A program made the position numbers and the translations under genes. DNA of 55,977 bases, from positions 1-55,977 of the forward strand of contig JAFUUL010000060.1 of assembly GCA_017483805.1 (NCBI GenBank). The letters run 5' to 3'. The notes under the pieces are model-generated. The model saw only the letters and a program-made list of their open reading frames with translations, searched no databases and had not been told where the DNA came from. The stretch is from Prevotella sp. Lineage in GTDB: Bacteria > Bacteroidota > Bacteroidia > Bacteroidales > Bacteroidaceae. Below, one piece after another: positions 1 through 55,977 of the stretch; position 1 is the stretch's first letter; each line of letters starts with the position of its first letter.

Positions 1-52
1 ATTCATCAGCATCAGAATCTTTGATTTCTGATTGTGATGAGATAATTAATAT

Positions 53-64
53 GTTGATATCAAC
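53..64. promoter_or_regulatory. Perfect 12-bp palindrome upstream of the pectate lyase
   Basis: GTTGATATCAAC reads the same on both strands and lies about 28 bases before the first ATG of the pectate lyase gene. It could be an operator half-site pair, but no regulator can be named and a chance palindrome is possible. No clear TAnnTTTG box is visible in the 91 bases available upstream. Confidence 0.3.
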
Positions 65-91
65 GTGTAAAACAATAAATCCAAGACAATT

Positions 92-3000
92 ATGAAAAGA
101 CTGCTGAGACTACTTCTACTGACACTTATCACTTATCACTCATCACTTCCTCTGCCCAGCAACTGGCATTCCCCGGTGCACAGGGCTTCGGCCGCTACGC
201 CACGGGTGGTCGCACGGGGTCGGTCTACCACGTGACCAACCTGAATGACTCGGGCACCGGCTCGCTGCGCGATGCCATCAGCCAGCCTAACCGCATCATC
301 GTGTTCGACGTGAGCGGCGTCATCCGCATCAACTCGCGCCTGGTGTTCAAGAGCAACCTCACCATTGCCGGACAGACGGCTCCCGGCGAGGGCATCACCG
401 TCTATGGCGACGGTATGTCGTGCTCGGGTGCCACCAATGTTATCATGCGCTACATGCGTTTCCGCATGGGCTCGGTAGGCACGAAGGATGCCGACTGTGC
501 CGGCCTGGCCAATGGCGGCAACATCATCTTCGACCACTGCTCGTTTGCATGGGGACAGGATGAGAACTTCTCCATCAACTGGGACAACAAGGGCACGGCT
601 CCCCACGACGTGACCATACAGAACAGCATCGTGGGCCAGGGCCTGATGCAGCACTCGGCCGGCGGTCTGATCCAGGCCGACAACATCACCATGTATCGCG
701 TGCTGCTCTGCGACAACAAGACTCGCAACTTCAAGGTGAAGGGCAAGCACCAGTATGTGAACAATCTCGTCTACAACTGGAGTGCCTATGCCTACGAGAT
801 GGGCGGCGAGTCCAGCGGCGACTCCTATGGCAATGCCGTGGGCAACCTCTTCATCAATGGCAATTCCACCGGCGCGTCGGCCAACGGCTTTTCGGGTGGC
901 AACAGCAATTTCCACTTCTACGGTGCCGACAACTGGCAGGACCGCAACAAGGACGGCATCTTCAATCCCGAACTCTTCACGGGCGACGGCGGCGGCGACC
1001 GTCAGAGCACGCCCTACGACTATCCCGAACTGGAGACCTGGTCGGGCAAAGACCTGGTGGAGAAACTGCTGCCCGAGGTGGGCGCCTCGCTGCCTTACCG
1101 CGACCTGACCGACGCCTATATGGTCAACGAGGTGCTGTCGTTCGGCAAGAAGGGCAACCTCATCACCAGTGAGAAGGATCTGCCCTACGGCACCCCCGAC
1201 ACTTGGACCGTGTTCAAGGGTACCAAGCCTCAGGACACCGACGGCGACGGCATGCCCGACGACTGGGAGGAGGCCAACGGCACCGACAAGACCAAGAACG
1301 ACGCCATGACGCTGGCCGCCAATGGCTATGCCAACATCGAGAACTACTTCAACGCCATCACCAAGAGCGACCGCCAGTTCTTCCTGCGCGCTCCCATGCT
1401 GCTCACCATGACGGCCTCTACCACCAAGAGCATCACGCTCGAGTGGTCGGACTTCACCGACAACGAGGATGGCTTCATCGTGGAGATGAAGCAGGGCGCC
1501 GACTTCGTGGAGATAGGCCGGACGGCTGCCAACGTCAGCACGTTCGCCTATGCCGACGATGCACTGACGCCCGCCACCTCTTATATCGTCCGCGTCTGCG
1601 CCTACCAGGGCGAACAGCGGTCGGACTACACCGCGGAACTCACCGTCAAGACGCGCCCCGAGCAGGTGGACATCATCGATGCAGAGACCTTCACGGGCGA
1701 GGGTGCCGGCGAATGGCTGATTGCTCCTACGACCGACGAGACCTACACCCTCACCGAGGCCAAGGACTACACGGCCGTGGTGGTGCGCAGCGATGCCAAC
1801 GTGACCATCGACGGCACGGGCTACATCAGCGGCACGGCCTCGCTCAACAAGACCGGACAGGGCACGCTCGTCGTGGCCTCCGATCAGCAGTATACGGGAG
1901 CCACCGTGCTGCACCGTGGCGTCTACGAGTTCTCCAGCCTGAAGAATGGCGACGTGGCCAGCGGACTGGGCAAGAGCCAGGAGTTCGCCCAAAACTGGGT
2001 GATGGATGGCGGCGTCTATAAGTACACGGGTGCCACGACCTCTACCAACCGCTCGGCCCGACTCTACAACGACACCGAACTGAACATCGCCCGCAGCGGC
2101 ACCGTAGTCACCATGAGCGGCTCGCTGGAGGGTCAGGGCGACCTGACCATCGACGGCCAGGGCCAGTTGGTGGTCAACTCCACCAGTTTCTTCAACTTCG
2201 ACGGTAACCTCGTGCTCAAGGGCGGCGAGGTGAAACTGGCTTCGAAGGACATCTCTGATCATGGCATCGGCAAGGCATCGAAACTCGTGCTGCAAGGCGG
2301 AGCATTCTCGGCTGTGGGCAAAAACGAAGCCAACGTCACCTATAGTTTCCCCATCGAGGCCGTGGCAGGCACCACCTCGTCTACCTACTTCGACCTGTGG
2401 AACACCAATAAGTGTACCGTCACTGGTACTGGCACTCTGGAGTGGGGTGTCACCTACCTGCGCGAATACATCGAGGGCAACTGGGACGGCTTCACTGGCC
2501 ACCTCGTCATCAAGCCCTTCGGCAACAACGGCACCAACCGCCAGTTTGCCATCCGCAACAATGTGGGCATCCGCAATGCCACTATCTATCTGAAGAGTGG
2601 TGCTGCCATCAATGGTGCCAAGAACGAGTCTACCTACTATCTTGGCGGACTGTCGGGCGAGGCCGGTTCCATCCTGGCCGGCTTCAATGTAAAGGCTAAG
2701 GGTAGCGGCACATGGGTCGTAGGCGGAGCCAATACCGATGAGACCTTCAATGGCGTCATCAACAATAACGACCAGGCCGGCAGCCATCCAGGCACTACCA
2801 ACATCGTGAAGGAGGGCACTGGCGATTGGCGCTTGACGGGCGCTAATGTCTATGCCGGCACAACGAAGGTCAACGCCGGAACGCTCATTGTCAACGGCAA
2901 GCACACGGGCACCGGTGCCATCACCGTGGCCGCTGCTGCCACGCTGGCCGGACGGGGCTCGCTGGCCGGTGCCGTCACGCTCAACGGCACGCTGCAGGTG

Positions 3001-3948
3001 GGCGACACGCTGGCCACCGACGCCGGCCTGACGTTTGGCGGCGGACTGCGGCTGGGCACTGCTGCCGTGCTGAGTCTCAACGAGGCTGCACAGGAGGCTA
3101 CCCACTACAATGGCGACGAGATACAGGCCTTCACGGGCACCGTCACCAGTGGCACCTTTGCCAAGATACTGCCCGAGACGCCCGGCGAGGGCCAGACCTG
3201 GGACACCAGCGACCTCTACACCAAGGGCATCCTGCGCGTGGTGGGCGGACAGGAGAAACCCGATGACCCTCAACCCGAGCCCGAGCCGCAGAGCGAGACC
3301 AAGAAGGTCTGCATAGCCTGGGGCAACTGCACCCGCACCGGCGGTAATGACAAGTGCACCGAACTGGTGGGCAACGAGGAGAGTCCCTCCAACAACATCG
3401 GCTTCTCGATGCACTACACCACCGTGACCGATAAGTACTACAGTGCCGGCAGCAAGATGACCTACGACTTCGACGGCGTGCAGCGCACGGGCATCAAACT
3501 GTCGAATGGTGCGCAGAACAGCATCATGATTCCCGACGGCTACAAGTTGACGAAGATTATCTTCTGGAGTGTCGCTGCCAGCAACTCCAGTGACCGCACC
3601 AGTTACTGGAAGGAGGTGGCCGGACAGGCCTATACGGAGAGCGACGGACAGATCCTCGACCTGACCCGCACGGCCTCTTCCCCCAACAAGGCCGAGTTTG
3701 CGCTCAACAATGTGCAGCGCGAACTGACCTTCACTAATGCCGGCGAGCAGCAGAGCGTCGTCATCGTGTTGGAGTATCATACCGGTGGTGATGATACCGG
3801 CGTAGAGACCGTCACCATTGGCGGCACCCTCCGCACCGAGTACTACACCCTCTCCGGCGAGCGCATCTCCGCTCCCGCCAAGGGTCTCTACCTGATGCGC
3901 ATCTACACCAGCGACGGCCGTGTGCAGTCGCGCAAGGTGCTCTTCTAA
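92..3948 (+). CDS. Secreted pectate lyase (PL1-like) with Fn3, PATR repeats and T9SS tail; start out of frame
   Basis: The N-terminal part has the signature of Bacteroidetes pectate lyases (FPGAQGFGRYATGGR, then GTGSLRDAI, TIAGQTAPGEG, RYMRFRMG), so it probably cleaves pectic polymers outside the cell. A Ca-loop-like DTDGDGMPDDWE segment lies near residue 334 (counted from base 232). It is followed by a fibronectin III domain (about 385-475), two autotransporter-type beta-strand repeats (GQGTLVV and GTLIVNG segments) and a C-terminal LSGERI...GLYLMRI...GRVQSRKVLF tail of the type IX secretion kind. The ATG at 92 opens a good signal peptide (MKRLLRLLLLTLIT), but its frame differs from the body. 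The body frame is open from base 79 without any ATG, and its first possible start is GTG at 232, inside the conserved lyase fold. The two frames meet in the 7-bp tract at 122-149; one more unit would join them and give a signal peptide ending SSA-QQ. It may be a phase-variable OFF allele, a real frameshift, or an assembly error. Confidence 0.85.
122..149 (+). repeat. Heptanucleotide tract (four TCACTNN units) in signal-peptide codons
   Basis: Units at 122-128, 129-135, 136-142 and 143-149 follow a 7-base period (ACACTTA, TCACTTA, TCACTCA, TCACTTC). Seven is not divisible by three, so gain or loss of a unit changes the reading frame. Distance from the ATG at 92 to the body frame is 140 bases to base 232; adding 7 makes it divisible by three. 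Losing two units would do the same. Confidence 0.85.
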
Positions 3949-3967
3949 GGTACTGATAAACCAAAAC

Positions 3968-4008
3968 AAACATCCACACAGCAGGTCTTTCCCTCTGTGT
4001 GGATGTTT
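3968..4008 (+). terminator. Strong hairpin after the pectate lyase gene
   Basis: A perfect 14-bp stem (3968-3981 with 3995-4008, AAACATCCACACAG paired with its complement) with a 13-base loop starts 20 bases after the stop codon. The stem's A/T ends provide the U-rich tail on either strand. Confidence 0.8.
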
Positions 4009-4087
4009 GTCTTATGGCTGCAGGTCCGCGTACTCCGTCACCACGGCGGAAATGGGCTGAAATTCATGTCGAATGGAGGCTCTTTTC

Positions 4088-4640
4088 GGTTCTGCGTCAA
4101 TTTGAGTGGTAAAAATATGTTAATAAGGATGGCACGGAAAACATCGAAAAGCCGATGTACAGGGGATATCACGCGGGCGCGGCCCATTGACTGCTTGCCA
4201 GAAACTAACCAAAACAAGGTGCACTTACTGCACCTACTGCACCTAAATAGGGTACCGAGTTATGAAAATATCTCTGCTAGTTATGAAAATATCTCCCATA
4301 GATAGAAAAATATCTCTGGGAGTTATCAGGATAACCTGCATCGCTGCCAGAAACGTGACAAGGAATTGACAAATCAAGGCACGATATATCGTTTTGTAAA
4401 ACGCAGTAGCCTGAATCTGCAAAAGACAATACTAAATGCCAAATCCCAAATCGGCGAAGGCGACAACTCCTAACTCACGATCAAGTGCAGTTAGTGCAGT
4501 TAGTGCACCTTGTTTTGGTTAGCATATACGTGCTGCTCAGATGCCGCTGTAACGCGGCATATGCCCTGTTTACGGACTTTCTGGCTCGCTGCGTCTTTCC
4601 ATGATTAACATATTTTTACCACCCAAATTGACGCAGAACC
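4088..4640. mobile_element. Non-coding nested inverted-repeat element (MITE-like), about 553 bp
   Basis: Outer inverted repeats of 37 bases lie at 4088-4124 and 4604-4640 with a single mismatch (left end GGTTCTGCGTCAATTTG). Inner inverted repeats of 37 bases lie at 4206-4242 and 4485-4521 (TAACCAAAACAAGGTGCAC..., two or three mismatches). The interior holds short direct repeats but no convincing gene. It fills most of the 894-base gap between 3949 and 4842. The architecture fits a miniature transposable element or the remains of two nested ones. No target duplication was found by eye. Confidence 0.65.
4258..4320. repeat. Three 21-bp direct repeats inside the inverted-repeat element
   Basis: Units at 4258-4278, 4279-4299 and 4300-4320 share AGttATgAAAATATCTC, with a fourth partial copy starting at 4321 (AGTTATC). 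The regular 21-base period resembles protein-binding iterons. No replication gene is adjacent, so an origin is not claimed. Confidence 0.6.
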
Positions 4641-4814
4641 ACAAAATGCATAAAAGAGGAATCACCGTGGTTCGCACTTTTCTTATGGTTCTGTAAGTGG
4701 TTTTGTGGTGAAGCATTTGTATGTTTCAAGCGGTGCGCTTCTACTGATAGTGCAAATTGAGCGAAAAAACAATTTTCTTTGCTTATTTCTTTTGGCAGTA
4801 TCACAGAAAAGCAC

Positions 4815-4822
4815 TACCTTTG
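4815..4822 (+). promoter_or_regulatory. -7 box of the TSCPD gene
   Basis: TACCTTTG matches the Bacteroidetes TAnnTTTG consensus and lies 20 bases before the ATG at 4843. Confidence 0.7.
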
Positions 4823-4842
4823 CAGCGGATAATATTAGACTT

Positions 4843-5115
4843 ATGGCAACAAAGCATATTCAGTATGAGACAGTGGGCACGTGCTCGAAGTTGATCGACG
4901 TGACGGCCGACGAGAATGATGTCATCCAGCAGGTGTTTTTCCTGGGTGGATGCAACGGCAACCTGCAGGGCATCAGCCAACTGGTGCGCGGACAGAAGAT
5001 TGACGATGTGATCAAGAAGATAGACGGCGTGCGCTGCGGGGCGAAGAACACTTCGTGCCCGGACCAGTTGTGCCGCGCGCTGGAGAAACTGAAGACGGCC
5101 CCACTGGAGCACTAA
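4843..5115 (+). CDS. TSCPD domain protein (TIGR03905 type)
   Basis: This 90-residue protein carries the hallmark TSCPDQLCRAL near its C-terminus, an FFLGGCNGN turn and a VRCGAKNTSC segment, which place it in the small TSCPD family. TSCPD domains also occur at the C-terminus of some class II ribonucleotide reductases, where cysteines may bind metal or act in redox, but the function of the stand-alone form is not established. The start at 4843 is chosen because a -7 box ends 20 bases upstream; an earlier in-frame ATG at 4705 would lie upstream of that promoter. It converges with the MFS transporter gene, with only 3 bases between the stop codons. Confidence 0.85.
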   Translation: MATKHIQYETVGTCSKLIDVTADENDVIQQVFFLGGCNGNLQGISQLVRGQKIDDVIKKIDGVRCGAKNTSCPDQLCRALEKLKTAPLEH

Positions 5116-5118
5116 CAT

Positions 5119-6408
5119 CTACCTCTGCCTGCCGGCCAGGAAGAACTGGCGGGTGCGGAGGAAAAAGAGCGCGACGCCCAGGGCGTTGACAAAGGCGACC
5201 GTCCAGAAGGCGGTGTCGTAGCCGAAGTGTTCGGCTACGATGCCGCCTATCAGTATGCCCAGTCCCATGCCGACATCCCACGAGACAAGTATGGTGCTGT
5301 TGGCCGTGCCTCGCTCGTTGTGGTGGGCCATGTTGATCATCATGTTCTGGAAGGCGGGCCACATGTGGCCGTTGCCCAGGCCGATGAGCAGGGCAGAGCC
5401 GTAGTAGCCGAAAGAAGTGAAGAGTGATGAGTGAAAAGTGAAAAATTTACTGCTGCCTAAAGTTGGCATTAATATAAATAAGGTGTAGCCGACCAGGGAG
5501 ATGAGCATGCCGGAACCGGCATTGAAGGTCAGGCGACCCTCGCGCAGGGCCTTGCCGCCCTGTAGACGGGAGAGGATGAGGCCCACGGAGCAGAGCAGGA
5601 AGTAGGTGCCCGTGCCGCCGGTGATGCCCATGGCCTCTTTGCTGTAGATGGCCAGATAGTTGCTCAGCACGCCGAAGCAGAACCCAAACGCCACCATGTT
5701 GACACCCAGCAGCCAGCCGCGCAGGAGGAAGAAACGGTCGAGAGAGAGTGATGAGTGAATAGTGATAAGTGAAGATTTTCTCAATTCTTCATTCCCCGTC
5801 TTGACGGTTGCGTCGACGATGAGGCCGGCGGTGGCCACGATGAGTGCCAGCCAGAAGAGCAGCGAGAAACTATGGGTGTGGTGGTAGATGAAGATGCCGA
5901 TGGTGGGGGCGATGGCCATTGCCAGATTGTTGCTCAGCCCGTAGTAGCCGATGCCTTCGTTGCGTCGCGAGGAGGGCAGCACGTCGATGGCTACGGTCGA
6001 GTTGGCCACCGTCAGTGCACCGAAGGGCCCACCGTGCAGCGTCCTGACGATGGTGAAGAGCAGCAGCGTGGAGGCGGCCAGATAGCCGGCGAAGAAGATG
6101 GCGAAGGCCGTGAAGCAGATCAAGAGCACCTGCTTGCGTGGAAAGGTGTCGACCACATAGCCGCTGAAGGGGCGCAGGATGAGGGCGGTGATGGTGTAGC
6201 CCGACAGCACCAGTCCGATGACATCCTTGGTCGCACCGAACTCTTCGCTGAGGTAGAGCGGCAGGAGGGGTGTCAAAACATAAAAGGCGAAGAACAGCGA
6301 GAAGTTCGCTGCCATCACCTTTATGTAGTTGGCGTTCCATAAAGACTCTTCCCCAGCCCCTCCCTGTGAGGGAGGGGAGTAAATAGTCTTTCTGTCTGGG
6401 GTACTCAT
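5119..6408 (-). CDS. MFS transporter
   Basis: A 429-residue multi-pass inner-membrane protein of the major facilitator superfamily. The substrate is unknown; the best clue is only general resemblance to drug or sugar efflux MFS proteins. Hydrophobic segments start at about residue 33 (FSLFFAFYVLTPLLPLYL), followed by the loop motif RPFSGYVVDTFPRKQ between helices 2 and 3. Two stretches look foreign: SSLITIHSSLSL near residue 220 and FFTFHSSLFTS near residue 335, each encoded by a 28-base heptanucleotide tract, both in the cytoplasmic or loop regions. The first two dozen residues (SPPSQGGAGEES) are encoded by a REP-like palindrome, so the start may have been recruited from the repeat. ATG at 6408 is used; a TTG lies directly before it. 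Confidence 0.85.
   Translation of the reverse strand: MSTPDRKTIYSPPSQGGAGEESLWNANYIKVMAANFSLFFAFYVLTPLLPLYLSEEFGATKDVIGLVLSGYTITALILRPFSGYVVDTFPRKQVLLICFTAFAIFFAGYLAASTLLLFTIVRTLHGGPFGALTVANSTVAIDVLPSSRRNEGIGYYGLSNNLAMAIAPTIGIFIYHHTHSFSLLFWLALIVATAGLIVDATVKTGNEELRKSSLITIHSSLSLDRFFLLRGWLLGVNMVAFGFCFGVLSNYLAIYSKEAMGITGGTGTYFLLCSVGLILSRLQGGKALREGRLTFNAGSGMLISLVGYTLFILMPTLGSSKFFTFHSSLFTSFGYYGSALLIGLGNGHMWPAFQNMMINMAHHNERGTANSTILVSWDVGMGLGILIGGIVAEHFGYDTAFWTVAFVNALGVALFFLRTRQFFLAGRQR
5414..5441 (-). repeat. Heptanucleotide tract (four units) within the MFS gene
   Basis: On the plus strand the units end in AGTGA (GAAGTGA, AGAGTGA, TGAGTGA, AAAGTGA); on the coding strand they read TCACTNN, the same unit as at 122-149. 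It encodes part of FFTFHSSLFTS. Confidence 0.8.
5745..5772 (-). repeat. Second heptanucleotide tract within the MFS gene
   Basis: Four units of NNAGTGA on the plus strand (AGAGTGA, TGAGTGA, ATAGTGA, TAAGTGA), again 28 bases. It encodes the LITIHSSLS stretch of the transporter. Confidence 0.8.
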
Positions 6409-6467
6409 CAACCTATGGTCTATCTGCTCCCCTCCCTCACAGGGAGGGGGTGGGGGAGAGTCTTCTT
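6343..6467. repeat. REP-like inverted pair (BIME-like) between pheS and the MFS gene
   Basis: Two GC-rich palindromes, CCCCTCCCTGTGAGGGAGGGG (one base over the core) near 6357-6377 and CCCCTCCCTCACAGGGAGGGG near 6431-6453, face each other; the right one continues GGTGGGGG. Together with their flanks they form an inverted repeat of about 38 bases at 6343-6381 and 6429-6467, with about three mismatches. The left copy lies in the first codons of the MFS gene. Confidence 0.7.
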
Positions 6468-7525
6468 CAGTCGGCGGCTTGGAATTCCTCGAGGAAGCGG
6501 GTGTCGTTCTCAGAGAACATACGAAGGTCGGAGACGCGGTACTTCAGGTTGGTGATGCGCTCCACGCCCATGCCAAAGGCATAGCCGCTATAAATCTTCG
6601 AGTCGATGCCGCACTGCTCCAGCACGTTGGGGTCCACCATGCCGCAGCCCAGGATCTCCACCCAGCCGGTGTGCTTGCAGAAGCCGCAACCCTCGCCGCC
6701 ACAGATGAAGCACGAGATGTCCATCTCGGCCGAGGGCTCGGTGAAGGGGAAGTAGGAGGGACGCAGGCGAATCTTCGTGTCGGCGCCGAACATCTCGCGG
6801 GCAAACGACAGGAGCACCTGCTTCAGGTCGGTGAACGACACGTTGCGGTCGATATAGAGACCCTCCACCTGGTGGAAGAAGCAGTGGGCGCGGGCCGTGA
6901 TGGCCTCGTTGCGATAGACACGGCCCGGGCAGATGACGCGGATGGGGGCTGTCAACTTGCCGTCCTCGGTATGCATCTGCTCCATCACGCGGGCCTGGAC
7001 GCTGCTGGTGTGGGAGCGCAGCAGGATGTTCTTGGTCACGTCGTTGGGATGCTGGCTCACGAAGAACGTGTCCTGCATATCGCGGGCGGGGTGGTCGGCG
7101 GCAAAGTTCATCTTGGTGAACACATGCAGGTCGTCCTCCACCTCAGGACCATCGGCCAGCACGAAGCCCATGCGGCTGAAGATGTCGATAATCTCGTTGG
7201 TGACGATGGTCAGCGGATGGCGCGTGCCCAGTTGGATGGGGTAGGGCGTGCGGGTCAGGTCGATGGCCTCGTCGCCAGACTCCTGTGTCTGACAGGCCTC
7301 GCGCAGTTCGTTGATGCGGTCGGTGATGCGCTGCTTCAGTTGGTTAATCTTCATGCCCACCTCTTTCTTCTGTTCGGCAGGCACCGAGCGGAAGTCATTC
7401 ATCAGTTCAGTGACCTCGCCCTTCTTGCTCAGGTATTTCAGTCGCAACTGCTCTACCTCTTCGGCATTTTTTGCCTTCAGCGTGTCCACCTGCTGAAGGA
7501 GTGCATTGATTTTCTCGAGTATCAT
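6467..7525 (-). CDS. pheS: Phenylalanine--tRNA ligase alpha subunit
   Basis: Attaches phenylalanine to tRNA-Phe as the catalytic alpha half of the alpha2-beta2 cytoplasmic enzyme. The 352-residue protein has the N-terminal coiled-coil (residues 1-85), then class II motifs: DHPARDMQDTFFV around 140-155, motif 2 GRVYRNEAITARAHCFFHQVEG around 203-225, and motif 3 GYAFGMGVERI near 317-327. Length is close to the usual 340. A -7 box lies 52-59 bases upstream. pheT is not adjacent in this window. The stop codon lies at the edge of the REP-like inverted pair. Confidence 0.97.
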   Translation of the reverse strand: MILEKINALLQQVDTLKAKNAEEVEQLRLKYLSKKGEVTELMNDFRSVPAEQKKEVGMKINQLKQRITDRINELREACQTQESGDEAIDLTRTPYPIQLGTRHPLTIVTNEIIDIFSRMGFVLADGPEVEDDLHVFTKMNFAADHPARDMQDTFFVSQHPNDVTKNILLRSHTSSVQARVMEQMHTEDGKLTAPIRVICPGRVYRNEAITARAHCFFHQVEGLYIDRNVSFTDLKQVLLSFAREMFGADTKIRLRPSYFPFTEPSAEMDISCFICGGEGCGFCKHTGWVEILGCGMVDPNVLEQCGIDSKIYSGYAFGMGVERITNLKYRVSDLRMFSENDTRFLEEFQAAD

Positions 7526-7576
7526 TCTATATCTTTTTTACCTTTTTACTTTTTTACCTTTTTACTTTTGCGGCTG

Positions 7577-7584
7577 CAAAGGTA
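7577..7584 (-). promoter_or_regulatory. -7 box of pheS
   Basis: TACCTTTG on the minus strand, about 52 bases before the pheS ATG. The leader includes an 8-base-period pyrimidine run (7529-7568, TTTTTAC-type units). Confidence 0.65.
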
Positions 7585-7590
7585 CAAAAT

Positions 7591-7625
7591 AATTATGAAT
7601 TAAGAATTAAGAATTATGAATTATT
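7591..7625. repeat. Heptanucleotide tract (five AATTAAG-type units)
   Basis: Units AATTATG, AATTAAG, AATTAAG, AATTATG, AATTATT occupy exactly 35 bases between the pheS promoter and the upstream gene. The tract supplies the last two codons and the stop codon of the AAA-CYTH gene. Confidence 0.85.
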
Positions 7626-8720
7626 TTTTGCAGCCAGGTTGTAGTTGTAGTACGCCTCGTCGCCGGTCACGTCTTTGATGACCCGCAAGAAGGGCGGAAA
7701 CTTGACCGGTTCGCCCTCGGCGATGCCCTTGGTCTCGAGGATGACGAGGCCCTGCAACTGGTCCAGATAGGTGTCTACCTCGAAGTACTGGCCCTTCCAG
7801 ATGAAACTGTTGCGACGCTTGTGGATAGTCTGGCGGCCCGGGTCGGCCAGTCCGAGCATCATCTCGTAGAGGCTCAGGTTAATCTGGCGCTCGGTGACCA
7901 GTTCCTCGTTCTCCGAGGTCTTCTTCTTCGTGGTGTGCACATAGACGAACTTGCGGCCCCAACTGCGCTTGCGCAGGCGGATTTCGGCATCGGGCTCGCC
8001 CTGCAGGTAGGTCTGCGTAATGTCGCTCTCGATGCTGTCCTCGGGCAGCGTGCCGGTCAGTTCGACGATATACTTGCGCTCCTTGACGATGGGCTGTGGC
8101 AGGCCGAGCACGTTGCTGATCTCCTTGATGACGCGCCGCATCTTGCAGTCGAAGTCATCGTGGTTGTTGATGACGCGCAGGTGGGGATGGCCCGTCCAGG
8201 CATGAATCACCTTCTTGTCCAGTCCGCGGGCTATGCGCAGTCCCTCCTCGTTCATCTGCTCATAGCGCTGGGCGTTGTTGGCCGTCGTGTAGTACTGCTC
8301 GGCACCATCGGCAGCCGACACCAGGTGGAGCACGGCATCGTAGCGGTCGCGCAACTCAGGCGTCGAGGTGCCCACGGCCCTCGTGATCTGCTCCCACACC
8401 TCAGGCTCCATGTAGGCCGAGATGTCCATCGCCCCGCGGTCGCAGACGATGATGCTGGGCTTCACGCACTCCTGTGCCATGCGCATAAACTTGTCCTCCA
8501 GGGCCAGTTGGATCTCCAGCGTGGCCTTCTCGCCCTCGTAAAAGAATCCCTTGTTCTTGGTCAGGTAGTTCATGCCGGCCTGCGTGAAGAGCGTCGGCAC
8601 CTCAGGAATGGTGAACACTTTGAAGCCGAGGCTCGAGAAGTGCTCGATGATGCGTACCAGGGCGGTGGTCTTGCCAGCGCAGGGGCCGCCGGTCAGTACG
8701 ATGCGTTTGATGTCGTTCAT
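7614..8720 (-). CDS. AAA ATPase fused to CYTH domain (TTD14-like)
   Basis: A 368-residue predicted cytosolic NTPase. The N-terminus has a P-loop (GGPCAGKTTA, residues 11-20) followed by a nucleotide-kinase-like fold with VCDRGAMD near 90. The C-terminal half starts at ERKYIVEL (about 217) and looks like a CYTH/triphosphate tunnel domain, with alternating charged strands (EIRLRKR, YFEVDTYLD, LVILETKG). The same pairing is known from the animal TRPL translocation defect protein 14 and uncharacterised bacterial relatives. The first part of the CYTH signature reads ERK rather than the usual ExExK, so catalysis should not be assumed. The final residues NNS come from the heptanucleotide tract. A -7 box lies 26 bases upstream of the ATG. 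Confidence 0.8.
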   Translation of the reverse strand: MNDIKRIVLTGGPCAGKTTALVRIIEHFSSLGFKVFTIPEVPTLFTQAGMNYLTKNKGFFYEGEKATLEIQLALEDKFMRMAQECVKPSIIVCDRGAMDISAYMEPEVWEQITRAVGTSTPELRDRYDAVLHLVSAADGAEQYYTTANNAQRYEQMNEEGLRIARGLDKKVIHAWTGHPHLRVINNHDDFDCKMRRVIKEISNVLGLPQPIVKERKYIVELTGTLPEDSIESDITQTYLQGEPDAEIRLRKRSWGRKFVYVHTTKKKTSENEELVTERQINLSLYEMMLGLADPGRQTIHKRRNSFIWKGQYFEVDTYLDQLQGLVILETKGIAEGEPVKFPPFLRVIKDVTGDEAYYNYNLAAKNNS

Positions 8721-8745
8721 TGCTATTGGTTTACTTTTGCGACTG

Positions 8746-8753
8746 CAAAGGTA
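8746..8753 (-). promoter_or_regulatory. -7 box of the AAA-CYTH gene
   Basis: TACCTTTG on the minus strand, 25 bases before the ATG at 8720. Confidence 0.65.
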
Positions 8754-8783
8754 ATCATTATTCTTTTAATTCCAAAACTTTTG

Positions 8784-10607
8784 TCATACGAATTTCTGAA
8801 TGAGGCTGATGAAGCGTTGGCCGTACTTCTGGCGCTTGAACTCGCCGATGCCTGAGACGTGGCCGAACTGCTCGATGGTGGTGGGCTTGATGGTGGCCAG
8901 AGCGTGGAGCGTCTTGTCGCTGAAGACGATGTAGGGCGGCATCTTCTCCTCCTCGGCACACTGCAGGCGCAACTGGCGCAGGGCCTCGAACAGGCGCGGG
9001 TCTTCGGTGCCGGAGGTGGGCGGCAGACCGGGGATGGTGATGCTGGGTATCTGCAGTTGCAGTTTGGGCTTCTGCCGCTTGGGCTGCTCCTTCACGCTGC
9101 GGTCTATGACACTCAGTTCGATCGTTTTGCGGCCGAAGAGGATGTCCTCGCCCGATGGGGTGATCTTGGCGTGCTGCCCCTCGTCGTAGGCAATCTCGAT
9201 GAGGCCCATCTGTAGCATTTGCAGCAGGTAGTCCTGCCAGTCGTTGAGCGGTGTGTCGCGGCCTACGCCGAAGGTCTTGAGCGTGTTGTAGCCTTTGCGC
9301 TTGACTTCCGGCGAGGCCATGCCCTTGACGATCTCGATGGCGGTGGAGATGCGTATCTGCTCGTCGGTGCGGCGGATGGCGCTGAGGGCCATCTGGCAGA
9401 GGCGTGTGCCGTCGAAGCGGCGGGGCGGATTCTGGCAGACGTCGCAGTTGCCGCAGTCGTGGTCGCTCTGCTCGCCAAAGTAGTTGAGCAGGATGCGGCG
9501 ACGGCAGACGCTCGACTCGGCATACTCCTGCATACGGCGCAGTTTGTCGCGGTTGATGTCCTGCTGGCCGCTCTGGCGGGCAAACTCCTCCAGTTGGATG
9601 ATGTCGGCCAGCGAGTAGAACAGCACCGTGTCAGCAGGCGCCCCGTCGCGGCCTGCACGACCGATCTCCTGATAGAAACTCTCGATGCTCTTGGGCAGAT
9701 TGTAGTGGATGACCCACCTCACGTTGCTCTTGTCGATGCCCATGCCGAAGGCCACGGTGGCACAGATGACCATCACCTCGTCGTTCTTGAACTGCTCCTG
9801 CGTCTGGCTGCGTTCTGTGGGTGAGAGGGCGGCATGATAGGGGAGGGCCTTGATGCCGGCACGCCTCAGATCCTCGGCCACCTTCTCCGTAGACTTGCGG
9901 CTCAGGCAATAGATGATGCCTGCATCCAGCGGACGGGCCTTGATGAAATTGAGAATAAACGAAAACTTCTCTTTCGCCTTGTAACCTCTTTTGACAGAGA
10001 GACTTAAATTCGGACGGTCGAAACTGCTGACGAACTCGCGGCAGCCCTCGATGTTCATCTGCTTCAGAATGTCGCGACGGGTCAGTTTGTCGGCCGTTGC
10101 CGTCAGGGCCATGATGGGCACGTCGGGGAAGCGCTGTCGGAGCAAGCCCAGTTGGGTGTACTCCGGACGGAAGTCGTGGCCCCACTGGCTGATGCAGTGG
10201 GCCTCGTCGATGGCGAAAAGCGAGATGCGTATGGACTTCAGCAGGAAGTCCATCTCGGCCAGCAACTTCTCGGGCGAGATGTAGAGCAACTTCAGTAGGC
10301 CCGCAGCACACTTGCGGCGGATGATAGTGTCGGCCGTCATGTCGTTGTTGGAGTTGAGGGCCTCTGCCTCGATGCCGTTGGCCTTGAGCGTCTCCACCTG
10401 GTCCTTCATCAGGCTGATGAGTGGCGACACCACTATACATGTGCCCGGCATGGCCAGGGCGGGAATCTGGTAGCACAGGCTCTTGCCGCCGCCGGTGGGC
10501 ATGAGCACCAGAGCGTCGTGGCCGCTCATCACGTGGAGGATGATGTCTTCCTGATGGGGCCGGAACGAGTCGTAGCCGTAGTAGCGCTTGAGTATGTCGT
10601 AGATCAT
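8784..10607 (-). CDS. recQ: ATP-dependent DNA helicase RecQ
   Basis: 3'-to-5' DNA helicase acting in recombination and replication repair. The 607-residue protein has helicase motif 0 (FRPHQEDII, residues 15-23), Walker A MPTGGGKSLCYQIPAL, DEAH box FAIDEAHCISQWGHDFRP, motif VI QEIGRAGRDG, the RecQ zinc site (CRRRILL...DCGNCDVC), a winged helix, and a C-terminal HRDC domain (LRQLR...GIGEFKRQKYG). Start chosen at 10607 (MIYDILKRYYGY), since the next in-frame ATG upstream (10664) lies on the far side of the -7 box at 10629-10636. Confidence 0.95.
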   Translation of the reverse strand: MIYDILKRYYGYDSFRPHQEDIILHVMSGHDALVLMPTGGGKSLCYQIPALAMPGTCIVVSPLISLMKDQVETLKANGIEAEALNSNNDMTADTIIRRKCAAGLLKLLYISPEKLLAEMDFLLKSIRISLFAIDEAHCISQWGHDFRPEYTQLGLLRQRFPDVPIMALTATADKLTRRDILKQMNIEGCREFVSSFDRPNLSLSVKRGYKAKEKFSFILNFIKARPLDAGIIYCLSRKSTEKVAEDLRRAGIKALPYHAALSPTERSQTQEQFKNDEVMVICATVAFGMGIDKSNVRWVIHYNLPKSIESFYQEIGRAGRDGAPADTVLFYSLADIIQLEEFARQSGQQDINRDKLRRMQEYAESSVCRRRILLNYFGEQSDHDCGNCDVCQNPPRRFDGTRLCQMALSAIRRTDEQIRISTAIEIVKGMASPEVKRKGYNTLKTFGVGRDTPLNDWQDYLLQMLQMGLIEIAYDEGQHAKITPSGEDILFGRKTIELSVIDRSVKEQPKRQKPKLQLQIPSITIPGLPPTSGTEDPRLFEALRQLRLQCAEEEKMPPYIVFSDKTLHALATIKPTTIEQFGHVSGIGEFKRQKYGQRFISLIQKFV

Positions 10608-10628
10608 GATTCTGCTTGTTTGAGATGG

Positions 10629-10636
10629 CAAAGGTA
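10629..10636 (-). promoter_or_regulatory. -7 box of recQ
   Basis: TACCTTTG on the minus strand, 21 bases before the chosen ATG; it decides the recQ start codon. Confidence 0.65.
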
Positions 10637-10708
10637 CGAAAAAACTATGATACTGACAAAGCATTTTGATAAGTAAATGCGCATTTTCATTTAATTTATG
10701 CCAAAATA

Positions 10709-10740
10709 TTTGCCCAATTCAAATAAAAAGTGTAATTTCG
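10709..10740 (+). promoter_or_regulatory. Promoter of serC (-33 TTTG, -7 TAATTTCG)
   Basis: TTTG at 10709-10712 and TAATTTCG at 10733-10740 are separated by 20 bases, the spacing expected for Bacteroidetes promoters. The serC ATG follows 50 bases later. Confidence 0.65.
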
Positions 10741-10790
10741 CACCGTCAAAAACAAGAAGCAATTAATCATTCAATAAACATTCAAAATTT

Positions 10791-11858
10791 ATGAAGAAGT
10801 ACAACTTTAATGCAGGCCCCTCCATGTTGCCCCGCGAGGTCATCGAGGCTACTGCCAAACAGTGTTTAGACTTCAATGGTTCTGGTCTCTCTCTGATGGA
10901 GATCAGCCATCGTGCAAAGGACTTCCAGCCCGTGGTCGACGAGGCTGTGGCTCTGGTCAAGGAGTTGCTCAGCATCCCCGAGGGCTACTCAGTCATCTTC
11001 CTCGGCGGCGGCGCATCGCTCGAGTTCTGCATGATTCCCTACAACTTCCTGATCAAGAAGGCTGCCTACCTGAACACCGGCGTGTGGGCCAAGAAGGCCA
11101 TGAAGGAGGCCAAACTCTTCGGCGAAGTGGTTGAGGTGGCTTCGAGTGCCGATGCCAACTATACCTTCATCCCCAAGGACTGGACGGTGCCTGCAGACGC
11201 TGACTATCTGCACATCACCTCTAATAATACTATATATGGTACGGAGATCCGCAAGGACCTCGATGTGCCTGTGCGCCTGATTGCCGATATGTCGTCTGAC
11301 ATCTTCAGCCGTCCCGTCGACGTGGCCAAGTATGATGCCATCTATGCCGGTGCCCAGAAGAACCTGGCTATGGCTGGCGTGACCATCGTCATCGTGAAGG
11401 ACGACGCTCTGGGCAAGGCTCCGCGCGAGATTCCCACGATGCTCGACTATCGCACCCACGTGGACAAGGGCTCGATGTTCAACACACCTCCCGTGGTGCC
11501 CATCTACTGCGCCCTGGAGAACCTGCGCTGGATCAAGAAGCAGGGCGGCGTAGAGGCTATGGACAAACTGGCCAAGCAGCGTGCTGAGATCGTCTATGGC
11601 GAGATTGACCGCAACAAGATGTTCGTGGGCACCGCCAAGGAGGAGGATCGCTCGCTGATGAACATCTGCTTCGTCATGGCCGACGAGTACAAGGAACTGG
11701 AGAAGGACTTCCTCGACTTTGCCGTATCGAAGGGCATGGTCGGCGTGAAGGGTCACCGCTCGGTAGGCGGTTTCCGCGCTTCCTGCTACAACGCCCAGAC
11801 CATCGAGGGTGTCAACGCTCTCGTGGCTTGCATGAAAGAGTTCGAGGCTAAACATTAA
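10791..11858 (+). CDS. serC: Phosphoserine aminotransferase
   Basis: Converts 3-phosphohydroxypyruvate and glutamate to phosphoserine and 2-oxoglutarate (serine biosynthesis; also pyridoxine pathway). The 355-residue PLP enzyme opens with [14 protein letters not shown], carries HRAKDFQPV near 41-50, GGGASLEF near 74-81, and the PLP-lysine region [12 protein letters not shown] near 192-202. It ends with the phosphate-binding [14 protein letters not shown]. Followed 14 bases later by serA, the preceding step in the pathway, so they form an operon. Confidence 0.97.
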
Positions 11859-11872
11859 TTCATATTATAGAA

Positions 11873-12790
11873 ATGAAAGTTTTAGTAGCAACTGAGAAGC
11901 CGTTCGCAGCAGCCGCTGTGGAGGGCATCCGCAAAGAGATAGAGGGAGCAGGCAACGAACTGGCACTGCTCGAGAAATACACAGAGAAGCAGCAACTGCT
12001 GGACGCCGTGAAGGACGCCGACGCACTGATCATTCGTTCGGATAAGGTCGATGCCGAGGTGCTCGACGCAGCCAAGCAGTTGAAGATTGTGGTGCGTGCC
12101 GGTGCCGGTTACGACAACATCGACCTGGCTGCCGCTACCGCTCACAACGTGGTGGCAGAGAACACGCCCGGACAGAACGCCAACGCAGTGGCCGAACTCG
12201 TCTTCGGTCTGCTCGTCTTCGCCGTCCGCCAGTTCTACAATGGCAAGGCCGGCACCGAGTTGATGGGCAAGAAACTGGGCATCCTCGCCTTCGGTAACGT
12301 GGGCCGCAATGTGGCTCGCATCGCCAAGGGCTTCGGCATGGAGGTCTATGCCTACGACGCTTTCTGCCCTGCAGAGGTGATCGAGAAGGCCGGTGTGAAG
12401 GCCGTGGCCAACCAGGACGCCCTGTTCGAGCAGTGCGACGTGGTGTCGCTCCACATCCCCGCTACACCTGAGACCAAGCAGAGCATCAACTATGCACTGG
12501 TGGGCAAGATGAAGAAGGGTGGCATCCTGGTAAACACCGCCCGCAAGGAGGTGATCAACGAGCCGGAGTTGCTCAAGTTGATGGAGGAGCGTCAGGACCT
12601 GAAGTTCGTGACCGACATCATGCCCGACCAGAACGCCGACTTCCAGAAGTTCGAGGGCCGCTATTTCTCGACCCCGAAGAAGATGGGCGCCCAGACCGCC
12701 GAGGCTAACACCAATGCCGGTATTGCTGCCGCCCGTCAGATCAACGCCTTCTTCAAGGATGGCGACACAAAGTTCCAGGTGAACAAGTAA
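11873..12790 (+). CDS. serA: D-3-phosphoglycerate dehydrogenase (short form)
   Basis: Oxidises 3-phosphoglycerate with NAD to 3-phosphohydroxypyruvate, the first step of serine synthesis. The 305-residue protein has the D-2-hydroxyacid dehydrogenase layout: a catalytic half, the Rossmann fold starting at GKKLGILAFGNVGRNVARIAKGFGM (key glycines G-x-G-x-x-G near 143-148), and the catalytic Arg-Glu-His type residues; LVNTARKEVI replaces the commoner NxxRGxxV. There is no C-terminal ACT regulatory domain, so it should not have the serine feedback seen in long forms. Directly downstream of serC and followed by a terminator. Confidence 0.93.
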   Translation: MKVLVATEKPFAAAAVEGIRKEIEGAGNELALLEKYTEKQQLLDAVKDADALIIRSDKVDAEVLDAAKQLKIVVRAGAGYDNIDLAAATAHNVVAENTPGQNANAVAELVFGLLVFAVRQFYNGKAGTELMGKKLGILAFGNVGRNVARIAKGFGMEVYAYDAFCPAEVIEKAGVKAVANQDALFEQCDVVSLHIPATPETKQSINYALVGKMKKGGILVNTARKEVINEPELLKLMEERQDLKFVTDIMPDQNADFQKFEGRYFSTPKKMGAQTAEANTNAGIAAARQINAFFKDGDTKFQVNK

Positions 12791-12811
12791 GTTTTTCCCC
12801 CTATAGTGAAC

Positions 12812-12844
12812 AATCCCGGTGCGGCTCATGGTGGCATCGGGATT
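12812..12844 (+). terminator. Hairpin after serA
   Basis: AATCCCGGTGC (12812-12822) pairs with GCATCGGGATT (12834-12844) with one G-U pair, then TTTATC. It sits in the gap between serA and the sensor kinase-like gene. Confidence 0.7.
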
Positions 12845-12874
12845 TTATCAGTAAAGAATACCTATTATCAGGTT

Positions 12875-14380
12875 ATGAACAGAAAAGTATTGTTTTTGCT
12901 TGTCGGTCTGCTGTGCTGCAGTGCGCTTGTTCGTGCGCAGGAGGGACAGAAGAACGACCTTCAGCAGCGGGCTGAACAAGAAATGAACGACGGCAAGTTC
13001 ATTAATGCCCGTTCGCTCTATATCCGTGCCTACGAAGACTACTTCAACAAAAGCCAGTGGAAGCAGGGCGTTGAGTGTGGTGCCAAGGCCACCGCGCTCT
13101 ACTACCGTGAGAACCTCTATCAGGAGGCTTTCGATCTGTTGCGCCGCATCGACCAGAACATAGAGGCCCAGAAGCAGAACCTGGGTTGTCCTGCCGATGC
13201 ACTGCACTACCTGACTACCAAGGAGCGCATGCAGATGTACATGAAGATGAGGCGTAGTGCCAGCGTGTTGGACCAACTCAACATCATGGAGCGCCAGGTC
13301 AACATCGCCGACGACGAGGCGCTGCGGAATGACCTGCTCTACAACAAGGCCATCTACTACTACACCTTCGGTCAGAATGCACAAGGCAATGCCGTCTTCA
13401 AGGAGATGGCCGACAAACTGACGGCCTCGAAGGAGTATGACAAGGTGGACGAGGTCTATCAGACGCTGATAGCCAATGGCCGCAAGAGCGGCAATGCCAA
13501 TATGGTGGCACAGTCGTACAGCAGTTATATCGTCTGGAAGGACTCAGTCAACGCGCTCAAGGTGGCCGAGGAGATTGACTCACTGAAGCAGCATATCGCT
13601 GCCAACGAGACTGCCATTGCTGAGAAGGACAGTTCGCTGACGGCCCGTCAGGTGATGATTGTCGGACTGAGCATTCTGGCCATAGCACTGGCTGCAGTGC
13701 TGGTCTTCGGCGGTCTTGTGCTGATGCGCTACATGCATCTGACCCGCAAGCAGAAGAAGACCATCAGTCAGGCCAACGAGAACAACGCCCTGAAGGCTAA
13801 GTTCATCAGCAATATCTCTGCACAGTTGAGCCCCACGCTCCAGAAACTGGATGCCGGCATTCCTGAGGTGAAGGCCTTGCGCGATTTCTCAGAGCACATC
13901 CAGACCCTCTCTGCACTGGAGAGTTCGGAGGAGGAGGTCGAACTGGAGGATACGCAGATCTCGCAGTTCTGCGAGGGACTGATGGAACAGGTGCGTGAAA
14001 AGGTGAAGGGCGATGTCTCGCTGGAGGTGAGTGCGCCGAAGATGAGTGCCAAGATCAACAAGCCCTATGTCTCCCACATCCTGCTCCATCTGCTGAACAA
14101 CGCCGTGGAATATACGCCCGAGGGCGGAAAGATCAGCCTGGACTTCAAGAAGCGCAGTGCGCACAAGGTGCAGTTCCTGGTGTCAGACACGGGTTGCGGC
14201 ATTCCCGAGGAGAAGCGCGAGGACGTCTTCAAGGCTTTCCTCGAGATCAAGGACCTCAGTCAGGGCGACGGCCTGGGACTGCCCATCTGCAAGCAGATGG
14301 CCCTGAAGATGAACGGCGACCTGGAGATTGACGATGCCTATACCAAGGGCACGCGCTTCGTACTGAGCCTGAATGTATAA
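12875..14380 (+). CDS. Membrane sensor kinase-like protein lacking the phospho-acceptor His
   Basis: A 501-residue protein with signal peptide (VLFLLVGLLCCSALVRA), a periplasmic helical, TPR-like region to about residue 260, one transmembrane helix (about 267-290), and a cytoplasmic kinase-like part. The H-box, usually SHELRTPL, reads ISAQLSPTL, so the histidine is replaced by alanine. The ATP-binding domain is intact: N box HLLNNAVEYTPEGG, G1 DTGCGIPEE, G2 GDGLGLPICKQ. It may bind ATP or partner with another kinase without autophosphorylating on His. Start chosen at 12875 because the signal peptide begins there; the in-frame ATG-less extension upstream runs through the serA terminator. No response regulator is adjacent; a HIT protein gene follows 27 bases later. 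Confidence 0.82.
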   Translation: MNRKVLFLLVGLLCCSALVRAQEGQKNDLQQRAEQEMNDGKFINARSLYIRAYEDYFNKSQWKQGVECGAKATALYYRENLYQEAFDLLRRIDQNIEAQKQNLGCPADALHYLTTKERMQMYMKMRRSASVLDQLNIMERQVNIADDEALRNDLLYNKAIYYYTFGQNAQGNAVFKEMADKLTASKEYDKVDEVYQTLIANGRKSGNANMVAQSYSSYIVWKDSVNALKVAEEIDSLKQHIAANETAIAEKDSSLTARQVMIVGLSILAIALAAVLVFGGLVLMRYMHLTRKQKKTISQANENNALKAKFISNISAQLSPTLQKLDAGIPEVKALRDFSEHIQTLSALESSEEEVELEDTQISQFCEGLMEQVREKVKGDVSLEVSAPKMSAKINKPYVSHILLHLLNNAVEYTPEGGKISLDFKKRSAHKVQFLVSDTGCGIPEEKREDVFKAFLEIKDLSQGDGLGLPICKQMALKMNGDLEIDDAYTKGTRFVLSLNV

Positions 14381-14407
14381 CCAATAACTATAAAAAACAA
14401 TCAAACT

Positions 14408-14833
14408 ATGCAAAGTGATCCCAAACAGTGCCTCTATTGCACGAATAACCAGACGCTGCACGATCTGATGATCGAGTTCGCACAACTGCGCGTTTCGCGT
14501 GCCTTCCTGTTCAAGGAGCAGACCTATCGCGGCCGCTGCCTCGTGGCCTACAAAGACCATGTGAACGACCTGAACGAACTGAGCGATGAAGACCGCAACG
14601 CCTTCATGGCCGACGTGGCTCAGGTGACCCGCGCCATGCAGAAGGCTTTCAATCCCGAGAAGATCAACTATGGTGCCTACAGCGACAAACTGTCGCACCT
14701 GCACTTCCATCTCGCCCCCAAGTATGTTGACGGCCCCGACTATGGCGGCACGTTCCAGATGAATCCCGGCAAGGTGTACCTCACCGACGCCGAATACGCA
14801 GAGATGATAGAGAAGATAAAGGCCAACCTTTAA
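14408..14833 (+). CDS. HIT family hydrolase
   Basis: A 141-residue histidine-triad protein. The active-site motif HLHFHLAPK (about residues 98-106) has the H-x-H-x-H pattern that hydrolyses nucleotide phosphoramidates or dinucleoside polyphosphates. An N-terminal CLYCTNN pair of cysteines resembles the zinc site of HIT/GalT-like members. Its exact substrate cannot be told from sequence. Probably co-transcribed with its neighbours on both sides. Confidence 0.88.
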   Translation: MQSDPKQCLYCTNNQTLHDLMIEFAQLRVSRAFLFKEQTYRGRCLVAYKDHVNDLNELSDEDRNAFMADVAQVTRAMQKAFNPEKINYGAYSDKLSHLHFHLAPKYVDGPDYGGTFQMNPGKVYLTDAEYAEMIEKIKANL

Positions 14834-14861
14834 TCTTCAATCTTCAATTTTCAATCTTCAA
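14834..14861. repeat. Heptanucleotide tract (four TCTTCAA-type units)
   Basis: TCTTCAA, TCTTCAA, TTTTCAA, TCTTCAA fill the whole gap of 28 bases between the HIT gene stop and the last few bases before the DUF1015 ATG. Confidence 0.85.
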
Positions 14862-14871
14862 TAAAAACAAC

Positions 14872-16119
14872 ATGGCAATCGTAAAACCATTCAAGGGAAT
14901 ACGCCCACCGAAAGAGTTGGTGGAGCAGGTGGAGAGCCGTCCCTACGATGTGCTCGACAGTGAGGAGGCTCGCGCCGAGGCCGGCGACAACGAGAAGAGC
15001 CTGTACCATATCATCAAGCCCGAGATCGACTTCCCCGTGGGCACCAGCGAATACGATCCTCGCGTCTACGAGAAGGCTGCCGAGAACTTCCAGAAGTTCC
15101 AGGACAAGGGCTGGCTGGTGCAGGACTCGCGCGAACATTATTATATATATGCGCAGACTATGAACGGCAAGACGCAGTATGGTCTGGTGGTGGGGGCCTA
15201 TGTGGACGACTACATGCAGGGCCGCATCAAGAAGCATGAGTTGACCCGTCGCGACAAGGAGGAAGACCGCATGAAGCATGTGCGTGTGAACAACGCCAAC
15301 ATCGAGCCCGTCTTCTTTGCCTATCCTGACAATAAGGTGCTCGACCAACTGATCATGCGCTACGCCCAGACCGAGCCAGAGTACGACTTCATCGCCCCCA
15401 TCGACGGCTTCCGCCACCAGTTCTGGGTGATTGACAATGCTGCCGACGAGCAGACCGTCACCGAGGAGTTCAGCAAGATGCCGTCGCTCTACATTGCCGA
15501 CGGCCATCACCGTTCGGCTGCTGCCGCCCTGGTGGGTGCCGAGAAGCAACGGCAGAACCCCAACCACACGGGCAAGGAAGAGTACAACTACTTCATGGCC
15601 GTGTGCTTTCAGGCCAGCCAACTGACCATTCTCGACTACAACCGCGTGGTGAAAGACCTCAACGGACTGACCTCTGAGCAGTTCCTCGATGCCCTGAAGA
15701 AGAACTTCACGGTGGAGGACAAGGGTACGGAGATCTACAAGCCCCAGCAACTCCACGAGTTCTCGCTCTATCTCGACCAGCACTGGTACTGCCTGCGTGC
15801 CAAGGAGGGAACCTACGACAACAACGACCCCATCGGCGTGCTCGATGTAGACATCTCCAGCAGACTCATCCTCGACGAGATTCTCAACATTGGCGACCTG
15901 CGCTCATCGAAGCGCATCGACTTTGTGGGCGGTCTGCGCGGTCTGGGTGAACTGAAGCGTCGTGTAGATAGTGGCGAGATGCGCGCTGCACTGGCCCTCT
16001 ATCCCGTCTCCATGCAGCAGATCATGGACATAGCCGACAGCGGCAAGATCATGCCCCCGAAGGCCACGTGGTTTGAGCCGAAATTGCGCTCAGGCCTGGT
16101 GATTCATAAACTGGTATAA
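14872..16119 (+). CDS. DUF1015 domain-containing protein
   Basis: A 415-residue cytosolic protein of the DUF1015 family, recognised by the opening PFKGIRPPKE, VESRPYDVLDSEEAR, NNKEKSLYHI-like stretch, and ADGHHRSAAAALVG near residue 209. Such genes often sit beside serA/serC in Bacteroidales, as here, which hints at a role in amino-acid metabolism, but no reaction is established. Separated from the HIT gene by a heptanucleotide tract. Confidence 0.88.
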   Translation: MAIVKPFKGIRPPKELVEQVESRPYDVLDSEEARAEAGDNEKSLYHIIKPEIDFPVGTSEYDPRVYEKAAENFQKFQDKGWLVQDSREHYYIYAQTMNGKTQYGLVVGAYVDDYMQGRIKKHELTRRDKEEDRMKHVRVNNANIEPVFFAYPDNKVLDQLIMRYAQTEPEYDFIAPIDGFRHQFWVIDNAADEQTVTEEFSKMPSLYIADGHHRSAAAALVGAEKQRQNPNHTGKEEYNYFMAVCFQASQLTILDYNRVVKDLNGLTSEQFLDALKKNFTVEDKGTEIYKPQQLHEFSLYLDQHWYCLRAKEGTYDNNDPIGVLDVDISSRLILDEILNIGDLRSSKRIDFVGGLRGLGELKRRVDSGEMRAALALYPVSMQQIMDIADSGKIMPPKATWFEPKLRSGLVIHKLV

Positions 16120-16164
16120 CAATATTCCGGTATTTCTGGATTATCCAGAACCTCCGGCAGAAAC

Positions 16165-16749
16165 ATGACCGACGAATACAAGACCATAGCGACAACAAGC
16201 GAGGGATTCTATTCCGAGAAGCGGAGCAAGTTCCTCGCTTTTGCCCACCACGTTGAGACCATCGACGAGGTGAAGGAACTCTTGGCCGGTTATCGCAAGA
16301 AGTATTATGATGCCCGCCACGTCTGCTATGCCTATATGCTGGGGGCGGGTAGGGAGGACTTCCGCGCCAACGATGACGGCGAGCCCTCGTCGACGGCGGG
16401 CAAGCCCATCCTGGGGCAGATCAACTCCAACGAACTGACCGACATCCTGATTGTGGTGGTGCGCTACTATGGTGGTGTCAACCTGGGCACCAGCGGACTC
16501 ATCGTGGCCTATCGCGAGGCTGCTGCCGACGCCATCGCCCATGCCCAGGTGGAAACGCGACAGGTGGAGGAGGTGGTCACCTACGACTTCCCCTATGTGA
16601 TGATGAACGACGTGATGCGCATCGTCAAGGAGATGCAGCCGCGCATCGTCTCGCAGACCTACGACAACACTTGCCAGATAAAACTCGCCATCCGCCAGTC
16701 GGAAGTCAGCCGACTGAAGGCTAAACTTGACAAATTGAGTTTCTCCTGA
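16165..16749 (+). CDS. YigZ/IMPACT family protein
   Basis: A 194-residue protein of the UPF0029 family: SKFLAFAHHVETIDE near the N-terminus, RHVCYAYMLG, DDGEPSSTAGKPIL around 72-85 and VVRYYGGVNLGTSGLIVAYREAA. The bacterial members are of unknown biochemical role; the eukaryotic relative IMPACT modulates GCN2 signalling. C-terminal DUF1949-like ferredoxin fold follows (YDFPYVMMNDVMRIVKE). Last gene of the serC-to-yigZ gene cluster. Confidence 0.9.
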   Translation: MTDEYKTIATTSEGFYSEKRSKFLAFAHHVETIDEVKELLAGYRKKYYDARHVCYAYMLGAGREDFRANDDGEPSSTAGKPILGQINSNELTDILIVVVRYYGGVNLGTSGLIVAYREAAADAIAHAQVETRQVEEVVTYDFPYVMMNDVMRIVKEMQPRIVSQTYDNTCQIKLAIRQSEVSRLKAKLDKLSFS

Positions 16750-16791
16750 ATATTTCTCTTTCTTTTTGATGGCTTTTTGGAAATATTTGTG

Positions 16792-16799
16792 TAATTTTG
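16792..16799 (+). promoter_or_regulatory. -7 box of the porin gene
   Basis: TAATTTTG with a TTTTTG -33-like element about 20 bases upstream; the ATG at 16843 is 43 bases downstream. Confidence 0.6.
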
Positions 16800-16842
16800 C
16801 ACCCGCAAGCACTAAACAGAATTATTTCCAAAACATGAAGAA

Positions 16843-17931
16843 ATGAAAAGAACATTTAGGATTGCAACGCTGGCTGTCATGATGGCCGCGTTTAGTAGCA
16901 GTGCCGCCATGGGGCAAGCACAGCAGGAATCGTCGAGTAATGAATGGCTGAAAGACTTCACCGGCCGAATCCAGTTCAATGGTTATGCACAGGCGGGATG
17001 GGCCTATCAGGACCCCAACGATGTGAAGACCAACTCCACCAACCTGAAACGCACACTGCTCTGGGCAAAGGCCCGAATCACCGACCGATGGTCATTCCTC
17101 TTTATGCACGACTTCTCAAGCGTCGTCCAGGAATTCTACACCGACTATCGCATCACCCGTGACAATTCGCTCACCGTCCGCTTCGGACAGTTCAAGCACT
17201 CCTACACCATGGAGAACCCCATGTCGCCCACTCAGTTGGAACTCATCGACGTCTACTCGCAGGCCGTGCTCTATCTGGCCGGTGAGGGCCCTGACCCACT
17301 GAACGGCGTCAACTACGGTCGCGACCAGGGCCTGATGGTCTATGGTGACCTGCTGAAGAATCATCTGCACTACGAACTGGCGCTGATGAGCGGACAGGGC
17401 ATCAACCGTCGCGATGCCAACAATCAGAAAGACTTCATCGCCAAACTCGAGGTGCGTCCCGTCGACGGGCTGCGCATCGTGGGCTCTGGCTATCTGGGCA
17501 CGGGCAACGCCGTGGGCGTGGCTGCCTGGAACCCCACGATTGCCGTAGGCGACAATTATACCCGCAACCGCTATAGCGTGGGTGCTGAATACAAGACGCT
17601 GGCCTATTCGCCTGCCAAGTACAAGGACGCCCGTCCGGCCAGCCTGCGCGCTGAGTGGCTGGGTGGCAAGGATGGCGACGTGGGCAGCCGTGGCGGCTAC
17701 GTGACGGTGGCCATCCCCGTGGTCGATGCACTCGACGTGGTGGCCAGCGGCGAGACCTTCGACCGCAATACCGGTGTGGACGGTTGGGATCAGACCAACC
17801 TGACGCTGGGCCTCCAGTACTGGTTCTACAAGAAGTGCCGACTGCAGTTGCAGTACACCCGTTGTATGTGTGGCGACCAGATTGGTCAGGACTACAACTG
17901 GCTGCAGGCACAGGTGCAGGTGGCTTTTTGA
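16843..17931 (+). CDS. Porin (phosphate-selective porin O/P-like)
   Basis: A 362-residue outer-membrane beta-barrel with signal peptide ending near residue 25 (SSSAAMGQA). The FNGYAQAGW strand, LKRTLLWAKARITDRWSFLF, FGQFKHSYTMENPMSPTQLE and a C-terminal aromatic ending (QVQVAF) are typical of porin O/P-like proteins. The transported solute is unknown. It precedes a sodium:solute symporter gene by 45 bases, so the two may form an outer-plus-inner-membrane import route. Confidence 0.82.
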   Translation: MKRTFRIATLAVMMAAFSSSAAMGQAQQESSSNEWLKDFTGRIQFNGYAQAGWAYQDPNDVKTNSTNLKRTLLWAKARITDRWSFLFMHDFSSVVQEFYTDYRITRDNSLTVRFGQFKHSYTMENPMSPTQLELIDVYSQAVLYLAGEGPDPLNGVNYGRDQGLMVYGDLLKNHLHYELALMSGQGINRRDANNQKDFIAKLEVRPVDGLRIVGSGYLGTGNAVGVAAWNPTIAVGDNYTRNRYSVGAEYKTLAYSPAKYKDARPASLRAEWLGGKDGDVGSRGGYVTVAIPVVDALDVVASGETFDRNTGVDGWDQTNLTLGLQYWFYKKCRLQLQYTRCMCGDQIGQDYNWLQAQVQVAF

Positions 17932-17938
17932 TGGGACA

Positions 17939-17966
17939 TTGAAGATTGAAAATTGAACATTGAAGA
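17939..17966. repeat. Heptanucleotide tract (four TTGAANA units)
   Basis: TTGAAGA, TTGAAAA, TTGAACA, TTGAAGA lie between the porin stop and the symporter ATG. TTGAAGA is the reverse complement of the TCTTCAA unit at 14834-14861. Confidence 0.85.
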
Positions 17967-17976
17967 TTGTGGAAAT

Positions 17977-19497
17977 ATGATTATAAAAGTTCTTCTGACC
18001 ATCATCTTCCTGGTCGTGATGGTGGGCGTGGGCATCTACTCACGCAAGCAGGCCAGCAGTGTCGACGGATTTGTGCTGGGCGGACGCTCGGTGGGCCCCT
18101 GGCTCACGGCCTTTGCCTATGGCACCAGTTATTTCTCGGCAGTGGTCTTCGTGGGCTATGCCGGACAGTTCGGATGGAAATATGGCCTCAGTAGCACGTG
18201 GATTGGCGTGGGCAATGCCGTCATTGGCTCGCTGCTTGCATGGCTCGTCCTGGGGCGGCGCACCAAACTGATGACTCAGCACATTGAGAGCCGCACCATG
18301 CCCGACTTCTTCGGCACCCGCTTCCAGAGTCAGGGCCTGCGCGTGGCGGCCAGCATCATCGCCTTCATTTTCCTGATTCCCTATACGGCAGGCGTCTACA
18401 AGGGCATCTCGACCCTCTTCGAGATGGGCTTCGGCATTCCTTATGAATACTGTGTGGTCATCATGGCCATTCTTACGGCAGTCTATGTCATCCTGGGCGG
18501 CTACAAGGCCACGGCCATGAACGACTTCATTCAGGGCATCATCATGCTCTTTGGCATTGTGGCCGTCATCGTGGCTGTACTGGCATCCAAGGGCGGACTC
18601 ACCGAGGCCGTGACGGCTCTGGCTGCCAAGGCCAGCGATGCCGATCCCAATGTCAACGGTGGCTTTGCCTCGTGGTTCGGCCCCGACCCCTGGGGATTGT
18701 TGGGTGTGGTCATCCTCACCTCGCTGGGCACGTGGGGCCTGCCGCAGATGGTGGGCAAGTTCTATAGCATCACCGACGAGAGTGCCATCCGTCGCGGCAC
18801 CATCATCAGCACCATCTTCGCCTTCATCGTCGCTGGCGGCTGCTATTTCCTCGGCGGTTTCGGACGTCTCTACGACCCCGTGGTGGTCAACGGCAAGACT
18901 GCCTTCGACAGCATCGTGCCCGCCATGCTCGTCACCCTGCCCGACATCCTCATCGCCCTCGTGGTGCTGCTGGTGCTCTCGGCATCCATGTCGACCCTGG
19001 CCTCACTCGTGCTCACCTCGTCGAGCACGATGACGCTCGACCTCATCTATCGCGACAAGAAGTCGCTGGCAGGCGAGGTGGAAGAGGGCACCATCGACGA
19101 TGTGGTGGCCGAGAAGGTGGAACGCCGCAAGGTGGTCATCATGCGTGTGCTCATTGTCTTCTTCATCGCCATCTCACTGCTCATCGCCCTCAACCCGCCC
19201 ACCTTCATTGCCCAACTCATGGGCATCTCGTGGGGTGCTCTGGCCGGTGCCTTCCTGGCTCCGTTCATGATGGGTCTCTACTGGCGTGGCGTCACCACGG
19301 CCAGCGTCTGGGCCTGCTTCATCTGGGGTGTGGGCATCACGGTGGTCAACATGCTGCTGGGCAATCCCATCAACCCCATCAACTGCGGTGCCATCGCCAT
19401 GCTGGGCGGCTTCCCCGTTGTCATCCTGACCAGTCTGCTGACGCCCAAGATGCCACGGGATATCGTCGCCAGAATGTTTGAGTGCTATCGTAAGTAG
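17977..19497 (+). CDS. Sodium:solute symporter (SSS family)
   Basis: A 506-residue inner-membrane transporter with about 13 hydrophobic helices. GFVLGGRSVGPWLTAFAYGTSYFSAVVFVGYAG (SSS helix 1-2 region) and the DFFGTRFQSQGLRVAAS loop place it in the SLC5/PutP family, which couples sodium entry to solute uptake. The substrate is not recognisable. ATG at 17977 is preferred over a TTG at 17953, which lies within the heptanucleotide tract. Confidence 0.9.
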   Translation: MIIKVLLTIIFLVVMVGVGIYSRKQASSVDGFVLGGRSVGPWLTAFAYGTSYFSAVVFVGYAGQFGWKYGLSSTWIGVGNAVIGSLLAWLVLGRRTKLMTQHIESRTMPDFFGTRFQSQGLRVAASIIAFIFLIPYTAGVYKGISTLFEMGFGIPYEYCVVIMAILTAVYVILGGYKATAMNDFIQGIIMLFGIVAVIVAVLASKGGLTEAVTALAAKASDADPNVNGGFASWFGPDPWGLLGVVILTSLGTWGLPQMVGKFYSITDESAIRRGTIISTIFAFIVAGGCYFLGGFGRLYDPVVVNGKTAFDSIVPAMLVTLPDILIALVVLLVLSASMSTLASLVLTSSSTMTLDLIYRDKKSLAGEVEEGTIDDVVAEKVERRKVVIMRVLIVFFIAISLLIALNPPTFIAQLMGISWGALAGAFLAPFMMGLYWRGVTTASVWACFIWGVGITVVNMLLGNPINPINCGAIAMLGGFPVVILTSLLTPKMPRDIVARMFECYRK

Positions 19498-19534
19498 AAA
19501 AAACAGGCAGGGCGAGAAAAAAGTGCCTCGAAAA

Positions 19535-19566
19535 TTTTGCCAGTTGAAAAAATAGTATTACCTTTG
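19535..19566 (+). promoter_or_regulatory. Promoter of tRNA-Ser
   Basis: TTTTG at 19535-19539 and TACCTTTG at 19559-19566 with about 20 bases between. About 90 bases separate it from the mature tRNA; that leader contains an imperfect hairpin around 19625-19648 (CCAAACGAG / CTCGTTGG). Confidence 0.65.
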
Positions 19567-19658
19567 CATCCGCAAAAGCGCAAAGGGAAGGTTAATACTT
19601 CGTAATGACCATTCCTCACGCTCGGCCAAACGAGTTTACTCGTTGGCGCTCGCTAAAT

Positions 19659-19749
19659 GGAAGGTTGGCAGAGTGATCGATCGCGCTGGACTCGAAATCC
19701 GGTATACCCCTTTCGGGTATCGGGGGTTTGAATCCCTCACCTTCCGCCA
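19659..19749 (+). tRNA. tRNA-Ser (anticodon CGA)
   Basis: The acceptor stem GGAAGGT pairs with ACCTTCC. The anticodon arm is CTGGA-CTCGAAA-TCCGG, giving anticodon CGA, and a long variable arm (TATACCCCTTTCGGGTAT) is typical of serine tRNA. T-arm GGGGGTTTGAATCCCTC. Discriminator G; CCA encoded at 19747-19749. Confidence 0.95.
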
Positions 19750-19757
19750 CAAACAGC

Positions 19758-19784
19758 AAAGAGGACTAATCGTTAGTCCTCTTT
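19758..19784 (+). terminator. Terminator of tRNA-Ser
   Basis: AAAGAGGACTAA (19758-19769) pairs perfectly with 19773-19784 with a 3-base loop, followed by TTT: a strong intrinsic terminator. Confidence 0.9.
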
Positions 19785-19812
19785 TTTCGTAAGGATCGTT
19801 GTTGAATACATG

Positions 19813-19851
19813 AAAAGAAGAAGCCGGAACCAATTGCTTGATTCCGGCTTC
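19813..19851 (-). terminator. Terminator of tRNA-Cys
   Basis: Read on the minus strand, GAAGCCGGAA pairs with TTCCGGCTTC (plus positions 19842-19851 and 19820-19829) and is followed by TTCTTTT. It lies just after the 3' end of tRNA-Cys. Confidence 0.85.
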
Positions 19852-19860
19852 ATTCTTCGG

Positions 19861-19932
19861 AGGTGCCTAGCAGATTCGAACTGCTGTAGACGGTTTTGCA
19901 GACCGTTGACTAAGCCACTCATCCAAGGCACC
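19861..19932 (-). tRNA. tRNA-Cys (anticodon GCA)
   Basis: On the minus strand the acceptor stem GGTGCCT pairs with AGGCACC; the anticodon arm ACGGT-CTGCAAA-ACCGT gives GCA; T-arm CAGTTCGAATCTG. The discriminator is U, as expected for cysteine. CCA is not encoded. Confidence 0.95.
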
Positions 19933-20016
19933 GATTAAGCGAGTAAAGAGCGATGCACGCATCAGATCTTTTGAGCGCGAGGTGACTAGACCGGAGGTCA
20001 AGGCACCATCATTTAT

Positions 20017-20044
20017 GATTCGCGATTTGCGATTTGCGACTGCA
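20017..20044. repeat. Heptanucleotide tract (GATTTGC-type) beside the tRNA-Cys promoter
   Basis: GATTCGC, GATTTGC, GATTTGC, GACTGCA: four units, 28 bases, running directly into the minus-strand -7 box at 20043-20050. Confidence 0.75.
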
Positions 20045-20050
20045 AAGGTA
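20043..20050 (-). promoter_or_regulatory. -7 box for tRNA-Cys
   Basis: TACCTTTG on the minus strand, about 110 bases upstream of mature tRNA-Cys. Confidence 0.55.
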
Positions 20051-20061
20051 GTGATAATTTT

Positions 20062-20253
20062 TTATTTTGCCAAATTTTTCCTGTACTTTTTCTCAGTGCA
20101 GTGCTTATTTTCCCCTTTTTGGCGTTTCAACTCCTTCAGCGCACAGCCCTGACAGCCTGCACAGGGGTCTTCTGCCGATGCCTGCAGAAATCGGTAGACG
20201 CGCCAGACGGCATAGGCCACGGAGAGGGCGACGATGACGAGGGCAGTCTGCAT
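20062..20253 (-). CDS. Small Cys-rich membrane protein (FeoB-associated type)
   Basis: A 63-residue protein with one N-terminal transmembrane helix (TALVIVALSVAYAVWRVYRFL) followed by CAGCQGCALKEL and a lysine-rich tail. This layout matches the FeoB-associated Cys-rich membrane protein family, proposed to help ferrous iron uptake. No feoA/feoB is present here; instead it lies 16 bases downstream of the lipid kinase gene and is likely co-transcribed with it. The cysteine trio suggests metal or redox chemistry at the membrane. Confidence 0.75.
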   Translation of the reverse strand: MQTALVIVALSVAYAVWRVYRFLQASAEDPCAGCQGCALKELKRQKGENKHCTEKKYRKNLAK

Positions 20254-20269
20254 ATCGCGCGTACCTATT

Positions 20270-21232
20270 TTATATTATAATCTTGTTGACCACGTTGCTG
20301 ATCTTGTCCACCATCTTGTTGGGCTGGGCGTTGTCTTCCACGGCTTTGGGGTTGATGACGGCCAGCAGGCCCAGCGGCACTATCTCTACGTCAATCTCCT
20401 GTTCCATGCGGATGGGGTCGCCGTCATAGTGCACGGCCCCCGGCTGCTCGCGGTGTATGTGAATCTGGCGGGCCTGAAACCGCTTGATGTGAGTGTTGTT
20501 GTCGAGCGTCTTGGCAAAGAGGTCGACGGCGATGGTCGGAGCCTCGATGACGTTGAAGGGCTCCATCACGATGACATCCAGCAGTCCGTCCTGCATCGAG
20601 GCACCGGGGGCGATGTAGGCATTGTTGCCATACTGGGCGGCATTGGCGCAGGCGATGAGGAAGGCTTTGTAGCGGTGGCGGCCTGTCTCGTCCTGCACAG
20701 TGTAGGTGTCGGGCTTGTAGGAGAGGCTCTCCTTCATCACGTTCTCCACATAGGTGGTCAGCCCGCGCTTGCCCGACTCGGCGAATTTCAGCGAGACGAA
20801 CGCATCGAAGCCCATGCCGCAGGTGCAGAAGAAAGGCTGGTCGTTGATGATGCCGTAGTCGAAATGGTCGGTCTGCCCCATGTTGATGATCTCCAGTGCC
20901 CCTTTCATGTCCATGGGCAGACAGAGATGGCGGGCCAGCCCGTTGCCGGAGCCGCAGGGCACGATGCCCAGGGCCGTCTGGCTATGCACCAGCGAGCGGG
21001 CCACCTCGTTCACGGTGCCGTCGCCGCCTACGGCCACGCAGATGTCGGTGCCGTCGGCCACGCACTGGCTGGCAATGACCGAGGCATGGCCGGCGTATTC
21101 CGTGCGGGCTATCTGCCATTCGAAGCGTGCCGGGTCGATGGTCTGTTCGATGAGTGGCCTGAGCCCTTCTTTCGACTTCGTTCCCGAGATCGGGTTGACG
21201 ATGAACACAATCTTTCTTTTCGATGTTTGCAT
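20270..21232 (-). CDS. Diacylglycerol kinase-family lipid kinase
   Basis: A 320-residue cytosolic or membrane-associated lipid kinase. Motifs: IVFIVNPISGTKSKEG at the N-terminus, the nucleotide loop VAVGGDGTVNEVA (about 66-78) and PCGSGNGLARHL (about 92-103), and VHYDGDPI near the C-terminus. The family phosphorylates diacylglycerol, ceramide or sphingoid bases. The gene is divergent from serine palmitoyltransferase, so a sphingolipid substrate is an attractive inference. The -7 box ends only 4 bases before the ATG. Confidence 0.88.
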   Translation of the reverse strand: MQTSKRKIVFIVNPISGTKSKEGLRPLIEQTIDPARFEWQIARTEYAGHASVIASQCVADGTDICVAVGGDGTVNEVARSLVHSQTALGIVPCGSGNGLARHLCLPMDMKGALEIINMGQTDHFDYGIINDQPFFCTCGMGFDAFVSLKFAESGKRGLTTYVENVMKESLSYKPDTYTVQDETGRHRYKAFLIACANAAQYGNNAYIAPGASMQDGLLDVIVMEPFNVIEAPTIAVDLFAKTLDNNTHIKRFQARQIHIHREQPGAVHYDGDPIRMEQEIDVEIVPLGLLAVINPKAVEDNAQPNKMVDKISNVVNKIII

Positions 21233-21236
21233 AGTG

Positions 21237-21244
21237 CAAATTTA
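21237..21244 (-). promoter_or_regulatory. -7 box of the lipid kinase gene (leaderless arrangement)
   Basis: TAAATTTG on the minus strand is followed by CACT and the ATG at 21232, so the transcript would start at or next to the start codon. Confidence 0.55.
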
Positions 21245-21338
21245 CGAAATTAGTATAGAAAAACGCCGAAATCGACGATAAAAATGCGAAAAACAAACAT
21301 TTATTAGGAAAAATGTGCCCGATTTACGGAATTTTGTG

Positions 21339-21346
21339 TAACTTTG
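21339..21346 (+). promoter_or_regulatory. -7 box of the serine palmitoyltransferase gene
   Basis: TAACTTTG, 37 bases before the ATG at 21384; a TTTACGG sequence sits upstream in the -33 area. Confidence 0.65.
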
Positions 21347-21383
21347 CAGCCTGTAACGAAAAGAAACACCTATAAAACAAGTT

Positions 21384-22571
21384 ATGGGACAATTACAAGA
21401 AAGATACAAGGCGTATCGCATCCCTCAGGAGTTCATGGCCAAGGGGATTTATCCTTACTTCCGCGCGATAACTGGTAAGCAAGGTACGGAAGTGGAGATG
21501 GGAGGCCACAAGGTGCTGATGTTTGGTTCTAATGCCTATACAGGCTTGACGGGCGACCAGCGCATCATTGACAAGGCTAAGGCTGCACTCGATAAGTATG
21601 GCTCCGGTTGTGCTGGCAGCCGTTTCCTGAACGGTACGCTTGACATCCATGTACAGTTAGAGAAAGAGATCGCCGAGTTCATTGGCAAGGACGACTGCCT
21701 GTGCCTCTCGACGGGCTTCAGTGTAAACCAGGGTGTTATCCCCGCTCTGCTGAGCAAGGACGACTTCGTCATCTGCGATGACCGCGACCACGCCAGCATC
21801 GTTGACGGTCGCCGTCTGGCCTTCGCCAAGCAACTGCACTACAAGCACAACGACATGGCCGATCTCGAGCGCGTGCTGAAGAACCTGCCTTACGAGGCCG
21901 TCAAACTGATTGTGGTCGACGGCGTGTTCTCGATGGAGGGCGACTTGGCCAAGTTGCCCGAGATTGTGGAACTGAAGCACAAGTACAACTGCTCGATCAT
22001 GGTCGACGAGGCTCATGGCATCGGCGTCTTCGGACGTCAGGGCCGTGGCGTGTGCGACCATTTCGGCCTGACCGACGAGGTGGACCTGATCATGGGCACC
22101 TTCTCGAAGTCGCTGGCCAGCATCGGCGGATTCATCGCTTCCGACAAGGATACCATCAACTATCTGCGTCACACCTGCCGCACCTACATCTTCTCGGCAT
22201 CCAACACGCCTGCCGCAACGGCAGCCGCCATGGAGGCCCTGCACATCCTGCAGCAGGAGCCCGAGCGCATCGAGAAGTTGTGGAGCGTCACCAACTACGC
22301 CCTGAAGCGCTTCCGCGAGGAGGGCTTCGAGATTGGCGAGACCGAGAGCCCCATCATTCCGCTCTATGTGCGCGATCCTGAAAAGACGTTCCTCGTGACG
22401 GCCCTCGCCTTCAACGCCGGCGTCTTCATCAATCCCGTCATTCCTCCCGCCTGTGCACCTCAGGACACGCTGGTGCGCTATGCACTGATGGCTACTCACA
22501 CTGAAGAGCAGGTGGAGCGTTCTGTCGTGATACTGAAAAAGATATTTATTGAACAAGGCATTATTAAATAA
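21384..22571 (+). CDS. spt: Serine palmitoyltransferase (alpha-oxoamine synthase family)
   Basis: Condenses serine with a fatty acyl-CoA to 3-ketosphinganine, the entry step of sphingolipid synthesis in Bacteroidales. The 395-residue PLP enzyme shows FGSNAYTGLTGD near 52, GSGCAGSRFLNGTLDIHVQLE near 74, DGVFSMEGDLAKLPEI near 179, MVDEAHGIGVFG near 204, and the PLP-lysine loop GTFSKSLASIGGF near 239-251. KBL (threonine catabolism) and BioF belong to the same superfamily; the YGSGCAGSR start, length and lipid-kinase neighbour favour SPT. Confidence 0.85.
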   Translation: MGQLQERYKAYRIPQEFMAKGIYPYFRAITGKQGTEVEMGGHKVLMFGSNAYTGLTGDQRIIDKAKAALDKYGSGCAGSRFLNGTLDIHVQLEKEIAEFIGKDDCLCLSTGFSVNQGVIPALLSKDDFVICDDRDHASIVDGRRLAFAKQLHYKHNDMADLERVLKNLPYEAVKLIVVDGVFSMEGDLAKLPEIVELKHKYNCSIMVDEAHGIGVFGRQGRGVCDHFGLTDEVDLIMGTFSKSLASIGGFIASDKDTINYLRHTCRTYIFSASNTPAATAAAMEALHILQQEPERIEKLWSVTNYALKRFREEGFEIGETESPIIPLYVRDPEKTFLVTALAFNAGVFINPVIPPACAPQDTLVRYALMATHTEEQVERSVVILKKIFIEQGIIK

Positions 22572-22582
22572 TTGCCGGAATA

Positions 22583-22614
22583 TTTGTGTGGGTGCAAAAA
22601 AGTTTGTACCTTTG
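22583..22614 (+). promoter_or_regulatory. Promoter of tRNA-Pro
   Basis: TTTG at 22583-22586 and TACCTTTG at 22607-22614, 20 bases apart; mature tRNA starts 13 bases later. Confidence 0.7.
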
Positions 22615-22626
22615 CACCCGCAAAAT

Positions 22627-22699
22627 CGAGGTGTAGCGCAGTTGGTAGCGTTCCTGGTTTGGGACCAGGCTGTCGCAGGTTCGAGTCCTGTCACCTCGA
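22627..22699 (+). tRNA. tRNA-Pro (anticodon TGG)
   Basis: Acceptor stem CGAGGTG pairs with CACCTCG; the anticodon arm CCTGG-TTTGGGA-CCAGG gives TGG; T-arm GCAGGTTCGAGTCCTGT. Discriminator A; CCA is not encoded. Confidence 0.96.
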
Positions 22700-22709
22700 C
22701 TTCATGTAG

Positions 22710-22739
22710 AAGAGAACTCTCCAAAGTGGGAGTTCTCTT
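22710..22739 (+). terminator. Terminator of tRNA-Pro
   Basis: AAGAGAACTC pairs with GAGTTCTCTT with a 10-base loop, followed by TATATTTTT. Confidence 0.88.
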
Positions 22740-22758
22740 TATATTTTTACGCTAAAAA

Positions 22759-22790
22759 TTTGCAATACACATTTTTTTTCGCTATCTTTG
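22759..22790 (+). promoter_or_regulatory. Promoter of the AraC-type membrane regulator
   Basis: TTTG at 22759-22762 and TATCTTTG at 22783-22790 with 20-base spacing; ATG 22 bases downstream. Confidence 0.7.
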
Positions 22791-22812
22791 CACTCGAATA
22801 CTTAACCATCGT

Positions 22813-25266
22813 ATGAAACAATCGCTCAGATTCATCCATTTGGTGCTATTATGCTTGACGGCAGTGTGGGTTCATGCTGCCGAGCAAGACCGTACGTTCC
22901 GCATCATCAATGCTGCCGACGGACTGGCTGACAATAGCGCTCAGACGGTGGTCTGCACCAAGACGGGGCGAATGATCATCTCGACCATTGGCAACCTCAA
23001 TTTCTACAATGGCAGTAGTTTCACCCACATCGACACCCATCAGGACTTCCAGTACGACCTCCCGTCCTATGGCGGCAACAATCATCTCTATTTCGACCAC
23101 AGCCACCACATCTGGCTGAAGCGCAAGCATATGGTGACCTGCGTGGATCTGATGACCGAGCAGTTCATTGTCAACGTGGACAGCGTGCTGCGTGAGATGG
23201 GATGCCCCGATCCGGCGCTGGACCTCTTCACCGACTCCATCGGCACGTTGTGGGTGCTGACGGAGAAGGGCCTGCTCAACGTAGAGCAGCAGAAGGTCTA
23301 TCCCGTGCTGCCCGGCCGCAATCTGCAGGATATGGAGGTGGTCGGCGAGATGCTGCTGCTCTTCTATGACAACGGCGTGGAGGTGGCCTGCGACCTGCAG
23401 ACAGGGAAGATGCTCCACGAGACCTGTGCCTACGACGAGCAGACCAGTCAGAAATATCCCAACTCTTCGCTCTTGCTCCGCCATGGCAGCGGTTTCTTCC
23501 AGTTGCGCAATGGCGGTCACGATTCCGCACTGCTCTTCTTCAACCTGCAGACACTCCAGTGGCAGATAGTGCTTGAACTGCCCTACCACATGAACAATCT
23601 GGCCATAAAGGGCGACCTGCTCTATATCGCCTCAGAGTATGGCTATTGGGTCTATGGACTGACCGACGGCCATACAGAGCAGATTGCAGAACTCACGCTC
23701 GTCGACGGCTCGAAACTGGGCACCGACTGCAACACCCTGACCTTCGACCGTCAGGGAGGTATGTGGATTGGTACCGAGAAGCGCGGACTGCTCTATGCCC
23801 GCCCCGTGGCCTCGCCCTTCAAGGTCTATCTCTGGGAGAACCCCTTGGCCACCAAGTATGCCGAGTACACCTATCGTCTGGAGCAAAACATCACCGAGTT
23901 CGAGGGCCGACGGGCCAACTGCAAGTTTGAGGACAGCCGTGGCTGGACGTGGATTGGCACCAACTCGGGCCTCTTCCTCTACAAGACGCCTGGCTCCGAG
24001 CCCATCCTGTTCTCCAAGCGCACAGGCTTCTACAACGAAGTCATCCACTCCGTCATAGAGGGCAAGCGCGGCAATATCTGGGTGGCCACGTCCTGCGGTA
24101 TCTCGTGCATCGAGATTGAGAATGGCGAGCCCGTGTTTGTCAATAGTTTCGGCGAGGAAGACAACGTGCCCAGCGAGGCCTTCGTCAACTGCAAGGCTGC
24201 CTGCACCGAGGATAGTCTCATCGTCATGCAGGGCATCGACCACATGGTGGTCTTCCGTCCGCAAGACCTGGATAGTCTCAACATCTGCCGCCCCTATAAA
24301 CTCTACCCCAAACTCATCCATCTGCTGGTCAATGGCACAGGTGTCGACCCCAACGAGGAGGTGGATGGCACGGTGGTCATCACCAAGGCCGTCACCCGCA
24401 GCAAGCACATCTGGCTGAACAGCAACCACAAGAGCGTGTCGCTCATCTTCTCGGGACTCAACTACTACCGCCCGCGCCAGACCTACTATCGGGTGCACCT
24501 GAAGGGCAACGGTCGCGATGAGTGGACTGACTACTCCTATTTCGATGCCCACCATCAGGTGGACGACAAGGGCATGCTGCGCTACTCCATCGTGGGCCTC
24601 GAGGCCGGCGACTACCAGTTGAGCGTGCAGGCCTCGTTGTTCCCCAACCAGTGGGATGACGACGAGACCTATACGTGGGAGATTCACATCAGCAAGCCCT
24701 GGTGGCGCACCACCGGCCTCTATCTGCTCATGGGTGTGCTCATCATCGTGCTCATCATCTACAATCTGGTCTACTATTCGCGCAACACCCGCATGAGGAT
24801 GCGCCGCGACCACGAGGAGAGCGATGTGCTCAGCAAGATTCGTGCCTTCGTGGAGCGCAACGATGCCTTCGAGTCGCAGTTGCTCACGCCTTCCCAGGAC
24901 GATATGCTTGGCGGTCAGACCTCGTCCAACACGCAGTTGCCGCCCGAGTTCATCACTTTGATGGATAAGTTGATGCCCTACATCCGCGACCACCACCACT
25001 CCAACTTCTCGATGAACGACCTCAGCGAGGTGGCGCAGGTGGATCTGGCCGAACTCTATGCCTTGGTCACGCCCCACATCCACAAGAGTCCGCGTGAGAT
25101 GATCCGTCGTGCCCGTCTGGCCAAGGCTGCCGAACTGCTGCGCTCCACCGACCAGTCGGTGGAAGCCATTGCCGACGAGTGTGGCTTCTATACGCCCAAC
25201 TACATGATGGGCAACTTCTTCCGTCTCTACAAGATGACGCCTCGCGAATACCGCGAGCAACGGTGA
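22813..25266 (+). CDS. Membrane-spanning one-component regulator: beta-propeller sensor with AraC-type HTH
   Basis: An 817-residue protein with a signal peptide (residues 1-23), a periplasmic sensor of repeated Reg_prop-like blades (GTLWVLTEKGL, GGMWIGTEKRGLLYA, GWTWIGTNSGLFLY, GNIWVATSCGI), a Y_Y_Y-type domain (about 530-630), a transmembrane helix (about 637-660, LYLLMGVLIIVLIIYNLVYY) and a C-terminal AraC HTH (about 715-817: MNDLSEVAQVDLAELY ... IADECGFYTPNYMMGNFFRLYKMTPREYR). The histidine kinase, ATPase and receiver domains found in hybrid two-component regulators are absent. It should transmit the signal directly from periplasm to DNA. The inducer is unknown. Confidence 0.85.
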   Translation: MKQSLRFIHLVLLCLTAVWVHAAEQDRTFRIINAADGLADNSAQTVVCTKTGRMIISTIGNLNFYNGSSFTHIDTHQDFQYDLPSYGGNNHLYFDHSHHIWLKRKHMVTCVDLMTEQFIVNVDSVLREMGCPDPALDLFTDSIGTLWVLTEKGLLNVEQQKVYPVLPGRNLQDMEVVGEMLLLFYDNGVEVACDLQTGKMLHETCAYDEQTSQKYPNSSLLLRHGSGFFQLRNGGHDSALLFFNLQTLQWQIVLELPYHMNNLAIKGDLLYIASEYGYWVYGLTDGHTEQIAELTLVDGSKLGTDCNTLTFDRQGGMWIGTEKRGLLYARPVASPFKVYLWENPLATKYAEYTYRLEQNITEFEGRRANCKFEDSRGWTWIGTNSGLFLYKTPGSEPILFSKRTGFYNEVIHSVIEGKRGNIWVATSCGISCIEIENGEPVFVNSFGEEDNVPSEAFVNCKAACTEDSLIVMQGIDHMVVFRPQDLDSLNICRPYKLYPKLIHLLVNGTGVDPNEEVDGTVVITKAVTRSKHIWLNSNHKSVSLIFSGLNYYRPRQTYYRVHLKGNGRDEWTDYSYFDAHHQVDDKGMLRYSIVGLEAGDYQLSVQASLFPNQWDDDETYTWEIHISKPWWRTTGLYLLMGVLIIVLIIYNLVYYSRNTRMRMRRDHEESDVLSKIRAFVERNDAFESQLLTPSQDDMLGGQTSSNTQLPPEFITLMDKLMPYIRDHHHSNFSMNDLSEVAQVDLAELYALVTPHIHKSPREMIRRARLAKAAELLRSTDQSVEAIADECGFYTPNYMMGNFFRLYKMTPREYREQR

Positions 25267-25300
25267 AGCGAAGAAGATGTCCTGATTGATCTGACGGTCT

Positions 25301-26536
25301 CTATCTGAGCGTAATCTCCTGGTAGCCCACCAGCCGCCAGGAGCGCTCGCCCGTACCTTTATAGTATACCAGGGCCTGGTAGGTGTTCTCCGTCTCGTAG
25401 AACGAGCCCTCCTCGGGCAGCGGGTGCGTCGTGCCGTCCATGTCCACCAGCAGCAGTTGGTAGTTGTAGTAGCCCAGTTTCTGCATGACCGTGGCGTTGT
25501 ACGATTGACTCGCCTCGTCGTATTCCATCACGTACTGCTCCGGAGCCTCCGTGGCCCATCTTCCGCTCACCACCACCTGACCATCACCGTAATGGCGGGC
25601 AGGCTGCAGGCGATAGTGCACGTAGACGTACTCCGATGTCCGCTCACTCTCATAGTTGTCGCTGTTGCGCAGCAGGAAGGCCCCGTTGGCATCCTCGTCG
25701 TACAGATAGTTGCGGCGCGGCTCGCAGGGCACGGGCAGCGCGTGCCACGTGCGCGTGTCCTCGTCCCATCTCACGGTGGCCAGACCCATGGTGGGGTGGG
25801 TGGGGTCCAGCACCTCAAACTTGTGGTATTCGTTGCCCGCGTCGAATATCAGACCGCGGTTGTACTCCCATTTCAGGCTCTGCGGCATCGTCAGGTTCGG
25901 CTTCACGTTCACCTTCATGTTGTCCTCTCGTCCGTTCTGCATCACCAGGGTCTGAATCTGCTCGTCGGGGCGCGTCACGCGCAGGCTGCCGTAGAGCACC
26001 GTCATCGCCACCTGCTGGTAGCGCGTGTTCAGCCCCAGGTCAGTGTTCGTCGTGGCGCTCAGGCCCACGTTCATCAGCGGCTCCACCACCCTCAACTCCA
26101 CGGTCACGGCCTCCTCGCCGTCCTCGTCGACGATGTGCAGGCGGTAGTTGCCGCTCATCTTCAGTTGGCATTCGCGGTTGGGGAAGGTCAGTTCGTAGTG
26201 CGTGTAGAGCGTCGTCGTGTTCAGCGAGTTCTCATAGTCCTCTATGGGCAGGTCGTTGAAGCCCACCAGCCAGTCGCTGTCGAAGAGCCCCTCCGTGGGC
26301 GTCCAGTCGGGGTTGCAGGGCTCCAGCCGGTAGGTGAACCGCTGGTATCGGTGCGACAGTTCATCGAAGCCGATGGTCAGTCGGTCGTCGCTGTTCAGCG
26401 TCAGGATGGGCAGGGCCTCGAAGTCGTCGTTCACGATGACCTGCAGCCCCTTCACATTGGGGCTCCACACCCGGTGCCACGCCCCTGCCGTCAGCGCAGC
26501 ACCCATCATCAGCACTACAAGTAATACCTTTTTCAT
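25301..26536 (-). CDS. Type IX secretion system plug protein (DUF5103)
   Basis: A 411-residue exported protein with signal peptide (KKVLLVVLMMGAALTAGA). VWSPNVKGLQVIVNDDFEALPILTLNSDDRL, FRYQRFTYRLEPCNPDW-like and VHYRLQPARHYGDGQVVVSGRW segments match the DUF5103 family, whose member plugs the Sov/SprA translocon of the type IX system. Its presence agrees with the T9SS-like tail of the pectate lyase in this window. The start at 26536 is chosen because an ATG nine bases upstream lies inside the -7 box. Convergent with the AraC-type regulator. Confidence 0.8.
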   Translation of the reverse strand: MKKVLLVVLMMGAALTAGAWHRVWSPNVKGLQVIVNDDFEALPILTLNSDDRLTIGFDELSHRYQRFTYRLEPCNPDWTPTEGLFDSDWLVGFNDLPIEDYENSLNTTTLYTHYELTFPNRECQLKMSGNYRLHIVDEDGEEAVTVELRVVEPLMNVGLSATTNTDLGLNTRYQQVAMTVLYGSLRVTRPDEQIQTLVMQNGREDNMKVNVKPNLTMPQSLKWEYNRGLIFDAGNEYHKFEVLDPTHPTMGLATVRWDEDTRTWHALPVPCEPRRNYLYDEDANGAFLLRNSDNYESERTSEYVYVHYRLQPARHYGDGQVVVSGRWATEAPEQYVMEYDEASQSYNATVMQKLGYYNYQLLLVDMDGTTHPLPEEGSFYETENTYQALVYYKGTGERSWRLVGYQEITLR

Positions 26537-26542
26537 CGGGCG

Positions 26543-26550
26543 CAAAGATA
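26543..26550 (-). promoter_or_regulatory. -7 box of the plug protein gene (leaderless arrangement)
   Basis: TATCTTTG on the minus strand ends 6 bases before the ATG at 26536. It is the mirror image of a plus-strand box at 26595-26602 across the heptanucleotide tract. Confidence 0.55.
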
Positions 26551-26556
26551 CGAAAT

Positions 26557-26591
26557 AATTTTGAATTAAGAATTAAGAATTAAGAATTATT
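26557..26591. repeat. Heptanucleotide tract (five AATTAAG-type units) between divergent promoters
   Basis: AATTTTG, AATTAAG three times, AATTATT: 35 bases. It is flanked by inverted copies of CAAAGRTACGAAATAATT that hold the two -7 boxes. Confidence 0.85.
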
Positions 26592-26594
26592 TCG

Positions 26595-26602
26595 TACCTT
26601 TG
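26595..26602 (+). promoter_or_regulatory. Upstream plus-strand -7 box in the divergent region
   Basis: TACCTTTG, 80 bases upstream of queC; a second, closer box lies at 26670-26677. It may be a distal promoter or a remnant of repeat spread. Confidence 0.4.
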
Positions 26603-26669
26603 AATATTATTCGAAGGTACTCTCGCTCGGAAAAAACCAAATAAATTTGTTTTTTCGCTCGCTTATTCG

Positions 26670-26677
26670 TACCTTTG
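26670..26677 (+). promoter_or_regulatory. -7 box of queC (leaderless arrangement)
   Basis: TACCTTTG followed by CACT and the ATG at 26682, so the mRNA probably starts at the start codon. Confidence 0.55.
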
Positions 26678-26681
26678 CACT

Positions 26682-27347
26682 ATGGAAACGAAGAAAGACA
26701 GCATTCTGATACTCAGCGGCGGGTTAGACAGCACCACGCTGCTCTACGACTACCAGGAGCGCATCGCCCTGGCGGTCACGTTCGACTATGGTTCGAAGCA
26801 CAACGCCAGTGAGATACCCTTTGCCCGCCTGCACTGCCAGCGACTGGGCATCGAGCATCTGGTCATCCCCCTCCAGTTCATGGCGCAGTATTTCGAGAGT
26901 TCGCTGCTCCAGGGCGGCGAGGACATCCCCGAGGGCCACTACGCCGAGGACAACATGAAGTCTACGGTGGTGCCCTTCCGCAACGGCATCATGCTCAGCG
27001 TGGCCGTGGGCCTGGCCGAGAGTCGCGGCCTTCAGTATGTGATGATGGCCAACCACAGCGGCGACCATACCGTCTACCCCGACTGCCGGCCAGAGTTTGT
27101 CGAGGCCTTCGACCGCACCGCCTCCGCCGGCACCTTCAACGGCGTCCGCCTGCTCTCTCCCTACACCCATCTGACCAAGGGCCAGATAGCCCGTCGCGGT
27201 GCCCAGTTGGGCATCGACTACAGCGAGACCTGGTCGTGCTACAAGGGAGGCCAGCATCACTGCGGCCGTTGCGGCACCTGCGTGGAGCGCCGCGAGGCCC
27301 TGGCCGAGGCAGGCATCGATGATCCCACAGTCTACGAACAACAGTAG
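26682..27347 (+). CDS. queC: 7-cyano-7-deazaguanine synthase
   Basis: Converts 7-carboxy-7-deazaguanine to preQ0 with ATP and ammonia, a step of queuosine synthesis. The 221-residue protein has the PP-loop SGGLDSTTLL (residues 12-21), FDYGSKH, PFRNGIMLSVA, and the zinc site CYKGGQHHCGRCGTC near the C-terminus. The other queuosine genes are not adjacent. The next gene starts 7 bases after its stop. Confidence 0.95.
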   Translation: METKKDSILILSGGLDSTTLLYDYQERIALAVTFDYGSKHNASEIPFARLHCQRLGIEHLVIPLQFMAQYFESSLLQGGEDIPEGHYAEDNMKSTVVPFRNGIMLSVAVGLAESRGLQYVMMANHSGDHTVYPDCRPEFVEAFDRTASAGTFNGVRLLSPYTHLTKGQIARRGAQLGIDYSETWSCYKGGQHHCGRCGTCVERREALAEAGIDDPTVYEQQ

Positions 27348-27354
27348 TGCTACG

Positions 27355-29517
27355 ATGATGATTAGGCCTCCGTTCTTCCTTTTCCTCCTGCTTGCCCTGC
27401 CCGCCATGGCGTTCGGCCAGACCCAGCAGGGCTATGTGAAGACCCTGGGGCGGGGCGATAGGGCAGGGGAGCCGCTGGGCGGCGTGACCGTCCGCGTGAA
27501 GGGCGAGCACAATGCGGCACTGAGTCGTGACGACGGCACTTTTTCCTTTGTGCTGGCAGGCCGCAAGAATGGCGATGCCTACGTGCTGCAGCAGGTGCGC
27601 AAGCAGGGCTACGAACTGAACGAGCAGGGCGTGATAGGCCGTCAGCAGGCCTTCTCAGACCATGTGCCGCTGACCCTTGTGATGGTCAACACGGCAGAAC
27701 TGCAGGCCGAGAAACTTCGCATCGAGAAGCGCGCCTTCGAGACGGCAGAGCGTAACTACAAGTCCCGGCTCGCCCTGCTGGAGCGTCAACTCTCCGAGCA
27801 GCGCATCACGACAGAGTCCTATCGCGAGCAGTTACAGCAGTTGCAGCAGAATTTCGAGAAATACCAGGGCCTGATAGCCGGCCTGGCCGAGCACTACGCC
27901 CATGTAGACTACGACGATCTGAGCGACCAGGAGCGCGAGATCACCCAGTGTATCGAGTCTGGCCGTCTGGAGCGTGCCGACTCGCTCATCCGCACGCTGT
28001 TCGACCCCACTGACGTGCTGAAGCGCAACCAGGAAGCCCTCTCCCGCATCGACCAACAGGAGGCAGAGGCCCATCAACTGCTGGATCAAGCCAATGCCGA
28101 CATGGCCGCCGTGCTGCGGCAGCAGGAGAAGGACGCCGAACACCTCTATCAACTCTACACCATCGCCCTCTCCCGCTTCGACAACGACAAGGCCCGCCAC
28201 TACATCGAGACCCGTGCCGCGCTGGACACCACGAACGCAGACTGGCAGAACCAGGCAGGCCGCTTCCTGCATGAATATACCACTGACTATGACGCGGCCA
28301 TGACGTTTTATCAAAGAGCGTTAACCGTGGCTGCCCAGGGCGACCATCATCACAGAGGGAAAGCGGGTGATGCCTACTGCAACATATCGCTGCTCCATCT
28401 GAGGCTGGACCACTATGATGATGCCGAGAAAGCCGCAAGGCAGGCCATCAGCACATACAGGGAAATTTATGGAGACACCTGCCGAGGCATTGTTGAAGCC
28501 TATAATGCTCTAGGGCGGGTATACTCTATGCGAGGCGACTATAGAAAGGCCCTGACTTACGAAGAGAAGGCGATGGACATGGCCCGTAGCGTAGAGGCTG
28601 ACATCGACTGGAGCACGCTCTACAACAACATAGGAGGCGAACACATCAATCTGGGAAACATTGAGACAGCCCTCATTTATTACAGGCAATCACTGGAAGC
28701 ATGCCGCCGAACGGTAGGGCTGGAAAGCAGTGATGCCGCCATCGTCTATCAGAACATGGCAGTGGTGCATCTGCAGCGCAGCCATGCGGCCACCTATAGT
28801 TACAGCAAGGCCATCGACTATCTTAACCATGCACTTGACATAGAAAAGAGAATCTATGGGCCGGAACACCCTAATCTGGCCGGCATCTATGAAAGCCTGG
28901 CGGCTGTCTTCAACAATCATCACAGCGACTATGAAAAGGCCATGGAGTATCATCGCAAGTCTCTGGCAATCAACGAGAAAGTGTTCGGCCCAGACCACAT
29001 CAACCTCACCAATTCGCTGACGGGTATTGGAACCGTCTATCTCAACCAGAAAGAGTACGTCAAGGCACTGCTGTACCTCTCCAGGGCGCAGCACCTCAAC
29101 AAGACCTATCTGCCCGCAAACCATCCGCTCATCAAGCAGACCGAAAAGACCATCGACCTGGTTTGCGACGAGATGGCCGACGCACTGGCCGAAGAGGATG
29201 TCAAGGCAGCCGCGCTCTATCACGAATTAGCGCGCCTTCACATGGAGAACAAGGACTATGCCAAGGCACTCTCCAACACTCAGGAGGCACTGCAACTGAG
29301 ATTGAGGCTGCTGGGCGAAGAACACACGGAGACAGCGAAGACACTGAACAATATGGGGTCGATATATTTTGCCCTGGGCGACTACGACAAGGCCCGCCAA
29401 TTCTACGACCGTGCGTTGAGAATCTTCAGGAAGACAGCAGGCGACGATGACGAGAAGACCAAATTCGTAGAAGGAAAGATCCGCCTGTTGGAAGAGACCG
29501 TCAACACAAAAGAGTGA
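27355..29517 (+). CDS. Secreted TPR protein with N-terminal carboxypeptidase-regulatory-like domain
   Basis: A 720-residue exported protein: signal peptide (FFLFLLLALPAMAFG), then a beta-sandwich resembling CarboxypepD_reg (QTQQGYVKTLGRG...GGVTVRVKG...GTFSFVLAG, residues 22-100), a coiled-coil region (about 120-260), and at least seven tetratricopeptide repeats in the second half (for example YDAAMTFYQRALTV, GDYRKALTYEEKAMDMA, GDYDKARQFYDRALRIF). Likely a scaffold in the periplasm or outer membrane. Its first 50 codons are nearly identical to a truncated copy at 30433. Start at 27355 (ATGATG); the frame is open further upstream but only as overlap with queC. Confidence 0.8.
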   Translation: MMIRPPFFLFLLLALPAMAFGQTQQGYVKTLGRGDRAGEPLGGVTVRVKGEHNAALSRDDGTFSFVLAGRKNGDAYVLQQVRKQGYELNEQGVIGRQQAFSDHVPLTLVMVNTAELQAEKLRIEKRAFETAERNYKSRLALLERQLSEQRITTESYREQLQQLQQNFEKYQGLIAGLAEHYAHVDYDDLSDQEREITQCIESGRLERADSLIRTLFDPTDVLKRNQEALSRIDQQEAEAHQLLDQANADMAAVLRQQEKDAEHLYQLYTIALSRFDNDKARHYIETRAALDTTNADWQNQAGRFLHEYTTDYDAAMTFYQRALTVAAQGDHHHRGKAGDAYCNISLLHLRLDHYDDAEKAARQAISTYREIYGDTCRGIVEAYNALGRVYSMRGDYRKALTYEEKAMDMARSVEADIDWSTLYNNIGGEHINLGNIETALIYYRQSLEACRRTVGLESSDAAIVYQNMAVVHLQRSHAATYSYSKAIDYLNHALDIEKRIYGPEHPNLAGIYESLAAVFNNHHSDYEKAMEYHRKSLAINEKVFGPDHINLTNSLTGIGTVYLNQKEYVKALLYLSRAQHLNKTYLPANHPLIKQTEKTIDLVCDEMADALAEEDVKAAALYHELARLHMENKDYAKALSNTQEALQLRLRLLGEEHTETAKTLNNMGSIYFALGDYDKARQFYDRALRIFRKTAGDDDEKTKFVEGKIRLLEETVNTKE

Positions 29518-29538
29518 TTCATATAAAAGCAACCTAAA

Positions 29539-29640
29539 ATGATTACGAGGGCAACTTCATTGACTTTGGCCTTTTTGTTGGCCATCCTGGCAGAAACAGC
29601 GTTCGGCCAGACCCAGCAGGGCTTAGAGCAAGATAACTAA
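29539..29640 (+). pseudogene. Truncated 5' remnant of the TPR gene family (33 codons)
   Basis: The open frame encodes a signal peptide and AFGQTQQG, exactly the processed start of the TPR protein, then ends LEQDN-stop. It begins 22 bases after the TPR gene's stop and its last bases overlap the HepT stop. A gene cut off by insertion of the toxin-antitoxin pair is the simplest reading. Confidence 0.6.
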
Positions 29641-30008
29641 TCCTTCTTCTCCCATGCATCCCAATCTTTATCTGACAGGTATCGGGAAATCTGATTGCGA
29701 AAGTCGGCCAATTCGTTTGTGATGACATCCCAGACAACAGCACTGTCTATCTGGAAGTACTCGTGAACGATGTAGTTACGCATGCCCCTTACCATCTTCC
29801 AGGGTGTTTCCTGATGAGCATCAGTGAATTCTTTGGTCAGCATATTGGCAGCCTCACCCATCATCTCGATATTCTTTACCACGGCATAGTACATCATATC
29901 ATCGGACAGAAGGTCTTCATAAGTTTTCCCTGTCGTATATCGCATTACACGATTGATAGCGGCTAGGATATGCTCCAAACGCTCACGATCTCTAAGCAGT
30001 TCTCTCAT
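29637..30008 (-). CDS. hepT: HepT-like HEPN ribonuclease toxin (DUF86)
   Basis: A 123-residue HEPN protein. RNYIVHEYF (R-x4-H) near residue 86 is the RNase motif of the family; the second half helix bundle (AVVWDVITNELADFRNQI) fits. HepT toxins are tRNA/RNA-cleaving and are neutralised by adenylylation by the partner MntA. Start at 30008, since the upstream gene MntA ends at 29992 and the genes overlap by 17 bases, as in translationally coupled pairs. Confidence 0.85.
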   Translation of the reverse strand: MRELLRDRERLEHILAAINRVMRYTTGKTYEDLLSDDMMYYAVVKNIEMMGEAANMLTKEFTDAHQETPWKMVRGMRNYIVHEYFQIDSAVVWDVITNELADFRNQISRYLSDKDWDAWEKKD

Positions 30009-30288
30009 AGATAAGTTGTCTGTCACGTTCAACACTTTCGCGGGCGAAAGAGGCCAGCGAGGATTCGGTCACTAAGTCAACATTGCGCCCAAGCAGTTCT
30101 TTCAGGTCTTCATACATCCCGAAAAACTTCAGCCCTACAGGCTGGGAATGGTCAAGCACTACAAGTATGTCCACATCACTATCCTGCGTCTCCTCGCCAC
30201 GTGCGTAGGAGCCGAACAGCCAAGCCTTCTCGACAGGTTGTGTCCTGAAATAGTCAGCCAAAGTCTGTTGTATCAGTTGTTTACTCAT
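29992..30288 (-). CDS. mntA: MntA-like nucleotidyltransferase antitoxin
   Basis: A 98-residue minimal nucleotidyltransferase. The signature GSYARGEETQDSDVDILV (residues about 30-47) has the G-S and D-x-D active-site pairs. It is expected to AMPylate and silence the HepT toxin encoded right behind it. Start at 30288 is preferred to a longer frame because the -7 box at 30322-30329 leaves a 33-base leader. Confidence 0.87.
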   Translation of the reverse strand: MSKQLIQQTLADYFRTQPVEKAWLFGSYARGEETQDSDVDILVVLDHSQPVGLKFFGMYEDLKELLGRNVDLVTESSLASFARESVERDRQLIYERTA

Positions 30289-30321
30289 AGGCAGTGTTGT
30301 TGAACTTGTCTTTTTCGCTTG

Positions 30322-30329
30322 CAAAGTTA
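30322..30329 (-). promoter_or_regulatory. -7 box of the mntA-hepT operon
   Basis: TAACTTTG on the minus strand with TTTGAAAAAG-like sequence upstream. Confidence 0.55.
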
Positions 30330-30404
30330 CAAATTAGTCTTTGAAAAAGCAAATCTTTCTGCAACTTTTCTTTCTTCCACTTCTTGTAATTAGAAGAAAA
30401 TGGC

Positions 30405-30412
30405 TATCTTTG
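30405..30412 (+). promoter_or_regulatory. -7 box of the second TPR remnant
   Basis: TATCTTTG, 20 bases before the ATG at 30433. Confidence 0.5.
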
Positions 30413-30432
30413 CACGCAAATAACTGATGATA

Positions 30433-30667
30433 ATGAAGAATACCCTCTTGTTTTTACTGCTTGTCGCCCTGCCCGTCATGGCTTTCGGCCAGACCCAGCA
30501 GGGCTATGTGAAGACCCTGGGGCGGGGCGATAGGGCAGGGGAGCCGCTGGGCGGCGTGACCGTCCGCGTGAAGGGCGAGCACAATGCCGACCAGATGACC
30601 GAAAACGCCCGCCGACCGACTCCTACTCTCGGCCAGCGGGCTCTCATCACTCATCACTCATCACTCC
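30433..30667 (+). pseudogene. Second truncated 5' copy of the TPR gene, ending in a heptanucleotide tract
   Basis: Signal peptide plus QTQQGYVKTLGRGDRAGEPL and GGVTVRVKGEHNA are nearly identical at DNA level to 27400-27512 (about 112 bases). Right after EHNA the homology stops and the sequence turns into unrelated codons and the tract at 30640-30667. The frame stays open past 31200 only because it runs antisense through the HU-like gene. The own promoter makes expression of a short secreted peptide possible. Confidence 0.6.
30640..30667. repeat. Heptanucleotide tract (TCACTCA units)
   Basis: GCTCTCA, TCACTCA, TCACTCA, TCACTCC: 28 bases, then CTCTG as after the tract at 122-149. Confidence 0.75.
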
Positions 30668-30672
30668 CTCTG

Positions 30673-31227
30673 TTAGGGCTCCGTGGTGGGCGCCGTCACC
30701 GGATTGTCCTCAATCCACTTCTTCATCTCCACGAGACGGCGGCCGACGGGCTTCTGCTCGGCATTGAGCACGGGCTCCTCCACATAGTCCATCGCCATCG
30801 CGCAGCGGTCCTTGAAGGCCGGCGACGAGAGGTCGTTCAACTTCGTGCACTCCGGACGGAAGCGGATGTAGACGCCCTGCACCATCGCGTTCGGGTTCAG
30901 GTTCTTCTCCGGCTTGGCCACGGCAGCCGAGCCTCCGCCTTTCTTCTTCGCCACCCGCACATAGGGGATGAACGTGCCGATGCCTTCCAGTTTCACACTC
31001 GCCCCCTGACCCACCAGTTCGGGGATGCACTGCGCGAGGCGGGTGATCACGCCGTTGATCAGGTCGGTGGGGTAACTCAGGCCGTGCTCGTGCATGTGCT
31101 GTGCGAAGCCGTACTGGCTCAGCGTCTCACGCTCCACGATCTTCGGATAGTAGTGGCCGTAGGCCGTACTCTCAGCATTGTTGTTCCTGCGCAAGGCAAT
31201 GCTCATCTGCAAATTGTCTTTTCCCAT
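30673..31227 (-). CDS. HU-like DNA-binding protein
   Basis: A 184-residue protein of the Bacteroidetes HU-related class: N-terminal MGKDNLQMSIALRRNNNAESTAYGHYYPKIVERETL, then a DNA-binding HU fold with ITRLAQCIPELVGQGASVKLEGIGTFIPYVR, and an extended tail. Likely a nucleoid or accessory DNA-binding protein. A paralogue lies immediately upstream (31312-31809), separated by a heptanucleotide tract. The true start may be MGKDNLQMS or the internal Met seven residues later. Confidence 0.78.
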   Translation of the reverse strand: MGKDNLQMSIALRRNNNAESTAYGHYYPKIVERETLSQYGFAQHMHEHGLSYPTDLINGVITRLAQCIPELVGQGASVKLEGIGTFIPYVRVAKKKGGGSAAVAKPEKNLNPNAMVQGVYIRFRPECTKLNDLSSPAFKDRCAMAMDYVEEPVLNAEQKPVGRRLVEMKKWIEDNPVTAPTTEP

Positions 31228-31317
31228 AACTCTTAACTCTTAATTGATACTCGGCGAAGCCGATAACTCTTAACTCTTAATTCTTAACTCTTAACTCTTA
31301 ACTCTTAACTCTTAATT
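31227..31317. repeat. Heptanucleotide tracts (ACTCTTA/ATTCTTA) around a TCGGC-GAA-GCCGA palindrome
   Basis: Repeats at 31227-31244 and 31264-31317 with 7-base period flank the small palindrome at about 31249-31263. The same palindrome class (TCGGC-TGC-GCCGA) interrupts the tract at 43111-43250. The tract fills the gap between the two HU-like genes. Confidence 0.8.
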
Positions 31318-31809
31318 AGCATGCGCCTCCACCCACGCGGCAATCTCCGTATAGGTCTTCTTGTTCTTCGAGCCCTCCACCACATAGTCGAGCGAGAGCA
31401 CGCACTTCTCCTTGAACGCCTTCGACGTCAGGTTCTGCGCCTTGCGCCCGTCGGGCAGGCAGCGTATGTGGATGCCCTTGATGATGTCCTTCGGGTTCAG
31501 GCCCGCCTCAGGCCGGGCCACGCCGCCGCGCCTGGACTGCGCCCAGGGCGTGAATGTGCCTATGCCGTCGAGCCGGACGCTGACGCCCTGCGACAAGAGT
31601 TCTGGGAGACACAGGCTGATGCGGGTGATCACACCCTCCACGATGTCTCTGGGGTACTGCATGGCGTGCGCGGTGATATGGTCCACCAGCGCGTCCATGG
31701 TCAGGGGCTGACGGCTGACTATCGTGGGGTACCACTTGCCGTAGCCCGTACTTTCGGCGTTGTTGTTACGAACAAGGCCGAGACTGAGTTTAAGTTTCTC
31801 TTTTGCCAT
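31312..31809 (-). CDS. HU-like DNA-binding protein (paralogue)
   Basis: A 165-residue protein aligned throughout with its downstream neighbour: LGLVRNNNAESTGYGKWYPTIVSRQPL versus ALRRNNNAESTAYG..., and ITRISLCLPELLSQGVSVRLDGIGTFTPW. HU-type fold, with the DNA-binding arm in the second half. The ending (AHAN) is close to the heptanucleotide tract. Its transcript would start near 31990, giving an unusually long (about 185-base) leader with three repeats. Confidence 0.78.
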   Translation of the reverse strand: MAKEKLKLSLGLVRNNNAESTGYGKWYPTIVSRQPLTMDALVDHITAHAMQYPRDIVEGVITRISLCLPELLSQGVSVRLDGIGTFTPWAQSRRGGVARPEAGLNPKDIIKGIHIRCLPDGRKAQNLTSKAFKEKCVLSLDYVVEGSKNKKTYTEIAAWVEAHAN

Positions 31810-31873
31810 AATTGCTACTTCATTTTTTTAATCGTTAAACTTATGTTATCCTGGGTTGCAACCTTCGTTTGGA

Positions 31874-31933
31874 TTCCTGCCGCTTCGTCAGCAGATTCCT
31901 GCCGCTTCGTCGGCCTCTTCCTGCCGCTTCGTC
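31874..31933. repeat. Three 22-bp direct repeats in the leader of the HU-like gene
   Basis: The 16-base core TTCCTGCCGCTTCGTC occurs at 31874-31889, 31896-31911 and 31918-31933, exactly 22 bases apart with varying 6-base spacers. It lies between the -7 box and the HU-like gene; a protein-binding site array or structured leader are both possible. Confidence 0.8.
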
Positions 31934-31996
31934 GTGCCCGTGCAGCGTCTTCTCTATGGTCTGTAAGTGTTATCCTGAAACCATCTTTTTACTCTA

Positions 31997-32004
31997 CAAA
32001 GGTA
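31997..32004 (-). promoter_or_regulatory. -7 box of the HU-like gene pair
   Basis: TACCTTTG on the minus strand, about 190 bases upstream of the ATG at 31809. Confidence 0.6.
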
Positions 32005-32091
32005 CGAAATTTCTGCGACATTTCCAAATATTCAAGTCGTTTATTTTCAGTGGTTTGCGTTAAAAATTGTGTAAAAGAAAATAATGCGTAC

Positions 32092-33000
32092 TTATAGCAG
32101 GAGATCGCAGAGGTCGGTGTTCGGCGGGTAGGCCTCCAGACTGCTTGACACGTTGTAGTCGATGCCCTTTGCGAGCCGCATCTGCTCAGTCCACTTCCCG
32201 TAGCAGCCGCTGTCGGGGAACAGCGTCACGCGGCGTCCCTGCAGGCACAGCACCTTCTCCGGCGAGAGTCCGCCGCTGCCTGCCGTGGCCAGCCAGAGGT
32301 GCTGGGGCTGGAGGGCGGCCATGACGAGGGCCGTCTTCTCGCTCTCCACCAGACACACATGGGCTTCGGGGCGGCGAGGCAGCAGATGCTGTCCGAAGAG
32401 GCACTGATGGAGCGTCCAGTCGGGTGGCAGCAGCCCGGCCCGTATCAGCGGCACGTGTGTCCACCCCTGAAAGCCGTCGCGGTGGCCGTCGGCGCGGTAT
32501 TGCATGATGTGGCCGCCATGCACTTGCCCCAGGTGGTCTATCTGCCAGAAGATGACGCACTGGCGACGGGTGGCGCCGATGAGGTAGTCGCCGAAGACCT
32601 GCCGCAGTTGCTCCTGCGAGAGGCCCAGGCGACGGGCAGCGTCGGTGGAGAACCACTGCCAGAACACGCTCCCGGGCGACTGGCTGCGCACGACGTACTC
32701 CATCGGCAGGGGCTGGAAGGGCGGCGGTGGCGGCAGTGGCTGACAGTAGCGTTCCGGGTGCGGTTCGCTCTCGCGGGCCCACTGGTTGTCCTTATAATAC
32801 TCCGAGGGCCTGTAGTGGTAGCCGCAGGAGTGCTGGTGGTCGCACTTGCCCACGCTGTCGGCCACGTACTGGAAGCCGTTCTGTGTATCCACATAGCGCA
32901 CCAGGCACTTCCGCTTGCCGCAGTGCGGACAGGTGAGTTTGCGGGGCTGATGGCCCGTCAGTCGCTTCGATTCCAATTGATATCGATATTCTTTGTTCAT
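32092..33000 (-). CDS. Primase/Toprim-like protein (DUF6371 type)
   Basis: A 302-residue protein. The N-terminal half carries a CHC2-like zinc ribbon (CPHCGKRKCLVRY...CDHQHSCGYHY), the C-terminal half a Toprim-like segment (VCLVESEKTALVMAALQP...LATAGSGGLSPEKVLCLQGRRVTLFPD). Such proteins occur in mobile elements and plasmids as primase-like or replication-associated factors. Start at 33000 (MNKEYRYQLE) is chosen because the zinc ribbon starts soon after; the longer frame enters the hairpin region upstream. It follows the AAA ATPase gene at 33111 on the same strand. Confidence 0.72.
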   Translation of the reverse strand: MNKEYRYQLESKRLTGHQPRKLTCPHCGKRKCLVRYVDTQNGFQYVADSVGKCDHQHSCGYHYRPSEYYKDNQWARESEPHPERYCQPLPPPPPFQPLPMEYVVRSQSPGSVFWQWFSTDAARRLGLSQEQLRQVFGDYLIGATRRQCVIFWQIDHLGQVHGGHIMQYRADGHRDGFQGWTHVPLIRAGLLPPDWTLHQCLFGQHLLPRRPEAHVCLVESEKTALVMAALQPQHLWLATAGSGGLSPEKVLCLQGRRVTLFPDSGCYGKWTEQMRLAKGIDYNVSSSLEAYPPNTDLCDLLL

Positions 33001-33051
33001 GATGATCTGCTTTTTGTTGTTATTACTACTTTTTGTTGGCGATTCTCGTTC

Positions 33052-33090
33052 GTTGTTGGAGCCGCTATATATATAGGCGGCTCCGACAAC
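33052..33090. terminator. Stem-loop between AAA ATPase and primase-like genes
   Basis: GTTGTTGGAGCCGC (33052-33065) pairs with GCGGCTCCGACAAC (33077-33090) with one mismatch and an 11-base AT-rich loop; T-rich on both sides. It may be a terminator or a translation-control hairpin. Confidence 0.6.
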
Positions 33091-33110
33091 AAACAAAAAT
33101 CTTATTGCGG

Positions 33111-34283
33111 TCAGAAGGGCAATGCGAGGTCGTTGGACACCTGAATCATGCCGTTGACCTCAACAATACTACCGTTCTTCAGCCACTCTGTGATGTAGGT
33201 AGAGACGGTTGGACGCTTGCGGTCGAGAACATTGACCAGTATCTCAGTGAGTTGCTTGCGACTGACCACGCCACCCTTGTCGGTAAGGATACGCAGGCAT
33301 TTGTCGAGGCGCTCCTGCTTCTCCTTGTCGAGAGCCTCCTGGCGCTTCATCGCCTGCTCTGCCTTGCGCTGCTCCATCAGCAGGCGGCGCTGCTCGTCGG
33401 CACTGATGATGTGCCCTTCGCTGTCGAAGGTGATGCTCCATTCGGGCATCTCCTCGTGGCGCGCCTCCGAACAGCGGACGGTGATGACGCTCGAGCCCCG
33501 CTCCTTGACGCACTCCAGCACGGTGGCACTCTTCTGTGCCAGCATCGTGCCCAGGTGGCCGCGCATGTTGTGGTCGTCGTCGGACTTGTTGGTGTGGAGC
33601 ACGCAGAGGATGGCGCAGTTGTGCTCGTCGCTGAGTTTCAGCAGATCCTTGATGAGTTGCTTCGACTCGGTCTCGTCGTTAAACGAGGCCACGAACTCCA
33701 CGATGCCGTCGAGCATCACCACCTGGGGCTTCTCGTCGCCGAGTGCCATCTCCAGCAGTGGCAGCAACTGCTCCTGGTCGATGCGGCGCAGCGAGTGGAG
33801 CGACACCTGAGCGTCGATGACCTCGGGCGGCAGGCCCGTCATCTGAGCCACGTCAAGGAGTATCTGCTTCGTGTCGGTGCGGCTCTGCTCAGTGTCAAAG
33901 AACAGAATCTTTGGCTTCTCCAGCAGCGACTTCACACGAAACATCGCTCCTGACAGCAAGGCAGCGATGCACACCTTCAGCATTGTGGTCTTGCCCGCTT
34001 TCTGCTTGGCCTTGATGGCATGGATGTCGCGCAGGGCAAAGATGCCTTTCTCGTCCACCTGGAGCGCATACTCCTCAGGCGGCACATCTGTGTCGGTACG
34101 GATGCGCGTCTCGCGGAGCACCTGCCGGAGTTGCTCCTTCGCCTGTTCCTCAGCCGTGGGCTGAGCGACAGCCTCGCCCACGATGCCGCAGACGGCCTGC
34201 TGGGCTACTTGGTTGTCTACTTGTCCGGTCAGACCCTTGGCCTGCTGGACGTTCTTAGTCTCAACAATGTTCTTTGCTTCCAT
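33111..34283 (-). CDS. RepA-like AAA ATPase (AAA_25) of a mobile element
   Basis: A 390-residue cytosolic ATPase with Walker A KAKQKAGKTTML (about 92-103), Walker B VVMLDGIVEF (about 180-189), a sensor stretch CAILCVLHTNK, and a C-terminal winged-helix-like segment (RKQLTEILVNVLDRKRPTVSTYITEWLKNG). It resembles plasmid replicative RepA-type and DUF3987-neighbour ATPases that work with primases, in line with the next gene. No integrase or relaxase is found nearby, so the element is probably a remnant. Confidence 0.72.
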   Translation of the reverse strand: MEAKNIVETKNVQQAKGLTGQVDNQVAQQAVCGIVGEAVAQPTAEEQAKEQLRQVLRETRIRTDTDVPPEEYALQVDEKGIFALRDIHAIKAKQKAGKTTMLKVCIAALLSGAMFRVKSLLEKPKILFFDTEQSRTDTKQILLDVAQMTGLPPEVIDAQVSLHSLRRIDQEQLLPLLEMALGDEKPQVVMLDGIVEFVASFNDETESKQLIKDLLKLSDEHNCAILCVLHTNKSDDDHNMRGHLGTMLAQKSATVLECVKERGSSVITVRCSEARHEEMPEWSITFDSEGHIISADEQRRLLMEQRKAEQAMKRQEALDKEKQERLDKCLRILTDKGGVVSRKQLTEILVNVLDRKRPTVSTYITEWLKNGSIVEVNGMIQVSNDLALPF

Positions 34284-34657
34284 TTCTCAATTGTTTTGGA
34301 AGGTGAAACAATAGTTTGAGACGTCTCGATGCCTCCTGTCCTTTTCAGCATGCCAGACAGAGAGGCAGCACATCACCGACTTTCGGTTTTGCGCTGCTAA
34401 GTTACTGCTTTTCTATGGAATTATTAGGAATCTAACTTGTTTGTTCAGAATGGCTTAGGAAGGCCCTGAACAACGAAGAGAGAGACCTTTGTACGTCAGA
34501 ATGCCAGCGTAAATGACAATAGAACGAAATAAGCGGTTTTCATTCTGAATGTCCATTCGGAAAGGTGCCATCATGAGGCTATTATAAACCAAAAATGCCG
34601 AATGGGACGTATGGAATCCCTTCGGCAAAGCGTGGTTAAAAAAACTTAAACTTCGGT

Positions 34658-35860
34658 TCAGGCTACACCTTCAAGCCCTATTTCCTTCTGCTTCTCTATA
34701 TCGTATAGTTCTTTTACCCGATGGTCAAACTCCGAGGCAATTTTATTTAGTGTTTCCGAATTAGTAGGTAAAGACTTACGACTATCGAATACGCTCGTCC
34801 ACCCAATGATGTGAGTGCATCCTTTGTAGTTCTCTTTCAGGTAGTCGTACAAAATGCGTTCTTCATCATCTCTGGTGGCAGGATTCTTATGAACATCACA
34901 CCACACGATGAACTCTAAAAGGTCAGGACCGCTATAACCTTTTCTTCCATGGGGGGTGACCAACTGGTCGAAGTGTTCTATGGCAAAGCGCACAAGCCGG
35001 ATTTTGTCATAGTCACGTCCCCATAGTGTTTGCTCGGTGGAGTTAATATTATTGTTCATCAGCGTCATCACTATATCGGTAAAGACGAAGTCGTTGAACT
35101 TCACGTCCGTATTCTCATGAAACTGCTCCTGGATGAATTTGTCCTTATCCTTATATTTCAGCATCAACTGATAGAGTTGATTGTCTGTATTGGCATGCCC
35201 AATGCTAACGAGCCAGTCAATAGTTTCACGATTTTTGGCAACAGTCATATTGTAGCAGTCCTCGTATATTTCCTTAATCCACTCTGGCCGTTCTTTTATC
35301 TGCTCTTCTTCATTCAACATGGTCTGGCACAACTTAATGCCCTTGACCAGATCACTCAAGAACTTCTCAAGTTCCATTTTCAGGTCAGCCACTAATTCGC
35401 CATAAGAAGCAATACCAAACATATCGCCGACGAATGGCTGATTCTTGTTCAGCATACTCGTCTCGTATATTGAGTGCTCCACGGTGCTGCGGCCTTTCTT
35501 ACGTCTTCTCCTCGGACTTGTCAACTTGAGCATGTCTCGCCATCTTAGGTAGTGGCTCTGTATCTTTTTAAGCATTATTTCGGCAGAACTGAACCACTTG
35601 TTGTTCTTCGTTGCATAGAGTTTGTTGAACATCTGGGCAAATTCTGCAAGCCGGAAAAGTTCGCGCTCAAGCAGTCCTCTACTGTTGCGCAAGTTCAGCG
35701 TAACCTCCAGGATGTCATCTTTCTTTGCACGCCCATATTGTATTCCAGCAACAATACGTTCGTTATTAATACCTTCCTCAGGGTTATATACACCTTGGGT
35801 CGAATCATACAGAGACTGTATCCCATCTTTTGTTTCAGGAACTCTATCATTAATGTTCAT
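34658..35860 (-). CDS. Unknown 400-residue protein
   Basis: Not recognised. Charged, mostly helical protein without signal peptide or transmembrane segment. N-terminal YDSTQGVYNPEEG segment, a lysine/arginine cluster (SPRRRRKKGRS, about 118-128), repeated helical stretches, and a C-terminal ending in a Gly-rich GYSGPDLLEF and KEIGLEGVA. It is clearly more AT-rich than its neighbours, consistent with horizontal transfer. A -7 box lies 30 bases upstream. The 374-base stretch 34284-34657 ahead holds no gene; a GAGACGTCTC palindrome lies at 34319-34328. Confidence 0.6.
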   Translation of the reverse strand: MNINDRVPETKDGIQSLYDSTQGVYNPEEGINNERIVAGIQYGRAKKDDILEVTLNLRNSRGLLERELFRLAEFAQMFNKLYATKNNKWFSSAEIMLKKIQSHYLRWRDMLKLTSPRRRRKKGRSTVEHSIYETSMLNKNQPFVGDMFGIASYGELVADLKMELEKFLSDLVKGIKLCQTMLNEEEQIKERPEWIKEIYEDCYNMTVAKNRETIDWLVSIGHANTDNQLYQLMLKYKDKDKFIQEQFHENTDVKFNDFVFTDIVMTLMNNNINSTEQTLWGRDYDKIRLVRFAIEHFDQLVTPHGRKGYSGPDLLEFIVWCDVHKNPATRDDEERILYDYLKENYKGCTHIIGWTSVFDSRKSLPTNSETLNKIASEFDHRVKELYDIEKQKEIGLEGVA

Positions 35861-35889
35861 ATCCTTCTTCCATTATTTTTATTTGCCTA

Positions 35890-35897
35890 CAAAGTTA
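35890..35897 (-). promoter_or_regulatory. -7 box of the unknown 400-residue gene
   Basis: TAACTTTG on the minus strand, 30 bases before the ATG at 35860. Confidence 0.55.
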
Positions 35898-36023
35898 CTA
35901 CAATTTGTAGACAAATCCAAGAGTTTATCAAATAAACTCCTGATTTTGGCTCAAATATCCAAATAAATCCACTCTATTTTGCAGATTTTTCACTCCAGAG
36001 ACCGTATTTACAAATATAATTTG

Positions 36024-36031
36024 TACTTTTG
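36024..36031 (+). promoter_or_regulatory. -7 box of the possible BECR nuclease (leaderless arrangement)
   Basis: TACTTTTG followed by CACGT and the ATG at 36037. Confidence 0.5.
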
Positions 36032-36036
36032 CACGT

Positions 36037-36522
36037 ATGGAAGAGAATAAGGAGTATGTCCAAGACGAGTTATACGGTGAACGGTTACTGATAAATTTAA
36101 AGGCTGACCCAAGGGAGTTGCAGAGCAACATTCGTGCTGCTCGTGCCATACTCCATTCTTTCGTTGATATCACTATTATGATTAATGCCCACACGATGTC
36201 TTTTGGCCACAAGAATCCTGAGTACACCATCGACGGGCAACTGGGTGACCGCAAGGGCATCATGGGTGAGAAAGGTGTGACGGCAGGCTTCAAGGCCGCC
36301 AAGAAACAAGGCTGCAAGATTGTGGTAATTGACCTTGATGAACATATTCTGCAAGTGCGCTCCTTTGAACTCTCAAAATACATCTCTCGTAGAAAAGCCG
36401 ACTTTGTCAGCGGGATGATTGCCGCGTGCTATGTCGTGTTCAATGGTGAAGCCGTTGTAGTCAATGCCAGTGTACAAACACGTCGTGAGATAGAATCTGT
36501 TATAAAAGAATTAAAGCCGTAG
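36037..36522 (+). CDS. Possible BECR-fold nuclease (CdiA-CT tRNase-like)
   Basis: A 161-residue protein without signal or membrane segments. INAHTMSFGHKNPEYTIDGQLGDRKGIMG followed by GVTAGFKAAKKQGCKIVVIDLDEH has the order and spacing of residues seen in barnase/EndoU/ColicinE5/RelE-type nucleases and CdiA C-terminal tRNase domains (His, D/E-K-rich strand, and QGC-[KV]-VVIDL strand). This is resemblance recalled from family patterns, not a search result. No immunity gene is adjacent, which argues against a plain toxin. AT-rich composition and position next to the modification cassette suggest it belongs to the accessory island. Confidence 0.45.
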   Translation: MEENKEYVQDELYGERLLINLKADPRELQSNIRAARAILHSFVDITIMINAHTMSFGHKNPEYTIDGQLGDRKGIMGEKGVTAGFKAAKKQGCKIVVIDLDEHILQVRSFELSKYISRRKADFVSGMIAACYVVFNGEAVVVNASVQTRREIESVIKELKP

Positions 36523-36540
36523 GTACCCGACCCACGGCTT
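36514..36540 (+). terminator. Hairpin overlapping the end of the possible nuclease gene
   Basis: AAGCCGT (36514-36520) pairs with ACGGCTT (36534-36540); the stem covers the stop codon. No U-run follows, so it is a weak terminator call. Confidence 0.4.
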
Positions 36541-36634
36541 CTATAAATAGAACGGTTGCGGAGCTTGATGTTATCGCGCCTATATGCAACTCACATCCTT
36601 TTTTCTTTCTTTCTGCGAATTCCCCTTTTGACGC

Positions 36635-36696
36635 TGCAAAGATAGGCATTTTTATCTAATCTTCCAAACTTTTGCACTCTTTTTTGCAGATTTTTT
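36635..36696. repeat. Copy R1 of the radA-downstream sequence, with a minus-strand promoter
   Basis: TGCAAAGATAGGCATTT, then ATCTTCCAAACT and TCTTTTTTGCAGATTTTT are shared with 39319-39379. The minus strand holds TATCTTTG (36637-36644) and TTTG 20 bases away, a full promoter pointing left to no gene. Confidence 0.75.
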
Positions 36697-36728
36697 GCTA
36701 AAGGAGCAGTTATTCCATTTTATTTTCG

Positions 36729-36736
36729 TACCTTTG
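36729..36736 (+). promoter_or_regulatory. -7 box ahead of the long structured leader
   Basis: TACCTTTG. The first ATG of the methyltransferase is about 270 bases downstream. Confidence 0.65.
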
Positions 36737-36744
36737 CCATCGAA

Positions 36745-36970
36745 CACCGCCACGATGTCCGGGCGAGGACGGCGGTGGGACATAGTGGAAAAATATAACA
36801 AGCGTTTGCTGTTATTCGGAATTGCTCTGAAATGTAGGAAGTTTCAAACATATCAAACCGAATGAATAAGTCGCAAACGTCTGTGCGTTTTGCATGGGCG
36901 TGACTTATCCGGTTTGATGGGTATCCTACAACCTCAGAGCATGGGTGAGAAATCGTCCATGCTTTTGTTG
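36745..36970 (+). ncRNA. Folded 5' leader or small RNA upstream of the methyltransferase
   Basis: A hairpin at 36745-36777 (CACCGCC / GGCGGTG with inner GTCC / GGAC) and one at 36795-36815 are followed by a long nested structure: 36823-36830 with 36934-36941 (TGCTCTGA / TCAGAGCA), 36833-36839 with 36924-36930, 36852-36860 with 36910-36918, 36866-36872 with 36902-36908, and 36873-36879 with 36886-36893. That is about 38 base pairs in one 119-base arm. A competing hairpin, AGCATGG (36938-36944) with CCATGCT (36957-36963) then TTTT, excludes the outer pairing and looks like an attenuator switch. It matches no RNA class I can name. An independent small RNA is also possible. Confidence 0.6.
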
Positions 36971-37005
36971 TAGAAACCTATCTCCGAAGATAAGCAATAC
37001 GCATA

Positions 37006-38100
37006 ATGCATAAGCGTATGGCTAACAAAAACCTAAATGCTGCTAAGACAGCAAAAATGGATGAGTTCTACACGCAGTTGACTGACATCGAGAGGGAATT
37101 GCAGCACTATTGGCAGCACTTTCGCGACAAGGTTGTGCTGTGCAATTGTGACGATCCTTATGAGAGCAACTTCTTCAAGTACTTCGCGCTACACTTCAAC
37201 CATCTGGGGCTGAAGAAACTCATCTGTACCTGCTATAATGGTTCACCCGTGCAAGGGAACGAACTGATGATTGACTTTGGCGACTTCACGGATGAGCCGA
37301 AAAGGATTGCCTACAAGGTGGAAATCAAGGAGGTGAAGGACTTGAATGGCGACGGGGCAGTTGACCTCTCCGATGTGCGCTACCTCCTACAGAACGATAA
37401 GAACGTAATCAGCATTCTGAAGACGGGTGACTTCCGTGACCCTGAATGTATCGAATTACTGAAAGAGGCTGATATCGTCGTGACCAATCCGCCGTTCTCG
37501 CTGTTTAGGGAGTATGTGGCTCAACTGATGGATTACAACAAGAGATTTCTGATAATAGGTAACATGAATGCGCTCCACTACAAAGAGATATTCCCTTTAG
37601 TTAAGGATAATAAAATCTGGACAGGATATAAGTCTTATGGCGGTGGCATGGATATGATACAAATGCCTGAGGGGTTTGATCCGTCAAAAACAAAATCTTA
37701 TATCATCAATGAGAAGGGGCAGATCATAAAGAATATTATGGGATGTATCTGGTTTACCAATCTCGATATCAGTAAACGCCATGAGAGTTTAGACCTTGTA
37801 CGTCATTATTCGCCTGATGAGTATCCTACTTATGATAACTTTGATGCCATTGATGTCTGCAAGGTTCAAGACATTCCTTTCGACTACGACGGCATTATGG
37901 GAGTACCTGATACTTTGTTGGGACAATTCAATCCTGACCAGTTCGAAATAATTGGACTGGGTTGTGGTGATCTTGGAAAACAAATCGGTGTCGCTAAAAA
38001 CTATCGTGGCCGTACAGACTTAGCATATACAAAGAATGGCAAACATAAATGTCCTTACAGCAGAATACTAATCCGTAACAAACACCCACATACGATATGA
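37006..38100 (+). CDS. Adenine-specific DNA methyltransferase, EcoRI family
   Basis: A 364-residue DNA N6-adenine methyltransferase. The catalytic motif TNPPFSLF is at residues 160-167 (N161-P-P-F164). Family-typical features follow the pattern MDEFYTQ, DKVVLCNCDDPYESNFFKYFALHF, YNGSP, and an EF-hand-like DLNGDGAVDLSDVRYLL insert (about 109-126). It has no EcoRI endonuclease partner; the next gene, overlapping by 4 bases, is a DUF262-HNH protein. ATG at 37006 lies in a hairpin loop (ATACGC / GCGTAT); a second ATG at 37018 lies just behind. AT-rich compared with neighbours. The target sequence cannot be inferred: GAATTC is present several times in this window. Confidence 0.88.
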   Translation: MHKRMANKNLNAAKTAKMDEFYTQLTDIERELQHYWQHFRDKVVLCNCDDPYESNFFKYFALHFNHLGLKKLICTCYNGSPVQGNELMIDFGDFTDEPKRIAYKVEIKEVKDLNGDGAVDLSDVRYLLQNDKNVISILKTGDFRDPECIELLKEADIVVTNPPFSLFREYVAQLMDYNKRFLIIGNMNALHYKEIFPLVKDNKIWTGYKSYGGGMDMIQMPEGFDPSKTKSYIINEKGQIIKNIMGCIWFTNLDISKRHESLDLVRHYSPDEYPTYDNFDAIDVCKVQDIPFDYDGIMGVPDTLLGQFNPDQFEIIGLGCGDLGKQIGVAKNYRGRTDLAYTKNGKHKCPYSRILIRNKHPHTI

Positions 38101-39230
38101 TGACCATTGAGAAGAAAGAGATCACCGTAAGAGAGATAACGGAAGGATACGTCAACAACGATGATGAGGGCATCCGCGGCTATGGCGGCCTGCTCGACAT
38201 ACGCCCCAAATATCAGCGGGAGTTCATCTACAGCGACAAGGAGCAGGCGGCTGTTATCAACACCGTGCTGCACGGCTACCCGCTGAACGTGATGTACTGG
38301 GTGAAGCGAAACGATGCTGATGCACCCTGCCCCTACGAGGTGATGGACGGCCAGCAGCGCACGCTGTCCATCTGTGAGTACGTGGCCAAGAAGTTCTCGT
38401 TCGACTTCAAGAATTTCGACAATCAGCCTTCCGACATTCAGCAGCGCATACTCGACTACAAACTCGACATCTACGTCTGCGAGGGCGAGGACAGCGAGAA
38501 ACTGGAGTGGTTTAAGACCATCAACATCGCAGGCAAGCCGCTGAACGAGCAGGAGATACAGAACGCTGTTTATGCGGGCCCCTTCGTGAGCGACGCGAAG
38601 CGACACTTCTCTAAGCGCAACTGCGGTGCCGCTCAACTGAGCAAAGACCTGGTGCCAGGCTCACCTATCCGCCAGGAACTGCTGAAGAAGGCACTGGAGT
38701 GGATGGCTGCCCACGAGACACGTCAAGGGCACCGGCAGACGGCTGTGGGCTACATGAAAGACCACCAGCACGACCCGAATGCCAACAACCTATGGACGTA
38801 CTACCAGACGGTGCTGAACTGGGCAACGACCAACTTCGACATCAAGCGGTTCAGGAAGATTATGACTGGTCCCGACTGGGCTTGGCTCTATGACAACTAC
38901 GGGCCGCCTCACACCCTCGACACCGTGGCTCTGGGCAAGCGCATCAGCGAACTGATGCTCGACACCGACGAGATACAGAAGCCCGGCGGCATCATCCCCT
39001 ACGTGCTGACAGGCGACGAACGCTACCTCGACCTGCGGGGATTCCCTGAGAAGATAAAACTGGCCGTCTGGGAGGAGCAGGAACACAGATGTAAGATTTG
39101 CGGGCGGGAGTTCGACTTCGAATTCATGGAGGGCGACCACATCACCCCTTGGTGCGACGGTGGCCGCACGGTCATTGAGAACTGCCAGATGCTCTGCCTC
39201 GAGTGCAACCGGCGGAAAGGAGCGAAATAG
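38097..39230 (+). CDS. DUF262-HNH nuclease (predicted restriction or defence protein)
   Basis: A 377-residue protein. The DUF262 domain carries PKYQREFIYSDKEQAAVINTVLHGYPLN and the DGQQRTL motif (D84-G-Q-Q-R88), linked to NTP-dependent sensing in GmrS-type systems. The C-terminal third ends in an HNH nuclease (CKICGREFDFEFMEGDHITPWCDGGRTVIENCQMLCLECNRRKG, with C-x2-C pairs, D-H and N residues). Start overlaps the methyltransferase stop by 4 bases (ATGA), implying coupled translation. It most likely acts as the restriction or effector partner of the methyltransferase, though it lacks the DUF1524 half of GmrSD. AT-content falls toward the island's right edge. Confidence 0.82.
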   Translation: MMTIEKKEITVREITEGYVNNDDEGIRGYGGLLDIRPKYQREFIYSDKEQAAVINTVLHGYPLNVMYWVKRNDADAPCPYEVMDGQQRTLSICEYVAKKFSFDFKNFDNQPSDIQQRILDYKLDIYVCEGEDSEKLEWFKTINIAGKPLNEQEIQNAVYAGPFVSDAKRHFSKRNCGAAQLSKDLVPGSPIRQELLKKALEWMAAHETRQGHRQTAVGYMKDHQHDPNANNLWTYYQTVLNWATTNFDIKRFRKIMTGPDWAWLYDNYGPPHTLDTVALGKRISELMLDTDEIQKPGGIIPYVLTGDERYLDLRGFPEKIKLAVWEEQEHRCKICGREFDFEFMEGDHITPWCDGGRTVIENCQMLCLECNRRKGAK

Positions 39231-39318
39231 CGAGGGCAGAATCAGAGAGTTTCTTTGATTCCTCCTAAGACTTGTCAGCCCTTGGCGATCTGCCACGCGT
39301 TCTACCTTCTTTCACGTT

Positions 39319-39414
39319 GCAAAGATAGGCATTTCCCTGTTATCTTCCAAACTCTTGTGCTCTTTTTTGCAGATTTTTATCCGAAGAGGGCGCGAAGAGG
39401 GCGCGGAGGGCTTT
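39319..39414. repeat. Copy R2 of the radA 3'-flank, between the cassette and the RAYT
   Basis: The left part repeats R1 (36635-36696); the right part (39358-39414) repeats the last codons of radA and its downstream bases (40713-40758), with an internal duplication of AAGAGGGCGCG. The minus strand carries a TATCTTTG box at 39321-39328. Confidence 0.75.
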
Positions 39415-39434
39415 TGAACTTTCTGCTTCAAAAA

Positions 39435-39466
39435 TTTGCCAGATTGGGGAATTCTTGTTATCTTTG
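39435..39466 (+). promoter_or_regulatory. Promoter of the RAYT gene
   Basis: TTTG at 39435-39438 and TATCTTTG at 39459-39466, 20 bases apart. It decides that translation starts after 39470. Confidence 0.6.
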
Positions 39467-39498
39467 CACAAATTAGTACATACCAAATTATAGGGATA

Positions 39499-40707
39499 GT
39501 GGCACAGGCAACAGACAATGGAGAAAGGCAATGGCGACCTGTAGACCCCTTGCGGCATCATCGCGAAAGGGGATGGGACTACCGGGGACGCGCCATCTAT
39601 CATTTCACGCTGCCTGTGGAAGGTCGGTATCCGCTGTTTGGGACACTCGAGGGCGAGCGTGCTGAAACGGCTTTCGTCAGGCTCAACGCTTTCGGACGGC
39701 GCGTGTGTCAGATGCTGAGTGGGCTGGCACGGTTTTACAGGGGGAAAGGCTATGAACTGAAGGTGCTGGCCCAGATGGTGATGCCCGACCATGTGCATCT
39801 GGTCATACAGGTGCTTGAGCCGCTGCCGCAAAGCATCGGGGCTGTGGTGCGGGGATTTAAGAGTGGGTGCACTAAGGTTTACAGGGAGGAGTTCTATTGC
39901 AGCGGCGAGAACGCCGCTGGAGGGCACGGAGGAGTGCTGGCGGGGGGCGCTGGAGGGCACGGGGGAGTGCTGGCGGGGGGCGCTGGAGGGCATGGGGATG
40001 TCCCGGTGCAATTTGGTCGCATTTTTGCGGGCAGGGGGAGTATCTGGCAACAAGACAAGGCCTATTACCACGAGCGAATACTCCATGCGCCAGGCCAGTT
40101 GCGCAGGATGATTGACTATGTGAAGGATAACCCGCGACGCCTCTGGCTAAAAAGGAAAAATCCAGAACTGTTTCGGATGCATAGGGAGACTGTGCTCTGT
40201 GGCTTGCCATTTACGTCGATGGGTAATCATTTTCTGTTGGAATGGCCTGACCGACAATTGGTGGAGATGTCACGGAGTGCTGACGGCGCTACCATTGACG
40301 GACGGCTAAAAGAGGTGCTGGCGGCAGCACATAATGGCGCGGTGACCTATACAGCAGCCATCAGCGACGGAGAGCGTCTCATAGCCAGAACCGTCCGCGA
40401 GCAGGGGTTCCCTCTGGTGGTGCTGCTGGCAGGCGGTTTTCCTGCTGAGGGGTCTCCACATGAAAGGTACTACAAACCTGGCGGTATCTACTTCGAAGCC
40501 TGTTCTAAAGGTCTCCTGCTGCTACTGGAGCCCAAAGAGAGTGCATACGAAAACCATGCAATAGTGGCGGCTGTGGAGGATGCACTGCGCAGAAAGGCTG
40601 AAGCCAGGCACTATCACTATATCGTTGTGCCCCACGTTTCACGGCGCTACCGTTTCGTTGCCCTAAATGAGATTGGACGATTGCTTGTCAGGCAAGTGGA
40701 TGTTTAG
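39499..40707 (+). CDS. RAYT: REP-associated tyrosine transposase (Y1/HUH)
   Basis: A 402-residue HUH-fold single-strand DNA transposase of the IS200-related REP type. The HUH motif is MPDHVHLVI (H-V-H), and the catalytic tyrosine is probably in IWQQDKAYYHERIL. RAYTs process REP palindromes, and REP-like pairs are present at 6343 and 53720. The start is GTG at 39499, because the -7 box lies just upstream and no in-frame ATG exists near. A 33-base repeat (39916-39981 and a third partial unit) inserts an 11-residue AGGHGGVLAGG-type array between the H-U-H and tyrosine regions. The C-terminal 170 residues (RLIARTVREQGFPLVVLLAGGFP and so on) form an extra domain. Confidence 0.82.
   Translation: MAQATDNGERQWRPVDPLRHHRERGWDYRGRAIYHFTLPVEGRYPLFGTLEGERAETAFVRLNAFGRRVCQMLSGLARFYRGKGYELKVLAQMVMPDHVHLVIQVLEPLPQSIGAVVRGFKSGCTKVYREEFYCSGENAAGGHGGVLAGGAGGHGGVLAGGAGGHGDVPVQFGRIFAGRGSIWQQDKAYYHERILHAPGQLRRMIDYVKDNPRRLWLKRKNPELFRMHRETVLCGLPFTSMGNHFLLEWPDRQLVEMSRSADGATIDGRLKEVLAAAHNGAVTYTAAISDGERLIARTVREQGFPLVVLLAGGFPAEGSPHERYYKPGGIYFEACSKGLLLLLEPKESAYENHAIVAAVEDALRRKAEARHYHYIVVPHVSRRYRFVALNEIGRLLVRQVDV
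39916..40014 (+). repeat. In-frame 33-bp minisatellite inside the RAYT gene
   Basis: Two full units at 39916-39948 and 39949-39981 and a degenerate third from 39982. Each encodes eleven residues rich in glycine (AGGHGGVLAGG). Confidence 0.85.
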
Positions 40708-40712
40708 CGGCC

Positions 40713-40758
40713 GTGCTCTTTTTTGCGGATTTTTTATCCGAAGAGGGCGCGGAGGGCT
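40713..40758. repeat. Copy R3: the original radA 3' end matching R2
   Basis: GTGCTCTTTTTTGC-GATTTTTTATCCGAAGAGGGCGCGGAGGGCTT covers the radA stop and last codons; it is shared with 39358-39414. Confidence 0.75.
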
Positions 40759-42125
40759 TCTTCGACCTTGCGGACGGGGTGGATCTCGATGGTGAACTTG
40801 CGGCGGTCGAAGCCCTGCAGGTTGTGGCGCGGGATGATGATGTGGCGGAAGCCCAGTTTCTCGGCCTCGGCGATGCGCTGCTCGATGCGGTTGACGGGGC
40901 GCACCTCGCCGGAGAGGCCTACCTCGCCGGCCATGCACCAGCCGGACTCGATGGGGGTGTCGACATTGCTGCTCAGCACGGCGGCTATGACCGAGAGGTC
41001 CATGGCCAGGTCGGTGACGCGCAGTCCGCCGGCTATGTTGAGGAAGACGTCTTTCTGCATGAGTTTGAAGCCTACGCGCTTCTCGAGCACGGCCAGCAGC
41101 ATGTTGAGCCGGCGCTGGTCGAAGCCGGTGGCGGAGCGCTGGGGGGTGCCGTAGGCGGCTGACGAGACGAGGGCCTGGGTCTCCACCAGGAAGGGGCGCA
41201 CGCCCTCGATGGCTGAGGAGATGGCGATGCCGGAGAGGCCTTCGTGGTCGTCGGTGAGCAGCAGTTCGGAGGGGTTTGACACCTGCCGCAGGCCGGTCTG
41301 CTGCATCTCGTAGATGCCCAGTTCGGAGGTGCTGCCGAAGCGGTTTTTGATGCTTCGCAGGATGCGGTACATGTAGTGCTGGTCGCCCTCGAACTGGATG
41401 ACGGTGTCGACGATGTGCTCGAGGATCTTGGGGCCTGCCAGGGTGCCCTCCTTGGTGATGTGGCCGATGAGTATGACGGGCACGCCGCTGGTCTTGGCGA
41501 AGCGGAGCAGGGAGGAGGCACACTCGCGCACCTGGGCTATGGAGCCTGCGCTGGACTCTACGTCTTCGGTGGCGATGGTCTGTATGGAGTCGATGACGAC
41601 CAGTTGGGGTTTCTCCTCCTTGATGTGCTCGAAGATGTGCTCGAGGGAGTTCTCGCAGAGGATGAGGAAGTTGTCTGACTGTGATTCGGCGGGCGACAGG
41701 CGCTCGGCGCGCATCTTGAGTTGGTGGGCGCTCTCCTCGCCGCTGACGTAGAGGATGCGCATGTCGGGCAGGTGGAGCATGGTCTGGAGCGATAGCGTGG
41801 ACTTGCCGATGCCGGGCTCGCCGCCCAGGAGGATGATGCTGCCGGGCACGAGTCCGCCGCCCAGCACGCGGTTGAGTTCGGCGTCGCGCATGTCGATGCG
41901 CGGATCGTCGTGGCTGCTGATGTCGCTCAGGCGGAGGGGACGGTTGCTGCGCAGGGCGTGTCCGGCCTGTGCGGCGGCGTGGGTGGCCGTCTGCCGGGCG
42001 GTGTCGGCAGACACCTTGATTTCCTTGAACGTGTTCCATTGTCCGCAGGCTGGACACTTGCCAATCCACTTGGGCGATTCCTGTCCGCAGTTCTCGCAGA
42101 CGTATGCTGTCTTGTCTTTTGCCAT
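40734..42125 (-). CDS. radA: DNA repair protein RadA
   Basis: A 463-residue RecA-like helicase that promotes branch migration in recombination. Zinc finger CENCGQESPKWIGKCPAC (residues 10-27), Walker A GGEPGIGKSTLSLQ (about 99-112), RadA-specific KNRFGSTSELGIYEM motif, and a C-terminal Lon protease-like domain. The C-terminal EEALRALFG is the part copied at 39358-39414. The promoter faces that of the lipoprotein gene. Confidence 0.96.
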   Translation of the reverse strand: MAKDKTAYVCENCGQESPKWIGKCPACGQWNTFKEIKVSADTARQTATHAAAQAGHALRSNRPLRLSDISSHDDPRIDMRDAELNRVLGGGLVPGSIILLGGEPGIGKSTLSLQTMLHLPDMRILYVSGEESAHQLKMRAERLSPAESQSDNFLILCENSLEHIFEHIKEEKPQLVVIDSIQTIATEDVESSAGSIAQVRECASSLLRFAKTSGVPVILIGHITKEGTLAGPKILEHIVDTVIQFEGDQHYMYRILRSIKNRFGSTSELGIYEMQQTGLRQVSNPSELLLTDDHEGLSGIAISSAIEGVRPFLVETQALVSSAAYGTPQRSATGFDQRRLNMLLAVLEKRVGFKLMQKDVFLNIAGGLRVTDLAMDLSVIAAVLSSNVDTPIESGWCMAGEVGLSGEVRPVNRIEQRIAEAEKLGFRHIIIPRHNLQGFDRRKFTIEIHPVRKVEEALRALFG

Positions 42126-42147
42126 TGTTTTTTGCTCTTTGATGGCA

Positions 42148-42155
42148 CAAAGTTA
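42148..42155 (-). promoter_or_regulatory. -7 box of radA
   Basis: TAACTTTG on the minus strand, 22 bases before the ATG at 42125. Confidence 0.6.
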
Positions 42156-42187
42156 CGAATTATTTTCGTGGTTACAAAACTTTTTAG

Positions 42188-42195
42188 TATTTTTG
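42188..42195 (+). promoter_or_regulatory. -7 box of the lipoprotein gene (leaderless arrangement)
   Basis: TATTTTTG followed six bases later by the ATG at 42202. Confidence 0.5.
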
Positions 42196-42201
42196 CACCC
42201 A

Positions 42202-43125
42202 ATGTCAGTGAGAAAGATACTAACGAGCGTCTTCGCGGGGCTGCTGATGGCAGCCTGCGGAGCCGGCAACGACGGTCAGCAGCAGCCCGACGCCATGGAG
42301 GCGTGGCTGGCCGACTCGGCATCGATCAAGGTGGCCGTGATGCCCACGATAGACTGTCTGCCGCTCTACGTGGCCGACGAGTTGGGCCTGTTTGAGCGCG
42401 AGAATGTCAGCGTGAGCCTCTACCCATACCAGGCGCAGATGGACTGCGACACGGCCCTGGCGGGCGGATGGGTGGACGGCATGATGACCGACCTGGTGAG
42501 GGCCGAACGGCTGCAGCAGGAGGGTCTGCCGCTGCACTATGCCACGGCCACCAACCTGTCGTGGCAACTGCTGACGAGCCGCCAGGCACGCATAAAAATG
42601 CTGCCGCAACTGGACGACAAGATGCTGGCCATGACGCGCTACAGCGGTACGGCCCTGCTGGCCGACAAACTGGTGGACAGCGTGGGGCTGAAGACGGAGC
42701 GCGTGTTCCGCATACAGGTGAACGACGTGGCCGTGAGGCTCGACATGCTCCAGACGGGCGTGATGGATGCCCTGCTGCTGCCCGAACCACAGGCCACGGC
42801 GGGCCGCCAGGCGGAGGCCCTGCGACTGTACGACAGCCGTCAGAGCGACCTGTGGCTGGGCGTGATGGCGTTCAGCGAGAAGGTGCTGGCCGACACGCTG
42901 CGCCGCGAGCAGATGGATGGCCTGCTGAGGGCGTACTCTGCTGCCTGCGACACGCTGACGGCGATGGGGCTGTCGCCCTTCCGCGCGCTGATAGCCGAGA
43001 AGTGTGGAGTGAGCCCTGCAGTGGTGGACTCGATGGAGCAGAACCTGGCGTTTCCTGCTGCCCATGCGCCCCGGCAGACGGACATAGACAGGGCCAGGGC
43101 GTGGATGTTGAGAGTTAAGAATTAA
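42202..43125 (+). CDS. Substrate-binding lipoprotein (NMT1/THI5-like)
   Basis: A 307-residue lipoprotein: signal peptide with lipobox LLMAACG (Cys near residue 18), then a periplasmic binding fold with VAVMPTIDCLPLYVADELGLFERENVSVSLYPYQ. The family covers aliphatic sulfonate, nitrate and thiamine-precursor binding proteins, so a small-molecule importer component is likely. No permease or ATPase gene is nearby. The last residues RVKN come from the heptanucleotide tract that follows. Confidence 0.75.
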   Translation: MSVRKILTSVFAGLLMAACGAGNDGQQQPDAMEAWLADSASIKVAVMPTIDCLPLYVADELGLFERENVSVSLYPYQAQMDCDTALAGGWVDGMMTDLVRAERLQQEGLPLHYATATNLSWQLLTSRQARIKMLPQLDDKMLAMTRYSGTALLADKLVDSVGLKTERVFRIQVNDVAVRLDMLQTGVMDALLLPEPQATAGRQAEALRLYDSRQSDLWLGVMAFSEKVLADTLRREQMDGLLRAYSAACDTLTAMGLSPFRALIAEKCGVSPAVVDSMEQNLAFPAAHAPRQTDIDRARAWMLRVKN

Positions 43126-43250
43126 GAATTAAGAATTAAGAGTTGTCGGCTGCGCCGATTGGGAATTAAGAGTTAAGAATTAAGAGTTAAGAATTAAGAA
43201 TTAAGAGTTGTCGGCTGCGCCGATTGGGAATTAAGAATTAAGAATTTATT
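43111..43250. repeat. Long heptanucleotide array with two TCGGC-TGC-GCCGA palindromes
   Basis: AATTAAG/AGTTAAG units (7-base period) run from 43111 and are interrupted twice by GTTGTCGGCTGCGCCGATTGGG (43142-43163 and 43207-43228), 65 bases apart. It fills the 133-base gap between the lipoprotein and TPR genes. Confidence 0.85.
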
Positions 43251-43258
43251 GACGCGAT

Positions 43259-45451
43259 ATGCAGCAAAACGAGGAACTACGGAAGGTGGTCGGTCTGCTG
43301 GAACAATGCAAACTGGGACCCGCCATCAATGCGCTGGAGAATGTGCTACTGATAAATCCTGGCATGGGCAACATGGATGCACTGCTGGCCATCAAGAATG
43401 ACTACAGCCTGATGCTGCAGTACTGGGAGCGGGGCTTCGAGGATGCCCAGCGGGAGCAACTGTACGGTCAGTTGCTGGCGCGGCTCTACGTGCTGACTGC
43501 CAACATCATCACGCAGCGGAAGATGCACCAGGAGCCATTCTGGATAGGCATCTACCAGCGGCCACGCCAGGTGAGAAAAGACTGGTCGATGAACAACGTG
43601 CGCAGCCAGTTGGAGAACTTCACCAGCGAGGTGGCCCTGCTGGAACTGGAGTCGCCGCAGCAGCGGGAGGAGAAGGCGAAGACCCTGTATGAGGAGCACC
43701 AGATGCTGATGCAGGACCTCTTCGGCTATATCCTGACCTCGCGCCTGTGGACGGAGAACCTGGCGAAGGCCTTCGAGGACTTGCTGCTGTCGCCGACGGT
43801 AGATCCCGTGGACCAGCAACTCATCGTCAGTGCCGTGACGCTCTCGGCCATGCAGATGTTTGGCATCAACAAGTTTCAACTGCTGCTGAAGGTGTATCGG
43901 CAGGCCACGGTGGAGCAGGTGCGCCAGCGGGCCCTGGTGGGCTGGGTGCTGGCCATCGACGAGCGTAAGACGCGGCTATACCCCGCGCTGCAGCAGATGG
44001 TGAGCGAGGTGCTGGCCGACAAGCGCTGCTGCCAGGAGGTGACGGAACTGCAGATGCAGATGGTCTACTGCATGAATGCCGAGGACGACCAGCAGACGAT
44101 ACGCGACGAGATACTGCCGGAAATCATGAACGGCAACAACATCAGGCTGACGCAGCGCGGACTGGTGGAGATGGACGAGGACTCGCTGGAGGACATACTG
44201 CACCCCGATGCCGCCGAGCGCAACATGGAGAAGATGGAGCAGAGCATGCACCGCATGGCCGATATGCAGAAGCAGGGGGCCGATATCTACTTCGGCGGGT
44301 TCTCGCAGATGAAGCGCTTCACGTTCTTCAACGACCTGTCGAACTGGTTTGTGCCCTTCTATCCGCAGCACCCGAGCATCAGCCACATCTGGAACAACAC
44401 CAAGAACAAGCGCTTCCTGCAGATCATCACCCAGGTGGGGGCCTTCTGCGACAGCGACAAATACTCGTTTGTGCTGGCCTTCGAATATGTGCTGGGGCGT
44501 CTGCCGGCCTCGATGCTGCAGATGATAGAGAACGGCGAGGCCTCGCCGATGCCCGTGGGCGGTGAGATATCGGAGGAGGAGCAGAGCCAGCCGGCCTTTA
44601 TGCGGAGGATGTATCTGCAGAACCTGTATCGCTTCTTCCGCCTCTACGGCAGCCGCAACGAGTTTCCCAGTCCCTTCGCCATGCCGCAGGCCATCTTCTT
44701 CGGCAAGGCCATCTTTTCACGTTCGGGCCTGCAGGGCAGTCTGCTGGAGATGGGCAACTTCCTCTACAAGCGCAAATACTATGATGCCGCCAAGGGCGTG
44801 ATAGCCAACCTGGATGAGGAGCGGCGCAACTTCAACTACTATGTGCTGCAGGGTATGCTGCAGCAGCGCAAGCCCGACTTCACCTCGATGTCGGCTCTGG
44901 AGAGTTTTGCCAGGGCCATCAAGGTTCAGCCCGACAGCGAGCAGGCCCTGGCCGGCTATGCGCGTGCCGCCTTCAATGCGCAGGGCTACGAGGCTGCGCT
45001 GGAAAAGTATGAGCAGTTGCTGGAGATAAAGCCCGACAGCAAGAACTATCAGTTGAACGCGGCCATCTGTCTGTCCAACCTGGAGCGCAACGAGGAGGCC
45101 GAGATGCGGCTCTTCAAGTTGAACTATCTCTATCCCGACGATAGGAGCGTGAATCATGTGCTGGCCTGGGTGCTGACGTTGAACGGGAAGTATGAGCAGG
45201 CCGACAAACTGTACAACGATCTGCTGTCGGTGGAAAAGCCGAAGTCGCTGGACATACTCAACTACGGCTACTGCCACTGGGTGGCAGGGGAGACGATGGT
45301 GGCCATCGCTGCCTTCCGCCAGTTTATGAACACGCCGGGCTGCGAGGACTACGACATGGAAAAGGAATTCTATGATACTTCCCACAAGATGCTGAGCGAA
45401 CGGGGCATCTCGGACGTGGAAATCAGCATGATGCTCGACTCCCTGCGCTGA
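43259..45451 (+). CDS. Large TPR-containing protein
   Basis: A 730-residue cytosolic or membrane-associated protein with no signal peptide. The N-terminal two thirds is a helical domain of unknown type (EELRKVVGLLEQCKLGPAINALENVLL). The C-terminal part (about 520-700) has tetratricopeptide repeats: KYYDAAKGVIANLDEE, KPDFTSMSALESFARAIKVQPDSEQAL, GYEAALEKYEQLLEIKPDSKNYQLNAAI, GKYEQADKLYNDLLSVE. Role unknown; likely a protein-interaction scaffold. Confidence 0.8.
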   Translation: MQQNEELRKVVGLLEQCKLGPAINALENVLLINPGMGNMDALLAIKNDYSLMLQYWERGFEDAQREQLYGQLLARLYVLTANIITQRKMHQEPFWIGIYQRPRQVRKDWSMNNVRSQLENFTSEVALLELESPQQREEKAKTLYEEHQMLMQDLFGYILTSRLWTENLAKAFEDLLLSPTVDPVDQQLIVSAVTLSAMQMFGINKFQLLLKVYRQATVEQVRQRALVGWVLAIDERKTRLYPALQQMVSEVLADKRCCQEVTELQMQMVYCMNAEDDQQTIRDEILPEIMNGNNIRLTQRGLVEMDEDSLEDILHPDAAERNMEKMEQSMHRMADMQKQGADIYFGGFSQMKRFTFFNDLSNWFVPFYPQHPSISHIWNNTKNKRFLQIITQVGAFCDSDKYSFVLAFEYVLGRLPASMLQMIENGEASPMPVGGEISEEEQSQPAFMRRMYLQNLYRFFRLYGSRNEFPSPFAMPQAIFFGKAIFSRSGLQGSLLEMGNFLYKRKYYDAAKGVIANLDEERRNFNYYVLQGMLQQRKPDFTSMSALESFARAIKVQPDSEQALAGYARAAFNAQGYEAALEKYEQLLEIKPDSKNYQLNAAICLSNLERNEEAEMRLFKLNYLYPDDRSVNHVLAWVLTLNGKYEQADKLYNDLLSVEKPKSLDILNYGYCHWVAGETMVAIAAFRQFMNTPGCEDYDMEKEFYDTSHKMLSERGISDVEISMMLDSLR

Positions 45452-45459
45452 GCCCTTCT

Positions 45460-46725
45460 CTACAGGAAGGGGCGCAGCAGATGGGCAAACCAGCCGCGGA
45501 ACTTCTGCCAGGGCGTGCGAAACTCGTTCCACGTCTGGGGCGTCAGGTAGACGCTCTCGTGGATGTCGCGCTCGAACATCTGGTCGAGTTCGCGTGTGGT
45601 GCACGAGTCGATGATGACGGCATTCTCCTCGTAGTCGAAGCGCATGCTGCGGGCATCCAGATTGGTGCTGCCCACGGTGCAGAAGCGCCCGTCGACCATC
45701 ATGATCTTAGAGTGGTGGAAGCCCGGTTTGTAGAGCCACACGTTGGCACCACGCTTCATCAACTTATGAGCATAGTAGAGGGCACAGTCGGGCGTCAGCG
45801 GAATGTCGCTCTTGGCTGACAGCATGATGTCTACCTTGACGCCTCGGTCGATGGCCTGCTTCAGGGCCTTGTGGACGGAGGGAATGAGCGTGAAGTAGGG
45901 GTTGATGATGTGGATGGAGTCGCGGGCGTCGTTGATGGCATTCACGTAGAAGTAGCGCATCACGTCGTTGGTGGTATGGGGCTCGCGGTTGACGATGCCC
46001 ACGGTCTTGTGGCCGGCCGTCAGCGTGGTGTCGGGCTTCAGACCAGTCAGGTAGACGGGCTCGTAGGCACAGAAATACTCAGGGCGCTCCATCAGGTCTT
46101 CGCCGGTGGTCTTCTTCCAGATGCGGGCAAAGATGGCCTGCAGGTCGTTGACGGCTCCGCCCTCAATGCGGCAGTGCATGTCGCGCCACTCGCCCACCTG
46201 CTCGGTGCCGTTGATGTAGTAGTCGGCCACGTTCATGCCGCCCGTGTAGGCCACGCGCCCGTCGATGACCACAATCTTGCGGTGGTCGCGGGGCCAGATG
46301 TGGTTGACCCAGGGGAAGCGGATGGGGTCGAACTCGTAGATGTCGATGGAGTCGCCCCGCAGGGCCTCGACGTGGTACTTGCGGAGGGGCTGGTTGTTGC
46401 TGTCGTTGCCGAAGCCGTCGAAGAGGGCCCTCACCTCCACGCCCTCGCGCCGCTTCTCCTTGAGCAGGTCGAAGAGGAGCATGGCGATGGAGTCGTTGCG
46501 GAAGTTGAAGTACTCCAGGTGGATGCTGTGGCGGGCCTGCCGGATGGCGGCAAACATATCGTCGAACTTCTGCTGGCCCGACATGAGCAGCGTCACCTTA
46601 TTATTATGGGTGAACTGGATGCCGTAGTCCTGCAACTGTCTGTAGATAAGCGAATCGGATGGCTGGGCCATTGCAGCCCCCCATGCCAGGTATACAAAGA
46701 TGGCTAATGCCAGCAGTCTTCTCAT
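45460..46725 (-). CDS. Phospholipase D / cardiolipin synthase family protein
   Basis: A 421-residue exported (signal peptide ALAIFVYLAWGAAMA) enzyme with two HKD motifs: DHRKIVVIDGRVAYTGG (about 160-176) and HHSKIMMVDGRFCTVGSTNLD (about 343-363). Likely makes cardiolipin or cleaves phospholipids at the periplasmic face. ATG overlaps the regulator's stop by 4 bases (ATGA), indicating translational coupling with the upstream HTCS-like gene. Converges with the TPR gene with 8 bases between stops. Confidence 0.88.
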   Translation of the reverse strand: MRRLLALAIFVYLAWGAAMAQPSDSLIYRQLQDYGIQFTHNNKVTLLMSGQQKFDDMFAAIRQARHSIHLEYFNFRNDSIAMLLFDLLKEKRREGVEVRALFDGFGNDSNNQPLRKYHVEALRGDSIDIYEFDPIRFPWVNHIWPRDHRKIVVIDGRVAYTGGMNVADYYINGTEQVGEWRDMHCRIEGGAVNDLQAIFARIWKKTTGEDLMERPEYFCAYEPVYLTGLKPDTTLTAGHKTVGIVNREPHTTNDVMRYFYVNAINDARDSIHIINPYFTLIPSVHKALKQAIDRGVKVDIMLSAKSDIPLTPDCALYYAHKLMKRGANVWLYKPGFHHSKIMMVDGRFCTVGSTNLDARSMRFDYEENAVIIDSCTTRELDQMFERDIHESVYLTPQTWNEFRTPWQKFRGWFAHLLRPFL

Positions 46726-49700
46726 TGTCTGTATTTCTGTCTGTACTCCGTGGGCGAGATGCCGAAGCGGTCCTTGAAGATGGTGATAAAGTGCTCGGCC
46801 GTGGCAAAGCCCACGTTGGTGGCCAGTTCGCTCATGTTGATGTTGGTGCGCTGCAGCAGCACGCAGGCATGCTTGAGTCGCAGGTCGCGCACCACCTCGG
46901 TGGGCGTCTTGCCCGTGATGTCGCGCACCTTCTGGAAGAAGGGCTTGGTGGCCATGCCCATGGCGCTGGCCATCTCCTCGAGGTTGATGGTGCCGCGGCT
47001 CATGTTCTGCTGCACATACTGCTCGATGCTCTTGATGAGTTGCTGGTCTATCTGGTTGGTCATGTCGAACTGCTGGCCGAATCCCATCTGGTCGTCCATG
47101 CCCTCGTTGCCCTCCATCTCCTGGCGCCTCGAGGTGATGGTGACCATCTTCACCTGGTCGTCCATCACCATCTCGTCGGCCTTGAGCGTGGTCAGTGCAT
47201 TGCCCATGCTCTCGGTGGCGGTGGTCATGCTCGAGTTGCGTCCCTCGAGCATGCGGGTCTCGGCACCCTCTATCAGGTGGCTGTTCATCTCTATCGGGCC
47301 GATGCCCAGCAGTTTGTTGAAGCGCATGACGGCCTCCTGCAGGTTGAAGGGCTTGACCAGATAGTCGTCGGCACCCAGGGTGATGCTCTGGTCGAGCATG
47401 TCCTTGGTGCTCATCCGCGTGTTGGTCATCAGCACAAACTTGATGCGGTTCAGTTTGGGGTGCATCTTGATGTTGTTGCACAGTTCGCTGCCGGTCATGT
47501 CGGCCATGTCCTGCTTACAGATGACCAGGTCGGGTAGCATGGTCTCTATGTCGACGGCTGCCTTGTGTACATTGTCGTAGGGATGGAACTCGTAGATGTA
47601 CTTGAGGCGCGAGTTGATGAACTTGATGAACTCGATATTGTCGTCGATGAACACCACGCGGAACTTCGAGGTGGGGGAGTCCTCCTGGAAGGGACGGATC
47701 TCCGACGTCAGTTCCTCGTCGACACTTCCGGGGAGGCTCATCTCGCGCTTGCTGCTCAGCATGTACTGCTTGCGCACGCTCTTCTCGGCCTTCTCCTCGG
47801 GGTGCTCCAGGGTGGACTGCATGTCGCTCACGCGGGTGATGAGTTGCAGCATCTGGGTGTGGAGGGCGTTCAGTTGTTCGCGCTCCTCCAGCGTCGTCTC
47901 GCGCTCCGAGAGGTTCATGATGATGCTCGTCATGCGCGACATGGGCTGGCGCAGGTCGTCGCTGGCCATCTTGATCTCCTCGCGCTGGCGCTTCAGTTCG
48001 GTCACCACGTCGTTCTTGCGCTTGCGGAAGCGTATGAGTTGGTCGAAGCCTATCTTCCACAGATAGACGATGATCAGGATGATCATGGCATAGATGGCCA
48101 GCATCCACCACTGCAGGTACCAAGGGCGGTTGACGGTGATCTCGATGATGCGCTCCTGGTCGCTGACAGATCCCTCGACGCTCTGGGCTTTCACGTGCAG
48201 GGTGTAGGTGCCGGAAGGCAGGTCGGTGAAGGTGACGCCGTGCTTCAGGGCATCGCCGTTGTGCCAGTTGTTGTCGTAGCCCTCCAGTTGATACATGAAC
48301 ATCAGTCGCTCGCTCTGGTTGTAGTTGCCGGCGGCAAACTTGATGGTAAACGTGTTCTGGTCGTTGTCCAGGGTTATTTGGCTGATCTCGTTGAGGGCCG
48401 TGGGCAGGATGACGTTGCCGTTGTAGGAATGGCCCACAAACACTTCCTCCTCGCCGATGAACAGTTGGGTCAGCATGACGCGCGGCATGTTCTTCTTCTC
48501 ATCCTCCGACTTGGGTCGCACCCAGTTGATGCCGTAGAGTCCACCCATGATGACGTTGCCATCCTTGTCGGCCAGGATGGAGCCGGGGTTGAACTCGTCG
48601 CTCTGCAGACCGTCGCTGTGGTTATAGTTGTAGAGTCCGTAGTCGTAGGAACCGTCGCCCACGTTTCGCTGCACCACCACGCGGCAGATGCCGTTGCTGG
48701 TGGTGATCCAGATGTTGTGGTTGGGGTCTTCGGCGATACCGCAGATGTTGTTGTTGCAGATGCCCTGACGCTCGGTCAGATGATCCAGTTCGTCGCTCTC
48801 CAGGTTGAGCACGTTGACACCTTCGCGGGTGCCCACCCAGATGAGGCCGCGGGAGTCTTCGAAGACCTGGGTGACGTAGTTGTTGGTGAACTTCTTCAGG
48901 CTGGTGGTGTTGCCTACGAGGTAGGTCATCTCTGATGTGGAGATGTTCATCACGATGAGGCCTTCCGCCGTGCCGATGAGCATACGGTTGCCGCTGGCAT
49001 AGTGGAGCGAGGTGATGTTGTTGTACCTGATCTTGCCGTTCTCCTTGGTGTAGTTGGAGAACTGGTCGAGTCGGGTGTTGTAGACCTGCAAGCCGCCATC
49101 GGTGGCTATCCACAGGTTGCCGGTGTTGTCGGTCTCCAGGTCGTTGATGTGGTCGTCTATCATCGTGCGGCGAGTGCTGTCGCGGGCCACGGAGTATATC
49201 TGCGTGGTGCCGTTCTTGATGCGGGTCACGCCGTTCTGCTTGGAGCCCACCCACAGGCTGCCGTCCTTGGTGTAGGCCAGGGCAGAGACCTTCTGGCTGG
49301 CCAGACTGTAGTTATCGTGCTCATACAGACCGTCGTCGCTGGTGCCGTACCAGACGTTGCCCGCGCTGTCGAGAGCCATGGCCGTGATGTCGTTCATCAT
49401 CTTGGTCTCAAACTTATAGATGTTGTTGCCCAGGAAGGCGACACCCGACTTGGCGGTACCCGTCCAGAGCAGGTCGGTATTGTCGATGTAGATGCTCAGT
49501 ATGTCGGCATTGTTGCCGGGGAAGCGCTGGGTGTTCATCGTCTTCAGTGGCACCTGCTCCATCTGGTGGGTGTTCACGTTGGTGCGCATCAGACCGTTGC
49601 GGCTGGTGCCTATCCACACGTTGCCGTTGTGGTCGCCGCCCATTGCATTGACGGCATGGTCAACGCCCTGGCCGGTCAGTCCCAGCGAATTGCCGATGGT

Positions 49701-50474
49701 GGTGTCCCACTGGTTCACCTGCTTGTTGTAGACGAAGAGCGTGCCCTGGCCGTAGAGCCATAGGTTGTCCATCTGGTCGGCAAATATCTTCAGGGTGTTC
49801 GTCTTGCGCAGATGCTGTGAGGCCAAGTCTCTGTTGGTCCACACGATGTGCTGCTGGGGACTGACGCTGCAGCAGATGATGAGGCCGTCTTCGTAGACCA
49901 GGATGGTGCCGTCCTTACACTCGCCGATGGAGCAGATGTTGCCCTCGTCAATTCTGTAACTGTTTTCGCTGTAGGCAAACTCGTACTGCAACTGCTGCTG
50001 CAGGTTGATGCAGATGACGCCTCGCTTGGGGATGTAGCCCCAGAGGTTCTGGTTGTGGTCCAGGTAGATGATGGTGGGCACATCGCGTATGCCCAACTTG
50101 GTGAACATCTGGTGCATGTCGCGCTCGAAGGTCTCCTGCTTGGGGTCGTAGATGCAATAGCCGGCGGAGGTCTTCACCCAGATGTCGCCGTTGCGGGTCT
50201 CCTGGATGCTCTCAATGTAACTGTCGGGCAGCGACGAACCATCCTGAGAGTCGCTCTGGAAGTGCTTGAACTGGTAGCCGTCGTAGCGGTAGAGGCCGGC
50301 CGGCGTGCCGAACCACATGAAGCCGCGCGAGTCCTTGATGATGCAGTTCACCTGGCTGGAGGTCAGGCCGTTGCGCGCATCGATGGTCTTGAAGATATAT
50401 TCTGCCGAGGCCGATGCCGTGCTGGGTAGAAGCAGCAGTGCTAATGCGATGAATATGTGCTTGAGCATTCTCAT
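46722..50474 (-). CDS. HTCS-like membrane regulator lacking the phosphorelay (pseudo-hybrid)
   Basis: A 1250-residue protein with signal peptide (HIFIALALLLLPSTASA) and a periplasmic double beta-propeller (GFMWFGTPAGLYRYDG, GNVWIGTSRNGL, GNLWIATDGGLQVYN and similar), a Y_Y_Y domain, and a transmembrane helix (LAIYAMIILIIVYLWKI, about 800-820). After it, a HisKA-like helix pair reads ASDDLRQPMS where SHELRTPL is normal, so the phospho-His is lost; no ATP-binding domain follows. The receiver (RVVFIDDN ... LPDLVICKQDMADMTG ... VLMTN ... GADDYLVKPF) has Lys in place of the phospho-Asp. It ends in an AraC HTH. Start at 50474. It is 20 bases downstream of kdsD. Confidence 0.85.
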   Translation of the reverse strand: MRMLKHIFIALALLLLPSTASASAEYIFKTIDARNGLTSSQVNCIIKDSRGFMWFGTPAGLYRYDGYQFKHFQSDSQDGSSLPDSYIESIQETRNGDIWVKTSAGYCIYDPKQETFERDMHQMFTKLGIRDVPTIIYLDHNQNLWGYIPKRGVICINLQQQLQYEFAYSENSYRIDEGNICSIGECKDGTILVYEDGLIICCSVSPQQHIVWTNRDLASQHLRKTNTLKIFADQMDNLWLYGQGTLFVYNKQVNQWDTTIGNSLGLTGQGVDHAVNAMGGDHNGNVWIGTSRNGLMRTNVNTHQMEQVPLKTMNTQRFPGNNADILSIYIDNTDLLWTGTAKSGVAFLGNNIYKFETKMMNDITAMALDSAGNVWYGTSDDGLYEHDNYSLASQKVSALAYTKDGSLWVGSKQNGVTRIKNGTTQIYSVARDSTRRTMIDDHINDLETDNTGNLWIATDGGLQVYNTRLDQFSNYTKENGKIRYNNITSLHYASGNRMLIGTAEGLIVMNISTSEMTYLVGNTTSLKKFTNNYVTQVFEDSRGLIWVGTREGVNVLNLESDELDHLTERQGICNNNICGIAEDPNHNIWITTSNGICRVVVQRNVGDGSYDYGLYNYNHSDGLQSDEFNPGSILADKDGNVIMGGLYGINWVRPKSEDEKKNMPRVMLTQLFIGEEEVFVGHSYNGNVILPTALNEISQITLDNDQNTFTIKFAAGNYNQSERLMFMYQLEGYDNNWHNGDALKHGVTFTDLPSGTYTLHVKAQSVEGSVSDQERIIEITVNRPWYLQWWMLAIYAMIILIIVYLWKIGFDQLIRFRKRKNDVVTELKRQREEIKMASDDLRQPMSRMTSIIMNLSERETTLEEREQLNALHTQMLQLITRVSDMQSTLEHPEEKAEKSVRKQYMLSSKREMSLPGSVDEELTSEIRPFQEDSPTSKFRVVFIDDNIEFIKFINSRLKYIYEFHPYDNVHKAAVDIETMLPDLVICKQDMADMTGSELCNNIKMHPKLNRIKFVLMTNTRMSTKDMLDQSITLGADDYLVKPFNLQEAVMRFNKLLGIGPIEMNSHLIEGAETRMLEGRNSSMTTATESMGNALTTLKADEMVMDDQVKMVTITSRRQEMEGNEGMDDQMGFGQQFDMTNQIDQQLIKSIEQYVQQNMSRGTINLEEMASAMGMATKPFFQKVRDITGKTPTEVVRDLRLKHACVLLQRTNINMSELATNVGFATAEHFITIFKDRFGISPTEYRQKYRQ

Positions 50475-50494
50475 ATCTCTTAATTGCTTTATTT

Positions 50495-51442
50495 TTAAAC
50501 CATACAAGAATAGTGGTCTACAACACCCAGCAACTGCTGCTGGTCGTTGACCACCAGCACGGAGTGGATCTTGTAGGTCTGCATGATGTGTTGTATCTCG
50601 GTGATCTTGGTCTGCAGCCTGACGGTCTTGGGCTTGCGCGTCATGATGTCGCTCACGCTGTGGTCGAAGAACTCGGCCTTCCAGCGCTCGATGGCGCGGC
50701 GGATGTCGCCGTCGGTGATCAGGCCCACGATGCGGCCGTCCACTTCGGCCACGCCCAGTCCCAACTTGCCTTCGCTGACCATCATGATGGCCTCGCCCAG
50801 ATGGGTCTCCGGCGGGAATGTGGGCAGGTCGTCCGACCGCATCACGTCCTGGGCCGTGGTCAGCAGCCGCTTGCCCAGTTCGCCGCCCGGGTGGAAGTGG
50901 GCGAAGTCCTGCGGACGGAAGTCGCGCTTCTGCATCAGGGCAATGGCCAGCGCGTCGCCCATGGCCAGGGCGGCCGTGGTGCTGCTCGTGGGGGCGAGGT
51001 TGAGGGGGCAGGCCTCCTTCTTCACGCCCACGTAGAGATGATAGGTGGAATATTTGGCGAGTAGCGACTTGGGGTTGCCGCTCATGCCGATGATGGGTAT
51101 CTGCATGTGGAGTACCATCGGGATGAAGCGCAGCAGTTCGTCGGTCTGTCCGGAGTTGGAGATGGCTATCACCACGTCGTCGTGGGTCATCACGCCCAGG
51201 TCGCCGTGGAAGACGTCCAGCGGATTGATGAAGAACGACGGAGTGCCTGTCGAGGCCAGCGTGGCCGCAATCTTGGCACCGATGTGCCCACTCTTGCCCA
51301 CGCCCGTCACGATGACCTTGCCCTTGCACTGCAGCATCAGGTCGACGGCCAGTTCGAACTGATCGTCCATCTTCGGTATCAGGTCGAGCAGGGCTTCTGC
51401 CTCGTCCTTGATAGCCTGTATACCATATTCTCTTGTAGTCAT
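50495..51442 (-). CDS. kdsD: D-arabinose 5-phosphate isomerase
   Basis: Makes arabinose 5-phosphate from ribulose 5-phosphate for Kdo of lipopolysaccharide. A 315-residue protein with SIS domain (VTGVGKSGHIGAKIAATLASTGTPSFF, SNSGQTDELL) and two CBS domains at the C-terminus (VMRSDDLPTF and DIMTRKPKTV). Four bases lie between its start and the kdsA stop. Confidence 0.95.
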   Translation of the reverse strand: MTTREYGIQAIKDEAEALLDLIPKMDDQFELAVDLMLQCKGKVIVTGVGKSGHIGAKIAATLASTGTPSFFINPLDVFHGDLGVMTHDDVVIAISNSGQTDELLRFIPMVLHMQIPIIGMSGNPKSLLAKYSTYHLYVGVKKEACPLNLAPTSSTTAALAMGDALAIALMQKRDFRPQDFAHFHPGGELGKRLLTTAQDVMRSDDLPTFPPETHLGEAIMMVSEGKLGLGVAEVDGRIVGLITDGDIRRAIERWKAEFFDHSVSDIMTRKPKTVRLQTKITEIQHIMQTYKIHSVLVVNDQQQLLGVVDHYSCMV

Positions 51443-51446
51443 CTTT

Positions 51447-52199
51447 CTATATCAATTGTTTCACCAGGTCGCCGAGTTTGTCCAACTCCAGCATGTTGGC
51501 CGCATCGCTCAGGCCTTCGTCCGGGGTGGGGTGCACCTCGAAGAAATAGCCCGTGGCACCAAAGGCCTTGGCGGCCAGTGCCATCGAGGGCACGAAGCGG
51601 CGGTCGCCGCCCGTCTTGCCACCCTGGGCGTCGGGGCGCTGTACGCTGTGGGTGCAGTCCATCACCACCGTGGGCACGATCTCCAGCATATCGCTGATGT
51701 TGCGGAAGTCGACCACCAGGTTGCCGTAGCCCATCATGTTGCCGCGCTCCGTCAGCCACACCTCGCTGGCACCGGCCTCGCGGGCCTTCTCCACCGGGTA
51801 GCGCATATCACGGCCGCTCAGGAACTGGGCCTTCTTGATGTTCACCGTCCGTCCCGTGCGTGCCGCGGCCACCAGCAGGTCGGTCTGTCGGCAGAGGAAG
51901 GCCGGTATCTGTATCACGTCCACCACCTGGCCCACAGGTTCTGCCTGCCAGGCCTCGTGGATGTCGGTCAGCAGGCGCAGGCCGTACTTCGACTTCACGT
52001 CGGCCAGCATCTGCAGGCCTTGCTCCAGGCCCGGACCGCGGAACGAGTGAATCGACGTGCGGTTGGCCTTGTCGAACGAGGCCTTGAAGATAATGTCGGT
52101 GCCCAACTGCCGGTTGATTTCCACCAGTTTGCGGGCCACGATATCCAGCAACTGCGCGGATTCTATCACGCAGGGGCCGGCTATAAATTTCGTCTCCAT
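51447..52199 (-). CDS. kdsA: 2-dehydro-3-deoxyphosphooctonate aldolase (Kdo-8-P synthase)
   Basis: Condenses arabinose 5-phosphate and phosphoenolpyruvate to Kdo 8-phosphate. The 250-residue TIM-barrel has FIAGPCVIES near the N-terminus, FKASFDKANRTS, GLRLLTDIHE, IQIPAFLCRQTDLL, and a C-terminal FFEVHPTPDEGLSDA. The order kdsA-kdsD-regulator-phospholipase makes a four-gene operon linking lipopolysaccharide and envelope phospholipid. Confidence 0.96.
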   Translation of the reverse strand: METKFIAGPCVIESAQLLDIVARKLVEINRQLGTDIIFKASFDKANRTSIHSFRGPGLEQGLQMLADVKSKYGLRLLTDIHEAWQAEPVGQVVDVIQIPAFLCRQTDLLVAAARTGRTVNIKKAQFLSGRDMRYPVEKAREAGASEVWLTERGNMMGYGNLVVDFRNISDMLEIVPTVVMDCTHSVQRPDAQGGKTGGDRRFVPSMALAAKAFGATGYFFEVHPTPDEGLSDAANMLELDKLGDLVKQLI

Positions 52200-52225
52200 T
52201 GAGAAGTCTTCTCTTTTTTACCTTG

Positions 52226-52233
52226 CAAAGGTA
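52226..52233 (-). promoter_or_regulatory. -7 box of the kdsA operon
   Basis: TACCTTTG on the minus strand, 26 bases before the ATG at 52199. Confidence 0.65.
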
Positions 52234-52325
52234 GACATTTCATTTGATATTTGCAAGGATTTAGGGCGGAAAGTTGACCTTTATCAATTTTTAAGGGAAT
52301 TTTCTTAAACTTTTGCCTTTTTCTG

Positions 52326-52355
52326 TTTGCGTTAACGGAGCATTGCTTACCTTTG
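52326..52355 (+). promoter_or_regulatory. Promoter of the outer-membrane barrel gene
   Basis: TTTG at 52326-52329 and TACCTTTG at 52348-52355; the ATG is 77 bases downstream. Confidence 0.65.
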
Positions 52356-52432
52356 CACCCGAATTCAAGGATAATGCTGTTCCAATAGGGGCAGTGAATG
52401 TATAACTTAATAAAAAGAAAGGTAAAAAGAAA

Positions 52433-52975
52433 ATGAAAAAGATCATGATGACTCTTGCCGCTGCTTTTGTTGCAGTGAGCATGAACGCACAGGTTTATGT
52501 TGGCGGTAGCCTTGGTATCAACGCCTGGAGCAGCCAGAAGAATGCTGGTGACCGCAGTGAGACCACATTCAGCGTCCTCCCTGAGGTTGGTTACAACTTC
52601 AACGACGAGTGGGCTGTTGGTACTGTGATTGGTTACGAGAGCGACAAGTGGGCTGGTATCGAGGGTGTCAGCGAAAACGCTTTCACTTTCAACCCCTACG
52701 TTCGTTACACTTTTGCCAAGGCTGGTAAGGTTAACTTCTTCGTAGACGGTGCTGTTGACTTCACTTCTGCTTCTGACGCTGACTGGACAAGTTTCGGCGT
52801 TGGCCTGAAGCCCGGTCTGGCTGTCAACCTCACCGACAACATCAGTTTCGTTTCTCACCTGGGTCTCATCGGCTGGCAGCAACTCAACCCCGATGGTGAT
52901 GACAACAGCATCAACAAGGTGGGTCTCGACCTGAGCGGCAACAACCTCACTTTCGGTCTCTACTTCAACTTCTAA
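52433..52975 (+). CDS. Small outer-membrane beta-barrel protein
   Basis: A 180-residue protein with signal peptide (MTLAAAFVAVSMNAQ) and alternating strands with aromatic ends: VYVGGSLGINAW, EVGYNFNDEWAVGTVIGYES, YVRYTFAKAGKVNFFVDGAVDF, and a C-terminal GLYFNF. This is the general 8-stranded OmpA/OmpW-like barrel seen in many Bacteroidetes; the ligand is unknown. It has its own promoter and terminator. Codon choice is more biased to common codons (GCT, GGT) than in its neighbours, suggesting high expression. Confidence 0.8.
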   Translation: MKKIMMTLAAAFVAVSMNAQVYVGGSLGINAWSSQKNAGDRSETTFSVLPEVGYNFNDEWAVGTVIGYESDKWAGIEGVSENAFTFNPYVRYTFAKAGKVNFFVDGAVDFTSASDADWTSFGVGLKPGLAVNLTDNISFVSHLGLIGWQQLNPDGDDNSINKVGLDLSGNNLTFGLYFNF

Positions 52976-53001
52976 TCAAGGAATTAGATTCCGTTACAAT
53001 G

Positions 53002-53032
53002 CCGCCCGCCTCCATCGCTGGAGAGCGGGCGG
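53002..53032 (+). terminator. Terminator after the outer-membrane barrel gene
   Basis: CCGCCCGC pairs with GCGGGCGG, with inner CTCCA / TGGAG and one bulged base, followed by TTATTG. The convergent ABC gene may share it. Confidence 0.8.
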
Positions 53033-53040
53033 TTATTGTG

Positions 53041-53715
53041 TTACAACTTCACCTCTGGCACCACCTGTCCGTCGAGCAGGTTCACTATTCGCTGGGCATA
53101 GCCGGCATCACGCTCGGAGTGGGTCACCATCAGCACCGTTGTGCCCTCCTGATTTAGGCCGGTGAGCAGTTGCATCACCTCCAGGCCGTTCTTCGAGTCG
53201 AGGTTACCTGTCGGCTCGTCGGCCAGTATCAGTTTGGGGTTCATCACCACGGCACGGGCGATGGCCACGCGCTGCTGCTGACCGCCCGAGAGTTGCTGGG
53301 GGAAATGGTGGGCGCGATGAGAGATAGCCATGCGACGCAGCACATCTTCCACTCTCGCCTTGCGCTCTTTCTTGGGAACGCCGAGATAGGTCAGCGGCAA
53401 CTCTACGTTCTCCTCCACGTTCAGTTCGTCGATCAGATTAAAGCTCTGGAACACGAAGCCGATCTGTCCTTTGCGCACCTTCGTGCGCTGGCTCTCCTTG
53501 AGTTGTCCCACGTTCTCGCCGTCCAGCAGATAAGTGCCGCTGGTGGGATTGTCGAGCAGGCCCAGGATATTCAATAGGGTAGATTTGCCACAGCCCGACG
53601 GTCCCATGATGGCCACGAACTCACCTTTCTTTACTTCGAGCGACACGCCGCCCAATGCTACGGTCTCCACCTCCTCTGTGCGGAAGACCTTCTGAATGTT
53701 TTCAAGTTTAATCAT
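53041..53715 (-). CDS. ABC transporter ATP-binding protein (MacB/LolD type)
   Basis: A 224-residue ATPase with Walker A GPSGCGKSTLLN (about 39-50), LSGGQQQRVAIARAV signature (about 141-155), Walker B LILADEPTG and H-loop MVTHSER. It powers an FtsX-type permease encoded directly upstream, forming a MacB-like machine that moves lipoprotein, peptide or antibiotic substrates. Start at 53715; the frame extends upstream through REP-like DNA but without family similarity. Confidence 0.92.
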   Translation of the reverse strand: MIKLENIQKVFRTEEVETVALGGVSLEVKKGEFVAIMGPSGCGKSTLLNILGLLDNPTSGTYLLDGENVGQLKESQRTKVRKGQIGFVFQSFNLIDELNVEENVELPLTYLGVPKKERKARVEDVLRRMAISHRAHHFPQQLSGGQQQRVAIARAVVMNPKLILADEPTGNLDSKNGLEVMQLLTGLNQEGTTVLMVTHSERDAGYAQRIVNLLDGQVVPEVKL

Positions 53716-53723
53716 AATTTCTA

Positions 53724-53842
53724 TGCCCCCTAAGTTAGGGGGGTGGGGGGCTGAACAAGCGTATATCAAGCCCTTTTTGTTTGTTAATATTATATGGAGT
53801 CTGCGCCTGTTCAGACCCCTGTAGCCCCCTAACTTAGGGGGC
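53724..53842. repeat. REP-like inverted pair between the two ABC transporter genes
   Basis: CCCCCTAAGTTAGGGGG (about 53726-53742, followed by GGTGGGGGG) and CCCCCTAACTTAGGGGG (about 53825-53841) face each other with a linker; flanking GCTGAACA (53749-53756) and TGTTCAG also pair inversely. Confidence 0.7.
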
Positions 53843-53847
53843 ATGAA

Positions 53848-55977
53848 TTATTCTGTTTTTAGGTAATTGACGGGATTGCTGGTCGTGACACGATGTGTCT
53901 GAAGCAACACGATAGCGGCAATGATGAGCAGCACACATAGCGCACAGACTGCGAAGACATACCACGAGAGCGTTATCTTGTCGGCAAACTGCTCCATCAG
54001 CATCGTGCTGAAATACCAGCCCAGGCCGATGCCGACAGCAACGGACGGAATGGCTATCAGGGCTATGCTGCGCAGGAAGAGTCCCTGCAGTTCGCCCACG
54101 CCAGCGCCCATCACCTTGCGGATGGCCAGTTCGCGGGAGCGGCGTTGCACCTCGTCGCGTACATAACCTATCAGTCCGATGAGCGTGATGAGCAGCGAGG
54201 CCAGACAGCCTATCATGATCAGGTCGCGGGTGTGCTGCGTCTCACGGTAGTTGTCGGCCAATTCGTCGGCATAGCGCTTCACCAGGAGTTCGGCATTGGG
54301 GAAGCGGGTGTCGCATAGTTGCTGCACCGAGGCCAGACTCTCTGGCGTAAGACTGTGCAGTCGCACAAGGATGTACTTGGCATAGATGTTGCCGTTGAAC
54401 ATCAGGGCTGGGCGGTCTTCGATGTTGGTCAGCGTGCCCAGCGTGAAATTTTTAACGACTGCCGAGATGGTGAACACCAGTTCATCGCCCCACTCGGTGC
54501 TCACGATGCTTTGCCCGATGACGTTCTCCCACCCAGTGTGCGCTTTCAGCCGCTCGGCGAAGGTCTCGTCGACAATGGCTTCCTGCGTCCATCCGGGATG
54601 TCCCAATCGTTCGGGCAATTTGCCCTGGACAACCTCAAGTCCCATTGTTTCTACGATACTTGGCTCCATCCAGTAGAGACAGCCGAAGTTGAACAGCATT
54701 TCAGGCTTGCCAGGCAGCATCACGTTGTTGCCGCTCTGGATCTGCAGGAAGAGTGAGTAGGCCGTGGCTGCTGACTTGACGCACGGCAGTTTCTCTATTT
54801 CGCGGGCCAGCGTGAATGTAGAGTCCGACTGCTCTGGAGTCTCGATATAGACCACATCCTGATAGTCATAGCCCAAGTCGCGGTTCAGCATATAGTCGTA
54901 CTGCCGATAGATGGTGCTGAGGATGCACAGGAGCATGGTGCTCAGTGCAAATTGGAAGGCCAGCAGCGACAGTTTCCAGATGTGTTTGTTCTCAGAGAAC
55001 AGCCGGTAGGCATAAACCATCGGGATGCGTGAGTAGATATAGCCAGGCAATAGGCCGCAGCAAGTAAGCACGATAAGGCAGACGCAGACCAGCACCACGT
55101 AGGTTTGCGGCGAGAAAAGCGTCGAGACGCTGACACCTATCAAGTCACGTATCCAGTCCTGCCCCATCGTGAGCAGCAACACCATAACGAGCAACGCCAC
55201 CAGCAGATGCACAGTGGCCTCGCGGAGCGTGGTCAGGTAGAACTCGCGCTTCGGCGCCCCCAGCACCTTGCGGATGGCCACCAGTCGGGCACGGCCCACC
55301 AGCGTGCTGACAACCACAAGGATATAGTTCATCACAGCCGTGAAGAGCATCACAAGTGCTACTATCGACAGGATGATGAGCGTAGTCCGCACTGTCTGGT
55401 CTTTCATGCGGCTCTCGCTGACGGGGTTAAACTCAAAATGGAAATCCTCGATGCCAGCCTCCTTCAGTTCTTCCCAGGGCAACTGTTCTTTCAGCATCTT
55501 GTCCATCTCCTGCTCTACCTTCTTGATGTCAGCATCGGCACGCAGACGGACATAGGAGTGGTAGCGGTCGTTGCCCAATAACTGGCTGGTGCCGTCGTAG
55601 GAATAAAGGCCAATGCTGGAGAGCGACATCACGATGTCCAACTGACTGAATGTAGAGTTCTCGTCATAGTTCTCAAACACGCCGGCCACCGTCATGGGAC
55701 GGTCTGGATAGGCCAGATAGTTGAATGTCTTTCCCACCATGTCGCCGCCTAATCGCTCATTGAGTCTGCGGCTGATCAGGCATTGCCCCTTCGTGGAGAG
55801 GATGGTTTTAGCGTCGCCGCGCAGGATGCGGGTGGCGAAGATGTCGAAGAAGCAGGAGTCTGCCAGCACGGAAGTGTGGAATGTCCATCGGCTGCCGTCC
55901 TCCAGCAGGAGTTTGTCTTCTTCAAACTGGTAAGTCCAGCGCGTGCCCACCTCTATCTCTGGTATATAATGGCACAA
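53848..55977 (-). CDS. FtsX/MacB-like ABC transporter permease (5' end cut off)
   Basis: At least 709 residues; the start lies beyond the right edge. Two halves each with a periplasmic MacB_PCD-like domain and FtsX permease helices: first set near residues 195-310 (LIILSIVALVMLFTAVMNYILVVVSTL, RLVAIRKVLGAPKREF), second set near 590-700 (LIMIGCLASLLITLIGLIGYVRDEVQRRSRELAIRKVMGAGV). Partner of the ATPase 132 bases downstream. Fits the large duplicated FtsX proteins of Bacteroidetes that export peptides or help outer-membrane homeostasis; the cargo is unknown. Confidence 0.9.
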   Translation of the reverse strand: MCHYIPEIEVGTRWTYQFEEDKLLLEDGSRWTFHTSVLADSCFFDIFATRILRGDAKTILSTKGQCLISRRLNERLGGDMVGKTFNYLAYPDRPMTVAGVFENYDENSTFSQLDIVMSLSSIGLYSYDGTSQLLGNDRYHSYVRLRADADIKKVEQEMDKMLKEQLPWEELKEAGIEDFHFEFNPVSESRMKDQTVRTTLIILSIVALVMLFTAVMNYILVVVSTLVGRARLVAIRKVLGAPKREFYLTTLREATVHLLVALLVMVLLLTMGQDWIRDLIGVSVSTLFSPQTYVVLVCVCLIVLTCCGLLPGYIYSRIPMVYAYRLFSENKHIWKLSLLAFQFALSTMLLCILSTIYRQYDYMLNRDLGYDYQDVVYIETPEQSDSTFTLAREIEKLPCVKSAATAYSLFLQIQSGNNVMLPGKPEMLFNFGCLYWMEPSIVETMGLEVVQGKLPERLGHPGWTQEAIVDETFAERLKAHTGWENVIGQSIVSTEWGDELVFTISAVVKNFTLGTLTNIEDRPALMFNGNIYAKYILVRLHSLTPESLASVQQLCDTRFPNAELLVKRYADELADNYRETQHTRDLIMIGCLASLLITLIGLIGYVRDEVQRRSRELAIRKVMGAGVGELQGLFLRSIALIAIPSVAVGIGLGWYFSTMLMEQFADKITLSWYVFAVCALCVLLIIAAIVLLQTHRVTTSNPVNYLKTE

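Follow-up and report, generated by a model that had tools for sequence, protein, structure and literature searches.

A structured leader RNA family of Bacteroidota, with putative attenuator pairings, ahead of restriction, defence and secreted-protein genes

Riboswitch- and leader-type attenuators act by strand exchange, in which a pairing 1:2 gives way to a pairing 2:3. In hok-type metastable mRNAs a 5' strand can pair near the start codon and refolding is ordered, and regulated type II restriction-modification systems are controlled by C proteins or antisense RNA. The FopS family of Bacteroides comprises paralogous small RNAs that are characterized, in PMC11697453, as mostly intergenic and trans-acting, with a single-stranded 5' stretch and a terminator hairpin.

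We have analysed a leader ahead of a methylase and a nuclease gene in Prevotella sp. (contig JAFUUL010000060.1; the window is the whole analysed stretch of 55,977 nucleotides), together with its relatives in other genomes. Like riboswitch and leader attenuators, it is a 5' leader with a structured and conserved core, a protector helix set against a helix followed by a U-run, and client genes directly downstream. It differs from them in reaching no Rfam threshold, in having restriction/defence, secreted and surface genes as clients rather than those of one metabolic pathway, and in that the arms of the window's putative terminator (strands M and N, below) lie 53 nt apart, their pairing crossing the long hairpin P3. 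With hok-type mRNAs it shares a 5' strand capable of pairing close to the start codon and an ordered refolding in predicted folds, although the start-codon distance of the leader family varies widely. The locus also resembles regulated type II systems as a restriction-modification operon whose expression may be controlled, but no further gene lies between the two ORFs, and the leader RNA also precedes genes unrelated to restriction-modification. Like FopS, the leader family is a multicopy structured RNA of Bacteroidaceae; its long, multi-helix form and its position immediately ahead of genes set it apart from FopS as characterized in PMC11697453.

At gathering thresholds, Rfam 15 returned no family for the window leader or for 16 loci with other members, in agreement with the original prediction, which had recognized no known RNA class; relaxed thresholds gave only chance-level matches, all on the other strand. 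No description of the leader family was found among the listed titles and abstract openings on multicopy RNAs, attenuators, leader RNAs and riboswitch candidates of Bacteroidetes and on methylase/DUF262 pairs, or in passages of PMC8040213, PMC2864571, PMC4619093, PMC9723704, PMC7160235, PMC7366714 and PMC11697453. The family is apparently undescribed, although one of the 3161 candidates in PMC8040213 or of the 64 structured leaders in PMC9723704 may represent it without a name.

The two genes behind the leader are best read as a type II-like restriction-modification system. The first ORF (37018-38100, + strand; a longer ORF begins at 37006) has a full-length EcoRI_methylase match (PF13651, 485 bits, Pfam scan) and would encode an EcoRI-family adenine DNA methyltransferase. 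The second (38097-39230, + strand) shares 4 bases with it, carries GmrSD_N (DUF262, PF03235) and HNH (PF01844) domains, and fits the PADLOC REase_II model over residues 2-376 at 392 bits, so that we take its product for a probable restriction endonuclease. Our assignment of the system rests on this match to a type II restriction-enzyme model, and the pair has, as type II systems do, a methylase gene next to a probable endonuclease gene. The domain matches and the overlap bear out the gene pair proposed from the sequence at first reading. That reading had the methylase start at 37006; an in-frame ATG does exist there, but the start kept in nearly all methylase relatives, when their loci are compared, is the ATG at 37018. 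Both proteins were matched in 62 of the 64 methylase loci fetched, including those of Clostridia and a Knoellia. Methylase relatives also occur in 77 plasmid records, and 2 of the 20 listed name a DUF262 protein under the match as well.

Several features adjoin this locus in the window. A 69-nt direct repeat (86%) lies on either side of the leader and gene pair, at 36627-36695 and 39310-39378. Just downstream is an ORF with a Y1_Tnp (IS200-like transposase) domain (39436-40707; 24.4 bits, cut-off 23), and just upstream a small protein (36037-36522) has a weak CdiA_C match of 22.7 bits, below the Pfam cut-off of 26.6.

Methylase matches were present in 90 of 301 genomes of the same family. Thirty of these loci were fetched, the window's own included, and with 32 loci from named genome contigs and two from viral contigs they make up the 64; three begin inside the gene, leaving 61 with upstream sequence. 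The leader precedes the methylase in 52 of the 61 (two being contigs seen twice, L038 and L040), in types A and B about equally, and the conserved leader extends right up to the start codon. Nine loci lack it: two from Clostridia, one from Knoellia, two environmental Bacteroidetes, two viral contigs (one of which, L036, holds broken methylase pieces), one labelled Prevotella and one family genome. Pairs of EcoRI-family methylase and DUF262-HNH protein in Clostridia, Knoellia and the viral contigs are thus unlike the Prevotella locus in this respect. The final set comprises 24 type A leaders, the window copy among them, and 24 of type B; L060 and L061 were recognized only by the covariance model R1 (below). 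Conservation of the leader exceeds that of the genes in two loci, L008 and L025, whose leaders are 91% identical to that of the window but whose methylases are only 68% and 60% identical.

We provide evidence that the leader acts as RNA. Thirty-five leaders were aligned, of which 21 precede the methylase, six are of type A ahead of other genes and eight are more distant. In this alignment 90.0% of cells are paired, and 172 cells have changed together with their pairing partner; shuffles gave 52.1 (sd 7.8), and sliding the partner gave no more than 59. L043 was omitted from alignment A2, and L015, L025 and L059 from A4. Among 79 model matches, whose alignment is fitted to the structure, both-side changes number 941 against 281.9 (sd 16.7) in shuffles; several positions of the helix X:Y show all four Watson-Crick pair types, and G-U pairs are common in the apex helix. 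Because changes on both sides of a pair far exceed those in shuffles, we conclude that the element functions as RNA, and that it is a structured RNA with a leader family of its own is close to certain. The long nested arm that the original prediction drew from one sequence is thus matched by covariation in homologous leaders.

All parts of the window leader lie on the + strand. Upstream, a box at 36729-36736 (TACCTTTG) fits what we take to be the Bacteroidota -7 consensus, so that the promoter expected ahead of the leader is represented by a Bacteroidota-type box; a sigma-70 scan ahead of the window leader found no promoter. The motif TAnnTTTG occurs within the 150 nt upstream of 63 of 78 family members, whereas shuffled upstream DNA gave 6.2 and reversed upstream DNA 2 (one of the 79 members had too little upstream sequence to be counted). 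The 5' box (36797-36819, AACAAGCGTTTGCTGTTATTCGG) is nearly invariant in the 24 type A leaders and can pair either internally, at about 36857-36879, or with the pre-start strand (36983-37002, TCCGAAGATAAGCAATACGC), which is conserved in type A. An upstream peptide, encoded by an ORF running from ATG 36754 through the box, was considered, and indels of various lengths in alignment A1 speak against its conservation. Between 36679 and 36810, the promoter and 5' hairpin are about 92% identical to those of another leader (G000:C77, locus L157), which precedes an HSDR_N-like gene; the likeness stops inside the 5' box.

The leader folds far better than shuffled sequence. Positions 36738-37060 reach -110 kcal/mol (z -5.3; none of 100 shuffles as low) and 36815-36980 reach -64.5 kcal/mol (z -6.7; none of 200). 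The long nested arm that had been predicted corresponds to helices P2 and P3 (36824-36940). Strand X (36824-36839) forms the 5' side of P2 and is defined by its cognate pairing with Y and by helix covariation; strand Y together with P2b occupies 36919-36940 and can pair with X or with Z, as cognate tests of both pairings indicate. The long hairpin P3 (36852-36918) has covarying helices in both the 35-leader and the 79-match alignments, and the cognate tests place in its apex hairpin strand L (36877-36886, the 5' arm) and strand M (36892-36900, GCATGGGCG), whose partner is L or N. Strand N (36954-36962, CGTCCATGC) covaries with M and has a T-rich stretch of 8 nt behind it in most members; in the window this is a U-run (36963-36970, TTTTGTTG), a putative termination site recognized by the T count behind N. 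Strand Z (36967-36978) pairs with Y in an alternative fold seen in the Y:Z test and in prefix folding. A competing hairpin is present in predicted folds at 36936-36965, overlapping the outer 3' strand of P2. Prefix folding of the window leader to 36945 gives X:Y plus L:M, and to 36985 gives Y:Z plus a local hairpin, so that P2 is first formed and then gone, as anticipated for an outer stem broken by its competitor.

Covariation supports both sides of these exchanges. Strand pairing energy within a leader was compared with that between leaders, using 46 representatives less than 80% alike (51 less 5 without a T-run by our rule) and 5000 permutations, a test that does not fully remove relatedness among leaders. 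The cognate X:Y pairing was better than the non-cognate in all 46 (z -26.6); M:L (z -8.9), M:N (z -7.7) and Y:Z (z -6.9; the cognate pairing beat the leader's own non-cognate mean in 29 of 46) were likewise favoured, and for none of the four did any of the 5000 permutations do as well. Controls were flat (reversed M, z 0.3; same-sense X-Z, z 1.0), and pairing of P2b/Y2 with N showed no covariation over the 46 representatives (z 0.3). As all four pairings are better within a leader than between leaders, M has two conserved partners, L and N, and Y likewise has X and Z. Type B leaders behave in the same way (M:L z -6.2, M:N z -6.0, X:Y z -9.5), with the caveats that their reversed-M control drifted (z -2.8) and that the N-O pairing is weak (z -1.5). 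When N is placed by M pairing alone, 65 of 75 members have 5 or more T in the next 8 nt, compared with 12% of background windows, and 10 of the 75 are without a U-run; four of the 79 rows, L218 and L219 among them, were dropped because they had no usable M or less than 100 nt downstream.

Two marks of a transcription attenuator, mutually exclusive protector and terminator pairings and a U-run directly behind the 3' arm, are found, the first in the covariation of both M:L and M:N and the second in those 65 of 75 members; a simple terminator scan of the window reported no plus-strand terminator in 36500-37100, the U-run at 36963-36970 included. We consider it somewhat better than even, at a probability of roughly 0.55, that the window leader is a member of a large Bacteroidota family of cis-acting leaders that work as transcription attenuators. 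As long as L:M (and X:Y) hold, N would stay free, the polymerase would pass the U-run and the gene would be on. Once released, M would pair with N, and the resulting terminator-like stem, followed by U's, would stop transcription; in type A, formation of the local hairpin next to N would also lead to termination. M:N with the U-run would thus terminate and L:M protect, the termination step being what we infer. As the 53-nt gap is long for a terminator loop and the pairing crosses P3, M:N may alternatively form a pseudoknot rather than a terminator stem. Since the conserved pairings exclude each other and the leader has a terminator-like end, it is probably an on/off switch that many genes for defence and for secreted proteins have in common. 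An RNA switch outside the known classes, one of the possibilities raised at the outset, is therefore well supported by the covariation, by exclusive pairings that both covary, by the U-run behind one of them and by the Rfam result.

In the type A leaders of methylase loci a second layer may act, in which the 5' box pairs with the pre-start strand. It is possible, if unlikely, that this is the switch itself: the 5' box and pre-start strand, or in type B a pre-start hairpin, would lock the message until refolding, much as in hok-type metastable mRNAs, and the U-run would be incidental. The pairing is present in the type A alignment fold, is kept in nearly all 24 type A leaders and forms in the window when folding is extended to 37005 (36745-37005), and the type B pre-start hairpin covaries (z -5.3). 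Folding only 35 bases more (36745-37040) nonetheless removes it together with L:M, and the fold of 36738-37060 likewise keeps neither. Covariation of the 5' box with its downstream partner, at z -4.7 over all leaders, is only -1.5 within type A. At sites other than the window the distance from the model match to the start codon ranges from 26 to 325 nt, which makes a general lock on the ribosome-binding site hard to sustain, and translational control would leave the coupling of the U-run to N unexplained.

The leader is not private to the methylase cassette; pattern and model searches also find it elsewhere. In the 301 family genomes the type A form of the 5' box occurs at 22 sites in 20 genomes (at most 1 mismatch; reversed-pattern control 0) and the type B form at 52 sites in 41 (at most 2 mismatches; control 1), and several of these sites do not adjoin a methylase. 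The covariance model R1, built from type A and more distant members and giving rough E-values, finds at least 7 places at E<=1e-3, and at least 11 at E<=1, in the genome to which the window belongs. With the own genome counted each time, it matches 15 of the 20 genus genomes (up to at least 11 copies), 56 of 178 genomes sampled across the order at E<=1e-4 (up to at least 17 copies, the ceiling set by the number scored) and 9 of 148 sampled across the phylum at E<=1e-4; copy numbers are lower bounds from 150 candidates scored in the own genome and genus and 17-20 in the order and phylum. R1 fits type B leaders poorly (best 27.8 bits), and we group types A and B into one family by their common 5' box and parallel strand logic rather than by R1. 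An order-wide 18-nt pattern matched in 19 of 344 genomes, 10 of the 19 sites being judged real by eye, and a type C box was found in 1 of 247 genomes of the phylum, where the site is unconvincing, with an R1 score of only 22 bits. Leader copies within one genome differ widely in sequence.

Exact box patterns in viral contigs gave no match for type A, none for type B and three for type C; blastn found no leader in plasmids with the window leader, the L158 leader or the type B leader of L003, and none in phages with the L158 leader. Three contigs of a viral collection (L158, L159 and L160) carry the leader, that of L158 before an HSDR_N-like gene as in the window's own genome.

A same-strand ORF of at least 80 aa starts behind the leader in 75 of the 79 matches. 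The divergent side has one in 8 of 45 cases and random places in 418 of 1580 (26%); eight of the 79 precede the query methylase, the window included. We scanned 68 clients from 72 sites, mostly of the window's genus, after dropping L177 (no ORF) and three sites with ORFs that are not credible (the first L179 site, L209 and L183). Among the first 25 of 91 Pfam families are LRR_5 (8), EcoRI_methylase (5), N6_Mtase (4), SNF2 (4) and MmeI, HSDR_N and PLDc_2 (3 each); among the first 25 of 104 PADLOC models are type II methylases (6 and 5), type IIG (3), DrmD (3) and HKD+Snf2 (2). Counted by eye, about 25 of the 68 are restriction or defence genes. In other families (61 sites, two at contig ends, one without an ORF, and L242 identical in place to L119), the starts of many clients resemble signal peptides or those of lipoproteins by eye, and some are methylases or small HTH-like proteins. 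Tiny HTH-like proteins of 66 and 70 aa that look alike by eye stand behind the leader in the own genome (L165) and in another family (L225). The clients thus range from restriction and defence genes of many kinds to secreted proteins, BspA-type LRR proteins among them, and because LRR, secreted and small HTH-like proteins follow the leader too, defence genes are a large client class and not the sole one.

These clients bear on two further possibilities named in the original prediction. A device for delayed restriction expression is unsupported, because the same RNA stands before unrelated genes and is absent from 9 of 61 homologous methylase loci. A regulatory small RNA is made less likely by the 75 of 79 matches directly ahead of a same-strand ORF. 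We regard it as improbable that transcripts end at the U-run to free a trans-acting RNA of about 200 nt with the gene behind a mere neighbour: the promoter box upstream, the U-run downstream and the many copies per genome would suit it, but so regular an ORF exceeds what random places show, the conserved leader of methylase loci reaches the start codon, and a shared target would presumably disfavour such wide divergence among copies of one genome.

Leader and genes have separate histories. A tree of 48 methylases requires 13 changes of leader type, and well supported branches force at least 9 of these. With the labels shuffled the average is 16.4 changes, and 31 of 500 shuffles need as few as 13, so that leader type is hardly tied to methylase ancestry. 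The tree indicates that exchange of the leader is independent of exchange of the genes. Between the start codon and the last stop, L045 (type B) and L049 (type A) share 97.6% identity, and their flanks gave no blastn match in about 1.5 kb before and less than 200 nt after. As their first codons differ, the junction probably lies inside conserved coding ends, and homologous replacement of a resident copy, with no new mechanism needed, would explain the exchange. L014/L041 (84.4%) and L059/L065 (79.8%) are likewise alike in their ORF pairs, with different leaders and flanks without a match in the compared stretch; all three pairs look as if coding pairs swap between resident loci. Two leader-gene units in the same orientation, 1.1-3.1 kb apart, occur at L264, L265, L266, L267 and L269, with genes similar to each other at L264 and L265, and the order-wide model search found leaders near contig ends in several genomes. 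A recombination or mobility site that swaps coding cassettes, its structure being that of single-stranded DNA, could draw on the type changes, the L045/L049 exchange, the tandem units and the contig ends, but is very improbable given the common G-U pairs of the apex helix, an RNA mark, the strict orientation ahead of a start codon, and an exchange for which, if it sits inside conserved coding ends, homologous recombination suffices.

The attenuator reading invites a broader and more doubtful one, in which a phylum-wide switch class, present in 17 or more copies in some genomes, would tune restriction/defence and surface genes together by one common cue, for example a phage-attack signal or envelope stress; the client genes show no common theme that points to what would be sensed. 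As the competing strands are known to the base, a search for the trigger is a concrete experiment. If the attenuator reading is true, a main phylum of gut and rumen would hold a large regulatory RNA family that is absent from Rfam, and the family would offer a direct way into the control of restriction and surface-protein genes in Bacteroidota.
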